From contig CAJXMG010000017.1 in NCBI GenBank assembly GCA_913056395.1, positions 1 to 58,614 of the forward strand: DNA of 58,614 nt. The letters are read 5' to 3'. The notes beneath the pieces are model-generated. The model did no database searches, was not told the DNA's origin, and saw nothing but the letters and a program-made list of their open reading frames with translations. Of the stretch, positions 1-58,614 are shown one piece after another (the first letter of the stretch is position 1; the number at the start of each line of letters is the position of its first letter). A program made the translations under genes and the position numbers. The stretch is from an uncultured bacterium. GTDB taxonomy: Bacteria > Planctomycetota > UBA8108 > UBA1146.

Positions 1-63
1 CTCTTCGCGAGCCACGGTTTCAAGGTCAATAGACCCGGTTCTCCTGATCAGTTCCTGACCTGA

Positions 64-3000
64 TCAGTCGCAGAGACCGAATCCGTCACAAGGCAGGGAG
101 TTACCCGTCGGATCCTCACCACAGAATGGGTACGGAGCACTCGGGACCTGACCATTGGTGAACAGTGTATTCAGGGTGAAGACCACGTCAGCGATATCGA
201 TGGCGTTGTCGTCATTGGAGTCGAGAGCCGCAAGGCACACGACACCGCGCCCCTGGAACAGGTGAAGCACCGTCTCCACCGGATCGGAGACATCGAGCTG
301 GCCGTCAGCATTGGCATCCGAACGGATCATCGTGGACGCAGCGGAGATCGGTGCAGTCACGTCGATCAGGATACTGGCCGTGGCCATTCCTCCATGGTTA
401 TCCGAGATTCGGTAGATCATGGAATCTTCACCCTCGTAGTTGTCATCGGCGTTGTAGGTCAGGGTTCCATCCGGGTGGATCGCCATGGATCCATGGAAAG
501 GACCACTGATAATACCGAGCAGGAGCAGATCGTCACCGTCCACGTCCTCGTCATTAAGGAGCGGAGCGATGTCGATACTGGATCCGGCTTCGACAAGCAG
601 ACCAGAGTCGTTGTTGGCAGTCGGAACATCGTTCACCGGAAGAACATTCAGGCGAATCAAGCCAGAGCCGTTCAGCTCGAGATCGGTCACCTCGTAGGTG
701 AACTCATCGATACCGAAGAAGTTCGGGTCGGGAATGTAGACCAGGCTGGAAATGTTGGCCTGGGCATCAACGTTGACGGTGACCTGACCATGTGCGGGCT
801 GTCCCACGTTGGTGAGAATCAGGTTGTCCATGTCGGCGTCGGAGGCGGCCTGCAGGATCGTCAAAGCAGAGATCGTCTTCAGGCTGTCTTCCGGAAGCGG
901 GAAGATCGGCAATGTACCGGCGACAGGAGCATCGTTGACGGGAACGATCTCGACTTCAACAGTCGCAGTGGCCTGGCCACCGTTATTGTCGGTCACCGTG
1001 TAGGTGAAGCTGTCGATACCGTTGGAGTTCGGGAATGGCGAGTAGGAAATCGTTCCACCCAACTCGATGGTTGCCAATCCGAGGAGTCCATTTGTCACGG
1101 CTGCCAACTGAATCGAATCGCCGTCAATGTCAGTATCGTTGGCGAGAACGTCGATGGAAACCGAACCGTCTTCTGTCACCTGATAACCCAGGTCATCCGC
1201 TGCCACAGGGGCATCGTTCAGGGAAATCACCTGCAGGCTGACCTGTCCCACGTCGGTCAGGAAACCGTCGCTGAGGACATAGGTGAAGACCTGAGGAATG
1301 ATGCTGTGGTAGTTCGGGTCAGGATCGATGGTGATCGAACCATTGGTTGCCCAGTTGATGGTTGCCGGGAATCCCTCGGGTACATCAACGGACATCACTT
1401 TCAGTAGATCATTGTCCACGTCACCGTCGTTGGCCAAGACGTTGACCACCGTCGGAATATCCTCAAGGGTCACAGCCGTATCCGGGTTGGCGACAGGAGC
1501 ATCGTTCACTGGCGTGACTTCGATCGAAACCATGGCAGTGGAAACAGCACCCTGGGAATCGGTCACGATGTACATGAAGTTGTCGGCCACACCCACGGAC
1601 ATGTCCGGGAATGGTACGAATCGAATCACACCTCCAGGGAGCAGTGAGACTGCACCGTTGAAGGCATTCACGATCGGCAGGGACACGGTCATGTCGTCGC
1701 CCTCAGGATCGTAATCGTTTGCAAGGACGTTGACTTCCACGGGCTGATCTTCAAGGGTCACAGCAAGGTCAGCACCCAGACGCGGTGCATCATTGACTGC
1801 AAGAACGGTGACGATCACCTGTTCTTCTGTAAATGTGCCCTTACCATCGGTGGCAGTGTAGAAGAAGGTATCGATACCGTTTTGATCCAGATCCGGGGTG
1901 TAAAGCAGTGCTCCGGTCGACAGAAGGCTCACAGAGCCGAAGTTCGGTGCTGTGAAACTGGAAACCGAAAGAGCATCTCCCTCGGGGTCGCTGTCGTTGG
2001 CCAGAACATCGATCACCAGCTCAAAATCTTCCTCAGTTTGGACCGAGTCAAATTCTGTCACGGGTGCACTGTTTCCGGCATGGAAAGTCACCGTTGCAGA
2101 AGCAGCCAAGCCTGAAGGATCAACGATCACGTATTCCCAGGTACTGGCACCAATACCCGCAGGTGTGAAGGTCCAGCTGTCGGCACCGGTCGACTGGATC
2201 GCACCGGTGGAGGTCGCAATATCGATCATGTTGATGGCCTGAAGGGTCAGGGCATCACCGTCAACGTCGGAGTCGTTACCAAGCAGCAGATCAGAAGTGA
2301 AACTGAGTGCCTGGGTGGCATCCGTGGTCAGGAAGTCATCCCGAGCCACCGGAGCGTCGTTTTGAGGAGCCACTACGAGAGAGATCTTGCCGCGGGAGAT
2401 TCCTCCGTGGCCGTCACTGATACTGTAGTGGAACTCATCGGTTCCATGGAAATCTGCTGCACCTTGGTAGATCACACCGTTTCCGGAAGGAGTCACCGAT
2501 CCACCCTCGAGGCTTGTTCCCTCGTAGTGGAAGACGGAAAGGACATCCAGATCGGGATCACTGTCATTCGAGAGCAGGAGGTTGTTGGAAATCAATGCCG
2601 GGGAGTCCTCGGTCGCCGCAAATGTGTCATTCGCAGCGGCGGGCATGTTGTTGGTGATATCGCAGTGTTCACCAGTCAATCCATCTGCAATTCCGACAGG
2701 CAGCTCCGCAGCTGGTCCCGGTGCCGGCGGATAGAACGGAACAAAATCACCCTCACCAAAGGGGTGGTAAGCGGTCAGTCTCTCTGCGGCAAACGGAGGA
2801 ATTCCGTTTCCAATCGAATGGGTCACCCAGTCGGCATCTCCTGCAGACGGGAACGGATCGAGGGGCAAGCTGCCCAGAGGAAGCTGATCAGCACTTTCAC
2901 AACCGATCGCCTCATCACAACCACCAGGGCCGAGACGACGATCAAGATTCCACGGAATCCCCTCGAAGACGAAAGGGAACCAGCTTCTGTTCAGGTTCAC

Positions 3001-4530
3001 CTCAACGAATTCCGGGTGTCCAAGACCTGCACCGGCAACGTATTCACCGTGCTGAGCAGGGTTTCCAAGGATATCCCTCGGGAAGACTCCGGGATTGAGG
3101 GTATAGCTGTGGTGGGTACGACCGATGACTTCGCGAGCGGCGGGAGCCATCAGGGCCACTTCCTCTTCCATGGTTCCACCCTGCGGACAAACATTGTGTC
3201 CACCGTTGATCAGGTTCAGGCAGGGTCCAAGTGCGGAAGGGGCTCCCAAAAGGAAGTCCACGTCATAGCCAAACTTGGTGATATGACCGGCGTTGGGTGC
3301 GATACCGTTGAAACGTGCACCCAGGTTTCCAAGAGAGGTTCCCCAGATGTACTCGATTCCTTCACCAGTAGCCGGGTCGATATGAACACGGAACGCGTCA
3401 ATATGCACGTCATCGATGGAGGTGAAGGCGATCGCAAGAGATTTGATCCGGGCATTGTCGAAGGGAGGAATATCGCATTCCACTTCGTCCCAGGTCATGT
3501 AGTCAGGCTGGTTGTTCTGACGCTTGGTCTTGAGACCGAGCTGAACCACTGCGGCGTAGGCTGAGAAGAAGCGCACTCCATCAACCACCTCAAAGTTACC
3601 CTCAAGGCTGATGGGATCTCCCACCACCATGGGAACAAAGCGACGGGAATCAGGCACGGTTCTGTTCAGAGAACCGGTAAATGCACGGTTCCACATCGGG
3701 CAGAACTCGTCACCCTCACCGGTCACAATGTTTGCACCCTCATCATCATCCCTGTTACCCATAGAGTTGTTGGTACTGGGGATGCAGCTGGGAACTCCGG
3801 TGGAGAATGCGAAACTGTAGCTTCCGGGATCGATGGTGAATCGGGGATCCGCACTGCAGTTTGGCATACCGTCAATACAACCGAGGCCATGCTGAATCGT
3901 CTGTACGGTGTCCGGATCGTTGATTCGGCAAATCACGCCTTTGCGATCGGTACCACCATCAGCAACAGGACGCTCACCCATCACACCGTTGACGACGAAG
4001 TATCCCTGATCGTAATCGATAAAGGAGACATATCCGCCTACAGTGGGAGGCACGATTCCACCGGCCACGTTTCCGGTCATCGACTTGTTAAGGAACACGT
4101 CTCCGGCGATCACCTGTCCGTCTGCTTGACGGTTGGCCAGAATCTGTGCACCACCACCCTGAAGTCCCTTGTTGCGAAGGCACTCATCAGAGCTGGCCAT
4201 TCCAGACTCTCCAAGAGCCACACACTCTGGTGAAGCTCCTGCCATGATGTCTCTGAGACTGAGTCGGTTCATCGGCAGGTCGATCAGCAATCCGCTGGGA
4301 ATCCTCACTGCCGTACCATCGGCAACGATCCACCCTGCAGACCACATGTCGTCCATGTCGTCGACGAAGATATGCTCAATCTCTCCGAGAATCACCACGG
4401 CCTGCGAGGTCGGGTCGGAGATATTGGCGATCTGACCCTGGACACTGGGTGCCCCGAGGATCAATCCCATGAAGAGCAACAGGCTTGCTGCCAGTACTCT
4501 CTTCATTGCTTTCTCATTGTTGTTGAACAT
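64..4530 (-). CDS. Secreted multi-repeat protein: unnamed N-terminal domain, eight cadherin-like (tandem-95) repeats, C-terminal dockerin
   Basis: Predicted exported surface protein of 1488 residues. A signal peptide (MKRVLAASLLLFMGL, cleavage near SVQGQ) is followed by an approximately 500-residue domain shared with the next gene upstream; both contain a YDxGYFxxNG motif, an S-C-I/M-C-I-P-S-like stretch and a NLDRRL motif near its end. Then come eight repeats starting NDAP or a variant and carrying LANDxDxDGD, the tandem-95/cadherin-like calcium-binding type. The last roughly 90 residues hold two dockerin-type loops (DANADGQLDVSD and DSNDDNAIDIAD). ATG 4530 is chosen because AGGAG lies 10 nt upstream; a GTG at 4539 is too close to that site, and ATG 4506 is an alternative. 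It probably forms an operon with the gene ending at 4569. Function is not known; adhesion or matrix attachment is an inference from the repeats. Confidence 0.85.
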   Translation of the reverse strand: MFNNNEKAMKRVLAASLLLFMGLILGAPSVQGQIANISDPTSQAVVILGEIEHIFVDDMDDMWSAGWIVADGTAVRIPSGLLIDLPMNRLSLRDIMAGASPECVALGESGMASSDECLRNKGLQGGGAQILANRQADGQVIAGDVFLNKSMTGNVAGGIVPPTVGGYVSFIDYDQGYFVVNGVMGERPVADGGTDRKGVICRINDPDTVQTIQHGLGCIDGMPNCSADPRFTIDPGSYSFAFSTGVPSCIPSTNNSMGNRDDDEGANIVTGEGDEFCPMWNRAFTGSLNRTVPDSRRFVPMVVGDPISLEGNFEVVDGVRFFSAYAAVVQLGLKTKRQNNQPDYMTWDEVECDIPPFDNARIKSLAIAFTSIDDVHIDAFRVHIDPATGEGIEYIWGTSLGNLGARFNGIAPNAGHITKFGYDVDFLLGAPSALGPCLNLINGGHNVCPQGGTMEEEVALMAPAAREVIGRTHHSYTLNPGVFPRDILGNPAQHGEYVAGAGLGHPEFVEVNLNRSWFPFVFEGIPWNLDRRLGPGGCDEAIGCESADQLPLGSLPLDPFPSAGDADWVTHSIGNGIPPFAAERLTAYHPFGEGDFVPFYPPAPGPAAELPVGIADGLTGEHCDITNNMPAAANDTFAATEDSPALISNNLLLSNDSDPDLDVLSVFHYEGTSLEGGSVTPSGNGVIYQGAADFHGTDEFHYSISDGHGGISRGKISLVVAPQNDAPVARDDFLTTDATQALSFTSDLLLGNDSDVDGDALTLQAINMIDIATSTGAIQSTGADSWTFTPAGIGASTWEYVIVDPSGLAASATVTFHAGNSAPVTEFDSVQTEEDFELVIDVLANDSDPEGDALSVSSFTAPNFGSVSLLSTGALLYTPDLDQNGIDTFFYTATDGKGTFTEEQVIVTVLAVNDAPRLGADLAVTLEDQPVEVNVLANDYDPEGDDMTVSLPIVNAFNGAVSLLPGGVIRFVPFPDMSVGVADNFMYIVTDSQGAVSTAMVSIEVTPVNDAPVANPDTAVTLEDIPTVVNVLANDGDVDNDLLKVMSVDVPEGFPATINWATNGSITIDPDPNYHSIIPQVFTYVLSDGFLTDVGQVSLQVISLNDAPVAADDLGYQVTEDGSVSIDVLANDTDIDGDSIQLAAVTNGLLGLATIELGGTISYSPFPNSNGIDSFTYTVTDNNGGQATATVEVEIVPVNDAPVAGTLPIFPLPEDSLKTISALTILQAASDADMDNLILTNVGQPAHGQVTVNVDAQANISSLVYIPDPNFFGIDEFTYEVTDLELNGSGLIRLNVLPVNDVPTANNDSGLLVEAGSSIDIAPLLNDEDVDGDDLLLLGIISGPFHGSMAIHPDGTLTYNADDNYEGEDSMIYRISDNHGGMATASILIDVTAPISAASTMIRSDANADGQLDVSDPVETVLHLFQGRGVVCLAALDSNDDNAIDIADVVFTLNTLFTNGQVPSAPYPFCGEDPTGNSLPCDGFGLCD

Positions 4531-4568
4531 GGCGTTCACACTCCTGAATCTTTTGTGGTGTTTTTGAC

Positions 4569-7022
4569 TTACGGCTGCTGCGAAACATCAAATCTGAGCG
4601 TTCCGGAGGTCACACCACCGTGAGGATCAGTTGCAGTAAAAGAGAAAAGTTCTTGTCCGGTGAATCCTGCAGCAGGGACATAGACATAGTCGCCATTGGC
4701 CTGCGTCAGGGTTCCTCCAGCCGATCCAGGGCCGAAGGTCACCGTCATAGTGTCTTGGTCGGGGTCGGTTACGATGCTGCTCAGGGCCACCGTCAGAGGC
4801 TGGTCCATCAAGACATCGATTCCGAGAGCACCGGGAAGCGCCGGTTGGGGCGCACCATTCAGATTCTGGCAAGCGGTCGCCAGATCCGGGATATCCATCG
4901 GTGAGTGAGGCCCAGACGGCATCAGGGCGAGATTGTCCCAGATGATGCGGGTAGTCATGTTCTCGGCGCCATTGATTCCGGTGAGGGGATCTCCGTCAGT
5001 GTTCTCCATGGTGAAGGGCCAGTATCCGAAGGCGATCTCCATGTTGCCCGGAACAAACTGGAGTCCCAGATTTGCACCGACTCCGGCACAATCGAGGGTG
5101 AAGGCGCACTCGGGGTCGGCACAGTCGGCCAATCCATCGCCGTCGTCGTCAAGGAAGTTGCCGCAGAAACCGGCTTCACCGATTTCGCCACCCGCCTGCT
5201 CCAGAAGAACACACAGGTTGGTCAGAGCGCACTCCGGGTCGTCACAGTCGACCAGGAAGTCCCCTTCATCGTCGACGCCGTTTCCGCAAACCTCACCCGG
5301 AATCGGATCTTCCAGCGGAGGCTCAACGAGGTCGATGTTCAAACCACCCTGAACTCCGTTAATCGGGTTCAAACCAGAGAACGGGAAGGGATCGAGGCGA
5401 AGATCACCCATGGGCACTGCGGTCATGTCTTCACAGTCGACGACCTCGTCACCATTGTGATCAAGGCAACCTGCCGGATGCAGGCGACGATCGAGGTTCC
5501 AGGGGGCCCCCGCGAAGATCATCGGCCACCAAAGGCGGTTCATGTCGACCTCACCGAATTCCGGGTGGCCGTATCCGACACCCGTCAGGTAACGATCACT
5601 GTTGGCGGGCTCACCCTGAATATTGAAGGGGTGGATTCCGGGAAGCAGCTCTGCCTCGTGGGTTGAGACGAAGATGGCCTCCTGGGCAATCGGTGAAAGC
5701 ATGGAGAACTCTTCATCCATGGTTCCCAGATTCGGGCAGACATCCCAACCGGAAATCCTCAACTGAGTGCAAGGAGACCTTCTGGGCCCAACAGGAGCAC
5801 CCTTCAGGAAGTCCACGTCGTAGACGACCTTGAAAATGGTTCCCCCCGAGTTGCCGACTCCGATTCCATGTTTGATGGTCAGTGGGTTGTTCACAGTACT
5901 GGCGACGATTCGCTCGTGCTGTTCACCGGTAGCAGGATCCACGTAAAGACCAAAGATGTTGACCTGTGCATCAACCAGAGTGGAGAAACCGATGAAGAGT
6001 GCCTTGGCTCTTTCATTGGCGAATCCGGGTGCATCCCACTCCGCCTCGTCGGCGAGAATGTAGGACGGCTGGTCTGGAGTGTTACGGGTCAGGAGAGCCG
6101 TGTTGATCGTCAGGGAGTGACAGGAGAAGAAACGAACTCCGTCGATGATCTCCTTGTTGCCCTCGGCACCGATGTTGTCCCCCAACATGAGAGGAGCAAA
6201 ATAGCGTGAATCGGGGACAACCGTTCCACCAGCCTGTTCAACACCGCCACGGTTCCAATGCGGGCAGAAGGGATCACCTTCACCATTGGCATCCGCACCG
6301 GAGGTTCTGTTACCACCGGTCACTGTACTGGGAATGCACATGGGATATCCGGTGATGTAGTTGGCAGTGTAGCTTTCCGGGTCGTTCATGAATCGAACGT
6401 CAGGACTGCAGTTGGGTCCAACACTACAACCGGGGCCATTTTGGATGGTCTGTCCGCCCTCAGGGTCATTGAGTCGGATCATGACTCCACCCTGATCGGC
6501 TCCCTCGGTTCCGTTGATACGGAAGTATCCGTGGTCGTAGTCGATGTAGGTGACGGTTCCCTGAACGGTATCAACGTCCTTCTGAATGAACACGTCACCG
6601 GCAATGTTGCGTCCGTCCGGCATCTGGTTACCCAGAATGTGAGCGGTTGCACCACCACGGCCGCGAAGCGAAGCATCACCGCGAACCAGTCCGGACTCGC
6701 CCATGGCGAGAGCCTCCGGAGGCGCTTCGGTGAAGATCTGCTGCAGCGTGAGGTAGTTGGCCGGAAGACCAACGATCAGGTTCTTCGGAATAATCCAGGC
6801 CTGACCCGCAACGACCATGATGCCACTTGAGAAGGGATCACTCATGTCATCGACAGACATGAACTCGATCTCACCACTCACCGCAGCACCGGTAACTCCC
6901 ATCGTTCCATCTCCCACACCCAACTGAGCATGAGCGCTCAGCGAGAAGGTGAAAGTAAACAACACCAGGAGGACGAATTTCACGAGATTGTATGGAGTTT
7001 TCAAGGCACAACTCCTATCCAT
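4569..7022 (-). CDS. Secreted paralogue of the downstream multi-repeat protein, with one cadherin-like repeat and no dockerin
   Basis: Exported protein of 817 residues with a signal peptide (VLLVLFTFTFSLSAHA). The first ~550 residues are clearly paralogous to the protein encoded at 64-4530: the same order of motifs occurs (GEIEFMSVDDM, AGDVFIQKD, IDYDHGYFRING, CSPDVRF, TGYPMCIPST, VDPATGE, APWNLDRRL). Two short units of the type CGNGVDDEGDFLVDCDDPEC follow, then a single cadherin-like repeat (IVTDPDQDTMTV ... FTATDPHGGV). Unlike its neighbour it lacks the dockerin. ATG 7022 is preferred over the longer frame because the signal peptide follows directly and AAAGAGG lies upstream. The gap to the downstream gene is about 40 nt, so co-transcription is likely. 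I have a weak impression that the N-terminal domain resembles secreted fungal proteins, but cannot verify it. Confidence 0.85.
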   Translation of the reverse strand: MDRSCALKTPYNLVKFVLLVLFTFTFSLSAHAQLGVGDGTMGVTGAAVSGEIEFMSVDDMSDPFSSGIMVVAGQAWIIPKNLIVGLPANYLTLQQIFTEAPPEALAMGESGLVRGDASLRGRGGATAHILGNQMPDGRNIAGDVFIQKDVDTVQGTVTYIDYDHGYFRINGTEGADQGGVMIRLNDPEGGQTIQNGPGCSVGPNCSPDVRFMNDPESYTANYITGYPMCIPSTVTGGNRTSGADANGEGDPFCPHWNRGGVEQAGGTVVPDSRYFAPLMLGDNIGAEGNKEIIDGVRFFSCHSLTINTALLTRNTPDQPSYILADEAEWDAPGFANERAKALFIGFSTLVDAQVNIFGLYVDPATGEQHERIVASTVNNPLTIKHGIGVGNSGGTIFKVVYDVDFLKGAPVGPRRSPCTQLRISGWDVCPNLGTMDEEFSMLSPIAQEAIFVSTHEAELLPGIHPFNIQGEPANSDRYLTGVGYGHPEFGEVDMNRLWWPMIFAGAPWNLDRRLHPAGCLDHNGDEVVDCEDMTAVPMGDLRLDPFPFSGLNPINGVQGGLNIDLVEPPLEDPIPGEVCGNGVDDEGDFLVDCDDPECALTNLCVLLEQAGGEIGEAGFCGNFLDDDGDGLADCADPECAFTLDCAGVGANLGLQFVPGNMEIAFGYWPFTMENTDGDPLTGINGAENMTTRIIWDNLALMPSGPHSPMDIPDLATACQNLNGAPQPALPGALGIDVLMDQPLTVALSSIVTDPDQDTMTVTFGPGSAGGTLTQANGDYVYVPAAGFTGQELFSFTATDPHGGVTSGTLRFDVSQQP

Positions 7023-7263
7023 CACAGCCTCTTTGTATTTACATTGTTCATTCAAAAAATACATTACACACCACCAGGGCAACTCTTTGCCCGAATTTCA
7101 TTTATATAAGGATACAGGCCTATTTGCAGCAGCCTGACGCTCTACCTAGTCCATGAGACTAACAAGCGTGACCTTATGTTATTCACAATTCTGAACCGTT
7201 CAAGCATCGTTAGTTGCCATTTTTTAGACTTTTTGACAAAACAGTACTTTTGAACGACCTCGC

Positions 7264-7283
7264 GATTGTCAATCATGACAATC
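7264..7283. repeat. 8-bp perfect inverted repeat
   Basis: GATTGTCA, a 4-nt spacer, then TGACAATC. It lies between two minus-strand genes, 13 nt past the larger hairpin at 7297-7330. It could be an operator for the gene starting at 7022 or a second RNA hairpin after the 7344 stop; the sequence alone does not decide. Apart from these two repeats the interval 7023-7343 shows no gene. Confidence 0.5.
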
Positions 7284-7296
7284 CTGTCAAACTGTA

Positions 7297-7330
7297 TTTC
7301 AGGTTCCCTCGATCCCGAGGGAACCTGAAA
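7297..7330 (-). terminator. 15-bp perfect hairpin after the di-heme peroxidase gene, no clear U-tract
   Basis: The arms TTTCAGGTTCCCTCG and CGAGGGAACCTGAAA pair perfectly around a 4-nt loop. The hairpin starts 14 nt after the stop codon of the minus-strand gene ending at 7344. No T-run follows on either strand beyond the TTT/AAA inside the stem, so it may be a transcript-end stabiliser or a terminator that does not need a U-tract. Confidence 0.55.
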
Positions 7331-7343
7331 CACTTTGCTGCCC

Positions 7344-10300
7344 TCAGGGGCAACTGGATCCCTGAACACAACCCAGACCGTCATCGGTCTGGTCCGAACC
7401 ACAGGAATCGATCGGTGCCGGAATCGTGCCACCACCGAAGAGGTACTGCAGAGTCCTGACCGCATCCGAGACGTCGATGGCCCCGTCGTCGTTGGAATCG
7501 GCAGCGTCTTCACAGTTCGTAACGCCGTTGGCAAAGAGAGCACTCAAGAGGGACATGGCGTCGGAGATATCGACGGCCCCGTCACCGTTATGGTCACCTC
7601 TGAGGAATCGCTGCGAGCAATCCAGCTCGAGCATCTGCGGAACCATACTGGCTTCTCCGCACTCACCCACTGCCACGAGGGCTAAGGAGTGAACTCCAGC
7701 ACTCGGCAAGGTGATGACAGCGGAAGTCGCAGCACCGGCGATCTCTGCCAACACCTGACCATTGGAGACCAATCTCAACAGCGAGTAGGTGCCCTGATTG
7801 GTCCAGGTCAAACTGGCCTGACAGGTATCCGGATCCACGGAACCGGCAAAATCGGTCGGAAGTACCAGAGGGTCTATCGAAGTGTCGGCGGTGACACCCG
7901 TAGCCGGACCATCGACGAAGTCGACGCTGGGAACCAGAGTGATCTGGTGGATTCCATTTCCGATCACCTCAATGGAAGTCATGGTCATATCGCCCGGAAG
8001 GGTGACCAGTGCGATTCCATTACGCTCAATGCGAATCGAGTCATACACCTCACCATTGGCCCAGGAAAGCTGGACATCTCCCTGACAGTTCTCGACAACC
8101 ACCGCCTGCAGACCACTGATGGCTTGCGGGGCTCTGGAAGTGGAGCACATGTTGGAAGCATCGGAAGGTGCACCCGCAAATTGCGGCTGAAGCTGGTAGA
8201 GGGATGTTCCACCGGACGCGGTGGTATCGAGGTAACCGACTTCTGTTCCGGCGATGGTGGCAATGAGTGAGCCGTCACGAATCACGGCGATCTCGTCGTA
8301 TGCTCCACCATTGGTCCAGGACAACTGGTTACCAGCTGCCTCTGGAGAGCAGCCCAGATCAGAGATCGGCGCAGCGGGGACCACTGCGGTACAGCCGACC
8401 GAATCTGAAGGGACTCCCTCACGGATTGCGGTAATGGTGTAGCTGACGACACCCCCACCCGCCTGATCATCGAAGTAGGAGTTAGATCCACCACCGAGGG
8501 TGATCATCAACTCGCTGCCACGCATGATTTCGATAGCGGTGTAGGTGTCGGTATTGGTCCAGGAAAGGAGTACTCCACCGGAGATCGGCTCGCACTGGAA
8601 CATCACTACCGGATCTGGCTCGACGAGCAGACTGCAGGAAGCTTCCCCCTGAGTCAAACCGTCGAAGAAGGTCTTGACCACGTACTGATGCAGACCGGAT
8701 CCGGCATTTCCAAGGAAGTCGTCCTGATAGGTGTTTTCACTACCGGTGAGAATGGCAATCAACTGACCATCCCTGTGGATCTCGGCCTGCTGCCAAGGCT
8801 CCGGATTAACCCAGCTGAGAATTCCGATTCCACCGTTGTTGCTGCAGCTGAGTGAATCCACCGGAAGCGGAGCACGCTGCACAAGACAAGTGGCTGTCGG
8901 AGAGGTCAAGCCCTGAACGGACGCCTCAAGTGAGTACTCGGAATCACCCGGGAGTGAATCGAGATCGGTGTAAGAGGTGGCATCTCCAGCCAACTCTGCA
9001 ATCACCTCACCATTTCTTGAAAGGGTCAGGGATTCAAACAACTCGGTGTTGATCCAGGTCAACTGGTTCTGTGCCTGAGACGGCTGAGAGCAGCCAAGAA
9101 TCTCGGGGGCCAACGGATGACGCTCTGCAGAGATCGGGGAAGGATCGCTGTAGATCAGGATACCCGTGTGAAGGGAAAGGATTCTTCCGACGATCTCGTA
9201 CTGATGAATTCCCGCAGGCACGTTGGAATCAACGAAGACCTCGGAGACACCGGAGAGAGCATCCGCAACCTTGATTCCGTTGCGGTAGATGTCGAAGGAG
9301 TGGTAAGGCCAGGGGTTGGTCCACTGAAGGCTCACCTGATTGTTATTGACGTTGACAGAAAGATTGAGCGGAGCGGGTGGCGGGAAGATCGCCGAGCACT
9401 CTGCATTCAGTCCCTCATGGGCATCTTCACCACGAACGGTGTAAATGTGCTCTCCGGGTGGAACGTTCGGGTCCACAAAAGAGCTGGCGTCGCGGGGAAG
9501 CAATCCAATCTCCTGGTTGTTGCGCAGGACCTTGATGCTCGTCGCTGCGTCAAACGGGAATTCCTGGGGCAGCCAGGAGAGGCTGACCGAATCGACATCG
9601 GTCACACAGGAAAGGTCTTTGACACGGGTTGGCTGCAGGAATTTGGTCAGCGGATCGAGAGGACGACCTTCGCTGTCCGTCTCCACTGCACGCCCTTCAG
9701 CACCGACCGCCGGAATCGTCTTGAAGCGATCTATGGCGATGTTGTCATTGCCGTGAAGAACATCTCCGTTGATGGGGCTGAAGATGGCGCCCTCAGGGAT
9801 ACGCAGCTCCGGGTGATCGAAGGGAGCCTGCTCCCAGCGAACACGATCATCGGTCAACGACTCGAGGAAGGCGACCATCGCCTTTTTGCGCTGCTCATTC
9901 ACCGAAAGGAACGGCGTCGGAATCATTTCCGGAGCAAGGGTGTCCAGGTTGACTTCCGGGAAGTTACCACCGCGGGCGTAGAAGGTCACGACCTGCTCAA
10001 GGGTGGAAGCTCCACCATTGTGGAAGTAGGGACCAGTCAACTCGACATTGCGCAAAGTCGGAGTCTTGAACATTCCGTCCATGTTGGTGTCTTCCCATGG
10101 AGCCGGAGGAGGAGTGACCACGAGAACGTGATCCGCAAACGGCTGGAAGTCGTGGAAAACAAAGTCCGGGTCCGCCTGGTTGGGGATGCCATCCCCATCC
10201 TGGTCAGCAACACCGATATTGGCCTTCTCCTGGAAGGTTTTGACGATGGAGAAACTGTGACCGAAGGGATCGATACCACCGCGGCCAATATCCTCAATCG

Positions 10301-12065
10301 TCGGAGTTACGCCGAGGTTGTAGAAGCCACCGTCGTAAACGGAAAGCTGCATGTCTCGCATCGGCATACGCTCGAGGAGCGCCTCAATCTCGGAGGCTTC
10401 GGGCTCGAGCACTGTCAGGATCTTACTGGTTCCGGCACTCGACCACAGGGAAGTGGTGTGACAGAACATGCAGGTCGCCGTCGAAAGCACTGCCATTCCC
10501 TCGTGCTCCTGAGCGGTCAGGGCATTGATGTCCCCGGTCGGATCCGCAGGATTACGATTGGCTCTCCACCAACGGTCGTAGGGAGAATCGTCTGAAACGA
10601 GAGTCGACTCATACATCATGATGGCCAATCCCCAGAACAGGGAGAAGTTGGCTTCCATCATGGTGAACTGTTCCAGATTGCTGGGAGCACCGGTCAGCGG
10701 AGCGCCAGTCACTGGGTCGAGCAGAGGCTGCAGGTCCGGACCGAAGAGACGGTCACTGTTCCACCAGGACATGACGAAGGCGGACTGGATCATCTCTTGA
10801 TAGGTCATATCGAGACCCTTGCCGTCAGTTCCGTCACGCATGGGGCCCAGAACGCTGTCGTTGGGGTGAACTTCCTGGGTGGCAAGAGGCTGCCTGCTGA
10901 GCAACTTCTGACCGGTACGAAGAAGATCCCTGCCATGAGCAGACATTTCGTCACCACTGGTCACAGGCGCAGCAGCCTGAGAGGCCAGAGAAGCCTTGTC
11001 CAGAAGGATCTTTTCCTGAGTGACTTCTCCACCCGGCTGGACCTTGTAAACAAAGGCATCCGGATTACGGGGGCCCCAGTTGTCACGTCCGTTGAACCAG
11101 AATGAAGCTCTTCCATCCCAGAAGGTTTCCAGGAAGTAAATGGAGTTGATCACGGTTGGTGCGTTACGGTTTGTGGTATTGCGCATCTGGACCAAAGTGC
11201 CGTCAGCATTGACTTTAATGCTGTCATTGTTGATTAGCGTCGTCAGGTCCTCGGTCAGGGTTCCATCGACCGTTTCGATGAGTCCATTGAAGTTGGAGTG
11301 CAGAATTCCTGAAGACCCGGAAACGTCATCCTTGCTGGAGATCACTGCAGAGGTGTGATCATTCGGATTGGTCAACTTATGGAAGGGAAAATCTTCCGCA
11401 GAAAGACCATGGTTCGCAGGAGCGACATCGAAAACTTCGTTATGACCATTGTAGAGCTGATGGGTGCGGCGATTGTCGGAACCGGCATGGTAGTGACAAG
11501 TCGCACAAGCCACTTCTTCGTCCGATCCAGCCTGCATGTCCCAGAAAAATGCTTTTCCGAGAGCGATGGCCATGTCCGGATCGGCAATGAAATCGAACAG
11601 GTTGTCCGGAAGTGGCACAGGAAGGAAATTGAGTGCAGCAGGAACTTCCAGTTCCGGCTCCAACGGAGGAGGAATCAGGAAGACGGTGCATTCCACACCC
11701 TCCCCTTCAGCCTGACCAGCAGATCCGGTAGTCAGTCCATGAACGGAGTACAGGTGAAAATTCGCCGGTACGTCCATGTCCACATAAGTGGTCGCGGTTC
11801 CTTCCAGTATGACCAACATGATCCCATTCCGACGCAGGATGACCTGGTCGTACTGGCCAGTGTTGGTCCATTCCAGATTGACGTGAGCCACTTCCACAGT
11901 GCAGACCAGATTGGTCGGTGCGGCCGGCGGGACGGGGCCGGATTGTGCGCTCAAGGAACTGCTGGACAGCAGTGCAGTCAAAACCGTAGAGAGGGCGAGG
12001 ATGCTGAAAAGCATCTTGCGCCCATGTAAGGCTTGACCTGCAGACTTCTTGCGAAGGTCTGACAT
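7344..12065 (-). CDS. Giant secreted di-heme cytochrome c peroxidase (MauG/CCP family) with fibronectin-III-like repeats and dockerin
   Basis: Protein of 1573 residues. After a signal peptide (MLFSILALSTVLTALLSSSSLSAQ) and one Fn3-like module comes a MauG/cytochrome c peroxidase region with two heme-binding motifs, CATCH (187-191) and CMFCH (532-536), and the family signature TPTLRNVELTGPYFHNGG before the C-terminal end of that domain. Eight more Fn3-like modules follow, each with an L-x-W-x-N core and an 'RNG' or 'RDG' turn. A dockerin pair ends the protein (DHNGDGAVDISD, DSNDDGAIDVSD). ATG 12065 is preferred because GGGAGGAG lies 5 nt upstream. Family members reduce peroxide or oxidise protein or small-molecule substrates using c-type hemes; the substrate here is unknown. 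Fusion to adhesion-type repeats suggests a cell-surface or matrix-bound redox enzyme, which is an inference. Confidence 0.9.
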   Translation of the reverse strand: MSDLRKKSAGQALHGRKMLFSILALSTVLTALLSSSSLSAQSGPVPPAAPTNLVCTVEVAHVNLEWTNTGQYDQVILRRNGIMLVILEGTATTYVDMDVPANFHLYSVHGLTTGSAGQAEGEGVECTVFLIPPPLEPELEVPAALNFLPVPLPDNLFDFIADPDMAIALGKAFFWDMQAGSDEEVACATCHYHAGSDNRRTHQLYNGHNEVFDVAPANHGLSAEDFPFHKLTNPNDHTSAVISSKDDVSGSSGILHSNFNGLIETVDGTLTEDLTTLINNDSIKVNADGTLVQMRNTTNRNAPTVINSIYFLETFWDGRASFWFNGRDNWGPRNPDAFVYKVQPGGEVTQEKILLDKASLASQAAAPVTSGDEMSAHGRDLLRTGQKLLSRQPLATQEVHPNDSVLGPMRDGTDGKGLDMTYQEMIQSAFVMSWWNSDRLFGPDLQPLLDPVTGAPLTGAPSNLEQFTMMEANFSLFWGLAIMMYESTLVSDDSPYDRWWRANRNPADPTGDINALTAQEHEGMAVLSTATCMFCHTTSLWSSAGTSKILTVLEPEASEIEALLERMPMRDMQLSVYDGGFYNLGVTPTIEDIGRGGIDPFGHSFSIVKTFQEKANIGVADQDGDGIPNQADPDFVFHDFQPFADHVLVVTPPPAPWEDTNMDGMFKTPTLRNVELTGPYFHNGGASTLEQVVTFYARGGNFPEVNLDTLAPEMIPTPFLSVNEQRKKAMVAFLESLTDDRVRWEQAPFDHPELRIPEGAIFSPINGDVLHGNDNIAIDRFKTIPAVGAEGRAVETDSEGRPLDPLTKFLQPTRVKDLSCVTDVDSVSLSWLPQEFPFDAATSIKVLRNNQEIGLLPRDASSFVDPNVPPGEHIYTVRGEDAHEGLNAECSAIFPPPAPLNLSVNVNNNQVSLQWTNPWPYHSFDIYRNGIKVADALSGVSEVFVDSNVPAGIHQYEIVGRILSLHTGILIYSDPSPISAERHPLAPEILGCSQPSQAQNQLTWINTELFESLTLSRNGEVIAELAGDATSYTDLDSLPGDSEYSLEASVQGLTSPTATCLVQRAPLPVDSLSCSNNGGIGILSWVNPEPWQQAEIHRDGQLIAILTGSENTYQDDFLGNAGSGLHQYVVKTFFDGLTQGEASCSLLVEPDPVVMFQCEPISGGVLLSWTNTDTYTAIEIMRGSELMITLGGGSNSYFDDQAGGGVVSYTITAIREGVPSDSVGCTAVVPAAPISDLGCSPEAAGNQLSWTNGGAYDEIAVIRDGSLIATIAGTEVGYLDTTASGGTSLYQLQPQFAGAPSDASNMCSTSRAPQAISGLQAVVVENCQGDVQLSWANGEVYDSIRIERNGIALVTLPGDMTMTSIEVIGNGIHQITLVPSVDFVDGPATGVTADTSIDPLVLPTDFAGSVDPDTCQASLTWTNQGTYSLLRLVSNGQVLAEIAGAATSAVITLPSAGVHSLALVAVGECGEASMVPQMLELDCSQRFLRGDHNGDGAVDISDAMSLLSALFANGVTNCEDAADSNDDGAIDVSDAVRTLQYLFGGGTIPAPIDSCGSDQTDDGLGCVQGSSCP

Positions 12066-12452
12066 GGTGTCTCCTCCCAATGGCTCGCTGAAGCCATGGC
12101 CCCTTTTCTCAGGAGCAAAAAAATCGAGAATCCCGGAGACACAATCCGAGATTCCGAGGTGCCAATGCGTTTCATTCCGCCGAGACGCAGCAACTGATAG
12201 ACGTTACATACGCTTACAATTTCGGCTTCCTGAATACGCAATACTAACAATACAATGGAATAACTCAACTATTCTTGTTAATCCACGCAATTCCCCGAAC
12301 AAGTCACATTCGCCCAAAGAGGGCATTTTTCGTGACTTTAACGTCCTTTTCCTTAAAAAACGAATTAACAATCGGCAAAAACTGCCGGTGACACATCCAA
12401 TAGTGTTAAATCTTGAGTCAGGGTTATGATTGAGATTCGGGGCGAGAATGTC
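12066..12452. other. Divergent intergenic region
   Basis: About 390 bp between the divergent peroxidase and hydrolase genes, visibly more A+T-rich than the flanking genes. It must hold both promoters, but I see no convincing -35/-10 pair. A small hairpin (CGGCA, five bases, TGCCG) occurs near 12373-12387. No gene is apparent. Confidence 0.5.
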
Positions 12453-14735
12453 ATGAAAGGCAGGTCCGGCATGAGTAGCCGATTAAGTGGCTGGCTCACA
12501 GGATTCGCAGTGAGTCTGCTTATCCTGACCGCTAACCCCATCCCTGCCCAACCCCCATCTTCAACGGTCCCGGGATTTGTCCGTGGTGATATCAACGGTG
12601 ATCTGAATCACGACCTCAGCGACCCCGTACTGCTTCTGGAAGAGCTTTTCGGCTCTGGCAGTGGGCTCCCCTGCAGTGTTGCGGCCGATATCAACGGAGA
12701 TCAGCAGATTCGACTGGATGATGCCATTACCCTTCTCGGTCTGATCTTCACTGGGTCACCGAGCACCCTTCCAGCCCCCTACCCCGATTGTGGCTTGGTC
12801 GACTCTTCAGCTGGCTTGGGCTGTCTTTCTCCTCCCTGTTCCATCGGTGAAATCACAGAGGAGCGGCAATGGACGATGCCCACCCTTAGGTCTGGCCTCC
12901 CCTATCACACCAAGTTCCCCCGGGACCGAATCCCGGAAGTTCACTGGCAGATGGGAAATGCAGGCGGACTGATCCAGGAAAAGGTTCCCTTTGATCTTTT
13001 TGGGTTGCTTCCGGGCGAATCCCTGCCCGGAAACCTGTCATTGAATCCCGCGAACGGAGAGGTTATCGGAAGCCTCGTTCCCCCCGGCCTGCACACGTTC
13101 AAGATCTTCGCCCGTGATCTCACAGGAGAACTCGTTCTCTTTAAGTGCCGATTGGCCGCTTTTGATGAAGCGGAGTCAGTCATCGCTCCCCCACCGAATC
13201 TGAACCTGCCGGGGCCGCACACGGTCAGTGTCTTTGAGACCTTTTTTGATCACACCCATCCGCTCCCGTGGCCCCCTCCCTACCCGCTTTGGAACTGCAA
13301 CTCGAGCCCACCGCCAGCGGACGAGGTCACAGAACTGAAACCACTGAGAATCCTGATTCCCAACGGACTGACGGAACCGGCTCCGGTGATGATCTTTCAC
13401 CATGGAACAGGTTTCTCCTGGGAAGACTACGACGGGATTCTCGGATTCCTGACCACACACGGGATCATTTGCGTCTCTGTGGGTAATTCTTTCTCTTTCG
13501 ATCTCTACCCCGACTGGTATTGCTGGGGTGGGCACGACGATGCCGCTGCCCTCATTCAAAGGACTCGTGAAGTGATCGAAGAGACTTCGCTTCTCCCCGG
13601 ATCTCCCCTGGAGGGGATTGTCGATCATCAGAGGTTCTTCTTTGGTGGGCATTCACGGGGAGCATCCGCAGCTGTCACTGCTGCAGAAACTGATTCTGAC
13701 ATCCGCGGCTTGTTACTGCTGCAGCCGACCGACGCCAAACAGGATTCTTGGATCGGCAATACCAATCGCTGGCACCGGTTACCCGATATTCCCATCGTCA
13801 GTGTGACCGCGGAGCAGGATACCGACGTGATTTACCCCTATGCAGAGCGATTGCTGGAACGCTTTTCAGCGTCCGCAACTTCCATATGCATCCTCGGAGG
13901 TTGTCACGGATTCAGTAGCGATTCCTCCAGTCTCGGTTGCGGAAGTTGTGACTGGATTCCCGTTTCACCGGACGTGGATTCCTGCCCCTACATCGCTCGT
14001 ACCCTACAGCGAGATCTTTCCAGAAAGTGGTTGCTGGCCTTTCTGAAACGTCATGCCTATGACGATTTGAGCCTCGAGGGGATGCTCTACTGCGGTTCCG
14101 ATGAAGTTCAAAATCTGGAGAGTGTCGCCAGCAAAAGGAACCTGTCGGGAATACTCCCCCTCGACAACTTTGATCAGTTCCCGATCAATGACCGACAGTA
14201 TGAGATCAGTTCCACCAACATGATCATGTTCCAGTCAGGTCCGTGCTACGACTGGCCATTTCCCCTGCCTCAGCCCTTCCCGGATATCACCAATCTGATC
14301 TGCATTCTCCCTGCTCAGGGAACAGCCTCCATCAATATGCCGTTGGGGTTTGTCATCGATCCGCTCGTCGCCGGAAATCGCAAAAATTTGCGCTTCAGGA
14401 TCAAAAATCATGATGTTCACGGGGGACTCGACAATATGGGCTGGTTCTTTGAGGCCTCCATCACCCTCTCCGATACGGATTTGAGGGCGGCCAGCCTCAA
14501 TCTCAGGGATTACCTGCCAGAGAACGGATTTCACCCCGAAGCCACATCCGGAGCGGGTACCGTTCCACTCAAACAGCAACGCTTTATCGACGTGGTCATT
14601 CCCCTGGAGGATTTCCTGATCGAGGAGCCGAATCTGGATCTTCAGTCATTGGGTATGCTCGATTGGGAATTCATCACCGACGGCAGCGCCCCCTTCGACG
14701 TCCGATTTGGGCTCGATGATCTGCACCTGGAATAG
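12453..14735 (+). CDS. Secreted alpha/beta hydrolase (esterase/lipase-like) with N-terminal dockerin
   Basis: Protein of 760 residues. The signal peptide (LTGFAVSLLILTANPIPAQ) is followed at once by a dockerin pair (DINGDLNHDLSD, DINGDQQIRLDD). A short middle segment with a putative Ig-like domain (PFDLFGLLPGESLPGNLSLNP) precedes an alpha/beta-hydrolase fold. The nucleophile elbow GHSRG puts the serine at 401; Asp456 or Asp458 (AEQDTD) and His485 (GGCHGF) complete a plausible triad, and an HHGTG stretch may form the oxyanion hole. The layout recalls chlorophyllase/PET-hydrolase-like esterases. A roughly 150-residue C-terminal segment may be a carbohydrate-binding-like sheet. Starts at 12426, 12453 or 12471 are possible, none with a strong ribosome site. 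It is convergent with the next gene, with a 2-bp gap. Substrate is unknown. Confidence 0.8.
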   Translation: MKGRSGMSSRLSGWLTGFAVSLLILTANPIPAQPPSSTVPGFVRGDINGDLNHDLSDPVLLLEELFGSGSGLPCSVAADINGDQQIRLDDAITLLGLIFTGSPSTLPAPYPDCGLVDSSAGLGCLSPPCSIGEITEERQWTMPTLRSGLPYHTKFPRDRIPEVHWQMGNAGGLIQEKVPFDLFGLLPGESLPGNLSLNPANGEVIGSLVPPGLHTFKIFARDLTGELVLFKCRLAAFDEAESVIAPPPNLNLPGPHTVSVFETFFDHTHPLPWPPPYPLWNCNSSPPPADEVTELKPLRILIPNGLTEPAPVMIFHHGTGFSWEDYDGILGFLTTHGIICVSVGNSFSFDLYPDWYCWGGHDDAAALIQRTREVIEETSLLPGSPLEGIVDHQRFFFGGHSRGASAAVTAAETDSDIRGLLLLQPTDAKQDSWIGNTNRWHRLPDIPIVSVTAEQDTDVIYPYAERLLERFSASATSICILGGCHGFSSDSSSLGCGSCDWIPVSPDVDSCPYIARTLQRDLSRKWLLAFLKRHAYDDLSLEGMLYCGSDEVQNLESVASKRNLSGILPLDNFDQFPINDRQYEISSTNMIMFQSGPCYDWPFPLPQPFPDITNLICILPAQGTASINMPLGFVIDPLVAGNRKNLRFRIKNHDVHGGLDNMGWFFEASITLSDTDLRAASLNLRDYLPENGFHPEATSGAGTVPLKQQRFIDVVIPLEDFLIEEPNLDLQSLGMLDWEFITDGSAPFDVRFGLDDLHLE

Positions 14736-14737
14736 AT

Positions 14738-17239
14738 TCAGTTGCAGTCCGGATCGGGGAAGGGGAAACCCGGAGCGGCTCCACCCTGGAACAGGTATTC
14801 CACCAGGTAGACCACATCAGAGAGATCGATCCCACCACTGCTGTTGACGTCCCCACGATCGACAGGGTCCGGTGCGGGCCCGCCATCAAACAGGTGCAAC
14901 AACAGGGCAATCGCATCGGACAGATCGACACTGCCGTCGACGTTGATCTCTCCTCTGACAAAGGGAGTGCACTGACACTCATCCGGAATCCCATCCCCGT
15001 TGGCATCGGCGCTCAGACCGCTGGAAATATCCACCGTATCACTGATCCCATTACCGTTGCAATCGGTGCACTGGATAGCGGAAATCTGCAAATCATCGAT
15101 GGCTGCCTCAACCACAGAAGCCGATCCCTGATCACTGGCAATAAACCTCAGGCGCACCTGGGAGGTCAGGGGAATCAGGCCTGAGAGAGTAAACTCTCGC
15201 AGAGTCCAGCCCCCTCCGGTACCCGGTCCCGAAGGACCGGTTTCCTCAAGCAGGGACCAGTTGCTGCCACCATCCGAGCTGATTTCGACACGGAATATGT
15301 CTGCACCAGGGCTCGCTCCCGCATCGTTCGAATACCACTGGTAGAAACTGAGCAGAGGATCGACGCTGGTCGAAAGATCGTAAATGGGTGAAGTGAGGGT
15401 GGTCGCACCACCGTCGATATCATTGTCCCCGACACCGCCCCCTGGTGGAGTCTGGCCAGTGAACCAGCAGAAAACTCCCGTACCCGGTGTATGGTCATCC
15501 TCAGGCTGGGCGCCGGTTCCATTGGGATCACCCAACTCCCACACACCCGTCGTAGCCGTATCAGAGGGAACCCCCACCGACCAACCACTGTCGAATTCCA
15601 TCTTGTCTTCCACAAGGACGGTCAGTCCTTCTCCGACAGTTGCGGAGTAGAAACCTGCTGGCGCAGCGGGGGGATCCAGCTGGCTCTCCCCGGTCAAAGT
15701 CTGCGCTGAGACGTACCACTGAACTTCACTGCCACAGGGAAGAACCGGGAAATCCGCTTCGTAAAAACCACTGGTTGCCAACTGCAAGGGTACCGGCGAA
15801 AAACCGCTTCCCGTTGAAACCCACAGCGTCGGCGAGTCCGGATCGATGGCGAAGGAGGGATCGACGACGATTTCCACCGCAAGTGTGGCCCCGGCAGGGT
15901 TGATCAGGCTCGGAATTCCCTGGGGGTAGGCAAAACTGAAAGGAGCTTGCTGGACACTCCAGACATAGAGCCCCTTTTGAAAGTCACTGCCGATGACAAT
16001 TCCACTGGGAAAGTACGGATAGCAACTCCAGAGACCACTGAATCCATCGTTGTCGTCTTCGGGAATCGTGTCAAAGTAGGCAACCTCGGTGATGTTCAAC
16101 GGATCAGAGTCGTCGAGGATCCTCAAACCGGAACGATAGTTCGCCTGAAAAATGCGATTTCCGAGAGTGTACATATTGTGGTTGGTGGACGAGTTCCCAC
16201 TGCTGTAAACCGCGACCACACTCGGAGAAGACCAGTCACTGACATCGAAGACAAAGGTTTCCGTATCCTGGGCCCCGTTTTCATCCAACTCGTCCCCCAG
16301 ATAGAAGTGCTGATTGTCGCTCGACAACCAACCCTGATGGGAATAGGCGGATCCGGGATAGGGAGTAGATGAAAGCACGACCGGATTCACCTTGTCGGTG
16401 ACATCGACGATGTCCAGGCGCGAAGGGTTGTTCCCTGAGCAGGAAAACGCGATCTGACGCAATTCCTGAGTCACCGGGTGGGGAATCGTCTTCACCTGGA
16501 CGTCGTGAACATAGCGTTCACTCCAACTGCCGACAAAGGTGGGAAGGGCAGGGTTTGCCAATGAGTAGATCCTCAGACCTGCTCCACCCCCGCCACAGCG
16601 ATAGAGAAAACCGCTGACTTCATCGACTGCGACATTATGGGTGGCTGCAGAGCCCACATCGTTGATGGATCCGGCGAGGGTGACGACTCCATTGTCGACA
16701 TCTGTCAAATCGATGATCTGGATACCACCACCACCCTCACTCACCGAGTAGGCGTAGTTGTCGTAACTTTTGACATCGCGCCAAAGGCTGTTGGGCCCCG
16801 AGATCGTCGTCAGAATCTGGGGATTTCCCGGATTGGTCACCTCGATGACGGTGGTTCCTGAAGAGTGGGCCATCAACGCATACTCACGCCCTGAGGGGGA
16901 AGTGTATCCCCAGCAGTCATTGCCGTTGGCGATGCCCGGCTGCATTTCCGGAAGGGTCACCCACGACAGGAGCTGAACTCCATCGCCAATCCCCCCCACG
17001 GGTCCGAATGTTTGTGGACCTCCAGCCCCCTGGCGGTAACCGGGACCATTGTACGGCGGAGGAACATTGCGCGCTTTGGGGTCATTCTCGTGACCGAAGA
17101 GTTCGGTAAGTTGCAGTGAATCCCCGGCAAAAACTCCCAGCAGGATCATGAAAGCAAAGAACGCCACCACAGGCCTCAGCAACAAGAAATTGCGAGGAGA
17201 GGATTCGGGCTTCCTGAAGGAGCGATTCAGATCCTGCAT
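14738..17239 (-). CDS. Choice-of-anchor B (LVIVD-repeat) beta-propeller protein with C-terminal dockerin
   Basis: Protein of 833 residues with an N-terminal hydrophobic segment (LLLRPVVAFFAFMILLGVFAG). Residues ~70-430 match the choice-of-anchor B family: repeats of the LVIVD type, CWGYTSPSGREYALM, HNVAVDEVSGFLYRCGG, VHDVQVK and SHQGWLS...YLGDELDE. A jelly-roll-like domain follows (WELGDPNGTG ... ISSDGGSNWS), then a DCNGNGISD unit and two dockerin loops (EINVDGSVDLSD, DVNSSGGIDLSD). Members are extracellular and usually carry one of several alternative C-terminal sorting or anchoring modules; here that module is the dockerin. The start could instead be ATG 17275. Neither has a strong Shine-Dalgarno; 17239 gives the more usual N-terminus. 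Confidence 0.85.
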   Translation of the reverse strand: MQDLNRSFRKPESSPRNFLLLRPVVAFFAFMILLGVFAGDSLQLTELFGHENDPKARNVPPPYNGPGYRQGAGGPQTFGPVGGIGDGVQLLSWVTLPEMQPGIANGNDCWGYTSPSGREYALMAHSSGTTVIEVTNPGNPQILTTISGPNSLWRDVKSYDNYAYSVSEGGGGIQIIDLTDVDNGVVTLAGSINDVGSAATHNVAVDEVSGFLYRCGGGGAGLRIYSLANPALPTFVGSWSERYVHDVQVKTIPHPVTQELRQIAFSCSGNNPSRLDIVDVTDKVNPVVLSSTPYPGSAYSHQGWLSSDNQHFYLGDELDENGAQDTETFVFDVSDWSSPSVVAVYSSGNSSTNHNMYTLGNRIFQANYRSGLRILDDSDPLNITEVAYFDTIPEDDNDGFSGLWSCYPYFPSGIVIGSDFQKGLYVWSVQQAPFSFAYPQGIPSLINPAGATLAVEIVVDPSFAIDPDSPTLWVSTGSGFSPVPLQLATSGFYEADFPVLPCGSEVQWYVSAQTLTGESQLDPPAAPAGFYSATVGEGLTVLVEDKMEFDSGWSVGVPSDTATTGVWELGDPNGTGAQPEDDHTPGTGVFCWFTGQTPPGGGVGDNDIDGGATTLTSPIYDLSTSVDPLLSFYQWYSNDAGASPGADIFRVEISSDGGSNWSLLEETGPSGPGTGGGWTLREFTLSGLIPLTSQVRLRFIASDQGSASVVEAAIDDLQISAIQCTDCNGNGISDTVDISSGLSADANGDGIPDECQCTPFVRGEINVDGSVDLSDAIALLLHLFDGGPAPDPVDRGDVNSSGGIDLSDVVYLVEYLFQGGAAPGFPFPDPDCN

Positions 17240-17451
17240 ATCAGGGGTACCATTCCAGATGGCAGGCCATTCCACAGACTCAAACGAAACTTCATCTCTG
17301 TGAGTCAGGCCTGTACCGAATGCTTTGCGGGCTGAAAGATTCGATTCGGACTACCTCTAGTATACCCCAGAAACCCCATCCCAAGTAGTGTGCTCTGAAC
17401 CCATGAGACCAGATTTTGAGAGTCCCAGACCTCGTACTGAGGAGCAGTGGA

Positions 17452-18633
17452 TCAAAGGGTTTTGAGAAACTCAACCAGCATCTCTTCCTCAACCGGTGTC
17501 AGATTCAGAGGCTCAACCAGTCGCTCTCCGTGATGACCCGCTCCCTGATGGACAGGGCGGGCATTTTCCCGGCGAGAATAAAACCGGATCACCGAGGACA
17601 GATCTGCCCGGCTTCCGTCATGAAAATAGGGAGCGGTCTCGGAAACCCCACGCAATCCGGGAGTACGAAAGGCTCCCCACATTTTTGAGTCACGTCTGAG
17701 CCTGCGGGTTCGATCAGCTGCGGCTCCTGTCTTTTCATCTGAGTACTCACCCAGAAGATTAAAGGGACTCCGTTTCAAATCGAGAATGCCGCCGTACCGC
17801 CCTGAATCTCTGGAGGAGGAACCGGAAGAAATCAAACCGGTGTCATGAAACTCGCCATCTGAAAATGCCGGTCCATTGTGACAAAAGACACAACGCCCCT
17901 GATCCAGAAAAATCGCCAATCCGTAGCGCGCTTCTGCAGGGTATTTTTTTGCCTCTTGGGAATTCCCATCTGCGAGCGCCTGTACAAAACGATCGAAGGA
18001 GGTCTTCGGGGCCTGTAGCGTCTTCTCATAGGCTGCGACCGCACGTCCCAAATCGGAAAAGGCGCGATTCAATCGCCGGCGCCGCTCTTGCGGAAGTTGT
18101 TGATACTCTCCAGTCCATTCAGAGTTTTCCCGAGCCCTTTCAGGGAGGCCGTCAAGGCGGGGAAAATCGCCAAATGATTCTTCAAACAGCTGACGGCGAT
18201 CGGGATTCCGGTCGATCCATCTCAAGAGGATCAGCCGGTCACTGTCCAACTCCTCCGCAGTCTCAATCGGCTCCAGAGCCTGAGACCACAATGAATCCCA
18301 ACGGCCATCCCAGCCAAACCAGCGCTGCTGATCCAACCCCCAAAGTCCGGGGGTATCACGATGAATCTTTTGCACCCCCCTCGGGTGGGACTGGCCATCC
18401 TGAAATGCCTGGCCCGGGTCATGACAGGTCGCACAGGAAGTCGCTCCATCACCACTGAAATCTTCCGCAAAAAAGATCTCCTCACCCAATTTTTGCAAGG
18501 GGGTGAAATCTTTATGAGCAGTGAGGGTGATCTCTTGCCGAGCCAGATCGAGGATCTGCTCCCGCCAGTTTTCCGGCAACAGCGGGTCCTCCACCTGAAT
18601 CACGACAGTGGCAAGGAGAAGCAATCCATACAT
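17452..18633 (-). CDS. MauG/cytochrome c peroxidase family di-heme protein
   Basis: Exported c-type cytochrome of 393 residues with a short signal sequence (MYGLLLLATVVIQ). Two heme motifs, CATCH (67-71) and CVFCH (248-252), and the C-terminal AFRTPGLRGVSETAPYFHDGS and EEEMLVEFLKTL match the MauG/bacterial CCP family at its usual length. It is the last gene of a three-gene operon: its ATG lies 1 nt past the stop of the YtkA-like gene. It probably acts in the periplasm in peroxide reduction or protein oxidation. The shared transcript with a metal-site-like protein and a propeller protein suggests one redox module, but the substrate cannot be read from sequence. Confidence 0.9.
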   Translation of the reverse strand: MYGLLLLATVVIQVEDPLLPENWREQILDLARQEITLTAHKDFTPLQKLGEEIFFAEDFSGDGATSCATCHDPGQAFQDGQSHPRGVQKIHRDTPGLWGLDQQRWFGWDGRWDSLWSQALEPIETAEELDSDRLILLRWIDRNPDRRQLFEESFGDFPRLDGLPERARENSEWTGEYQQLPQERRRRLNRAFSDLGRAVAAYEKTLQAPKTSFDRFVQALADGNSQEAKKYPAEARYGLAIFLDQGRCVFCHNGPAFSDGEFHDTGLISSGSSSRDSGRYGGILDLKRSPFNLLGEYSDEKTGAAADRTRRLRRDSKMWGAFRTPGLRGVSETAPYFHDGSRADLSSVIRFYSRRENARPVHQGAGHHGERLVEPLNLTPVEEEMLVEFLKTL

Positions 18634-18634
18634 T

Positions 18635-19159
18635 TCAGCGGACCCTCACCCATGCCCGGGCGCGTTCGAGATGGGGGCCGTCCTTGATATCGACGGTCAA
18701 CAACCAGCGCCCCTTCATATGGAAGCGCACACCGGGAGTCACAAATCCTCCACCAGACTTGCGGGTCGTCTCCACTTCCAATGCAAGACCGTGTCCGTGG
18801 TGAGGCATCCCCGCGTCGAAGACCACCTTCACTTCATCGGCAACGGGACCACTGGACTCAAAGGCGGTACCGCTGACCTGAAACTCGCGATTCTCCGGAG
18901 GTGACTCGGGGAAATCGAGAATCACCCGGTAGGTTCCATCAGCGGTCACCATCGACAGTTGATCCGCCTGAATCTTCGGCATGGAAGCGAAAGGAAGCTC
19001 TTCTGGTTGGGCAGGAACATCTTTGGCGTCACGAATCGCTGGAACCTGTGGCTGGCAACCAACCATCAGCAGCATCACCAATCCCAGAACCAGGGAAACG
19101 GTCAACACTCCCAATATCCACCACCCTGGTCCTTCTGAACCCTCGTATTCAGGTTCCAT
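18635..19159 (-). CDS. YtkA-like membrane-anchored or lipoprotein with His-rich motif
   Basis: Small protein of 174 residues: a hydrophobic segment (about 13-34) ends at LMVGC, which could be a lipobox (Cys35), followed by a soluble beta-sandwich-like domain. The run M118-PHHGHG (His120, 121, 123) and the closing GVRFHMKGRWLLTVDI resemble YtkA-like/FixH-like domains, which occur near cytochrome and copper-handling genes. A metal-binding or chaperone role at the outer face of the cytoplasmic membrane is inferred. Its ATG overlaps the stop of the upstream propeller gene by 1 nt (TAATG), and its stop is 1 nt from the MauG-type gene, so translational coupling through all three genes is likely. 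Confidence 0.7.
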   Translation of the reverse strand: MEPEYEGSEGPGWWILGVLTVSLVLGLVMLLMVGCQPQVPAIRDAKDVPAQPEELPFASMPKIQADQLSMVTADGTYRVILDFPESPPENREFQVSGTAFESSGPVADEVKVVFDAGMPHHGHGLALEVETTRKSGGGFVTPGVRFHMKGRWLLTVDIKDGPHLERARAWVRVR

Positions 19160-21168
19160 TAACTCTCTCCCCCCGGCGCTGATTCAGGTTTCGGTTCTGA
19201 TTGGGCGGCTGGCAGGTAACTGCCACTTCCAAAGTGACGAACATTTCCATTCTTCTCGATGACGACTCCACGGTGGTTTCCAAAATCGACAACCCAAATC
19301 GAACCATCGGCTGCAATTTGCAAAGAGCCAGGATTGAAAAGTTCCCGTTCCCCCGTTCGGGTATCACTGGCCTCCTCCGGGATTTTCGCTCCGAGAATCT
19401 GCTGGGTTGCTCCGCTGCTGTCAGTGCGAAAGAGCCTCCCCTTCAACGAATCGGTCCAGATCACCGTTCCATCCGGATGGCGTGCGACCCCCGCAGGAAT
19501 CGCCTCCATTTTACCGTCCGGCTGTTGGCTCACTGCAGAAAGATCGATCTGCTTGCTGGAGCCGTCGAGCCGCCATCGCGATATCTGGCGTGCCCCTGCA
19601 TCCGCAATCAGAAAACCATCCCCGTCGGCAGCGATGGCCACTGGGCGTTGCAGAGATCCGGAACCTCCAAGAACTCCCATCGGTTGAAAACGATCGTTCA
19701 GAAGCAGAACTCTTGCAGAGGAATCATCGATCACGCCGATGATCCCGGAATCGAGACAGGCCAACGCTCCAGGTCGCAAAGGTGCAGGACTCTTCCATTC
19801 TGGAATCGTGTTCGCCAACTCACCAAGGTCGACACTGCGAACGAGGGCTGTGATCCAGGATTCGCGAATGACCCGCGCCTCTGGCCTTCTGCGAACTTCA
19901 AACATCTGTAATCGCCGGTTTCCACGATCCGCAACCACGAATCGCTGAAACCCTGACCTGTTCAGGAAATCGATACCACTGGGTGTTCTGAACAGGGCCG
20001 CCCGCGATCCATGCCCGCCGACCTCGTCGATTTCCACAGGGGTCTCACTCCGGCGGTCGAGGACCACGACCCTTTCGGAGTCGGGTTCCAGAACTGCCAA
20101 CAGAAAACCCCTTGCTCCCCGGTCGATGGCCCAGTGCTTTCCATAATGGGAAATCAGGTCGACCCGAGCCCAGAGCTCCGCCGGGTCAGGCCGACTTTCT
20201 GCATCGCGAGCCCCAAAGTATTGAACCCGCGACTCGCTGATCTCGAGGACGATCACCACTCTCGATTCGGCATCGTAGACGAGGCCCGTTGGGTAATGGA
20301 GGCGCCCCGAAGACTCCCGCGGCAGCAAGGCATGCAAGCCCCAATGATGCAGGGCTATCCCATGGGTACCAAAGATCTGAACCCGGTGGTTGTCGGTGTC
20401 GCTGACAAAGATCCAGCGACCCGAGATGGCCGCACAGCCTCCGGGGCCAGCGAGAAGTCCCGGGGCAGCACCGTGATCCCCCAGTGCTTCCTCAAATCTT
20501 CCACTCTCTTCACCATCGACGCAGGGAATCAACCGTTGCCATCCCCGATCAGTGACATAAATCGATTTTCCTGCCTCAGTGACAGCAGTCGGATCGATGA
20601 AACCTGTCCATGACTGGAGAGTCTTTCCACTTTCAGAATTGAGTTCCAGTATCTGGCCGTGGAGTTGGTCGACCACGAGGACCTGGGAATTGGAACCTCT
20701 GTGGGCAAGGGCTACCGGTTTCCAGCTTCCCGTTGGGGGTGCCCATTCCACCGGCGAACTTTCATTCTTCACATCGCAGGAGAAAAGTTGCCCTCGATCG
20801 GTTCCCACAAGAAAACGATTCTCAGTCAACTGAAGCATGCAGGTGGGCTGACCTGCAATCTTCAGAGTGAAACGTTGAACAGAGTCGAAAAGAGATTCAC
20901 CGGACCGACGAATCTCCAGAGTTCCATCGATCAGAATGACGGCATATCCACCATTCAGCAGGCCACAGATGGCCGCAGGTGGGATCGACCATTCCTGTTC
21001 CCCCCGGAATTGCCCCCAGCGCTCCAATTCCTCTACAGAAATCGGATCCGGACCTTTCTGAACCGAGGCCACGGCTGGGCCGGTCGACAGTACCGCCCCT
21101 GAAATCAGGAGAACCGAGATCAGTAAAACTGTCCCTGAACGAAGTTTCGCCAGTAAACATCTCAGCAT
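19159..21168 (-). CDS. Secreted NHL/SMP-30-type beta-propeller protein
   Basis: Protein of 669 residues with a signal peptide (LLISVLLISGAVLSTGPAVA). It contains many repeats of the NHL type, for example GPGGCAAISGRWIFVSDTDNHRVQIF, LVYDAESRVVIVLEISESRVQYF, RFVVADRGNRRLQMFEV and IWVVDFGNHRGVVIEKNG, enough for one or two propellers. ATG 21168 is preferred over the longer frame because AGGG precedes it and the signal peptide begins there. It is the first gene of the propeller, YtkA-like, MauG operon. Such propellers serve as binding scaffolds or hydrolase-like domains; no catalytic residues can be picked out, so the role is open. The C-terminus is Pro/Glu/Ser-rich. Confidence 0.8.
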   Translation of the reverse strand: MLRCLLAKLRSGTVLLISVLLISGAVLSTGPAVASVQKGPDPISVEELERWGQFRGEQEWSIPPAAICGLLNGGYAVILIDGTLEIRRSGESLFDSVQRFTLKIAGQPTCMLQLTENRFLVGTDRGQLFSCDVKNESSPVEWAPPTGSWKPVALAHRGSNSQVLVVDQLHGQILELNSESGKTLQSWTGFIDPTAVTEAGKSIYVTDRGWQRLIPCVDGEESGRFEEALGDHGAAPGLLAGPGGCAAISGRWIFVSDTDNHRVQIFGTHGIALHHWGLHALLPRESSGRLHYPTGLVYDAESRVVIVLEISESRVQYFGARDAESRPDPAELWARVDLISHYGKHWAIDRGARGFLLAVLEPDSERVVVLDRRSETPVEIDEVGGHGSRAALFRTPSGIDFLNRSGFQRFVVADRGNRRLQMFEVRRRPEARVIRESWITALVRSVDLGELANTIPEWKSPAPLRPGALACLDSGIIGVIDDSSARVLLLNDRFQPMGVLGGSGSLQRPVAIAADGDGFLIADAGARQISRWRLDGSSKQIDLSAVSQQPDGKMEAIPAGVARHPDGTVIWTDSLKGRLFRTDSSGATQQILGAKIPEEASDTRTGERELFNPGSLQIAADGSIWVVDFGNHRGVVIEKNGNVRHFGSGSYLPAAQSEPKPESAPGGES

Positions 21169-21289
21169 ATGAATCCCTGTTCCCCTTCCTGAGTTACAGC
21201 ATCCCACCCGATTCCCCATCTGGCAAGACTCCTTGAGCCTCGCAACTCATCCCATAGCCCCCTATCCTGCCCCATGGGAAAGGAATTGA

Positions 21290-21739
21290 ATGGAATCACC
21301 GGACGGAACCCGAGGCTTGCAGTGGCGTGAAAACCGCTGGATCCCCTGGGGTGAGATTCAACTCAAGCAACAGACTCGGGGTGGGCCCGGTGGGCAACAT
21401 TCCAATCGATCGGCCACCGCTGTCGAAATCCGTTGGTCGATCCGTGAGAGTCGTGCCCTGAATGCGCTGGAAAAAGAGACGCTCCTGGAGGTCGCTGCCG
21501 CCCGCCTTGATAGCCAGGGAAATCTGCGCATCGTTGCCAGTGAAGAAAGATCCGCTTCCAGAAATCGGGAGCGTGCTCTGGAAAGATTGGCAGAGTGGCT
21601 GGAGATGTCCCTCCGCCGAAAAAAATCCAGAACCGCAACCCGCCCCACCCACTCAAGCCGCAAAAAAAGGCTCGACCAGAAAAAGCGTCGATCACAAATC
21701 AAAAAAGACCGCGGAAAGTTTCGTGGAGATCACGACTGA
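21290..21739 (+). CDS. arfB: Peptidyl-tRNA hydrolase ArfB (ribosome rescue factor)
   Basis: Protein of 149 residues of the class I release-factor-like ArfB/YaeJ family. The GGQ motif is at 34-36 in RGGPGGQHSNR, followed by the conserved AVEIRWSIRES and the basic C-terminal tail (RPTHSSRKKRLDQKKRR...RGKFRG) that enters the empty mRNA channel of stalled ribosomes. The absence of a codon-recognition domain separates it from PrfA and PrfB. GGAAAGGA lies just before the ATG. It releases nascent chains on ribosomes stalled on non-stop mRNA. It stands alone, divergent from the propeller operon. Confidence 0.88.
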   Translation: MESPDGTRGLQWRENRWIPWGEIQLKQQTRGGPGGQHSNRSATAVEIRWSIRESRALNALEKETLLEVAAARLDSQGNLRIVASEERSASRNRERALERLAEWLEMSLRRKKSRTATRPTHSSRKKRLDQKKRRSQIKKDRGKFRGDHD

Positions 21740-21783
21740 AACAAAAAACTCAAACGTGAGAATCTCTGCCAACTCTGGATATG

Positions 21784-21811
21784 AAAAAAGGGAGCCCCTC
21801 AGGGGACTCCC
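21784..21811 (-). terminator. Intrinsic terminator after tRNA-His
   Basis: On the minus strand GGGAG-T-CCCCT-G-AGGGG-CTCCC folds back and is followed by six T residues. It begins 11 nt past the CCA end of tRNA-His. The stem also lies past the arfB stop on the other strand, where the T-run is lacking. Confidence 0.75.
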
Positions 21812-21821
21812 TCAAAAAAGC

Positions 21822-21899
21822 TGGGGTGGGAGGAGGGACTCGAACCCTCGGCCTCCAATACCACAAACTGGCGCTCTAACCAACTGAGCTACACCCACC
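21822..21899 (-). tRNA. tRNA-His (GTG)
   Basis: Cloverleaf read on the minus strand: acceptor GTGGGTG with CTCCCAC, D arm GCTC/GAGC, anticodon arm CCAGT-TTGTGGT-ATTGG (anticodon GTG), T arm GAGGG-TTCGAGT-CCCTC. An extra G(-1) at 21899 faces discriminator C73, the histidine identity pair. CCA is encoded (21822-21824). One acceptor pair (6:67) is a T-T mismatch. Confidence 0.93.
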
Positions 21900-22021
21900 A
21901 TCGATTTCACAACTGTACGGCGACAGCAAACGTGGTCGCCACTCCCTCTTCTCCGGGGAACGGATCTGAAGGAAGGCCAATGTTGGCGTGATGGGAGGAG
22001 TGTGTCAAGGAGACCAGAATC

Positions 22022-22672
22022 TCAATGCCAACAGAACTGCAGCAAAATCCCCGCTTCTCCGCTCTGGTCGACATTTCCGGTGATTCGGCAATCCCATTCG
22101 GTGCCGGAAGAAAGATCCAGGGTCAATCCCACCCCAGCCCTGATCCGCTGATCCTGCTCCGATCGGAGATCCGTCGATCGATCACAGGCCCAGAGATTGA
22201 CAGTGCTTGCCAGGTCCCCCGCCTTCATGGGGCCCCACCAGGCGGGAGCGTGAAGCAGCGGGTCCGTACCCAAAGGCAGGAAAGAAGCATCGAGGGGAAA
22301 ATCGAGGGGAAGCTTCTGAATCATGGGCAGGTTTTGTAACAGGATTTCTTTCAGATCATTCCGACTCGACCAGGGGCCAGCCTCCAACTCACTGTGAATA
22401 TCCCGGGCCAGATATTGACCGATCGCCCAACTCCATTGGGACCATTCGGTTTCAATCCGGGATTCCGGTGAAAAATCGTGCTGCATGAAGTGAGCGAGAG
22501 GCCGTGCACTCAAACTTGTGTCACTCCACATTTCCGTTTTGCTGTATTCCAGCGACAGATTCAGGGCACCGGATAGATCCAGCGGCATCGACTCCGCGGG
22601 TAACAACCCGTTCGAAGCTGGCGACGGCAACAGAGAGATCAGCAGAAGGAGGGACAGGGGAGACAAGAGCAC
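22022..22672 (-). CDS. Hypothetical exported protein
   Basis: Protein of 216 residues with a hydrophobic N-terminus (LLSPLSLLLLISLLPSPAS) that looks like a signal peptide. The rest is not recognised. It is rich in Leu, Ser and Trp, has amphipathic stretches such as LDLSGALNLSLEYSKTEMW near the start and VGLTLDLSSGTEWDCRITGNVD and ILLQFCW at the end, which could be outer-membrane beta strands, but it is short and does not end in Phe. It is downstream of ruvA on the same strand with a 127-bp gap. Base composition matches its neighbours, so the frame is probably real; the start is not supported by a clear ribosome site. Confidence 0.5.
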   Translation of the reverse strand: MLLSPLSLLLLISLLPSPASNGLLPAESMPLDLSGALNLSLEYSKTEMWSDTSLSARPLAHFMQHDFSPESRIETEWSQWSWAIGQYLARDIHSELEAGPWSSRNDLKEILLQNLPMIQKLPLDFPLDASFLPLGTDPLLHAPAWWGPMKAGDLASTVNLWACDRSTDLRSEQDQRIRAGVGLTLDLSSGTEWDCRITGNVDQSGEAGILLQFCWH

Positions 22673-22799
22673 GCCTTCTTGAACTCGCCGCCGGCAAGCG
22701 GTGGCGGGTCAGTCATCGGTGTGCCAGGGGAAGAGGACTTGGGCGTGGAATCGGCCCAATACGTTCGATGATAGCGATCGAAGTGGGATTTTTCAGGAT

Positions 22800-23399
22800 C
22801 TAACTGCGGCGGCTGGCCAGTCGCACCAGATCTTCGGCAACCAATTCCGAGTCGGGAGACTCCGCAACGATTCTGCGGACCCGCTCCTGAGCCTCACTGA
22901 GGGGAAAGCCGAGGACCTGAAGCGCTCTCACGGCGTCAGCGGCCGGCCCCTCCGGCACACCCACCGTGGCAGGGCTTCCGGCGGAAGCGACCAGATCCTC
23001 TTTCTCAAGGGCCCCACGAAGATCGAGGACGATTCGCTGGGCAGTCTTTTTACCGATCCCTTTGACCTTCTCCAGTACGCCACTCTCCCCTTCGAGAACC
23101 GCGTTCTTGAAATTGTCGGGCTCGATATGGGAGAGCAGTGCCAGGGCGGATGCGGGCCCAACCCCGGAGACCTGACACAGTCGCTCAAAGAGGTCGCGCT
23201 CCTCCGGTTGGGAGAATCCGTAAAAATGCATCTGGTCATCGCGGATACGATGGGAGAGGAACAACCGGGCCGAACTGCCTTCCCGCAACTTGGAAAGGGT
23301 CGCCGATGGAGATTTCAGGGAGTAACCCACACCGGCAACGTCAAGTGTGACGCTGTCAGCCAGGATTCGAATGACTTCTCCGGAGAGGTATTCGTACAC
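22800..23399 (-). CDS. ruvA: Holliday junction branch migration protein RuvA
   Basis: Protein of 199 residues, the usual RuvA length. The N-terminal OB-fold begins YEYLSGEVIRIL and contains VAGVGYSL and FYGFSQPEERDLFERL. The two helix-hairpin-helix units follow (VSGVGPASALALLS and VKGIGKKTAQRIVLDL), and the C-terminal third domain (EAQERVRRIV) closes it. RuvA forms tetramers on Holliday junctions and guides the RuvB motor. The start appears to be GTG at 23399 preceded by AGGGG. Only 9 bp separate it from the upstream TPR gene, so the two are probably one transcript. Neither ruvB nor ruvC is in the window. Confidence 0.95.
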   Translation of the reverse strand: MYEYLSGEVIRILADSVTLDVAGVGYSLKSPSATLSKLREGSSARLFLSHRIRDDQMHFYGFSQPEERDLFERLCQVSGVGPASALALLSHIEPDNFKNAVLEGESGVLEKVKGIGKKTAQRIVLDLRGALEKEDLVASAGSPATVGVPEGPAADAVRALQVLGFPLSEAQERVRRIVAESPDSELVAEDLVRLASRRS

Positions 23400-23408
23400 G
23401 TCCCCTGC

Positions 23409-24689
23409 TTATCCTCTGGTCAGATCCAGACCCCGCTCGGTGAGCTTGCGCTTGACCTCATTCAGGGAAGTGACCCCGAAATTTTTCTGGCTCACCAGTT
23501 CGAGTTCATTGCGCTGCAACAGATCGGCGATGGTTTCAATCCCCAGACGGTCCATGCAACGCTGACTGCGGCTGGAGAGTTCGAGGATACTGACCGGCTC
23601 TCCGAGGAGTGCCTGGGCCTCACTGTCCATTCCCAGAAGAGAGGTCTCGCTGCGCTGGGAACTCTCACCAAGACGAAGATTCTTCTGATTCAGAATCTTG
23701 CGAATCTCCTGAAGGCTGGTCTCGCCAAAGTTCTTGTAGGAGAGCAGTTCAGCCTCAGTCTTGGACACGAGGTCACCCAGGGTATGGATGCCCATCTTCT
23801 GTAGGCAGTTACGGCTGCGCACCGAAAGTTCAAACTCGGTGACAGGAATCTGCAGGACCTGACCCATGCGGACCTTTTCCTTTTCCTTGTCACGGTCGTA
23901 GAACATCGACTGGGAAGCCTCGGCATCCCGCAAATACAACTGGGCCCTGCGGTGATCCGGATTGGAAAGCAACACCATCCTGTAGCAGGTGATGGCTTCC
24001 TCATAACGATCTGCATCTTCGTAAAGCACGCCCAGATTGATCATTGCACGGGCGTAAAGGGGCGCACTGCGCTGGCACATGCGGTAGGCCTCGATCGCCA
24101 ATTCCTCGTCACCGTAAAGGGAGTGCATGTATCCGAGGCGGAACTGGAAGCGTGTTTCCTCAGGTCGTCCCTCCGCTGCAGTGGAGTAGTACTGCAGGGC
24201 CTCGTCGTAGTCTCCCTCATGCTGATGCAAAAGACCCTCGAGGTAACAGATGCGCGGGTGATCGACGGAATCCGGAAGTTTCGCCAGAAGCTCTCTGGCC
24301 TCCTCAATACGATGCTCATGAATCATCGCCTCACAGAGGAGCATGCCGATGCGTGGGTAGTTTCCGCCATGGGCTGCCCATCCCCCCTCGAGAACCTGAA
24401 GGGCTTCCTTGGAGTTGCCCTCTTCAAGGCTGAGTTTTCCAAGAAGATGGATACACAGGGGATTGGAACTGCAATTGCGAAGGAGGTTTTTGGCTTCCTC
24501 CCTGTTACCCAGAAGATCCTGGGCAACCGCCCTGCGGAAATCGTCCTGAATCTCTTCAACCAGATTTTCCAACTCGTCGATCGCTTCACGACGGGAAGTC
24601 ACACCCTGACGAACTTCGTGATAGAAGTCGACGTGGGTCTCTTTGTTGAGAATCAATTCGCGAATGTTGAAATCGTCCTGAACTTCCAA
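23409..24689 (-). CDS. TPR protein with two C-terminal RNA polymerase alpha-CTD-like domains
   Basis: Protein of 426 residues. Residues ~30-260 are TPR helices (EGLLHQHEGDYDEALQYYSTAAEG, LGVLYEDADRYEEAITCYRMVL). Residues 281-340 and 365-425 are two copies of a domain that matches the helix-hairpin-helix alpha-CTD of RNA polymerase: LSVRSRNCLQKMGIHTLGDL with KNFGETSLQEI in the first, LSSRSQRCMDRLGIETIADL with KNFGVTSLNEV in the second. In RpoA this domain binds UP-element DNA, sigma region 4 and activators. No alpha N-terminal (assembly) domain is present, so this is not RpoA. TTG 24689 is supported by AGGAGG 4 nt upstream. A role at promoters or as a polymerase-interacting adaptor is inferred. 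The gene precedes ruvA by 9 bp. Confidence 0.85.
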   Translation of the reverse strand: MEVQDDFNIRELILNKETHVDFYHEVRQGVTSRREAIDELENLVEEIQDDFRRAVAQDLLGNREEAKNLLRNCSSNPLCIHLLGKLSLEEGNSKEALQVLEGGWAAHGGNYPRIGMLLCEAMIHEHRIEEARELLAKLPDSVDHPRICYLEGLLHQHEGDYDEALQYYSTAAEGRPEETRFQFRLGYMHSLYGDEELAIEAYRMCQRSAPLYARAMINLGVLYEDADRYEEAITCYRMVLLSNPDHRRAQLYLRDAEASQSMFYDRDKEKEKVRMGQVLQIPVTEFELSVRSRNCLQKMGIHTLGDLVSKTEAELLSYKNFGETSLQEIRKILNQKNLRLGESSQRSETSLLGMDSEAQALLGEPVSILELSSRSQRCMDRLGIETIADLLQRNELELVSQKNFGVTSLNEVKRKLTERGLDLTRG

Positions 24690-25050
24690 CTTGCCTCCTG
24701 AGGGGAAAGAACGGCACCAGTCAAGTTACAGCCCCGGACTGCTTCACCCGCTCCTCGGGCAAACTCGTCAACTGATCGGGGAAGTGTCGCCCGCTTCGTA
24801 ATGGGATTCCACACTTCCTGGTCGTCGGAAACGGAATCTTGCCGAAATCGGGGCGCTGGCAATCTGGAATCATAAATAGGACGCCGGGGCCCGTCAACTT
24901 GATCAGAAGCCCCGCATCTCCCTTGTATACGCCCAATTTGGGAGTAACCATGCAGATTCACCAACAGTGACACCCCATGGGAACCCGGTGAGGCCCCTCC
25001 ACCCCCAATTGTGAGAGCCGCTTGAGGTTTGAAAGGCGAGGCAGACCCGC
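24690..25050. other. Divergent intergenic region
   Basis: About 360 bp between the minus-strand TPR gene and the plus-strand helicase. Both promoters should lie here. Several minus-strand frames cross it but none shows a recognisable protein or a plausible ribosome site. I see no RNA gene or long inverted repeat. Confidence 0.5.
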
Positions 25051-27318
25051 ATGAGCAACGGACTGAATCCGGCACAGGAAAAGGCGGTCTCCCACCACGA
25101 AGGGCCACTCGTTGTCGTCGCAGGACCGGGCAGTGGCAAGACTCGCGTCATGACCCACCGCATTGCGAGCATGGTCCGTGCAGGGATAGAACCCAGCTCC
25201 ATCCTGGCGATTACTTTCACAAACAAGGCTGCAGAAGAGATGCTCAGGAGAACCCTGGAGCTTCTGGCGATTCCCGAAGCCAACGATTTCAGCGGTCACG
25301 GTTTCTTTGGGTCCTCTGCTCTCGGCCTCGAGGATGATCGACCGGTACTGAGAACCTTTCACTCCTTTTGTGCAAGACTGCTTCGAAGGCACGCCCATCG
25401 TCTCGAGCCCTACACCAGCAGTTTCTCCATCTATGACTCGGCAGACCAGAAACAGGTCATCACCGAAGTCATGAAAGAAATGAAACTGGATCGAACTTCC
25501 TTCCCACCCCGGGCAACCCAGTCGACGATCAGTCACTGGAAAAACCAGATGATCAGCCCCGAGTTGGCTGCAGAGCAGGCGGGAACTTTTAAGGATCGTG
25601 AGCTGGCCAAGATTTACGCCCGCTATCAGGAACTCCTCGAAGAGCAGGACGCTGCGGACTTCGATGATCTGCTGTTGCTGGTCGTCCGCCTGCTCACCGA
25701 ACAGGAAGATGTTCTTCTGCGCCTGCAACAACACTTTCGATACGTCATGATCGATGAGTTTCAGGATACCAACCGTCCGCAATACCTGATCGCCAAACTG
25801 CTCTCAGGCCAGCATCGCAATCTTTGCGTCACCGGGGATCCGGATCAGTCGATCTATTCCTGGCGTGGAGCCAGCCCCGACAATTTCCTTCGTTTCCGGG
25901 AAGACTTCCCTGAGCACAATGTTGTCACCCTCGAGCAAAACTATCGCTCCACCCCCCAGATCCTTGAAGTGGCTTCAAGACTCTCCGGTACCGAGTTCGG
26001 TCACAGAGAATTGTTCACTGAGAATGCTGACGGTTCCTCAGTCAGAGTTCAGCTGGTCCATGATGAACGGGCAGAAGCCCGCAGAATCGCAGATCATGTC
26101 GAGGACTGGATGGCGGAAGGAGTCTCCAGCGATGAAATCGCTGTGCTTTATCGAGTGAACTCACTTTCGAGGGTGATCGAAGAAGAGTTCGTGCGTCGTC
26201 GCCTCAAGTATGCCGTTGTCGGCGGCATGTCCTTCTACGAGCGAAAAGAGGTCAAGGACATCCTCGCTTATCTGAGAGCAGCCCGTTCTACCCGTGACGA
26301 CGTTGCCTTGCAGAGGATCGTCAATACTCCTGCAAGGGGTATCGGAAAGGTCAGCCTGGAGAAGTTTCAGGATGATGCCCTCGCCCATGGCAGGACGATG
26401 GGTGAGCACCTGCGCAGATCTGACTGTACCGATGGGATCCGCGGAAAAGCTCGCAAGGGTCTTGAGCATCTTCGGGAAGTGATCGAACAACTGGAGGACC
26501 GGCTTTCCGGTGGACTGGCTGACATGGTTGAGCAGGCCATCGAGGCCAGCGGCTACCTGGCCCATTTGGAAAAATCGGAACCGGAAAGCTGGCAAGAGCG
26601 GGAACGCAACCTGCAGGAACTTGTGGCAGCAGCAGCGGAAACGGAAGAGATTCTCGATCAGGCCCTACAGCAATCCAACGCTGAAGAGGGAGAAGTCCCG
26701 GATCCCCTGACCATCTTCCTTGAACGCATCGCTCTGGTTTCGGATGCCGAATCGGATGATCAGATGCGGGGCAAAGTCTCGATGATGACCTTGCATGCCG
26801 CCAAGGGACTCGAGTTTCGCAAGGTGATGATCGCCGGTGTGGAGGAAACTCTGATCCCCCACTCACGCCATGGTGAGATCGAGGGCATCGACGAAGAAAA
26901 GCGCCTCTTGTACGTGGGAGTGACCAGAGCCATGGAAGAACTGATTCTCACACATACCTCCTGGCGCCGTCGTTTTCAGGATCGGGAACCGCGACTCCCC
27001 TCCTCCTTCCTGGCAGATCTTGAAGGCACTTCAATTGAGTTCGACCGCAAGCCCGGAGCACGCACTTCCGTCTCTGAAAACGTGTGGGACCCCGAACCCG
27101 AATACCACCATGATTCGGAAGAGGATGACGGTTTGCACCCGGGTGCATGGGTCCACCATGAATTGCTCGGTCGAGGCTGTGTCAATGCTGTACAGGGATA
27201 TGGTGCAGCGAGGCGCATTACGGTGAGATTTGAAAATGGTGATGAGAGGCAATTGGTTGTGGCTTACGCTCCTCTCTCAGTGATTTCACCTCCGGATGAG
27301 GAGTGGGAAGCATGCTGA
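25051..27318 (+). CDS. pcrA: ATP-dependent 3'-5' DNA helicase, UvrD/PcrA family
   Basis: Superfamily 1A helicase of 755 residues with all canonical motifs in order: Q motif LNPAQ, Walker A GPGSGKT (25-31), motif II DEFQDTN, motif III GDPDQSIYSWRGA, motif IV EQNYRST, motif V MTLHAAKGLEF, motif VI LLYVGVTRA. The C-terminal ~60 residues (PGAWVHHELLGRGCV ... ITVRFENGDERQLVV) form the Tudor-like domain found in PcrA/UvrD, which contacts RNA polymerase. It unwinds DNA in repair and in clearing of stalled polymerases or recombinase filaments. The stop overlaps the ATG of the next gene by 7 nt, so the two are likely co-translated although functionally unrelated. Confidence 0.93.
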   Translation: MSNGLNPAQEKAVSHHEGPLVVVAGPGSGKTRVMTHRIASMVRAGIEPSSILAITFTNKAAEEMLRRTLELLAIPEANDFSGHGFFGSSALGLEDDRPVLRTFHSFCARLLRRHAHRLEPYTSSFSIYDSADQKQVITEVMKEMKLDRTSFPPRATQSTISHWKNQMISPELAAEQAGTFKDRELAKIYARYQELLEEQDAADFDDLLLLVVRLLTEQEDVLLRLQQHFRYVMIDEFQDTNRPQYLIAKLLSGQHRNLCVTGDPDQSIYSWRGASPDNFLRFREDFPEHNVVTLEQNYRSTPQILEVASRLSGTEFGHRELFTENADGSSVRVQLVHDERAEARRIADHVEDWMAEGVSSDEIAVLYRVNSLSRVIEEEFVRRRLKYAVVGGMSFYERKEVKDILAYLRAARSTRDDVALQRIVNTPARGIGKVSLEKFQDDALAHGRTMGEHLRRSDCTDGIRGKARKGLEHLREVIEQLEDRLSGGLADMVEQAIEASGYLAHLEKSEPESWQERERNLQELVAAAAETEEILDQALQQSNAEEGEVPDPLTIFLERIALVSDAESDDQMRGKVSMMTLHAAKGLEFRKVMIAGVEETLIPHSRHGEIEGIDEEKRLLYVGVTRAMEELILTHTSWRRRFQDREPRLPSSFLADLEGTSIEFDRKPGARTSVSENVWDPEPEYHHDSEEDDGLHPGAWVHHELLGRGCVNAVQGYGAARRITVRFENGDERQLVVAYAPLSVISPPDEEWEAC

Positions 27319-29051
27319 GACTCTCGCCCATCCTTGTCGCAGTACTGCTCCTGCTGATTCCCGGATTACCCGGGAAAACCGATGCCCATGAACTGATCGA
27401 AGGGGTCGGCACCCAGGCCACCTTTACCCTGAGGGGCGATGACATCGTCGTCCTCTTCAATCACGGCTGGAGTACACCGGCAGGGTTCCCGGTACTCTCT
27501 GATCTGGACAGGGACGGGGACGGAAAAGTTCGTGAGCCGGAATGGCGCCCCTATCTCGAGAAGCTATTGGCCGACCTGTTGCCCTCCACCACCTTGACGG
27601 TCAACGGGTTTCCTATCGATCTTGAATTACAACTGATCGAGCAGGAGGGTATCGGTGGGTCAGTCAGCGCCCGTTCCTTTGATGTTTACTACACACTGAT
27701 CGGCAAACTGCCGGAACCACTTCCCGATGATGCCCCCTGGGGTGCCGGTGGCTGGTGGCTTCATTGGCATGATCAGACCCACCTCGATCGTTTGTCCAGT
27801 CAGATCACCTGGATTCCACTAGAAGATCATTCACCGAGACTGTCGGTGTTGGTTCTCGAACCGGGCTTCGAAATGATCGATGATCAGGGTGCGTTCTTGA
27901 GAACTCCGGGAAGAAAATCACTGCTTCATTTTCATCCCGGCGCAAGTTCCTTCGATCCCTTCAGTGATACCCCACCCAGCGCGGAAGTGATTCGAAACTG
28001 GTATGCAAAGACCGGGCTGGCAGCCGCCTCCAACAACTCAAAGGACACCGATTCGGAACCGATTTTCCGACCCAGCAGACCTCCGGGGGAAAACCCGGGA
28101 GACAAACCGCCCATTCCCACGGAAGAAGAGGAGATTGGCAACATCGTCGAGACCATCGTTTCCGGGAAAGCCAAACTTTGGGAGATTCTGCTGGCCCTCT
28201 TTCTGGCCATTACCTACGGCGCGGGACACGCACTCGGCCCCGGTCACGGAAAGACGATGGTCGCAGCGTATCTGGTGGGAACCCGTGGCAGGATTCGGGA
28301 CGCCATCGTCCTTGGGATCATCGTCACCATCGCCCACACCGCCAGCGTCTTTCTTCTGGGTCTGGTGCTGCTGGCCCTGATCGAATGGAGTGCGGACAAA
28401 TCGCTCTCCGCCACCTATCAGAATTGGATCACGACCACATTCAGTGTTCTCTCTGGAATCATGCTGATTCTCTTCGGCTTGATTCTCGCTCGCCATCGCT
28501 TGCGCAGAGTCCGCAACTCCGGACACGGTCATGATCATTCCCATGGTCATTCGCACGGTCACTCGCACGACCACTCGCACGACCACTCGCACGACCACTC
28601 GCATGACCACTCGCATGACCACTCGCATGACCACTCGCATGGGCACTCTCATGTCCCTGAAGGTTGGGGTGAATCGGGCGAGGTCCGATTCCGGGATTTG
28701 CTGACACTGGGGTTAAGTGGTGGCATCGTTCCATGCCCAGCAGGTTTTACCATCCTGCTGGTGGCCGCCCACTTCCAGGCGCTGTGGCTGGGATTGATCA
28801 TCCTGACCTTCTTCAGCCTCGGTCTGGGTGGAACACTGATCGGCATCGGCATTCTGCTGACCGTCGGAAAAGAGGGAGTGATCGACCGCATGGGACTTCG
28901 GGCCACCGGATCGCTCCTTCGCTGGGCTCCAGTAATGTCCGCATTGCTTGTCTCCGCCGTGGGCGCGTGGTTCACGTGGCAAAGCTTTGTTGAAGGGCAG
29001 GGAGTCATCGCACAGATGCTCAGAGCCTTTGCGAAATGGCTCGAGAGCTGA
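27312..29051 (+). CDS. NicO-family nickel/cobalt transporter with periplasmic N-terminal domain and His-rich loop
   Basis: Membrane protein of 579 residues. Signal peptide, then an extracytoplasmic domain of ~250 residues that includes an EF-hand-like loop (DLDRDGDGKVREPE). The transporter core begins near residue 290: ITYGAGHALGPGHGKT, the NicO/RcnA metal-binding helix signature, IAHTASVFLLG and, after the loop, GGIVPCPAGFTILL. The loop holds about ten HGH/HDHS units likely to bind metal. Members move Ni2+ or Co2+ (usually efflux). ATG 27312 is chosen over GTG 27303 because it starts directly at the signal peptide. The ATG lies inside the helicase gene. No dedicated regulator or riboswitch is visible. 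Confidence 0.85.
   Translation: MLRLSPILVAVLLLLIPGLPGKTDAHELIEGVGTQATFTLRGDDIVVLFNHGWSTPAGFPVLSDLDRDGDGKVREPEWRPYLEKLLADLLPSTTLTVNGFPIDLELQLIEQEGIGGSVSARSFDVYYTLIGKLPEPLPDDAPWGAGGWWLHWHDQTHLDRLSSQITWIPLEDHSPRLSVLVLEPGFEMIDDQGAFLRTPGRKSLLHFHPGASSFDPFSDTPPSAEVIRNWYAKTGLAAASNNSKDTDSEPIFRPSRPPGENPGDKPPIPTEEEEIGNIVETIVSGKAKLWEILLALFLAITYGAGHALGPGHGKTMVAAYLVGTRGRIRDAIVLGIIVTIAHTASVFLLGLVLLALIEWSADKSLSATYQNWITTTFSVLSGIMLILFGLILARHRLRRVRNSGHGHDHSHGHSHGHSHDHSHDHSHDHSHDHSHDHSHDHSHGHSHVPEGWGESGEVRFRDLLTLGLSGGIVPCPAGFTILLVAAHFQALWLGLIILTFFSLGLGGTLIGIGILLTVGKEGVIDRMGLRATGSLLRWAPVMSALLVSAVGAWFTWQSFVEGQGVIAQMLRAFAKWLES
28545..28652 (+). repeat. In-frame 12-bp tandem repeat encoding His-rich metal-binding loop
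   Basis: Nine 12-bp units, the central six (28569-28640) reading gaccactcgcac or gaccactcgcat with only one silent position varying, flanked by imperfect copies. Each unit encodes Asp-His-Ser-His. Near-identity of neighbouring units suggests recent slippage-driven expansion, so length may differ between strains without breaking the frame. Confidence 0.9.
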
Positions 29052-29057
29052 GCCGCC

Positions 29058-30515
29058 TTACTCTTGCAAGTCAGGGGTTTCCTGATCGGGGTGGGTCTGC
29101 AAACCCAATGCACCCAGGATCGCCCGTGCCTTGTGCCCGATCTCTCGACTCTCGGCATGGCAATCAGAATCCCAGGTGATGGCACCACCGAAGGGTATCA
29201 GGGCCTCGCTGTCCTGAATCGTCGCGGTGCGTATGGCGATGTTGAACTCCAGGTCACCACTGCCATCGATCCAACCCACCGAACCGGTATAAACCGCACG
29301 TGGCCACGGCTCCAACTCACGGATCGCTCTCATCGCCGCTTGCTTCGGAGCTCCCGTGATCGATCCGCCGGGATAGGTCGCTTCCAGAATGGCACCGGGA
29401 CCGGGTTTTCCGCTGAGTTGCCCCTCGATGGTGGCAACCGCATGCAAAACACTGGCGTAGCTTTCTATCGCCGTGACCTGTGTCACTTCGACACTGCCAG
29501 GTTCACAGATTCGTCCCAGATCATTGCGCTCCAAATCGATGATCATCGCCAATTCCGCACGCTCTTTTTCACTGGTTCGTAACTCCTCCGCAGCTTGACG
29601 ATCTCTTTCAGGATCTCCGCTTCTCGGAACGGTTCCCTTGATCGGTCGAGTCCGAATCGTTGTCCCTCTCGTTTGCAGGAACTGTTCCGGTGAAGCACTG
29701 ACCACCCCAAAACGAGGGGTCTCGATCAAGGCTCCATAGGGCACCGGTTGCACCCGCCGCCAACGACGGTGTAACTCTGCAGGAGAAGGACAACCCTCCA
29801 CCAGATAGCCGCGGGCCAGATTGACTTCGTAGTAGTCACCTTGCCCAATCCCATCCTGTATCTGGCGAACTGCATTCAGATATTGATCCTCATCAAAGGC
29901 GGAACGGATCTGTGCTTTCGATTCCATTGGGAGAACAGTATCAGCATGACGATCGACAGGGTCATTGCCCGAAGCTTGCAGAGAGGAAGCCAGTCGCTCT
30001 TCCCAGCCTTGTCTTCCCCGGTGCAAAAACCAGGTCTTTCCACTCTCCCGGTGTTGAACAAACAACTCGTCGTGGAGGGTGAAGTGCATCAGGGGAAACT
30101 GATTCAACCACTCGGGTGCCCCCGGAGACGAACGCTGATCAGGACCCAACTGGTGAAAATCGTCGAGGGCTTCGTAACTGATCCAGCCTACGGCTCCACC
30201 CGTGAAGGGAACCCGCTCCCCCAAAAGATCCAAATGGTCCTGATCGTTGCACCACTGACCAAACCACCGATCCAGATCCTCGAGGGGTCGACGAGGTCGC
30301 TCCGCTCCTCCCGGGTCTGCGCTAGAACCGGCAAGTTGAACAAACTCATCAATCGGTTCACTTCCCCAAAAGCTCCAGCGCCCGGTTCCTCCAACCTCGA
30401 GACCACTCTCCAGAAGAAACTGGGGTGACGCCGCCTGCCATTGCTGCAACACCCTGTCGATATTGACAGGAGACACCTCCTGAACTTGCAGCGGGGCGGT
30501 GAGGGAATGGTACAT
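29058..30515 (-). CDS. pabB: Aminodeoxychorismate synthase component I (PabB)
   Basis: Chorismate-utilising enzyme of 485 residues. The catalytic region has the family signatures SPEQFL, RTRPIKGTVPR, ELAMIIDLERNDLGRI, YPGGSITGAPK and FNIAIRT. The PIKGT motif carries the lysine typical of PabB, which forms a covalent intermediate, where anthranilate synthase TrpE has PIAGT. The enzyme aminates chorismate to 4-amino-4-deoxychorismate for folate synthesis, using ammonia from PabA, not encoded here. ATG 30515 is used; a TTG at 30530 would add five residues and neither has a clear ribosome site. It ends 7 bp from the convergent transporter gene. Confidence 0.88.
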   Translation of the reverse strand: MYHSLTAPLQVQEVSPVNIDRVLQQWQAASPQFLLESGLEVGGTGRWSFWGSEPIDEFVQLAGSSADPGGAERPRRPLEDLDRWFGQWCNDQDHLDLLGERVPFTGGAVGWISYEALDDFHQLGPDQRSSPGAPEWLNQFPLMHFTLHDELFVQHRESGKTWFLHRGRQGWEERLASSLQASGNDPVDRHADTVLPMESKAQIRSAFDEDQYLNAVRQIQDGIGQGDYYEVNLARGYLVEGCPSPAELHRRWRRVQPVPYGALIETPRFGVVSASPEQFLQTRGTTIRTRPIKGTVPRSGDPERDRQAAEELRTSEKERAELAMIIDLERNDLGRICEPGSVEVTQVTAIESYASVLHAVATIEGQLSGKPGPGAILEATYPGGSITGAPKQAAMRAIRELEPWPRAVYTGSVGWIDGSGDLEFNIAIRTATIQDSEALIPFGGAITWDSDCHAESREIGHKARAILGALGLQTHPDQETPDLQE

Positions 30516-30626
30516 GCGGTAATTTCTCAATAAGCCGGGGAAAGGACTCCAGTCTCACCGGAATCCGGACGATGTAGAAAGAGAACCTCAAAGAGGAGGT
30601 TCCGATACCAAAAGGACGATAAAGCC

Positions 30627-30878
30627 ATGGAGAACTCACCGAACCCCCTTTCTTCGAAAGATGGCTCCCTGATGGTGGTCAGCCAGAAAGAGGAGTTCTG
30701 TATCCTCTACGATCGCCAGGATCTGCCCGGATTGTGTGAAGAATTGCTGAAATTCGGCTCTCCTGCTCCCCGCTCCCTCGATGAAGCAGCCCATCTCGAT
30801 GAGGAAGAGTTGACCGTCGACCATTTCAGAGCTGTGGTTCGGGAATTGATCTCACGAATGCACGGCCAACTGAAATAA
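30627..30878 (+). CDS. Small hypothetical acidic protein
   Basis: Frame of 83 residues, not recognised. It has a short beta-like N-terminus (GSLMVVSQKEEFCILYD) and an acidic, helical C-terminus (LDEEELTVDHFRAVVRELISRM). No signal peptide or membrane segment. AAGGACG lies 9 nt before the ATG. Codon use is like that of its neighbours. It sits between divergent pabB and the xer gene on the plus strand. It may be a real small cytoplasmic protein, but without homologues at hand the call is moderate. Confidence 0.5.
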   Translation: MENSPNPLSSKDGSLMVVSQKEEFCILYDRQDLPGLCEELLKFGSPAPRSLDEAAHLDEEELTVDHFRAVVRELISRMHGQLK

Positions 30879-30879
30879 C

Positions 30880-30899
30880 TTTTCCACGGGTTATCCACA
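30880..30899 (+). promoter_or_regulatory. Two tandem DnaA-box-like 9-mers
   Basis: TTTTCCACG (30880-30888) and TTATCCACA (30891-30899) lie in the same direction with starts 11 bp apart. The second is a perfect DnaA box; the first differs from a strong variant at its last base. They sit right after the stop of the 83-residue gene. No dnaA, dnaN or A+T-rich unwinding region is nearby, so an origin is not claimed. Confidence 0.4.
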
Positions 30900-31116
30900 G
30901 CCTTGAGACTCCCTGCGTTCTTCCGAAGCAGTTCCTCTTGTGTGTTCTATCGAAGCGATTCCTGTCACGAATCGTCTTTGACGGCCCCCACCGCTTCCTT
31001 TATTCCCGCCACCAGTATTGCCTTCACTCCTGCGGATCGACTTCAAATTTTTTTCCGGACTTCATAGGATCATGCCCAAGGGAAATGCCTTCGGGCTGGG
31101 AAGACTGGTGCAAAAT

Positions 31117-32031
31117 ATGGATTCCTTCCTCAAGCACCTTGAGACGGAACGAAATCTGAGCCCGGAAACCTTGCGTGCTTACCGCAAGGATCTGGAACAA
31201 CTTCAGGATTTCTTCAAGGCAAAAAAACTTTCTGATCTGGTGGATACCAGTGCAGAGGAAGTCCGCCGCTGGTTGGCACATTTTGGTGAGCGTGGATACT
31301 CTCGCTCCACCATTGCCAGAAAACTGGCCTCTGTCCGCGGTTACTTCCGATTCCTTCAAAGGGAAAACCGATTTGAGGGGCGTTGTGCTTTTCTGGAACT
31401 CGACACCCCCAAGGTTCCCCGATCGCTGCCCCACTTCCTGACGATCCAGGAAGTGATGAGACTCCTCGATCAGCCCCAAACCGATTCCTACCGTGGACTC
31501 CGTGACAGGGCGATCCTCGAGATCCTCTACAGTACGGGACTCAGGGTCAGCGAGTTGGTCGCTCTCGACTGGAGCCACATCGACAGCAAAATCCGCCTCG
31601 TCCGCGCATTCGGTAAAGGCCGCAAGGAACGCATCGTTCCCATCGGCGAACATGCCCTTCGTTCACTCTTCAGTTACCGTGAAGCGATTCCATCCCAGTG
31701 GATTCCAGAAGATGGAAACTGGAGTCGAGTTCCTGTGCTGCTCAATCGATTCGGGCAGAGAATCTCTGACCGCTCTATCCGCAAGATCTTCGATCGCTAT
31801 GTGGGCAGGGCAGGCCTCGACAAAAGGACCAGCCCCCACACGCTTCGGCATTCCTACGCCACCCACCTGGTCGATAGTGGAGCCAATCTCCGTGAGGTTC
31901 AGGAGCTGCTGGGCCACAAGCATTTGGCCACCACTCAGGTTTACCGACACCTGACCAATGAGGCCAAGGCTGCGGAATATCAGAAGCACCCCCACAGCAC
32001 ACTTCCTGATCAGAAGGTCTCCAACCCCTGA
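31117..32031 (+). CDS. Tyrosine recombinase XerC/XerD
   Basis: Protein of 304 residues from ATG 31117, which gives the typical N-terminus (FLKHLETERNLSPETLRAYRKDL); ATGs at 31018 and 31072 would add atypical residues. The SAM-like DNA-binding domain (1-~100) precedes the catalytic domain with all active-site residues: Arg143 (TGLRVSEL), Lys167 (GKGRKER), His241 and Arg244 (HTLRHSYATHL), His267 (LGHK) and the nucleophile Tyr276 (QVYRHL). XerC/D resolves chromosome dimers at dif with FtsK. It cannot be told from sequence alone whether this is XerC or XerD. The context (no integron or phage genes) favours the housekeeping enzyme. Confidence 0.9.
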   Translation: MDSFLKHLETERNLSPETLRAYRKDLEQLQDFFKAKKLSDLVDTSAEEVRRWLAHFGERGYSRSTIARKLASVRGYFRFLQRENRFEGRCAFLELDTPKVPRSLPHFLTIQEVMRLLDQPQTDSYRGLRDRAILEILYSTGLRVSELVALDWSHIDSKIRLVRAFGKGRKERIVPIGEHALRSLFSYREAIPSQWIPEDGNWSRVPVLLNRFGQRISDRSIRKIFDRYVGRAGLDKRTSPHTLRHSYATHLVDSGANLREVQELLGHKHLATTQVYRHLTNEAKAAEYQKHPHSTLPDQKVSNP

Positions 32032-32113
32032 TCCTCCGGTGGCTCAACTTTCTTGCTGAAGTTGCCGCCCCTCACGGAAGAAGATATGCTCTGATTCCTG
32101 TTAGGCCATTCAG

Positions 32114-32189
32114 GCTGGCGTAGCTCAGTTGGTAGAGCACAGCTTTCGTAAAGCTGAGGTCACGGGTTCGACTCCCGTCGCCAGCTCCA
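32114..32189 (+). tRNA. tRNA-Thr (CGT)
   Basis: Full cloverleaf: acceptor GCTGGCG with CGCCAGC, D arm GCTC/GAGC, anticodon arm CAGCT-TTCGTAA-AGCTG (anticodon CGT), variable AGGTC, T arm ACGGG-TTCGACT-CCCGT, discriminator T and encoded CCA (32187-32189). Confidence 0.96.
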
Positions 32190-32198
32190 TGAAAATCG

Positions 32199-32228
32199 AA
32201 CCCGTCACCTTCCGGTGGCGGGTTTTTT
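32199..32228 (+). terminator. Intrinsic terminator after tRNA-Thr
   Basis: AACCCGTCACC, loop TTCC, GGTGGCGGGTT: an 11-bp stem with one G-U pair, running into a six-T tract. It starts 10 nt after the tRNA CCA end. Confidence 0.85.
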
Positions 32229-32401
32229 CATGGCCGGATTGGCCTTTAAGACACTTCCACGCCACAGAAGCACTACTCGCTTCCCTCTCCCGGCCAAACT
32301 ATGATGGAAGAAGATTCGGAATGGTCAGAGCATCCTCTGCCTCCCGAATCGGACTTCTTGATTCAAAACCTTTTGATTGCCCGCGGGATGGGAGCACATC
32401 T

Positions 32402-34786
32402 ATGCGCTATTGGATTTTCGTGGCTTGTTTCAGTCTGCTCGGGGTGAATCTCCAGGCCCAGTGTGACCCTGGGGGTGGAACGGGTGGAACCGGTGCCGAT
32501 GTTATCGTCGGCGAGTTGACCGGTACCCAGAGCTACGGTAACGCCGGCGGATACTACGCCTACTCAGTTGGTACGACCTCTTGCAACATCGGCACTGAGG
32601 AGCTGCTGTGGATCGCCAGCACCAATGAGCACCCAGTCATCGGCCAGAATATGTACCGATTGAAAGATGGCCGCTTCGAGCAAATCGGTCTCAGTTGGTT
32701 GAAACACGGTTTCACCGCACTTCAGGGGAATACCTGTGGCTGTGGTTGCACTTCGTCGGGAACCGGTTCCCGCCTCGGCGTCGGTTGCTCCGATCCATAC
32801 GGAGCCAGTCTCAATGGCAGTCAGGGAAGCCTGGGGGCCCGATCTGAAGTGACAGATCCGGCTCGGGGTGGATTCTCCTATCCACAAACCCTGGACCCGC
32901 CCAACTCGGACCTGACATTCCGTCGTCTGCGGGTTCATGGCAACGATTTGACCCCAAGCCTGAACACCAATGCCCGCTATTTCATCGAGGGTCACTACGT
33001 GACACCCGACGATGCTGCTGCAGGTAACCACCACAACAACTGCAGCTACCGGGAAGTCACGATCTCCAGCAGTACATCGAACCACGCCATCTCTTTTGTC
33101 GGATCGACCCAGCGTCAGCAACCGGCGATCCAGGCATGGCAGGATGTGGATCCCTCCGTCACCCTCATCGACATTCCCGATGGAGATGACGGTCTCATGA
33201 TCCTTGGATACAAGGTCACTCAGTTGTCCGCAAACCTCTGGGAGTACGAGTACGCCCTCTACAACATGGATTCCACCCGAAGCGCCCGCAGCTTCTCGGT
33301 GCCTCTTCTGGGCGTCGTTCCCAGTGCCATAGGGTTCCATGATGTGGAGTACCACAGTACTGAGGTCTACGACGGAACCGATTGGGCGTCGAACAACAGC
33401 AGTGGAGCCATCACCTGGAGTACCGATACCCACGCCACCAATGTCAACGCCAATGCCATCCGTTGGGGTACCACCTACAACTTCCGCTTTACCACCACTT
33501 CACCGCCGGTACCCGCAAACCTGACGATCGGTCTCTTCACTCCCGGTGCCGTCGACAGTCTGCTGGTTGCAGCCGTCGGCCCCGCTGCAGGAAACCTGGA
33601 CTGCAACAACAATGGCATTCCTGATGCGGACGAGATCGCCTCTGGTGCCTCCGATTGTGACGGCAACGGCCTCCTCGATGAATGCCAGGACGACTGCGAC
33701 AACGATGGCATCGCCGATGCCTGCGAGATTCTCGCTGGCGCAGCCGATTGCAACAGCAACTTTGTTCCCGACACCTGTGAGATTGCTGCCGGAGCAGCAG
33801 ACTGTGATTTTGACGGAGCACTCGACAGTTGCGAACTGCTCCAGGGAACCGCAGACGACTGCAACCTCGATGGCGTCATCGACAATTGTGAAATCGCGGC
33901 CAACCCTGCTCTCGATTGCGATACCAACGGAGTTCTCGACATTTGTGAAGCAGCAGGAATCTTCACCTTTGAGGATGTCGTCACTCCACCGGCTCCCATC
34001 GATGACAGTTTGCCTCCTGTGGTGCGAACCTTGAGTGTTGCCCAGGCGGGCCTGATCGAGGATGTGAATGTCCACGTCGAATTGACCCACACCTTTATCG
34101 GCGACCTCGATATCTCCATCGCCGCGCCGGATGGGACTTCCGTCATCCTTCATGATGGATCGGGCAGTTCCGCCGACGATATCAACACGACCTACGACGA
34201 TGAGACCGGGACCAATACCACCAGCCCCGCCTCTCCCCTTTCAGCATTGGACAATGGCAACCCATTGGGAGACTGGTCTCTGACCATCGCTGACACCGCT
34301 GGCGGTGATGAAGGTGTCCTCATCTACTGGGGCCTCGATATTGCGGTGGCGGGTGCGGGAATCCCTGATTGCAACAACAACGGAATTCATGACGGTTGTG
34401 AATTGACTTCCGCCAACGACTGCAATGCCAACGGAATCCTCGACAGCTGTGACATCAGTTCGGGAACCAGCGCAGACACTGATCAGGACGGAATCCCTGA
34501 CGAATGTGGAGGAGGAATCGAGTACATTGCCGGCGATGCCAATGCTGATGGAAGTCATGACATCAGCGATGCGGTGCAATCGCTCCAATACCTCTTCGGT
34601 GGAACTCCTGTCACCTGTGAAGCGGCGCTCAATACCAACGGAGACGCACAGATCGACGTTTCCGATGTGGTCTACCTGCTGGTCTTCCTCTTCGACAGTG
34701 GTGCCAACCCGGTGGGTCCCTTCCCGAATTGTGGGGCACTCGCCCCGGGCGGACCGGGTTGCAGCAGTTTCAACGCCTGTCCCTGA
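32402..34786 (+). CDS. Secreted protein with DCNNNGIPD-type repeats, P-domain and C-terminal dockerin
   Basis: Protein of 794 residues with a signal peptide (YWIFVACFSLLGVNLQAQ). The first ~380 residues form an unrecognised domain rich in Gly, Thr and Asn, with a Cys cluster (GNTCGCGCTSSGTG). Seven short repeats of the form DCxxNGxxDxCE follow, likely calcium-binding. Then comes a proprotein-convertase P-domain-like segment (VEDVNVHVELTHTFIGDLDISIAAPDG-type, ending GDWSLTIADTAGGDEG), more short repeats, and a dockerin pair (DANADGSHDISD, TNGDAQIDVSD). ATG 32402 has GGGAG 8 nt upstream, so the frame that continues upstream into tRNA-Thr is not used. The function is unknown; it lacks an obvious catalytic domain. 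Confidence 0.85.
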   Translation: MRYWIFVACFSLLGVNLQAQCDPGGGTGGTGADVIVGELTGTQSYGNAGGYYAYSVGTTSCNIGTEELLWIASTNEHPVIGQNMYRLKDGRFEQIGLSWLKHGFTALQGNTCGCGCTSSGTGSRLGVGCSDPYGASLNGSQGSLGARSEVTDPARGGFSYPQTLDPPNSDLTFRRLRVHGNDLTPSLNTNARYFIEGHYVTPDDAAAGNHHNNCSYREVTISSSTSNHAISFVGSTQRQQPAIQAWQDVDPSVTLIDIPDGDDGLMILGYKVTQLSANLWEYEYALYNMDSTRSARSFSVPLLGVVPSAIGFHDVEYHSTEVYDGTDWASNNSSGAITWSTDTHATNVNANAIRWGTTYNFRFTTTSPPVPANLTIGLFTPGAVDSLLVAAVGPAAGNLDCNNNGIPDADEIASGASDCDGNGLLDECQDDCDNDGIADACEILAGAADCNSNFVPDTCEIAAGAADCDFDGALDSCELLQGTADDCNLDGVIDNCEIAANPALDCDTNGVLDICEAAGIFTFEDVVTPPAPIDDSLPPVVRTLSVAQAGLIEDVNVHVELTHTFIGDLDISIAAPDGTSVILHDGSGSSADDINTTYDDETGTNTTSPASPLSALDNGNPLGDWSLTIADTAGGDEGVLIYWGLDIAVAGAGIPDCNNNGIHDGCELTSANDCNANGILDSCDISSGTSADTDQDGIPDECGGGIEYIAGDANADGSHDISDAVQSLQYLFGGTPVTCEAALNTNGDAQIDVSDVVYLLVFLFDSGANPVGPFPNCGALAPGGPGCSSFNACP

Positions 34787-34835
34787 TCTCTCCGTGGATC
34801 TTTGATGATCGGGCATTTTCAGTGACACAAAAAAA

Positions 34836-34868
34836 GGTCCCGGATACCTGCGGTATCCGGGACCTTTT
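34836..34868. terminator. Strong bidirectional intrinsic terminator
   Basis: A 13-bp perfect stem (GGTCCCGGATACC, loop TGC, GGTATCCGGGACC) flanked by an A-run on one side and TTTT on the other. It lies between the convergent dockerin gene (stop 34786) and MFS gene (stop 34889) and can serve both. Confidence 0.93.
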
Positions 34869-34888
34869 CATTGCAGTGCCTAAATCGA

Positions 34889-36202
34889 TCAGGCAGCCAC
34901 TGCTTCGCGCTGATTGACGGCTGCTCCAGAACCAAACTTCTGATTGAGGCCGTTGAAGATCAAGGCCAAAGGAATCGCCAGGGCAGCAATCCAGCGGAAT
35001 GCCATCTTGCCGGCATAGGCTGTCGCCTCTGCTTTTTCCATACCAGCAGTCAACCCCGCCTCGGTGTAGTACTCGGTCAGTGCGCCGATACCTGGAACCG
35101 CCAGGTATCCAACGACCAACATTCCGACACCACCCATCAGGCAAAGGCCCATGGCACCACTCTTGGGTACTCTCTCGGCAACGAATCCGATCATGGTCGG
35201 CCACAGGAAGCAGACACCTGCGTAGAAGAGGGTCGCAGTGGCAAGAATCGTGAAGGCACTGCTTGCATAGGTCATGGCAAACAGACCCGCTCCACCAACC
35301 ACCACAGAACCGAGCAGAACTCCGGTGGGAGTAAACCGCTTCATGAAGTTACCTGCGAAATACCTCAAAACGGCCATGAGCGCCGCTCCGTAAACCAAAA
35401 CGAGAACTCCGCCGTCGGTCACGAGATTCGCCTCAACGAGAGCAGGCCCCATCAGGTTTTCGATCCAGCGACCGGGAGCCAACTCAAGCGTTGCAGTCAG
35501 TCCCATGCAGAAGAGCATCGTCAAAAAGAGCGGAGACACCAGGGACTCCTTGACCTCCTCGTCTGACACCTTGGCACTGACACGCTCCGTGGCAGGAATC
35601 TCCTGCCCCAGGAACAGGTATCCATAAATCAGGGTTGGAATCATGACAAAGGCCAACTTCGCCTGCAAAACAGAGAGGCCAAACAAGGCCCAGGTCTCCC
35701 CCGCGGGAACTGCAGCGGCAGATTGCGTCACCCAGAAACCGAAGAGCGCACCCACGATAATTCCCAAAGGCCAGAAGATATGAAACTTGTTCAGGCGAAC
35801 CGTTTTGTCTTCCGGATAGAGGGTTGCCACCAGAGGATTGCAACCCGCTTCCACACAACCATTACCGAGAGCAATGATCGATGCTCCTGCGAGAAGTTGC
35901 GAAAATCCTTCTGCGAAGGTCATCAGCAGGATTCCAAAGACGTGACAAAGGAAGGCCATCTTGATGGAAATCGAGATGCCGATCTTCTCAATGACGGTTC
36001 CCAACAAAATGATGGAGATGGCAAAGCCCCCCAGAGAGGCTCCTCCAATCCAACCGGACTGGGATTCCGAGAGCCCGAAGAGCCCCGTGAAGTCCTGCAT
36101 CGATGAGGTGATTACCCCGAATGCCACCGAGGTGGCGACCAGCGCCATACAGCTCGCCCAGAAAAGACGCTTCCGTTGTGCGTCGTGAGTCACTTGAGTC
36201 AC
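34889..36202 (-). CDS. MFS transporter, sugar/FucP-like
   Basis: Integral membrane protein of 437 residues with about 12 hydrophobic segments. The stretch GNGCVEAGCNPLVATLYPEDKT followed by LNKFHIFWPLGIIVGAL is typical of the fucose/glucose permease branch of the major facilitator superfamily; LSESQSGWIGGASLGGFA marks the first loop. GTG 36202 is proposed as the start because GGGGGAAAC directly precedes it and translation begins TQVTHDAQRKRLFW, as in relatives; the frame extends further upstream to 36325 with atypical sequence. The substrate, probably a sugar taken up by proton symport, is inferred. A palindrome 136 bp upstream may be its operator. Confidence 0.82.
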   Translation of the reverse strand: MTQVTHDAQRKRLFWASCMALVATSVAFGVITSSMQDFTGLFGLSESQSGWIGGASLGGFAISIILLGTVIEKIGISISIKMAFLCHVFGILLMTFAEGFSQLLAGASIIALGNGCVEAGCNPLVATLYPEDKTVRLNKFHIFWPLGIIVGALFGFWVTQSAAAVPAGETWALFGLSVLQAKLAFVMIPTLIYGYLFLGQEIPATERVSAKVSDEEVKESLVSPLFLTMLFCMGLTATLELAPGRWIENLMGPALVEANLVTDGGVLVLVYGAALMAVLRYFAGNFMKRFTPTGVLLGSVVVGGAGLFAMTYASSAFTILATATLFYAGVCFLWPTMIGFVAERVPKSGAMGLCLMGGVGMLVVGYLAVPGIGALTEYYTEAGLTAGMEKAEATAYAGKMAFRWIAALAIPLALIFNGLNQKFGSGAAVNQREAVAA

Positions 36203-36337
36203 GTTTCCCCCATTCCCCGGCTTCAACCGGAAGGCGCGGATTCCCCTCCGCACGTGCCACACAGTGGGACAAAATCGGACCAATATGTCAATCAGGATCG
36301 ATGGAACAGCGCGAAGCCTATTCAAGGAAATCTGTTT

Positions 36338-36355
36338 GTTAACTCGAAAGTTAAC
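36338..36355. promoter_or_regulatory. Operator-like palindrome upstream of the MFS gene
   Basis: GTTAACT, spacer CGAA, AGTTAAC: 7-bp perfect arms, A+T-rich against a G+C-rich background. It lies 136 bp upstream of the proposed MFS start (minus strand) and about 80 bp upstream of a plus-strand terminator, so it could regulate either direction. Confidence 0.45.
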
Positions 36356-36437
36356 TCTTAGAATGCATTTTCGGTCGGGATTATTTCCATGGAAGAGTTC
36401 CTGACCACAAAGACCTCGTCTTCATCTCTATCTTCCC

Positions 36438-36469
36438 GCGCACGGTACTCAACCACCGTGCGCTTTTTT
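36438..36469 (+). terminator. Plus-strand intrinsic terminator without an upstream gene
   Basis: GCGCACGGT, 8-nt loop, ACCGTGCGC, then six T residues on the plus strand. No plus-strand gene precedes it: upstream is the divergent MFS promoter region. The hairpin also lies just past the stop of the minus-strand glycosyltransferase, but the T-run is on the wrong side for that gene. Confidence 0.75.
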
Positions 36470-37535
36470 AATTCCCTCTTCTGGAGCCCCCCAACTCCCT
36501 GAACAAATCGCCCCACCGTTGCCTTTCACGCCGCAAATCGTGTTGGCCTGCGAGGTTTTTGGCCGCCTGGGAAATCTGCTCGCGAAAACCCTCGTCCTGA
36601 TTCCAGCGCAACAAGAGGTCAGCCAGAGCCTGCGGGTCTCCAGCATCAAAGAGTGCAGGCCAATCTTCACCGAGGATTCCAGTATTTCCTGCGACCCTGC
36701 TGGCAACGACAGGCAGCCCACTCACCAGAAACTCACCGACCACATTGGCTCCCCCCTCATGGAGAGAGGGCATGATCAAGAGAGGTGCAGAGCTCATCAC
36801 CTGGCGAATCCCTGATTCACTGAGGGGGCCATTCCACTGCCACCTCAAGGGACCACTCGCCAGCTGTTCTTGTGCGGCTTCGACCTGTTCCATCAGAGGT
36901 AAATCCAGCATTTTGCCAAAGTGCCGGATCGTCAATTGCACATCTTTCACGGCAGCCTTATCGCGACTCAGCCTCTCCCGCAGAATTTCAATCGCTCGCA
37001 CCGGGAGAAGTGGATCCTTGACCGCTCGAAGATGACCGATCACCACAGCCTGCTGCGGATCATACTCCTGACAACTCCACTCCACGGGTTTTGCACCCTG
37101 ATAAATCACCCGCGACTTCGTCCCCCACTCCTGCTGTCGTGATGCCGGAAAGAACTCTTCCAATCCCCCGGCGAGAGTGACGATCCTGCTCGCCTCCTCA
37201 CAGGCCCAGCGGAACTCATTCGAGACCTCCCCCGATTCAAGAAGTGGCTCAAACAGGTCAGTTCCACTGACGATCAGGATCAGCGGAACCGGTTTATGGA
37301 GGTCATGCCAAATTTTGAGAATCGAATGGCAATGTTTCGCATGCAATGCCACCAGAAGATCGGATTCGGTGATCTGTTTACGAACTTGTGCATCGCTCTC
37401 TGGCAACTCTCCCCGTACTGATAGGGAAGTGACAGCGTGACCCAGATCCCGCCAGTGTTCAGCGATGCGAGAGGAAGTACTGTTGTTTCCAGAAGTGGTC
37501 CCAGATAACGCTGGATCCAAATAAAGAATCTTCAT
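36468..37535 (-). CDS. SenB-like glycosyltransferase (TIGR04348-type, GT4 fold)
   Basis: GT-B glycosyltransferase of 355 residues. Motifs LLVALHAKHCHS, LIVSGTDLF, RVIYQGAKP, VVIGHLRAVKDPLLP and LHEGGANVVGEFLVSGLPVVASRVAGNTGILGEDWP match, to my recollection, the family that includes the selenosugar synthase SenB of selenoneine biosynthesis (UDP-GlcNAc plus selenophosphate gives seleno-GlcNAc). SenA (ergothioneine-synthase-like) and a SelD-type enzyme, the usual partners, are not in the window. Here the gene follows lpxA by 3 bp in the same operon, so an envelope-sugar role is an alternative. The fold is sure; the substrate is not. Confidence 0.65.
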   Translation of the reverse strand: MKILYLDPALSGTTSGNNSTSSRIAEHWRDLGHAVTSLSVRGELPESDAQVRKQITESDLLVALHAKHCHSILKIWHDLHKPVPLILIVSGTDLFEPLLESGEVSNEFRWACEEASRIVTLAGGLEEFFPASRQQEWGTKSRVIYQGAKPVEWSCQEYDPQQAVVIGHLRAVKDPLLPVRAIEILRERLSRDKAAVKDVQLTIRHFGKMLDLPLMEQVEAAQEQLASGPLRWQWNGPLSESGIRQVMSSAPLLIMPSLHEGGANVVGEFLVSGLPVVASRVAGNTGILGEDWPALFDAGDPQALADLLLRWNQDEGFREQISQAAKNLAGQHDLRRERQRWGDLFRELGGSRRGN

Positions 37536-37538
37536 CGG

Positions 37539-38351
37539 TCAGTCAGGCCGCTCCCCCGACTTTGGCGACAGTTGGGCGGTCACAGCCCCCGCTGCAATTC
37601 CACGGGCAGAATTGCTGATGAAGTTCGAAAGCTCCTGAATCTCATGAATCTCACTGTGATTCAACAACTGTGACGCTTCCGGGATGGTTTTGGAACTGCG
37701 ATAAATCAAACGATGGGCATCCTGAATTGCCCGTCGAATCTCCGCTGAGAATCCGGCACGTCTCAACCCGATGACATTGACCCCCCGAACCAGTGCCCGG
37801 TCTCCGGTTGAGAGCATGAAGGGTGGGATATCCTGAACCGCCACCGCCGCTCCTCCCAGCATGACCAAACGGCCTATTCTGCAAAATTGGTGGACCAGAG
37901 AATTGGCGGAAAGAAAGGCGCCATCTCCAACTGTCACATGTCCTGCGAGAGAACAGTGATTGGCCATGATCACGCTGTTTCCCACTTCACAGTCATGGGC
38001 GACATGGGAACCGACCATCAACAGGCAATCACTCCCAATCCTCGTCACTCCACCCGGACGAGAAGCCCGATGGACCGTGACGAACTCCCTCAGTACTGAA
38101 CCTTCACCGATCTCACAGGAACTGGGCTCCCTGGCCCAGGCCAGATCCTGGGGTTCATGCCCCACGACCGCATGCATATGAATCTCGACTTCGCTCCCCA
38201 GGATGCTGCGAGGACCGATGAATGCATGGGAGTGAATCCGGCAGCGATCTCCGATCAACGCTCCCTCTTCGATGACACTGTAGGGGCCGATCTCAACGTC
38301 GAGACCGATCTGCACACTTTCATGAATCACAGCTGTCGGGTGAATACTCAA
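37539..38351 (-). CDS. lpxA: Acyl-ACP--UDP-N-acetylglucosamine O-acyltransferase LpxA
   Basis: Left-handed beta-helix acyltransferase of 270 residues, built from hexapeptide repeats (IHPTAVIHESVQIG, GPYSVIEEGALIG, IGSDCLLMVG). The catalytic His119 lies in GSHVAHDCEVG, equivalent to His125 of the E. coli enzyme, and the C-terminal helices contain NVIGLRRAGFS and LIYRSSKT, as in LpxA rather than LpxD. It transfers a hydroxyacyl chain to UDP-GlcNAc, the first step of lipid A synthesis in the cytoplasm. It lies between a hypothetical membrane protein (27 bp upstream) and the SenB-like gene (3 bp downstream). fabZ, lpxB and lpxD are not adjacent. Confidence 0.93.
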   Translation of the reverse strand: MSIHPTAVIHESVQIGLDVEIGPYSVIEEGALIGDRCRIHSHAFIGPRSILGSEVEIHMHAVVGHEPQDLAWAREPSSCEIGEGSVLREFVTVHRASRPGGVTRIGSDCLLMVGSHVAHDCEVGNSVIMANHCSLAGHVTVGDGAFLSANSLVHQFCRIGRLVMLGGAAVAVQDIPPFMLSTGDRALVRGVNVIGLRRAGFSAEIRRAIQDAHRLIYRSSKTIPEASQLLNHSEIHEIQELSNFISNSARGIAAGAVTAQLSPKSGERPD

Positions 38352-38378
38352 TCTCGTCTCCTCAATTCTGTTTCGAAT

Positions 38379-39305
38379 TCAACCCTGGGCAGCGGGGATG
38401 GACTTTTCACGCTCCGCAGACCGAACCCTCAGCGATTCTGGTATCGACTGCATATCCTCCCAAACCCACAACCAGGCGGTTCGGACTCTGTGGAGGTAAT
38501 CTTCCGTTGAATCGGGATCCAGAAAACTGTCCCGATCCAGAATATCGCGGAGCGAAAGATCCGCTGCGTGATAGATCTTGAGATCACCGACCTTCAGTTC
38601 CTCAAAACCGGGATAGGATCCAGGAAGCTGAATCGATCGTTCATCCCGCAGTGCATCGAGCAGATACGGAACTGCCGGGGCCCCTGCTGCTGTCAACTCA
38701 CCGACGATCACATTCCACCTTCGGCCATCGAGACTGTCGGTGAGGGCGTCGATCAATCCCTTGATCCGGGCATTCCCGAGAGTCGCTCCGCCGACCGTCC
38801 GCGATCCGATCAGCGTGGCCGCCCGGCGACGGATATCGCGTTGGGCCAAAGCGAGATCGGTTCGACCATTCATCATCGGCTCTGGGAAAGACAGATCCTG
38901 AATCTCCCTGCCCTGCGCGTCGCGGAGGCTTCCGGAGAACCGGGCATGGTACTGGTACTCCAAATGCTGGGAAGATCCCTGAAAATCAAAGGTCAGATCC
39001 TGAAAGAAGTCACAGTTCAACTCTCCACTGAGGAGATACTCGTATCCCTCGTCGACCAACTCGAACCCGTGCAGGGCCAGAGTCCTTCTCAGAATCAGAT
39101 CCGAGATGTTGATTTCTGTCGCCTTGCCATCCAGGTTCTCGGTGATCTCGACCTTGACTTTTGCCCGCTTCAGCACTTTTTCAGTGCTGGAATCCCCATT
39201 GGAGGTCTCTGTCGGAGTTTCGATGAAAACGAAGTACACAAAAGGAGCGACGATCAGCAGTACCCACCAGGGAAAACGTTGGGTTTCTTTCGGGGGGTCA
39301 GTCAT
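38379..39305 (-). CDS. Hypothetical single-pass membrane protein upstream of lpxA
   Basis: Protein of 308 residues not recognised. A short cytoplasmic N-terminus is followed by one membrane segment (WWVLLIVAPFVYFVFI); the rest should face the periplasm. Residues ~50-170 (VKVEITENLDG, HGFELVDEGYEYLLSGELNCDF, HARFSGSLRDAQGREI) resemble an alpha/beta lipoprotein-like domain such as those of LptE or DUF4136-type proteins, which is only a loose comparison. The C-terminal part (AAGAPAVPYLLDALRDE) has one HEAT-like unit. The stop is 27 bp before lpxA on the same strand, so an envelope role is a reasonable inference. Confidence 0.65.
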   Translation of the reverse strand: MTDPPKETQRFPWWVLLIVAPFVYFVFIETPTETSNGDSSTEKVLKRAKVKVEITENLDGKATEINISDLILRRTLALHGFELVDEGYEYLLSGELNCDFFQDLTFDFQGSSQHLEYQYHARFSGSLRDAQGREIQDLSFPEPMMNGRTDLALAQRDIRRRAATLIGSRTVGGATLGNARIKGLIDALTDSLDGRRWNVIVGELTAAGAPAVPYLLDALRDERSIQLPGSYPGFEELKVGDLKIYHAADLSLRDILDRDSFLDPDSTEDYLHRVRTAWLWVWEDMQSIPESLRVRSAEREKSIPAAQG

Positions 39306-39447
39306 GGCGGCACCTCTCGATCAGCGGGTCTGAAGAGACTATCATTCCAAGCCGGGACCGACCCGGATGCAACCATGTCCCCCCTGCGAGGACATCGGGG
39401 TAACCGGTTTGCCAAAAGCGCACTACAGAAGCGTGAGGGGCCTCAGT

Positions 39448-40299
39448 TTGGCGATCGAAAAAATCCAGTTTTTCAAAGCGCATGGCGCAGGGAACGATTT
39501 TGTCGTCCTCGACGAGAACTTCGGAGCACTCCCCAGGGATCTTGATCGCTGGGCTGTCGCATTCTGCTGTCGTCGAACCGGCATCGGTGCGGATGGTGTT
39601 CTGGTGATTCGCAGAAATCAAACTCCGGTCGCCATGGAATGCTGGAACTCGGACGGCAGTCGCGCTGAGGCGTGTGGAAATGGCCTGCGGGTGATCACCC
39701 GGGTTCTGAGTGAACACGGTCCCGTCTCCGAAATCGGTACGGACGCCGGAACCATCGCCGTCGAGTCCCTCCGCGACGCAGATGGCCAGTTTCTGGCGCG
39801 GACGATTCTCGGCCCGGTCCGTCATTCTGCTGAGGTCGAAATCACCGTCTCTGGAAAAACGGTTCACGGGATTCCGGCAAATGTCGGTAACCCCCATCTG
39901 GTTTTTTCGATCTCGGATTTCCCGGGTGACGATCCGGTCAGGCACTTCGGTCCCGGACTCGAAGTCTGTGTTCCCGACAGGGTCAACGTGGGTTTCCATG
40001 AAATCGTTTCAAGAAATCACCTGAAGTTGCGCGTTTGGGAAAGAGGCTGTGGAGAAACCCTTGCCTGCGGTACCGGTGCGGCAGCAGCAGTGCGAGTTCT
40101 TCAAGCCCGGGGGTTACTCGCTGAACAGGTCAAGGTGGAGATGCCAGGGGGCGACCTTCAACTGAGGTCGATCACCGAATCACCCGATCATGTGGAAATC
40201 TGTGGTCCCGCTCGAATCAACTATCGCGGCAGCCTGCGATTCGACACGGAACAAGTTGGCATCGTCGATTTTGAAGAACAGGTTCAGGAAACGATCTGA
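39448..40299 (+). CDS. dapF: Diaminopimelate epimerase DapF
   Basis: Protein of 283 residues from a proposed TTG start at 39448, which has GAGGGG 7 nt upstream; the frame stays open to ATG 39367, which has no ribosome site. Both catalytic cysteines are present: Cys76 in EACGNGLR and Cys207 in TLACGTGA. FFKAHGAGNDFVVLDE and GNPHLVF are further family marks. It interconverts LL- and meso-diaminopimelate for peptidoglycan and lysine synthesis. The 3' end overlaps the convergent purM by 16 bp. Presence of DapF fits a peptidoglycan wall. Confidence 0.93.
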   Translation: MAIEKIQFFKAHGAGNDFVVLDENFGALPRDLDRWAVAFCCRRTGIGADGVLVIRRNQTPVAMECWNSDGSRAEACGNGLRVITRVLSEHGPVSEIGTDAGTIAVESLRDADGQFLARTILGPVRHSAEVEITVSGKTVHGIPANVGNPHLVFSISDFPGDDPVRHFGPGLEVCVPDRVNVGFHEIVSRNHLKLRVWERGCGETLACGTGAAAAVRVLQARGLLAEQVKVEMPGGDLQLRSITESPDHVEICGPARINYRGSLRFDTEQVGIVDFEEQVQETI

Positions 40300-41408
40300 A
40301 CCCGTTCGCCGACATCGGCATCACTCTCAACCGGCAAGCCACCCACCACTTCACCAATAACCCAGGCGGTTTCACCCAGATCACGGAACTGCTGAAGGAT
40401 GGTTTCACTCGAAGCACGATCAACGATGACCGTCATCCCGATTCCCTGATTGAAGACCCGGTCCATCTCTTCCGTGGCAACAGGTCCCCGCTCCTCGATC
40501 AGTGAAAAGATCGGCGGTCTCTCCCATGCGGATCGGTGAAGTGTTGCTCCCTGACCTGGGCCAAGAACACGGGGAATGTTTTCCAGGAGGCCACCGCCGG
40601 TGATATGCGCCAGAGCATGAACTGAAGAGCGGTGATTCTCCAGAACAGCCAATAGTGATTTGACGTAGATTCGGGTCGGTCGCATCAGTTCTTCACCGAG
40701 GGTATGTCCCCAGTTTGCCGGATCCTGATCGAGGGGTAATGCGTTTTCCCCTTCCATCAACACTCGTCTCACCAATGAAAAGCCATTGGAATGTACACCG
40801 TTGGAAGCGAGTCCAATGATCACATCCCCCGCTGCCACCCTGGCTCCATCGAGAATTTCTTCCTTTTCGACCACTCCCACTGAAAAACCGGCCAGATCCA
40901 GTTCGCCCGGTTGATAGAAACCGGGCATCTCTGCGGTCTCTCCACCGAGCAAGGCGCAACCGCTTTGGCGACAGCCCTCAGCGATGCCCTCAACCACGAC
41001 GGCGATCGCTTCCGGAGAAATCTTTCCGGTCGCGACGTAGTCGAGGAAAAACAGCGGTCGTGCTCCACCGACCACAAGATCATTGACACACATCGCCACC
41101 AGATCGATCCCGACCGTATCCAATTTATTGCACGCAAAAGCAACCTTGAGTTTTGTTCCGACACCATCGGTGGCCCCTACGAGGATCGGATCCTTGAGCG
41201 GCTTGCCAAAGAGTTGCCCCGCCCCGTCGAGCAGGCGGAAGAATCCACCAAATGCTCCATGGGATCCATCCAGAACCCGTTCATCCTGAGTGGACTGGAC
41301 CGCATCGCGAATTCGTGAAACCACTTCGTTTCCCGCATCGATGTCGACACCGGCATCGCGATAGGAGACTTTTCCAGATTGGGATTCGACAGGTGTATCA
41401 TCGACCAC
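40284..41408 (-). CDS. purM: Phosphoribosylformylglycinamidine cyclo-ligase PurM (AIR synthetase)
   Basis: Protein of 374 residues. SYRDAGVDIDAGNEVVSRI, GATDGVGTKLKVA, DLVAMCVNDLVVGGARPLFFLDY, GGETAEMPGFY and HITGGGLLENIPRVL are the PurM signatures. The ATP-dependent enzyme closes FGAM to AIR in purine synthesis. GTG 41408 is the likely start: GGAGAGGAG lies 7 nt upstream, and it overlaps the stop of the preceding gene by 11 nt. SelD, a structural relative, is excluded because the N-terminal Cys/Sec-Gly motif is missing. The tail of the gene overlaps dapF by 16 bp. Confidence 0.95.
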   Translation of the reverse strand: MVDDTPVESQSGKVSYRDAGVDIDAGNEVVSRIRDAVQSTQDERVLDGSHGAFGGFFRLLDGAGQLFGKPLKDPILVGATDGVGTKLKVAFACNKLDTVGIDLVAMCVNDLVVGGARPLFFLDYVATGKISPEAIAVVVEGIAEGCRQSGCALLGGETAEMPGFYQPGELDLAGFSVGVVEKEEILDGARVAAGDVIIGLASNGVHSNGFSLVRRVLMEGENALPLDQDPANWGHTLGEELMRPTRIYVKSLLAVLENHRSSVHALAHITGGGLLENIPRVLGPGQGATLHRSAWERPPIFSLIEERGPVATEEMDRVFNQGIGMTVIVDRASSETILQQFRDLGETAWVIGEVVGGLPVESDADVGERVQIVS

Positions 41409-41910
41409 GGGCCAACTCCTCTCTCTGGACCTCCCAGAGCCATTTTTCATCCAGATCATGTTTGCGAAGCAATCTTCGACTGCGTCGAGCCCGACCTTCG
41501 TCGCCCATCTTGCGGGCAATTTGCCAGTCGAGGAAGAGCAGGTCGATGTCACGACCATCCATCTTCAGACCTCGATCGAGGGAAACACGCGCCTCCTCCA
41601 GACGGCCACGCAGATAACTGCGCTGGGCCTCATCCAGTGCGGCTTCCACTTCCCGTCGGGTCTTTTCGATTCGCTCTTCAGAGGTCCAGCGGATCGACCA
41701 AATGACGGTCACGAGGGTACAGAAAAGCCCTCCCAGCAAACTGGTAGCGAGGAAGAGTCCGCGATCGTCGCCGACCCGCAGGTGAGAAGCCAGGTGCAGA
41801 ATCCAGCTGGCAGTGCCAAAGAGGAACAGAAGCAGTCCATAGGCATAACGCCCATAAAACAGCAACGGTAACCCCGGAATGACAGAAGACAACACCAGCA
41901 AGGCTCGCAC
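41398..41910 (-). CDS. Hypothetical membrane protein with helical C-terminal tail
   Basis: Protein of 170 residues from GTG 41910, which has GGAGG 6 nt upstream. Three hydrophobic segments (LLVLSSVIPGLPLLFYG, YGLLLFLFGTASWILHLA, GLFLATSLLGGLFCTLVTVIW) are followed by a charged helical tail (RREVEAALDEAQRSYLRGRLEEARVSLDRGLKM) resembling one TPR unit. Not recognised as a named family. The stop overlaps the purM start, so it is translated just ahead of purM. The longer frame would start exactly at the divergent thiE start, which makes the shorter form more plausible. Confidence 0.65.
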   Translation of the reverse strand: MRALLVLSSVIPGLPLLFYGRYAYGLLLFLFGTASWILHLASHLRVGDDRGLFLATSLLGGLFCTLVTVIWSIRWTSEERIEKTRREVEAALDEAQRSYLRGRLEEARVSLDRGLKMDGRDIDLLFLDWQIARKMGDEGRARRSRRLLRKHDLDEKWLWEVQREELARGR

Positions 41911-41966
41911 GAAAGACCTCCAACCGGTCCTCAGTGTAAGGTCCCGGGAACCCGGAGGGGAGCACA

Positions 41967-43142
41967 ATGGGATGGGTTGATGCTGACCCTTCCAAAGAGG
42001 AATCTGTGGTCATGAAACCGATCTTCGATGACCACTCTTTCGACTCCGCAGATGCCCCCGGGATTCTCAGAACACTGGACGCCGCTTTCCAGCGTTTGAC
42101 GGAGGGACTCCGCAGCGTTGAGGACCCCACCCGCTTTCACCTGCAAAATCAGGTCCTCGCCGGCCACTGGCAGGGTCTGCGCCGAAAATCGGGCAAACTG
42201 CGTCAACAGCTTGAGACAAAGGTGGGGCCCCTGGCCCCCTACAGGGATTTGGGAGGAGACCCCCTGCTGGAGGCTTCCGGCATGGGTAAGCACGCCTCCG
42301 TCAGGAATATGCTTCTCGCCAATCTGTCCCGTTGCCGCGAATCGGCCCGCTCCATCGAGGAACTCCTGAGGCTGATCGACGCAGATCTGTCGCGGGCGAT
42401 GCAGGAGATTCGCTACGGAATCTATGCCCAACAGCAGGTCATGGAGGGACTGCTCCAGAGGGGAAGGACTCTTCAGGATCGGCGGCTTTACGTTCTCGTC
42501 ACCGAATCCCTGTGCCGCGGGGACCTGTATGAGACGACGGCCGCAGCCTTGCGGGGTGGTGCCAGCATCGTTCAACTGCGTGAAAAAGAGCGACCCAGCG
42601 GAGAACTTCTCGAAATCGCCCGTAAACTTCGGGAGTTGACCCTCGAGCATGACGCCGTGTTCCTGATCAATGACGACGTCACGGTCGCCAGTCTCAGTGG
42701 TGCGGATGGAGTTCATTTGGGACAGCAAGATCTTGCCCCCAGAGAGGCCCGCAAGATTCTCGGACCGGATGCGATCATCGGTCTCTCGACCCACTGTCGC
42801 GAGCAGGCCGCCGCTGCGGCCACCCTCGGTGCCGATTACATCGGAGTGGGACCGATCCATGAAACACAAACCAAGGAACATCGCGAAGCGGTGGGCCCCG
42901 AATACATCCGTGTTGCCCGGGAGGCGACCCCCCTTCCCGGTTACGCCATTGGCAGAGTCGATCACACCACGATTGACCGTGTGATGGCTGCCGGTGCGGA
43001 TCGGGTGGCAGTCTGCACGGGGATCATCGCCCAAGAGGATCCCGAGGCGGCGACACGCTATCTCATCGAGCGGATCGAGGCCGGTCTCGACTCCACACCG
43101 CCAGTCGCAAAGCCTGAACGTGAATCCCACGCCCATGACTGA
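41967..43142 (+). CDS. thiE: ThiD2-ThiE fusion: thiamine-phosphate synthase with N-terminal ThiD2-like domain
   Basis: Protein of 391 residues. Residues ~30-175 match the ThiD2-type domain (RTLDAAFQRLTEGLRSVEDPTRF ... QEIRYGIYA). Residues ~180-370 form a ThiE TIM barrel: LYVLVTESLCRG, GGASIVQLREKE, FLINDDVTVASLSGADGVHLGQQDL, IGLSTHC, GADYIGVGPIHET, GADRVAVCTGI. ThiE joins HMP-pyrophosphate to the thiazole phosphate; the N-terminal domain is often fused to it and thought to take part in HMP-phosphate handling. Strong site AGGGGAG 4 nt before the ATG; ATG 42012 is an alternative. No TPP riboswitch motif was seen upstream. It overlaps the next gene by 8 nt. Confidence 0.88.
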   Translation: MGWVDADPSKEESVVMKPIFDDHSFDSADAPGILRTLDAAFQRLTEGLRSVEDPTRFHLQNQVLAGHWQGLRRKSGKLRQQLETKVGPLAPYRDLGGDPLLEASGMGKHASVRNMLLANLSRCRESARSIEELLRLIDADLSRAMQEIRYGIYAQQQVMEGLLQRGRTLQDRRLYVLVTESLCRGDLYETTAAALRGGASIVQLREKERPSGELLEIARKLRELTLEHDAVFLINDDVTVASLSGADGVHLGQQDLAPREARKILGPDAIIGLSTHCREQAAAAATLGADYIGVGPIHETQTKEHREAVGPEYIRVAREATPLPGYAIGRVDHTTIDRVMAAGADRVAVCTGIIAQEDPEAATRYLIERIEAGLDSTPPVAKPERESHAHD

Positions 43143-43743
43143 ATCCCCTGCGAAAGAGGGTTGGCTCAAACGCCTCTACCAGCGGATCCTGGATGAGGCG
43201 GACACCCGCAGGGGCCCAGCAGTATTGGCCGCCGTTTCCTTTGCAGAATCGAGTTTTTTTCCCATCCCACCGGATCCCCTGCTGATCGCACTCGGATTGG
43301 GGAACCCGAAGAGAGCAATCCCCCTCGCTCTGATGACCACCGTTGCTTCCGTCGCCGGTGGACTTCTCGGTTATGTCATCGGAGTGTGGGCCTTCGACAC
43401 CATCGGCCTCGCCATCATTGACTTTTTCAACGCCCGGGAAACTTACGACAGGGTTGCCGAGAGCTTTCTTGAGATCGGTTTTTTGGCCGTTTTGGCAGCA
43501 GCCTTGACGCCGATTCCCTACAAGGTTTTCACCATTGCCGCAGGAGCGGCGGGGATGCCGCTGGTGATCTTTGTCAGCGCCAGTCTACTGGGACGTGGAG
43601 CACGCTTTGTCGGCGAGGGAATCCTGATTCGTATCTTTGGTGATCAGGTGAAAGATTTCATCGACCGCTGGTTTGGCTGGTTGACGGTCGGGGCCTTGAT
43701 CCTCGGCATCCTCGGATTCTTCGCACTCAAGTATCTGGGCTGA
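43135..43743 (+). CDS. DedA/YqaA-type (SNARE-associated-like) membrane protein
   Basis: Protein of 202 residues with four to five hydrophobic segments. FAESSFFPIPPDPLLIALGL and LAVLAAALTPIPYKVFTIAAGAAGM resemble the re-entrant loop motifs (F/Y-x-x-x-x-P-x-P-x-E/D and the G-R/T-P-I-P-motif) of the DedA/VTT superfamily, closer to YqaA. Members are linked to membrane lipid (undecaprenyl phosphate, phospholipid) flipping. ATG 43135 overlaps the thiE stop (ATGACTGA), so it is translationally coupled; the frame extends upstream inside thiE but without a start of its own. Confidence 0.78.
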   Translation: MTESPAKEGWLKRLYQRILDEADTRRGPAVLAAVSFAESSFFPIPPDPLLIALGLGNPKRAIPLALMTTVASVAGGLLGYVIGVWAFDTIGLAIIDFFNARETYDRVAESFLEIGFLAVLAAALTPIPYKVFTIAAGAAGMPLVIFVSASLLGRGARFVGEGILIRIFGDQVKDFIDRWFGWLTVGALILGILGFFALKYLG

Positions 43744-43777
43744 CCCTCGACCGTCTCATCATACCTGCCCAATAGAT

Positions 43778-45358
43778 TTAATCTTTCCACCAATCCCGAA
43801 TCATCTCGTGGAGCAGGGCTTCCGGATCTTCATCGCCCTCATACAACGTGAAGGTCATCGGTTCGCCGGCCGCAACTCGGGCAGAAACTTCACGCTCCCA
43901 TGCGGCTTCATGATCCTGCACACCGATGACGTGCACACCGGGACCGGGGTGGGCTTCCTCAGGAGCTTCCGCCAGCCCTTCCATGCCAAACCAGCCGGGG
44001 CCTGAGCGGCTGGCGACCATCGCTTTCGGCCAATCCTTGTCGCCGGCAGTGCTGGTGAGAATCACCTCGACTCCCTCACCGGTACCCGCAATCACACAAC
44101 GCTGCGGATCGATGTCGTAGTGAAGGAAGAGTTGTTCCCGCAAACGATCCAGGGCGAAGTCGAGAACAGAGAGATCCTCGATCCGATGATCCTTTGCCAG
44201 CCAATCCCCTCCCTTGCCGGAAGAGTAGGTCTGCTCGACGACAACGATGCTGACATCTTCTCCGTGCACCTCCCGAAGGCGCTTCAACTCAGCAGAGGGA
44301 TCCGAATCGGCAGATCCGAGCCAGATCAATGCGGGGTGCTCAGCACCCGTTCGTGGAGCAGGATCGATCTGATAGCGAAGTGGTCTGGGAGAAAGAATCG
44401 CCTGGCTTCCGGCATACAGTCCCCGTGCGATCGCCTCTGATCTGACGAGCCAATCCGCGCGGTAACGATCGGTGCTCACCGCGACTGCGGAAAGATCATA
44501 TACCGGGATGATATCCACAGTCCCCACCGTCAATCGGGGATTCCTCAACTTCAATTGGTGAACGGTGCCGTCCATTTCAAGACTGTGAAATCCGCCGTTG
44601 ACGTGGACCACAGCGGCGTCCGGAGTCTCCTGAAGTGCAAGAAAGATCGATTCCGCCATGGTGTTGTCCCACAGACTCTGGACCTTCTCGACACGATCTT
44701 CGGGGGATCCTGAGGCGGGAGCATGCCCGTGTCCGCGAACGGTTCGATCGTAGCGTTCCCAATATCTTTCGGTTCCCGGCAGCAGGTCTTTGGCGATGGT
44801 TCCTCTCTCATCTACAGAAAGAGCTTCCAAACCTCCGCCAAACGCAGCCTTTCTCCATACCGCAGAGGGTACATTGGCAGCAATCACCGGTATCTGTTGA
44901 GCCTTGGCCCACTCGATGATGGCACGGTAACCGGTGTCATAGTTCCCCCACGGGTTGGAGTTCTCGCGGAATTCCGTTTCTGTCATCTCACCGGCCAGAT
45001 AACGATTCAGCACGTCTTGCACGTCTCGGCTGAACATCTCCATCGAAATGATGAAGGGACGGCCCGCCGCTTCGTGATGTGAATGAAGCTGACGGATCAG
45101 CTCCATTTCCATTCGATGTGTTTCATGGTCGAGATGTGTTTCACCCAGAAAGACCACATCCTTGTTGGAAAGATCCTCGACCATTTCCTTGAGAGCCGCC
45201 TCTTTTCCCGTCACCCCATCAAAGAAACGAAGGCGATCGGACGAAGCAGCACCATCAGGCGTCAACTGACAACCGGAAATCAGAAACAGTGAAACAAGAA
45301 ACAAGATTCCGGTACCACTGAGGGTCCGATTCAGTGTGAAGGACTCGTGCTTGACCAT
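43778..45358 (-). CDS. ChaN-family (haem-binding, Tiki-like) lipoprotein with extra C-terminal domain
   Basis: Lipoprotein of 526 residues: lipobox LISGC with Cys30. Residues ~45-290 are a ChaN/DUF399 domain (VVFLGETHLDHETHRMEMELIRQL, ISMEMFSRDVQDVLNRYLAG, NSNPWGNYDTGYRAIIEWAK, VVHVNGGFHS). ChaN binds haem or acts in metal-linked stress; related Tiki proteins are metalloproteases. Residues ~330-520 form a second domain with VIAGTGEGVEV, similar in layout to alpha/beta-hydrolase nucleophile elbows but with Glu in place of Ser, so probably inactive. Start ATG 45358 lies inside gmhB (28-bp overlap), making it the last gene of gmhA-gmhB-chaN. Confidence 0.75.
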   Translation of the reverse strand: MVKHESFTLNRTLSGTGILFLVSLFLISGCQLTPDGAASSDRLRFFDGVTGKEAALKEMVEDLSNKDVVFLGETHLDHETHRMEMELIRQLHSHHEAAGRPFIISMEMFSRDVQDVLNRYLAGEMTETEFRENSNPWGNYDTGYRAIIEWAKAQQIPVIAANVPSAVWRKAAFGGGLEALSVDERGTIAKDLLPGTERYWERYDRTVRGHGHAPASGSPEDRVEKVQSLWDNTMAESIFLALQETPDAAVVHVNGGFHSLEMDGTVHQLKLRNPRLTVGTVDIIPVYDLSAVAVSTDRYRADWLVRSEAIARGLYAGSQAILSPRPLRYQIDPAPRTGAEHPALIWLGSADSDPSAELKRLREVHGEDVSIVVVEQTYSSGKGGDWLAKDHRIEDLSVLDFALDRLREQLFLHYDIDPQRCVIAGTGEGVEVILTSTAGDKDWPKAMVASRSGPGWFGMEGLAEAPEEAHPGPGVHVIGVQDHEAAWEREVSARVAAGEPMTFTLYEGDEDPEALLHEMIRDWWKD

Positions 45359-45891
45359 GATTCCATCCAATCAACGGCTTCCGATAGGTCGGCCACGTGG
45401 GCATCGATCTGTAGCCCGTCTGGCAGGGGCGATTCCCCCCGGCCTGTTTTAACGCGGACTTTCGTCATTCCAAGTTTATCCGCCGCCTGCATGTCGACGA
45501 CAGAATCTCCGACCATGACGGAAGAGGTGAGGTCGATTTCGAATTCCTCTGCCGCCTCTTCCAGCATTCCCGTATCCGGCTTGCGACAACGGCAACCATC
45601 TTCAGGGTGGTGAGGACAATGTTTGATGGCGAGAACCTGAACCCCCCAAGAGTTCATGTCCTTCAACAATCTTTGGTGAATCTGTTGGACAATCTCTTCT
45701 GTTGTCCACCCGCGACCAATCGCAGACTGATTGGTAACGACGACCACAGGAAGTCCCAGCCTTCCCAATCGGGTCAGGGCCTCAGCCGTAAAATCGTAGT
45801 AGCGGAACTGTTCAGGATCACGAATCGCCTCGAGAACAAATTCGTTGATCACCCCATCCCTGTCGAGGAAAGCAGCCGGTTTTCCACTCAC
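45331..45891 (-). CDS. gmhB: D-glycero-beta-D-manno-heptose-1,7-bisphosphate 7-phosphatase GmhB
   Basis: HAD-superfamily phosphatase of 186 residues. Motif I FLDRDGVIN (Asp10, Asp12), motif II VVTNQSAIGRG, the GmhB zinc-site CPHHPEDGCRCRKP (Cys92, His94, Cys100, Cys102) and motif IV MVGDSVVDMQAA are all present. It removes the 7-phosphate during ADP-heptose synthesis for LPS. GTG 45891 overlaps the gmhA stop as GTGA, so the upstream open frame is not used. The downstream chaN start lies inside it. Confidence 0.9.
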   Translation of the reverse strand: MSGKPAAFLDRDGVINEFVLEAIRDPEQFRYYDFTAEALTRLGRLGLPVVVVTNQSAIGRGWTTEEIVQQIHQRLLKDMNSWGVQVLAIKHCPHHPEDGCRCRKPDTGMLEEAAEEFEIDLTSSVMVGDSVVDMQAADKLGMTKVRVKTGRGESPLPDGLQIDAHVADLSEAVDWMESWSSTSPSH

Positions 45892-46535
45892 TCGCCGGCA
45901 CCACCGTCGGAACCTTTGGCCAGCTCTTTCCTGACCAGAGTCCTGAACCCATCGATGATCATATGGGTCATGATCATGTGGGCATCCTGTGCCGGTTGCA
46001 TTTCGTGGATCTCCACGTGCAGGGGATGCTCTACCAGATCTTTCAGGGCCCCTCCCGAGAAGCCGGTCATCGCTGAGGTGACACAACCCAAATTCCGGGC
46101 CCGCTCCATCGCTGCCACCAGATTGGGGGAATTTCCGGAACCGCTCATCGTCATAACCAGGTCTCCGGGACGAGCCCACTGTTGAACCTGCTCGGTAAAG
46201 ACCGCTTCGAAACCGATGTCGTTGCCCAGAGCGGTCAGGGTCGAAGGACTGTCATTGAGGGACAAAACCTTCAGACGTCGCGGCTCTGTAAAGGGGATCG
46301 CATAGGTGGCCAGATCTTCTGCCAGATGGGAAGCGGTGGCGGCACTGCCCCCATTGCCAAAAACGAGCAGCTGGCGATCATCCTTCCAGGCCTGGAAGAC
46401 TTCTGCGGTCCACCGGGCTACGGTAGCGATATCGATGGCCTCGATGGCCGCCTGACTCCGCTGACGGTATTCGCCCAGCGATCGGGCCAGATCTCCTGCG
46501 AGAGAATCGGTTTGCGGATGCGCATCCTGAGACAT
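45888..46535 (-). CDS. gmhA: Sedoheptulose-7-phosphate isomerase GmhA
   Basis: SIS-domain isomerase of 215 residues. GNGGSAATASHLAEDL (from residue 60), TALGNDIGFEAVFTEQV, TMSGSGNSPNL and AHMIMTHMIID match GmhA. It converts sedoheptulose 7-phosphate to D-glycero-D-manno-heptose 7-phosphate, the first step of ADP-heptose synthesis. ATG 46535 is chosen because GGAGG lies 7 nt upstream, between it and an earlier ATG at 46553. First gene of the gmhA-gmhB-chaN operon. A heptose kinase/adenylyltransferase (hldE type) is not in the window. Confidence 0.9.
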   Translation of the reverse strand: MSQDAHPQTDSLAGDLARSLGEYRQRSQAAIEAIDIATVARWTAEVFQAWKDDRQLLVFGNGGSAATASHLAEDLATYAIPFTEPRRLKVLSLNDSPSTLTALGNDIGFEAVFTEQVQQWARPGDLVMTMSGSGNSPNLVAAMERARNLGCVTSAMTGFSGGALKDLVEHPLHVEIHEMQPAQDAHMIMTHMIIDGFRTLVRKELAKGSDGGAGE

Positions 46536-46650
46536 GAGTATTCCTCCAGACATGGGTCAGGATACATCTTCACGACTCTGGGGGTAGGATCTTGCCGAAG
46601 GAGCCTTCTCCGATGATTCTGGCAAATCCCGGAAGCAGGAAAGGAACGTC

Positions 46651-47685
46651 ATGCTGTGCCTCACCACCCGTTGGGTGCCATGGAGTGACGAAAATCCCGA
46701 GGATCGACTGCGTACGATCCTCGATCTGGACATCCCGGGAGTGGTCCTCAGTGCCGAGGACCCCCTCGATCAGTGGTCGATGCTGGCCAGAGAGATCACC
46801 GGTTCGCGACATTCCCTCCCTGCGGCCACCGCACCGGTTCCGGAAAAACCCTTCCTTCCCCGACAGGCCCGGCGCATTCCACGACTGGACGCGATTGATG
46901 AGAGTGAGGCCAGGGCCGCGCGATCGGTCACTCTCTCCGCACTGGCCCACTGCAGGGATCTGGGAATTCCAGCCCTGATTCTGACGCCAACCTTGCTGCC
47001 ACCGGAATCGGACTGTGCAGCCCTGTTGAGCAGGCAACAACAGTGGCAAAAAGAAAAGTTTCGCTGCGAAACTGCGGTCACCCCCGGTGACGTGGAGAGT
47101 GCGGCGGCAGCGGAGATCCAGATCAGCAAAGAGCGTCTGGAATATCAGCGTTTTCTGAAGGTTTGGCACAAACAGCTGTTGCCCATCAGTCCACGCAGAG
47201 ACGCTTTCTTCAGAAATCTGGACCCGCTCCTGAATGAGGCGGATCGTTGCCAGGTGACACTTCTGATTCGTGAATCACCCCATCCCTGGACTCCCCTCGC
47301 CCGCGATGAAATGGAGCCTATCTTCCAGACCTTTGCCGGTGCTCCGATGCGATTCCTCTTCGACCCGGCAGCGGAGGCACGTTGCAGGGATCTTCTGGCA
47401 AACGAACTCGATGCACCCTCTCCCCTCCCTGACCCGGAGCCAGCGGGAATGGTTCTGGGAGATTTCAATGCGGGTGGTGAGGAAACACTGCCAGGCCATG
47501 GGTTATACAATCCGAAATCGCTCTTCTTTGGTGAAGAAGCGGCGTTCTCCTTTCCCCTGCATATTCTGGATCCGGCCCCCGGACCCAACCCCGATGATTT
47601 CACCGACACCATCGAACTCTGCAGAAATCTGGGAATTGACGGGGCCCCGCCCCCCGAACCGGGAGAACCGTGGATCATCTTTTAA
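46651..47685 (+). CDS. Hypothetical protein, possibly TIM-barrel sugar-isomerase-like
   Basis: Protein of 344 residues. AAGGAACG lies just before the ATG and base composition is normal. Stretches such as LDLDIPGVVLSAEDPLDQW, LGIPALILTPTLLPPESD and VTLLIRESPHPWTPLARDEM with a phased alternation of strands and helices suggest an (alpha/beta)8 barrel of the xylose-isomerase-like type, but the usual metal ligands (Glu, Asp, His, Glu) cannot be assigned with confidence. No signal peptide. It is divergent from gmhA with about 115 bp between. Function not known. Confidence 0.6.
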   Translation: MLCLTTRWVPWSDENPEDRLRTILDLDIPGVVLSAEDPLDQWSMLAREITGSRHSLPAATAPVPEKPFLPRQARRIPRLDAIDESEARAARSVTLSALAHCRDLGIPALILTPTLLPPESDCAALLSRQQQWQKEKFRCETAVTPGDVESAAAAEIQISKERLEYQRFLKVWHKQLLPISPRRDAFFRNLDPLLNEADRCQVTLLIRESPHPWTPLARDEMEPIFQTFAGAPMRFLFDPAAEARCRDLLANELDAPSPLPDPEPAGMVLGDFNAGGEETLPGHGLYNPKSLFFGEEAAFSFPLHILDPAPGPNPDDFTDTIELCRNLGIDGAPPPEPGEPWIIF

Positions 47686-47808
47686 AGACCTTTGATTCTG
47701 GATTTTGGGAGAAAGTGATCCTGAACTAGGCACTTTTAGCAGACAGTCATCATGAACAGGTGAAGATGATACAGACTTGATGATCCAGGATTGAAACGGG
47801 TGCCTTTA

Positions 47809-47886
47809 TCAGGAGTCCTGGCAAAGATCAGGAGTCCCGGCAAAGATCAGGAGTCCCGGCAGAGATACAGGAGTCCCGGCAGAAGA
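47809..47886. repeat. Four tandem copies of a 19-bp unit
   Basis: Unit tcaggagtcccggcaaaga at 47809, 47828 and 47847 (one to two changes each), with a fourth, slightly longer copy at 47866. 19 is not a multiple of three and no gene crosses the repeat, so it is non-coding. It has no spacer structure like a CRISPR. Confidence 0.9.
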
Positions 47887-47910
47887 TCCGTCAGCAGACC
47901 CGCCGCCTCA

Positions 47911-48246
47911 TCACTCGTAATAGGAAAAAAGAGACCCAACCCAGAAGGGGGAAATTAGGGGAATGTTCCGGGCCGGGTCTTCAGGAACGAGTGAAAATGC
48001 CGTGTCAGGACAGATCAGTGTTCTCTCTGTTAAACGATCCGATTGACGATCCGTGTGACGAATCAAACCAGAACCGTAAAGCAATCGCAGAGAGTAAGGC
48101 AGCCACAGCAGGCAACGCTCATCCATAAGGATGGCTTTGCAGGGGGCTTGCTTCACAAACGGGATCCCCAGATCCCGCAGACATGGATCGATCAACTCGA
48201 ACCTTGCCTGTCCTCCTGACGCGAACCGGACCAGAAAAGTTTGCAA
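47911..48246 (-). CDS. Doubtful hypothetical protein
   Basis: Open frame of 111 codons from a TTG, the longest in an otherwise empty 800-bp interval. The translation (PCLRDLGIPFVKQAPCKAI, CLLWLPYSLRLLYGSGLI) has a mixed composition without a recognisable domain, signal peptide or clear ribosome site. It could be a small real gene, a decayed gene, or chance. Around it, 47686-47808 and 48247-48382 show nothing I can name. Confidence 0.25.
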   Translation of the reverse strand: MQTFLVRFASGGQARFELIDPCLRDLGIPFVKQAPCKAILMDERCLLWLPYSLRLLYGSGLIRHTDRQSDRLTERTLICPDTAFSLVPEDPARNIPLISPFWVGSLFSYYE

Positions 48247-48382
48247 CCTGCGGGACTTGGACCCATCCGCAAAAACCGCAAAATCTTTCCGAGTCTGATT
48301 CTCGACTCCCGACGATTGTCTACAGGTTCTCCACGAGTTTCCAGTGCTTTTTTTGACTTTCTGGGTCAGATCAAGGATTCAT

Positions 48383-48453
48383 TGCCCCACCGGCTGGAGG
48401 GGCATATCCTTCATATTTGAGCCTCTTAAGGCTCATTTGGGGGTAATTCCCCC
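48383..48453 (+). promoter_or_regulatory. Leader with three consecutive hairpins before the aminotransferase gene
   Basis: TGCCCC/GGGGCA (48383-48404), TGAGCC/GGCTCA (48418-48435) and GGGGG/CCCCC (48439-48453) follow each other within 71 bp and end 22 nt before the ribosome site. They match no riboswitch class I can recall. They could form a regulatory leader RNA; the second and third have short loops of six and five bases. Confidence 0.45.
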
Positions 48454-48486
48454 TGGTTAGTGCACCCATCCGTCAGGAGTTCGACT

Positions 48487-49701
48487 TTGCTCATCTCTTC
48501 CGAGATTCAGGATTCTCTGCAGAAATCCTCGTGGATACGCCAAATGTTTGAGGAGGGGAACCGCCTCAAGGCCGAGTTCGGTGAAGAAGCGGTCTTCGAC
48601 TTTTCCCTGGGCAACCCCCACCTTCCCCCCCCCGACGGCTTTGTCGATCGGTTGCGGGAAATCGCTAACGGCCCCCAGGACACGATCCACCGATACATGC
48701 CCAATGCGGGTTGGCCCGAGGTCCGCGAAAAAATTGCAGCGGATCTGAATCGTCGCGATGGACTCCCCTGGCAAGGCAGTGATGTAATCATGACCGTCGG
48801 AGCAGGAGGAGCTCTCAATATCTTCCTCAAGGCGGTGTTGAACCCCGGGGATGAGGTCATCGTCCTCAGCCCCTACTTCGTCGAATACGTGTTCTATGTC
48901 AGTAACCACGGCGGAAAGGTGGTCGAGTGTCCGACCACGGAAGACTTCGCCCCCGACCCTGATGCCCTGCTGGCGTGTGTCACCGAACGCACCCGTGCTG
49001 TGATCATCAACAGCCCCAACAACCCCACGGGCAGGGTCTACACTCCTTCAGAAGTGGAAGTATTCGCCCGTGCACTGGAAAGTGCGTCCGGGCGTACCGG
49101 GCAACCCATCTTTCTGGTCACCGATGAGCCCTACAAGAAGGTGACCTACGACGGCGTTTCCTCCCCGGAAATCCAATCACACTACTCCCACACCATCGTG
49201 ATCACCTCGCACTCGAAGGATCTTGGCCTCGCCGGCGATCGCATCGGTTACATGGCGGTTTCTCCGCAAATTCCCCAGCGTCAGGAGCTGGTCGCTGGTG
49301 CAACTTTTGCCAACAGAACCCTCGGCTTTGTCAACGCACCCAGCCTTCTTCAATTAGCGGTGGCGGACTGTCAGGATCAGGCGGTCGACACCACCGAGTA
49401 CGAAGAGAACCGTCGCCTGCTGATGGATCACTTTGATGCCATCGGCCTTGAGTACGTCAGACCGGATGGGGCGTTCTTCCTCTTCCCCAAATCCCTCGGG
49501 CTCGACGATGTGGCCTTCGTTCGAGAAGCTCTCAAGGAGAAGATTCTTGTCGTTCCCGGCAGTGGATTTGGCCGCGCTGGGCACTTCAGGCTTTCCTACG
49601 CGGTTCCCAAAAAACAGGTCGAGAACTCTCTCCCCGCCTGGGAACGTCTGGTTCAGAGACTAAAAGCTACCCAAACGGACGGAGAGGCGACCCCCTCATG
49701 A
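48487..49701 (+). CDS. Class I/II pyridoxal-phosphate-dependent aminotransferase
   Basis: Fold-type I aminotransferase of 404 residues. FDFSLGNPHLPPPDG, RYMPNAGWPEVREKIAADL, NSPNNPTGRVY, FLVTDEPYKKVTYDG and SHSKDLGLAGDRIGY (PLP-binding Lys244) match the AspC-like branch. The substrate cannot be read from sequence. TTG 48487 is the likely start: AGGAG lies 7 nt upstream; a GTG at 48460 without ribosome site is the alternative. A three-hairpin leader precedes it. The next gene, pgi, overlaps its stop by 4 nt (ATGA). Confidence 0.85.
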   Translation: MLISSEIQDSLQKSSWIRQMFEEGNRLKAEFGEEAVFDFSLGNPHLPPPDGFVDRLREIANGPQDTIHRYMPNAGWPEVREKIAADLNRRDGLPWQGSDVIMTVGAGGALNIFLKAVLNPGDEVIVLSPYFVEYVFYVSNHGGKVVECPTTEDFAPDPDALLACVTERTRAVIINSPNNPTGRVYTPSEVEVFARALESASGRTGQPIFLVTDEPYKKVTYDGVSSPEIQSHYSHTIVITSHSKDLGLAGDRIGYMAVSPQIPQRQELVAGATFANRTLGFVNAPSLLQLAVADCQDQAVDTTEYEENRRLLMDHFDAIGLEYVRPDGAFFLFPKSLGLDDVAFVREALKEKILVVPGSGFGRAGHFRLSYAVPKKQVENSLPAWERLVQRLKATQTDGEATPS

Positions 49702-51002
49702 GCTTGAATTGGTCCCCGGAAAGTGAAAAGGGTGATTCGGACCTGGTGGACACCCTTGCGGCAGTTTTGCAGCAGCCTCCCGGGTTCATCTCGGATCTGC
49801 CCGAAAGTTCAGACCTCGACCAGATCGAATCGGTCGCTGAAACCATCCCTGCCGATCATGAGATCCTGCTCCTCGGCATCGGTGGATCTTCTCTGGGAAC
49901 GCTGGCTCTGGTCGACGCCCTTTGTCCCGATGATGCCAGCCGCCTGACAGTGCTCGACAACATCGACCCCGACACTCTCGCCAAAACGATGGCCACTCTC
50001 GATTTGAAAGCGACCACCGTACTCGTCATTTCCAAATCGGGGGGAACCGCTGAAACCACCGCACAGCTGTTGTGGATTCTGGACGCCTTCGCAAAAGCCG
50101 GGCTTCCAGCCCGTGATCATGTCGTTGCCATCACCGATCCCGAGAAAGGCTGCCTTCGCGAAGTGGTTGAGCAGCAGGGCTGGAGAAGTCTCCCCGTTCC
50201 CTCCGCCGTAGGGGGAAGATACTCGGTACTGACAGCGGTAGGCCTGTTGCCCGCGGCTCTCTGTGGTATCGATATCCGTGCCCTCGTCAACGGAGCAAAA
50301 TGCGCACTGGAAAGTCTGCAAACGGCGAATACCGACCACGCGTTGGTGCGCTGGCTCACCGGTTGGCGCCAGCTTCACGAGCGTTGTCCCAACGTGGTGC
50401 ATTTCGCATACAGGGATCGCATGGTCACCCTTGGAGACTGGTTTGCCCAACTGTGGGCAGAGAGCCTGGGTAAACGCCTGGACCTCGACGGAAACGAAGT
50501 CTTTCGCGGTTCCACCCCCATGGTCGCCCGCGGGGTGACCGATCAACACTCTCTGGTCCAGCTCTTTGTCGAGGGCCCCGCTGACAAACAGTTTCTGATG
50601 CTGGATGCCGACCTCCCCTCAACACTCGGGACGATTTCAGAAGAATCCGCCCACTTGCATGAGGACTTCAACTACCTCGCCGGAAAAACCATCGAGGAGT
50701 TGCGGATCGCAGAACTGGAGGGCACCGTTGCCGCACTCCAGTCTGCGGGAAGATCTGTCTCGGTGGTTCGCTTCGAAGCACTGGATGAAGCACATCTGGG
50801 AGCCTGGATCCTGCTCATGAAGGTGGCAACCGTCATCGCTGCGGATCAATTGAAGGTTGATCCCTTTGACCAGCCGGGAGTCGAGGGGGGCAAGGCGGTC
50901 GCCTTTGCACGGATGGGGAAACCGGGCTGGCAATCCAAAGGAGAAGCGATCGAATCCGGGGCCCGCAGCCTCAAGCCTGCTCCTGCCATCAGGGTCGACT
51001 GA
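49698..51002 (+). CDS. pgi: Glucose-6-phosphate isomerase
   Basis: Protein of 434 residues with two SIS domains: LLLGIGGSSLGTLAL (from residue 57), LVISKSGGTAETTAQ (SKSGGT 112-117), VGGRYSVLTAVGLLPAAL, and near the C-terminus DQPGVEGGKAVA. The length fits the shorter (~430-450 residue) bacterial Pgi form, not the ~550-residue enterobacterial one. It interconverts glucose 6-phosphate and fructose 6-phosphate in the cytoplasm. Translationally coupled to the aminotransferase through an ATGA overlap. Confidence 0.9.
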   Translation: MSLNWSPESEKGDSDLVDTLAAVLQQPPGFISDLPESSDLDQIESVAETIPADHEILLLGIGGSSLGTLALVDALCPDDASRLTVLDNIDPDTLAKTMATLDLKATTVLVISKSGGTAETTAQLLWILDAFAKAGLPARDHVVAITDPEKGCLREVVEQQGWRSLPVPSAVGGRYSVLTAVGLLPAALCGIDIRALVNGAKCALESLQTANTDHALVRWLTGWRQLHERCPNVVHFAYRDRMVTLGDWFAQLWAESLGKRLDLDGNEVFRGSTPMVARGVTDQHSLVQLFVEGPADKQFLMLDADLPSTLGTISEESAHLHEDFNYLAGKTIEELRIAELEGTVAALQSAGRSVSVVRFEALDEAHLGAWILLMKVATVIAADQLKVDPFDQPGVEGGKAVAFARMGKPGWQSKGEAIESGARSLKPAPAIRVD

Positions 51003-51020
51003 AGCACTGCAGTTTTTTGA

Positions 51021-51479
51021 CTAGCTGCTGATCCTGGTTCTGCGCAATCGTGCTTGCCATTCGCCGGGCTGAATCACCCCTTTGTCGATTAGCAATTCCA
51101 CCAGTGCTTTTTGGGTTCGGAGCAGTTCCAGCAGTTCGCTCTCACTGGAAGATGAGCTTTTGGATTCAGACCTGGATTCCACCCGACGTGCCCGGGTCGA
51201 TTTCACCGTGGTTTCTCCGGTACCAGCGTCTTTTTCATTCAGGGGTTCCGCTGAAAAGAAATCCATGGGCAGACTGAATCGATCTGCGATCCTGCGCACC
51301 AATGCTGAACTGACCAATGACTGCCCGTCGAGCACATCCTGAATCGTGCCTGGAAGGACACCGATTCCCTTGGCGAGGCCAGGAACCGTTTCATGATGGG
51401 TGTCGATCAAAAAACGGATCTTGCGAACCGCTGTCGCCTGATCCACTGAAACTTCGCGATCCTCAGTACTTCTTGCCAT
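51021..51479 (-). CDS. XRE-like helix-turn-helix regulator
   Basis: Protein of 152 residues from ATG 51479 (CGGAGGA 3 nt upstream). An HTH of the XRE/Cro type spans ~10-75 (VPGLAKGIGVLPGTIQDVLDGQSLVSSALVRRIADRFSLPMDFF). A Ser/Arg/Glu-rich linker (ESRSESKSSSSSESE) and a short C-terminal helix pair (LVELLIDKGVIQPGEWQARL) resembling a SHOCT-like module follow. Likely a DNA-binding regulator of unknown target. It is convergent with pgi (18-bp gap) and upstream of no operon on its own strand except a distant, separately started peptidase gene. Confidence 0.7.
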   Translation of the reverse strand: MARSTEDREVSVDQATAVRKIRFLIDTHHETVPGLAKGIGVLPGTIQDVLDGQSLVSSALVRRIADRFSLPMDFFSAEPLNEKDAGTGETTVKSTRARRVESRSESKSSSSSESELLELLRTQKALVELLIDKGVIQPGEWQARLRRTRISS

Positions 51480-51557
51480 GTTCCTCCGATCTGAGCAGGG
51501 AACTCCCCCATTCATTAATCGGTTCTGGTGGCATGGAACTTCAGTCTTTTTGAAAAA

Positions 51558-54164
51558 TTAGCGCGCCAGCAACAACAGGGCATTCAGGAACACCTCTGAC
51601 GTTTGACGCCAGAAGGAGCGGAAGAGTGGATCGCCCACGAAAAGGACCACCTGGCCCCTGCCACTTCTCTCTGTGGCAAGCCAAACACCTCCCGACAGTC
51701 TTTTCTGATTAAGTTCCGAAATGAAACCGCTGACCACGGGAGACTTGCCGGGAAGAACTGCCACATCCTGACCATCCCCCTGAACCGCAAAGACCCGGGT
51801 TCCGGAGATATAGCCGTAAATCCGTTCCGGCAATCCATAGCCGAGGGGATGCTCGCGGTCCATATCGAGGGCAACGATGTTGCCCGGCACCTGGTCCTTG
51901 CGCTGTTCTTCGCGAATTTCGGTTCGGGTTTTCGGTTGTGGATCCTCTTCCTTGCTCGACTCCTGATTGTCGAGGAGATCTCGGGAAACCAGACCATTCT
52001 TGCCAGACACGCGTAGAGCACTGCTACCCAGAGCAATGCAGACACCACCGCTGCGAACCCAATTTCGCAATGACTCACGGGTACTCTCGCCCAGTACAGA
52101 GGAACCGACTCCGGAGGGGATCACCAACACATCGAAGTCATCCAGCCCTCGCCGTAGCCCGGACTCAGAGATCGCTGTGAAAGGGATCTGCATCTCTTGC
52201 TCAAGAAAACTCCAGACCGCTCCATATCCATAACTGGAAACGGCATCCGGCCCCAATACTGCGATTCGGGCATGGGCCAGAGTCGGGAATCGATCGGAAC
52301 CCAAATCAGGCCCCACATCGGTCCAGCCACTGTCCGTTCCGCGGAAGAAGGTCCCCGTCGCGGCGGCCACTTCCTGAACCGCTCTCTGGGTTCCCTCACC
52401 CTTCACGCGAACCACCAGTGTCCCGGCGGGATAGGAATGCCCCTGTATCTCGATGTCATCGGTGACCAGATCCACCGATTGACCACGATCCTGCAACTGC
52501 CTCAAGGCTCTGGCGGAGGGCATTCCGGTCCAGCGGTGAAGGAACGCCAGAGTCCCGCTGCCTTCGACACGCCCTTCCGGTTGGGGACTGGCCCCTGAAG
52601 GAATCAGAATCCCGTTGATGGGATCCTTGGCCACAAGGGTTTCGACTCCGTAGGTCAAGGGCAGGGACCATGCTGCAACGTCGTAGAAGTATGCCTCCCC
52701 CACTTTGGCATCACGCTCGAGAAGGGTCATCGCCAGACGCCCCTGTGCCTGATCCATGGGAACCACGATCGTTCCCGCTGGCAACTTGCGGACTCCCACT
52801 GCTTTGCCGAAGTGATCGAAGAGCCCCTCGGTGACCACTTCATCCATCGTGACCACCATTTGGATTCCCTGACGCTTCAGCAGATCCACGAGAGCCTGTC
52901 TTCGATGGTCATCCTGTGCGGGCGGCAGAATGAATTGGGAAACCTCACCGGTACGACCGGCGAAGATGGTCTGCTCCCTGAAGCTGTAAAAATCCCTTTG
53001 CAGTTTTTCCCGGTGATCGGAAGCACACTCAACGGTTGCCAGACCGGCCACATGTTGATGGTGCAATCGGTCGACCAGAGTCAGGATCTCTCCGTTGGAC
53101 TTGCGATAGGTCAAGCCTGCGCGTCCACCCCCCGCCTGCTCGTAGGTCATGCCAATCGCCCCGTTGAGGGTCGGCCATGAATCACCGTAAGCGGGGTAAA
53201 AGAGGTCGAACTGTTCACCGGTGTAGTACTTCCAGCCAAAGCGATCGAATGCCTTCGCATTGCTTTTGCCAAAGGTCTCGGACCAGGAGATGCGATCCTC
53301 GGGAATGTTGGCATTGAACGGTTCTTCTGGAGGGAAGAAGAAGTAGGTCGAGTTGGGCGACATCTCATGAAAATCGACATGGACCAGCGGCTGCCAGCGC
53401 AAGTACTCAACGATGCGCTGGCGTGTCTCAGGCTGGCTTTGCCAGGCCCAATCCCGGTTGAGATCAAAATAGTAGTGGTTGGTTCGGCCAGAAGGAGATG
53501 GGGGTGAGTGCTCCCTCGCCAGCGGATCGGGATCCGCAGGGTGAGCACGAACCGAGTTGTACCACTGCAGGTAACGCTCCCGACCATCCGGATTCAGCAA
53601 CGGATCGACCACGACCAGAGTGTTTTCACGTATCGACTGCCAGCGCTCCCCTGCTCCATCGACCAGCTGGTGCATCGTCGCCAGTGCTGCCTCGGTTGCG
53701 GAGGATTCATCGCCGTGGACGTTGTAGGAGAGCCATACCACTGCCGGTAGATTGGGCAAAATCGATTCGAGATCACCATTCTTCTGTCGCTGAAGCTGGA
53801 CCGGATCTGCCAGAAGCATTTGAGCCTGGCGAATTTCTTCCCAGCGGGAGATGTTTTCTTCCGAGGAGATCAGCATCAAAACCAGATCGCGGCCTTCGAC
53901 GGACTCTCCGTACTTTTGCAGAACCACTCGAGGTGATTTCTCCGCCAGCATGCGGCAGTAATCCATGACATCCCTGTGAGGAGTGAATCGCTCTCCCAAG
54001 GGAATGCCAAAGAAATCACCGGCAGTGGCCACCTGACCCTCATACGCATCATCCGAACGATACTCAAAGGTGCCCTTTGCAGAATCTTGTGCGTGAACCA
54101 CTTCCATGGGGACGCCGAGAATCAGGAACGGGATCACAAACAGGGACGGGATCAGGGATTTCAT
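51558..54164 (-). CDS. Secreted M14-family zinc carboxypeptidase
   Basis: Exported metallopeptidase of 868 residues; signal peptide LIPSLFVIPFLILGVPMEVVHA. The M14 domain carries the zinc ligands His150 and Glu153 (YNVHGDESSATEAA) and His266 (HVDFHEM), plus NPDGR (191-195). FNRDW-like and MTYEQAGGGRAGL stretches match large M14 proteins. The C-terminal ~350 residues form a glutamine-amidotransferase-like fold (VLVIPSGVGSSVLGE, GGVCIALGSSALRV), typical of these long members. It should cleave C-terminal residues from peptides outside the cytoplasm. ATG 54164 has AAGGAG 9 nt upstream. It is divergent from the MATE gene. Confidence 0.88.
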   Translation of the reverse strand: MKSLIPSLFVIPFLILGVPMEVVHAQDSAKGTFEYRSDDAYEGQVATAGDFFGIPLGERFTPHRDVMDYCRMLAEKSPRVVLQKYGESVEGRDLVLMLISSEENISRWEEIRQAQMLLADPVQLQRQKNGDLESILPNLPAVVWLSYNVHGDESSATEAALATMHQLVDGAGERWQSIRENTLVVVDPLLNPDGRERYLQWYNSVRAHPADPDPLAREHSPPSPSGRTNHYYFDLNRDWAWQSQPETRQRIVEYLRWQPLVHVDFHEMSPNSTYFFFPPEEPFNANIPEDRISWSETFGKSNAKAFDRFGWKYYTGEQFDLFYPAYGDSWPTLNGAIGMTYEQAGGGRAGLTYRKSNGEILTLVDRLHHQHVAGLATVECASDHREKLQRDFYSFREQTIFAGRTGEVSQFILPPAQDDHRRQALVDLLKRQGIQMVVTMDEVVTEGLFDHFGKAVGVRKLPAGTIVVPMDQAQGRLAMTLLERDAKVGEAYFYDVAAWSLPLTYGVETLVAKDPINGILIPSGASPQPEGRVEGSGTLAFLHRWTGMPSARALRQLQDRGQSVDLVTDDIEIQGHSYPAGTLVVRVKGEGTQRAVQEVAAATGTFFRGTDSGWTDVGPDLGSDRFPTLAHARIAVLGPDAVSSYGYGAVWSFLEQEMQIPFTAISESGLRRGLDDFDVLVIPSGVGSSVLGESTRESLRNWVRSGGVCIALGSSALRVSGKNGLVSRDLLDNQESSKEEDPQPKTRTEIREEQRKDQVPGNIVALDMDREHPLGYGLPERIYGYISGTRVFAVQGDGQDVAVLPGKSPVVSGFISELNQKRLSGGVWLATERSGRGQVVLFVGDPLFRSFWRQTSEVFLNALLLLAR

Positions 54165-54177
54165 CTCGACAACTCCT

Positions 54178-55635
54178 TTGAATTGCTGGATCTTCCTCAC
54201 AGAGTACCACTCTTGCTGGCAACAGAATCTGACCACGGTTTCCACTCCGGGGAAACCGCCGACCGACAGGAATCGGGGACCCATTCTCTTATCGAATCCC
54301 ATCACCCGACCCCTGATTCAACTTGCCCTTCCCATCATTCTGACCCAGGTGGGACAGATGGTGATGGGACTGGTCGACGTGTGGATGATCAGCCGACTCG
54401 GAACCGTCCCTCTGGCACAAACTGCGCTGGGAGACCTCTGGGCCTTCGGCACCATGATTCTGTTCTTTGGCCTGATTCAGGGAGCGGACCCTCTCTTCAC
54501 CCAGGCCCATGGAGCAAAAGACGCGACCACTCTGGGCAGGACCCTGCAAAGGGGCATTCTCTTGTGCCTGATCCTCAGTCCTGTCCTTTACCTGTGCTGG
54601 ATCTTCGCTGACCCCGCCCTGCAATGGCTCGGACAGGATCCGAATCTGACGGGCAAGGCAGCGGATTATGTCGAGGCGCAAATCTTCAGCATTCCCGCAC
54701 TGCTCGCTTTTGCCCTGATGCGTCAATACCTCCAGGGGCGTGGAGTCCTCAAACCGATCGTCGTCACCATCCTCCTCGCGAATGTCACCAATGTGATTTT
54801 CAATGAAGTCCTCATCTTCGGAGCCGGCAGCATTCCGGCGCTGGGCATCGAGGGCGCAGGATACGCCACCGGAGCGAGCCGGGTGGTGATGTTCCTCATC
54901 CTCGCCGTGTTCATGATTCGCGGTCGACACCTCAAAGGGGGCTGGACCCCGTGGTCCAGTCGATCCTTTTCACCCCGTGGCCTGTTTCGACTCTTCCGTT
55001 TCGGATTTCCGGTGATGATCCATTTCGGTGTGGAAGTGTGGACTTTTCAGGCGGCAACATTGATGGCTGGCAAACTGGGTGAGGAAGCCCTCGCTGCCCA
55101 CGTCGTCGTTCTCAAGATCATCAGCTTTACCTTCATGTTTCCCTGGGGATTGAGTGGAGCCTCCACCACCCGCGTCGGCAATCTTCTGGGTGATCAGCAA
55201 ATTGAGGAAGCCCGACGGACTTCCCGGGCGGCTCTGGGACTGACCGCTGTCACCATGTTGCTGATCGGTGGCGGGGTTCTATTGTTGGGACCTGCGATTC
55301 CCGGCATCTTTTCCAAAGACGAAACTGTCTTGGCAATGGCGACTGCCCTGCTACCCATCGCTGCAGGTTTCCAACTTTTCGACGGGATCCAGGCGGTGTC
55401 CGCAGGAATCCTGCGTGGTGCAGGGCAAACGATCCCAGCTGCTGTGATGGGCCTGATCGGGTTCCCCCTGATCACCTTGCCAGTCGGTTACACACTGGCC
55501 TTCAAATACGGTTGGGGACTCGCAGGAATCTGGTGGGGATTCATGGTTGGACTCATCGTCGCGTCAGTATTGCTGACAGGTTGGTTTGTGATTTCCTCCC
55601 GCAGGTGGAAACCCCTGAAAAGACAACTGGACTAG
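54178..55635 (+). CDS. MATE-family multidrug/toxin exporter
   Basis: Membrane protein of about 485 residues with 12 hydrophobic segments. LIQLALPIILTQVGQMVMGLVDVWMISRLG starts the first MATE half, and a second half begins LFRFGFPVMIHFGVEVWTF. Members export drugs or metabolites using Na+ or H+. The N-terminus is unresolved: no ATG or GTG lies in frame near the first helix. TTG 54178 is given here; a longer frame reaches ATG 54106 inside the peptidase gene, and a rare start (ATT near 54285) cannot be ruled out. Its 3' end overlaps the next, convergent gene by 4 bp. Confidence 0.85.
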   Translation: MNCWIFLTEYHSCWQQNLTTVSTPGKPPTDRNRGPILLSNPITRPLIQLALPIILTQVGQMVMGLVDVWMISRLGTVPLAQTALGDLWAFGTMILFFGLIQGADPLFTQAHGAKDATTLGRTLQRGILLCLILSPVLYLCWIFADPALQWLGQDPNLTGKAADYVEAQIFSIPALLAFALMRQYLQGRGVLKPIVVTILLANVTNVIFNEVLIFGAGSIPALGIEGAGYATGASRVVMFLILAVFMIRGRHLKGGWTPWSSRSFSPRGLFRLFRFGFPVMIHFGVEVWTFQAATLMAGKLGEEALAAHVVVLKIISFTFMFPWGLSGASTTRVGNLLGDQQIEEARRTSRAALGLTAVTMLLIGGGVLLLGPAIPGIFSKDETVLAMATALLPIAAGFQLFDGIQAVSAGILRGAGQTIPAAVMGLIGFPLITLPVGYTLAFKYGWGLAGIWWGFMVGLIVASVLLTGWFVISSRRWKPLKRQLD

Positions 55636-56666
55636 AGTGAGTCAGAGACGAGAAAACGAAAGCGACCCTCTTTGCAAAGCACGTGTAAAAAGGCTCCCTG
55701 TTCACCAATTTTCAGATCCACTTCAAGGCCACTTCGACCCGGTCCGACCTGACCATAGGGTGCCAAAGTTCTTTTGCGTGCATCGTCATCCAGATTTCTC
55801 AAGGCTTCGTCGAGGGCTCCCACCATCGTCTGAGCGCGAGAGATCTCTTTGTTGAGAACCTTCCGTTGATTCTCGACATCATTCCCCGACTCCCCCTCCA
55901 ATCCCTTCAACTGACGACGAAGTCCACGTAAACGGTCGAACCATTGCTGATGACTTGCCGCCCTGCGATCTCTGGATGGATCGACGAAGACCAGTTGAAG
56001 TTTTTTGTTGGAAGTTTTTTCAAGAAGACAACGCCAACGGCGCGGAGACAAACGGGGGTCCTCAAAAATCCCAAGAAACTGGCGCTCGCCGACCTCTGTT
56101 CCCGCAGGAAAAGGATGGGTTTCCAATTTCCAACGGCCCTGTTGAATCACCTCGGTTGAAAGCGGTGTTCCTTCACAGGTCAACTGAAGGATCCCCCAGC
56201 GAAGGTCGAGCTGAAGCAGAGCTTCTTCCGGATTTTTGTTTTTCCCGTCAACGATGGAAGAAAGCGTCCATCGGAGAGCAGCTGCAGGACGATCGAGAAT
56301 GGAACGCACTGCAGGGATTCGAACCCCGTTGCCCCCTCCGTAGGGGATTACCTTTAATTGAGGTTCACGATCGCGGAAGGATTCAATCTCCACACGGTGC
56401 AATCCGGGAGGGATCAACACTCCGTTCCACAAAACTGGCAGGACCTGATCGAGGGAAGCGGTCCCCGGGATGGCAACCGTGCGTGGATAGGACAGATCGG
56501 GCAGCGCAGGTAATCCCACTGGAGGGTCATTGAGTAAAGCCTGAAATTTCAGGGATCCGATGCGGGCTTCCGATATCTGGCCTGTCGACTCCTGTGAATA
56601 ACCACATTGGGACAACAAAAAGAGAGCCGCCGGCAGGAGGAAAAAGAGATTGAATAGTATCCTCAA
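55632..56666 (-). CDS. Hypothetical exported protein
   Basis: Protein of 344 residues from TTG 56666, which has AGGAGG 5 nt upstream. The N-terminus is a signal peptide, possibly a lipoprotein one (FLLSQCGYSQ). No family recognised. Residues ~60-130 (VLPVLWNGVLIPPGLHRVEIESFRDR) look like a PEGA-like beta domain, as a loose comparison. A coiled-coil-like helix (QQWFDRLRGLRRQLKGLEGES ... QRKVLNKEISRAQ) precedes a C-terminal stretch ending LVSDSL. A periplasmic or surface protein is likely from the signal peptide alone. Confidence 0.6.
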   Translation of the reverse strand: MRILFNLFFLLPAALFLLSQCGYSQESTGQISEARIGSLKFQALLNDPPVGLPALPDLSYPRTVAIPGTASLDQVLPVLWNGVLIPPGLHRVEIESFRDREPQLKVIPYGGGNGVRIPAVRSILDRPAAALRWTLSSIVDGKNKNPEEALLQLDLRWGILQLTCEGTPLSTEVIQQGRWKLETHPFPAGTEVGERQFLGIFEDPRLSPRRWRCLLEKTSNKKLQLVFVDPSRDRRAASHQQWFDRLRGLRRQLKGLEGESGNDVENQRKVLNKEISRAQTMVGALDEALRNLDDDARKRTLAPYGQVGPGRSGLEVDLKIGEQGAFLHVLCKEGRFRFLVSDSL

Positions 56667-56770
56667 GTGCCCCTCCTAATCCCCTGAATCAAATATTCTG
56701 TCTGCTTTCCTGTAACTCCGTGCCCAAATGTATGGAACCCAAAATCTCTCGATGACTGTACGAACCAATC

Positions 56771-56819
56771 AAAAAAAGGGCCGGACAGTGGTTCCCTGGA
56801 GGGAGATTCTGTCCGGCCC
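56771..56819 (-). terminator. Intrinsic terminator of the outer-membrane protein gene
   Basis: On the minus strand GGGCCGGACAG pairs with CTGTCCGGCCC (11 bp) around a loop holding a second small stem, and the run of seven T follows at 56777-56771. It lies 39 nt past the stop of the gene ending at 56858. Confidence 0.88.
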
Positions 56820-56857
56820 CAAATTTTCAAAAGTTGCGGTCAGTCAATCCCACCCCT

Positions 56858-57589
56858 TTAGAAACTGTAATCCACTCCGACGTAAGCTCCGAAACCACCG
56901 TAGTCGATGTCTTCAGACTTGTCGCCATCCGTGTTGATATCCATGATCAGAGGGTGGCTGGCAACATCGTACTGGGCCTCAGCAATCAAACCGAGATTCC
57001 CATCGAAAAGATCCCAACGAAGTGATGCGCTGGGGCGGAAGAGGAACATCAGCTGATCGGTGACTTCGATCACAGATCCGGGTGAGCCGGCCTCGACCGC
57101 ATCCAGGAAGCCCTGATTCAGGGAAAGGTCTGAGTAAAGACCACCGACGCCGAATCCGTAACGGAAGTAAGGCATCCCGGGGTCCTCGGAAAGAGGAACA
57201 TCCCAGTCGAAATTCAGAGTGAAAGATCTGCGATCCGCACCGGATAGTGAGGATTCCCCGGCTTCGCGAATGGCAGTCGGGTTACTCAACGAAGCGGGTC
57301 CATTGTAGGCGGCCCCGTCGACGTCACTTACTACTCCGTATTCAAACCCGAAGTGCATGCCGTACTCATACTCATAACTCATGCGGATACCGAGACCGGT
57401 ACCACTTGAGAAATGGCCACTCGAAGGCGAGAAGGAACCGAGCTTGTACTCGGTGTGCATCTTGTCCTCAAAAAGCATCGCTTCACGGGCGTTGTAGCCG
57501 GGGGCAAGGCAACCGGAAAGCCCGACGAGGACCACACTGAGGGTCAGGAGCAACAGACGGCTACGGCTGGGCTGACTCGAAAACTTCAT
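56858..57589 (-). CDS. Outer-membrane beta-barrel lipoprotein
   Basis: Protein of 243 residues. Lipobox GLSGC (23-27) is followed by alternating strands rich in Gly, Tyr and Phe (GLGIRMSYEYEYGMHFGFEYGVVSD, YFRYGFGVGGLYSDLSL, LFRPSASLRWDLF, LGLIAEAQYDVA) and a last strand ending in Phe (YVGVDYSF), the outer-membrane insertion signal. About eight strands can be counted, consistent with an OmpA/OmpW-sized barrel. AAGGAGAG lies upstream of the ATG and a strong terminator follows, so it is probably a single-gene unit. Function beyond a barrel is unknown. Confidence 0.75.
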   Translation of the reverse strand: MKFSSQPSRSRLLLLTLSVVLVGLSGCLAPGYNAREAMLFEDKMHTEYKLGSFSPSSGHFSSGTGLGIRMSYEYEYGMHFGFEYGVVSDVDGAAYNGPASLSNPTAIREAGESSLSGADRRSFTLNFDWDVPLSEDPGMPYFRYGFGVGGLYSDLSLNQGFLDAVEAGSPGSVIEVTDQLMFLFRPSASLRWDLFDGNLGLIAEAQYDVASHPLIMDINTDGDKSEDIDYGGFGAYVGVDYSF

Positions 57590-57990
57590 TCTTCATCTCT
57601 CCTTACAAAGCAGTCCGAATCCAGTCGTCGATCGAACGCTCAATCGTCCAGGGCAGGGAGTCCACCCTCCAGAGAAACCATTTCCCCGCAGAATCTCTGC
57701 TGAAGGAAGGCTCTCTCAAGCTGTCACGACAAACTGGACCGACCTGGCGGATTCAGCAGAAGGCTCTTTGGGCCGCTTTCCCGGCAGTCTGAGTTGGTAC
57801 GCAGACAGGCCCGGAGACCGGATCGGCAAAAGGGGAAGGTACCCTCTCAGGGTATAGGGATGCAACCACATGAGTGCAAAGGAACCCCCTCTTCCAAGGG
57901 CCGGAAACTCTTCTCAGAGACATTTGGGCCGTTGAGAACAACGTCGCCGGGAAATCGGTTCTGTGTTGCCAGGGAGTCGGCAGCCCCGGA
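57590..57990. other. Intergenic region
   Basis: About 400 bp between the outer-membrane protein gene and the 3' end of the PcnB-like gene. Frames in it have no ribosome site or recognisable product. I looked for tmRNA, RNase P RNA, SRP RNA and 6S RNA signatures and saw none. A short inverted repeat (ACCCTCtcaGGGT) at about 57840 is the only structure. Confidence 0.4.
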
Positions 57991-58614
57991 TCAGCGATTC
58001 GGCGTGTCCTTGCGGGGCCTGCGGCGGCGCCTGCGCCGACGGCGCCCTGCCCCTGCAGACTCACTCTTGGCTGAATCCCCCGGCTGAGAACTGTTTTCAG
58101 CGGGATTTCCCCCCTCACCAGTGGAGTGGGAAGATCTTCTCCCAGGGCCTCTACCCTGCCCCCGACGGGGCCTTCTCCTTTTACGGGTCAATTCCGGAGG
58201 GTCTTCCAAGTCCATTTTTCTTGAGCGGATCAGCCACTCCCTGACACCGGGTTGTTGCGGGTGGAGCAGGTGAAGCACCTGCAGGGAGTCCCTCAGCCAG
58301 TGCTTCCCCTCAAGGGAAGTGGGAAGTTCCTCCCAGCTGTCACAACCGGAGACACGGTGGAGCCCCCCCATCGCCGACCACAGGCGATCCTCGTCCTTCT
58401 TATAAACCTTGAGCTGTCGCAAAACCGGTTGCGTCAACTCCCGGAAGGCCGCTTTTCTGTCGCGGAAAGCTTTCAGTTGGGCAACCTCTTCCTCTTCGTA
58501 GACTTCACGAACGAAGGGACCGATCAGTGCAGCCAAAGCCTGATGGGGTCGAATCGGTTCACCGGCGGCGATTCCGGCATCGACTCGCTCGAGCAACTGG
58601 AGCCACTGCGATTC
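57991..58614 (-). CDS. C-terminal part of a PcnB-like poly(A) polymerase / nucleotidyltransferase (partial)
   Basis: 208 codons, open to the window edge; the 5' part lies beyond it. The visible part begins WLQLLERVDAGIAAGEPIRPHQALAALIGPFVREV and contains VLRQLKVYKKDEDRLWSAMGGLHRV and SLQVLHLLHPQQ, which follow the layout of the helical RNA-binding region after the PcnB catalytic head. The last ~60 residues are a very basic tail (KRRRPRRGQGRGPGRR, and nine consecutive Arg near the end), as in many PcnB proteins. The catalytic Asp residues would be outside the window, so this is a tentative call. It could also be a CCA-adding enzyme C-terminus. Confidence 0.5.
   Translation of the reverse strand, partial: ESQWLQLLERVDAGIAAGEPIRPHQALAALIGPFVREVYEEEEVAQLKAFRDRKAAFRELTQPVLRQLKVYKKDEDRLWSAMGGLHRVSGCDSWEELPTSLEGKHWLRDSLQVLHLLHPQQPGVREWLIRSRKMDLEDPPELTRKRRRPRRGQGRGPGRRSSHSTGEGGNPAENSSQPGDSAKSESAGAGRRRRRRRRRPRKDTPNR

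Follow-up and report, generated by a model that had tools for sequence, protein, structure and literature searches.

A planctomycete TPR protein with two RNA polymerase alpha C-terminal domains

The window, by which we mean the whole stretch of 58,614 nucleotides that was analysed, carries on its reverse strand a gene for a protein in which a TPR array is followed by a conserved linker and two copies of the C-terminal domain of the RNA polymerase alpha subunit (alphaCTD), here called CTD1 and CTD2. Nine of its ten nearest homologues (L004-L011 and L013) are also 426 residues long, and the tenth (L012) has 427. The gap of 9 bp to ruvA was given correctly in the preliminary description. On the other side, a gene for a UvrD-type helicase (25051-27318, plus strand) runs divergently, an arrangement conserved in the window's own class. 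A search for sigma70-like promoters found two matches, against 0.6 expected. The features of the locus are as follows.

22800-23399, minus strand: ruvA, 9 bp downstream, belonging to the ancestral gene cluster and separate from the TPR-alphaCTD protein; PF01330 RuvA_N, 4e-16, and synteny
23409-24689, minus strand: TPR-alphaCTD gene, an open reading frame of the window; 426 aa, TTG start
23415-23624, minus strand: CTD2, residues about 356-425; PF03118, 66.4 bits, and residue table; R265, S299 and E302 present, Arg at position 268 instead of Asn
23667-23882, minus strand: CTD1, residues 270-341; PF03118, 85 bits, residue table, hhalign and fold; 265 and 261 determinants intact
23883-23951, minus strand: conserved linker, residues 247-269, DAxASxxMxYDED; identity across the phylum
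23952-24539, minus strand: TPR array, residues 51-246; Pfam TPR families, and PDB TPR structures by sequence and fold
24694-24699, minus strand: Shine-Dalgarno sequence AGGAGG, 4 nt ahead of the TTG start codon; identified by direct reading
24869-24897, minus strand: candidate sigma70-like promoter match TTGACG-17-TATGAT, 10 of 12 positions

The N-terminal half scores above the Pfam cut-offs for TPR_1, 2, 8 and 19, shows the tandem 34-residue helix-turn-helix repeats of a TPR protein, and is modelled as a helical array with a pLDDT of about 90. A structure search with the model of the whole 426-aa protein returned TPR proteins only, among the matches listed. No TM-like segment was seen in the window protein (maximum 19-residue hydropathy 0.8) and, with no hydrophobic segment, a membrane or exported protein was ruled out; given the absence of membrane signals, the protein is predicted to be cytosolic.

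The preliminary description had read the C-terminal half as two RpoA-type alphaCTDs, and profile, fold and contact residues all bear this out. PF03118 (RNA_pol_A_CTD) matches two stretches with 140 bits in total (E 1.4e-41), well beyond the Pfam cut-off of 23.8. When PF03118 was run across the protein's own genome, CTD1 scored 85 bits (7.6e-24) and CTD2 66.4 bits (4.9e-18); the canonical RpoA reached 83.6 bits with its CTD. The alternative of a generic HhH identity was rejected, HHH_5 matching only marginally (E 0.023). Aligned with hhalign, E. coli RpoA and the C-terminal half share 43% identity over 74 columns (E 4.3e-18). The AlphaFold model of this half, of moderate confidence (pLDDT 76), has the alphaCTD fold of the PF03118 family and superimposes in Foldseek on solved alphaCTDs at 0.7-1.6 A rmsd, including those bound to DNA (9zum), to sigma4 and DNA (3n97), and to CAP, Spx and AfsR.

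The domain for dimerisation and RNAP assembly that forms the N-terminal part of RpoA is missing here. It had been proposed that TPRs replace it, and the Pfam TPR models agree, as do the NCBIfam rpoA equivalog models, which match the CTD alone and stay far under cut-off (125 vs 227.8 bits). The protein shares with RpoA the PF03118 domain family, the fold and, in CTD1, the residues that contact DNA and sigma; without the alpha NTD, however, it would not enter RNAP assembly by that route. A separate RpoA with both NTD and CTD is encoded at G000:C40 (L002), and the window protein is thus not the genome's only alpha. This second gene, together with the near-universality of the family in the phylum, rules out a truncated or misassembled RpoA.

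AlphaCTD modules outside RpoA are present in profile libraries, so the kind is already known. Segments of this type occur in the BREX kinase PglW (NCBIfam NF033442, PADLOC PDLC02512), with weak matches to the CTDs (7e-9 and 6e-10), but PglW is a far larger kinase from a phage-defence system and the TPR-alphaCTD gene has no such context. The NCBIfam family PRK07758 (NF005841) is a stand-alone alphaCTD-like protein of about 95 aa (E 3.3e-11) which, unlike ours, has a single domain and no TPRs, and for which a phylum-wide spread is not established; an ORF of 112 aa at L128:1235-1573 (minus strand) in one planctomycete, with PF03118 at 1.9e-17, is likewise a stand-alone alphaCTD. The RNAP beta' model PRK14906 (NF011498) has an alphaCTD-like segment near its C-terminus, which presents the alphaCTD as a movable module, although in a polymerase subunit without TPRs. 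A phage or defence origin was ruled out, PHROGs giving no match, no viral contig carrying a relative, and the PADLOC match being a weak one to PglW through the shared domain. In the literature searched, which mostly lies outside the subscription journals, nothing relevant to the TPR-alphaCTD architecture was found. What is new here is a near-universal, TPR-fused alphaCTD copy that is more conserved than alpha's own.

The distribution of the family was surveyed with an 11-member alignment as query in 294 Planctomycetota genomes from 206 genera and 68 families, all with a completeness of 90% or more. A full-length relative is present in 291 of the 294 (E about 1e-71 or better), and in a 292nd, G083, a contig end interrupts the gene, which explains its apparent absence there. 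The other two genomes (G023 and G149), both fragmented and about 90% complete, yielded only an RpoA-like CTD. Almost all genomes contain at least three alphaCTD matches by Pfam count, as expected for RpoA plus the two described here. A scan of genome contigs gave 222 loci, of which the best 80 are nearly all labelled Planctomycetota or subgroups; the few labelled Bacillota, Proteobacteria, Nealsonbacteria or plain bacterium may be misnamed bins. In plasmid records no locus covered as much as 80% of the protein. We conclude that the TPR-alphaCTD gene is a phylum-wide core gene of Planctomycetota.

Some further alphaCTD genes came up in these searches. One genome (G269) has two strong full-length copies of the TPR-alphaCTD gene, on contigs C62 and C4, and several genomes have four to six alphaCTD matches, so that further free alphaCTD proteins may exist. 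A small alphaCTD frame at G294:C22 was rejected as a separate protein, since an L17-like sequence also lies at that locus and the frame looks like rpoA itself cut short. An extra full-length RpoA gene is carried by a plasmid of Streptomyces sp. NBC_00316 (L192), with similar matches on other Streptomyces plasmids.

In the E. coli alphaCTD the residues that contact DNA and sigma are established. We tabulated the corresponding positions, in E. coli alpha numbering, in 129 non-redundant homologues and scored 28 planctomycete RpoAs beside them. The 265 determinant, that is the residues contacting the DNA minor groove, is intact in CTD1, with R265 in 100% of homologues, N268 in 98%, C269 in 99%, and G296, S299 and E302 in 100%; at the sigma-contact positions E261 is found in 100% and Asp or Glu at 259 in 89%. 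R265, N268 and E261 correspond to R291, N294 and E287 in the protein's own numbering. A total loss of DNA- and sigma-contact residues is thereby excluded. The domains are neither generic HhH domains nor stripped of these contacts, the two outcomes which the preliminary description had named as contrary to its reading. E286 and L290, which together with 259 and 261 face activators or sigma, are strongly kept. Position 298 is Thr (K298T) in every CTD1 and likewise in all 28 planctomycete RpoAs scored. Four further residues are fixed specifically in CTD1, namely F260, R267, K293 and E297, the last being present in 98% of CTD1 sequences where planctomycete RpoAs mostly have Lys (75%), a reversal of charge that could weaken DNA binding by CTD1. 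Because E297, R267 and F260 are fixed unlike in RpoA, CTD1 is a specialised domain and not a copy.

The strength of this constraint is apparent from mean pairwise identities across eight families, which are 72% for CTD1, 57% for the CTD and 59% for the NTD of RpoA (both taken from the same eight-family genomes), 44% for CTD2 and 32% for the TPRs. Next to the CTDs in conservation come the last TPR and the linker (44-46%; residues 247-279 at 46% phylum-wide). CTD2 keeps R265, S299 and E302 in nearly all members, S299 being lost in three and R265 in one. Of the 265 determinant it has R, G, S and E without N268, and in 97% of homologues position 268 is Lys or Arg. The protein ends after CTD1 in G066 (L201, G066:C1:1874156-1874341, a single-contig genome) and in G202 (L197, G202:C69), so that CTD2 is missing in at least two lineages in which CTD1 is intact. 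From its looser conservation and natural absence we regard CTD2 as accessory and CTD1 as the constrained core. The two copies had been described as diverged, which their 47% identity over 59 residues confirms, but they are not of equal standing.

In a tree of 93 CTDs built on an alignment of only 63 columns, the CTD1 sequences group as a single clade (100/95), and together with CTD2 they are set apart from the RpoA CTDs (97/96). An alternative tree joining CTD1 to the planctomycete RpoA CTDs was not rejected (p 0.655) and its likelihood was above that of the free search. A single old origin of CTD1, preceding the split of the sampled families, is well supported. An old duplication behind the tandem CTDs is plausible, the alternative being two captures.

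The contact residues of CTD1 bear on the possibility that the protein is a decoy or anti-activator, whose alphaCTD would titrate activators or Spx-like factors off the CTD of RpoA and so lower or buffer activation, any DNA binding being incidental. The strong retention of E286, L290 and positions 259 and 261, an alphaCTD with no attachment to RNAP, and the match of the C-terminal model to alphaCTDs in complex with Spx, CAP and AfsR would fit such a role. A pure protein decoy, however, would hardly need DNA-contact residues kept at 98-100%, and near-universality suggests a housekeeping role; we consider a decoy unlikely.

The gene neighbourhood had led to the suggestion of a DNA-repair link. 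Among 39 loci from across the phylum, 26 have ruvA as the next same-strand gene, usually no more than about 60 bp away, and in several ruvB comes after it; in most of the remaining 13 spoIID or tgt follows, and three have none of these. Longer runs read ruvA-ruvB-queH-spoIID-tgt-yajC(-secDF), with the genes verified by Pfam. In a Pirellulales-rich set, the best 80 of the 222 genome-contig loci, tgt is next in 52, and in most Pirellulales loci as well as in many other families the site lacks ruvA and has tgt or spoIID in its place. Upstream, 7 of the 39 loci (L136, L141, L145, L160, L164, L165 and L166) have an opposite-strand MurA-like gene, so named from a reading of its sequence. From the order of ruvA, spoIID and tgt across the 39 loci we take the TPR-alphaCTD gene to be the first in an old cluster of housekeeping genes. 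The linkage to ruvA in the window's lineage is therefore real and old, but as this is a general cluster from which ruvA is absent at other loci, it is no specific argument for repair, and the proposed link stands as adjacency and is otherwise weak.

A recombination or repair adaptor, in which the alphaCTD pair would act as an HhH-like minor-groove clamp with RuvAB on Holliday junctions, draws on these ruvA and ruvB neighbours and on the divergent UvrD helicase of the window's class. It is rather improbable, given the many families without ruvA at the site, a downstream set that mixes recombination with queuosine, SpoIID, YajC and SecDF, and an invariant sigma-facing E261 which repair does not explain. 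The presence of tgt, queH, yajC and secDF among the linked genes, and the generic use of TPR proteins as scaffolds, could instead speak for an adaptor outside transcription that binds RNA, the ribosome or a protein, for instance in tRNA modification or transcription-translation coupling, with the likeness to alphaCTD reflecting origin only. Here the DNA- and sigma-contact positions of CTD1 are the obstacle, being almost fully retained when CTD2, which has drifted, exemplifies what relaxed constraint looks like, and we hold such a role to be improbable.

The reading that we favour, with a modest degree of confidence, is that of a cytosolic transcription cofactor which would bring to promoters an additional alphaCTD, next to sigma, while its TPRs bind a partner. 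Three things support it: the DNA- and sigma-facing surfaces have been retained, the constraint is exceptional, and membrane signals are absent. In this cofactor model the R265-type face of CTD1 would bind upstream of the -35 region, in the minor groove of A/T-rich DNA, as an alphaCTD does in RNA polymerase, and the 259/261 face would contact sigma region 4 or an activator, CTD1 acting in trans and not as part of the polymerase. A protein partner, either RNAP itself or a regulator, would be bound by the TPR array together with the conserved linker, and the promoter would gain an alphaCTD on top of the enzyme's own two; CTD2, as the accessory copy, would probably add avidity or spacing. We infer promoter binding, sigma binding, action in trans, a TPR partner and the direction of the effect. 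Once freed from RNAP, alphaCTDs have only a weak affinity for DNA, so the model needs a tether. In its favour we count the contact residues, the near-universality, the CTD1 clade, the fold match to 9zum and 3n97 and the loss of CTD2 with CTD1 intact; against it stand E297 and neighbours whose roles are in recombination, tRNA modification and secretion and not in transcription.

A more far-reaching version, which we put forward only tentatively and think doubtful, is a phylum-specific and possibly essential general initiation factor, a trans-acting extra alphaCTD that would provide a dedicated promoter contact more conserved than the polymerase's own. A transposon essentiality map has been published for Planctopirus limnophila (PMC10632474); on essentiality, its main text names the RNAP subunits alone.

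Almost the whole phylum thus has a separate alphaCTD-bearing protein, under a constraint stronger than that on RpoA's CTD. Bacterial gene activation has its classic docking point in the alphaCTD, a domain viewed as a part of RNA polymerase. Decades of work on the E. coli alphaCTD provide ready assays for the planctomycete protein, such as R265-type mutants, UP-element footprinting and sigma4 contacts. If it is active at promoters, the promoter logic of Planctomycetota would differ from that of textbook bacteria.
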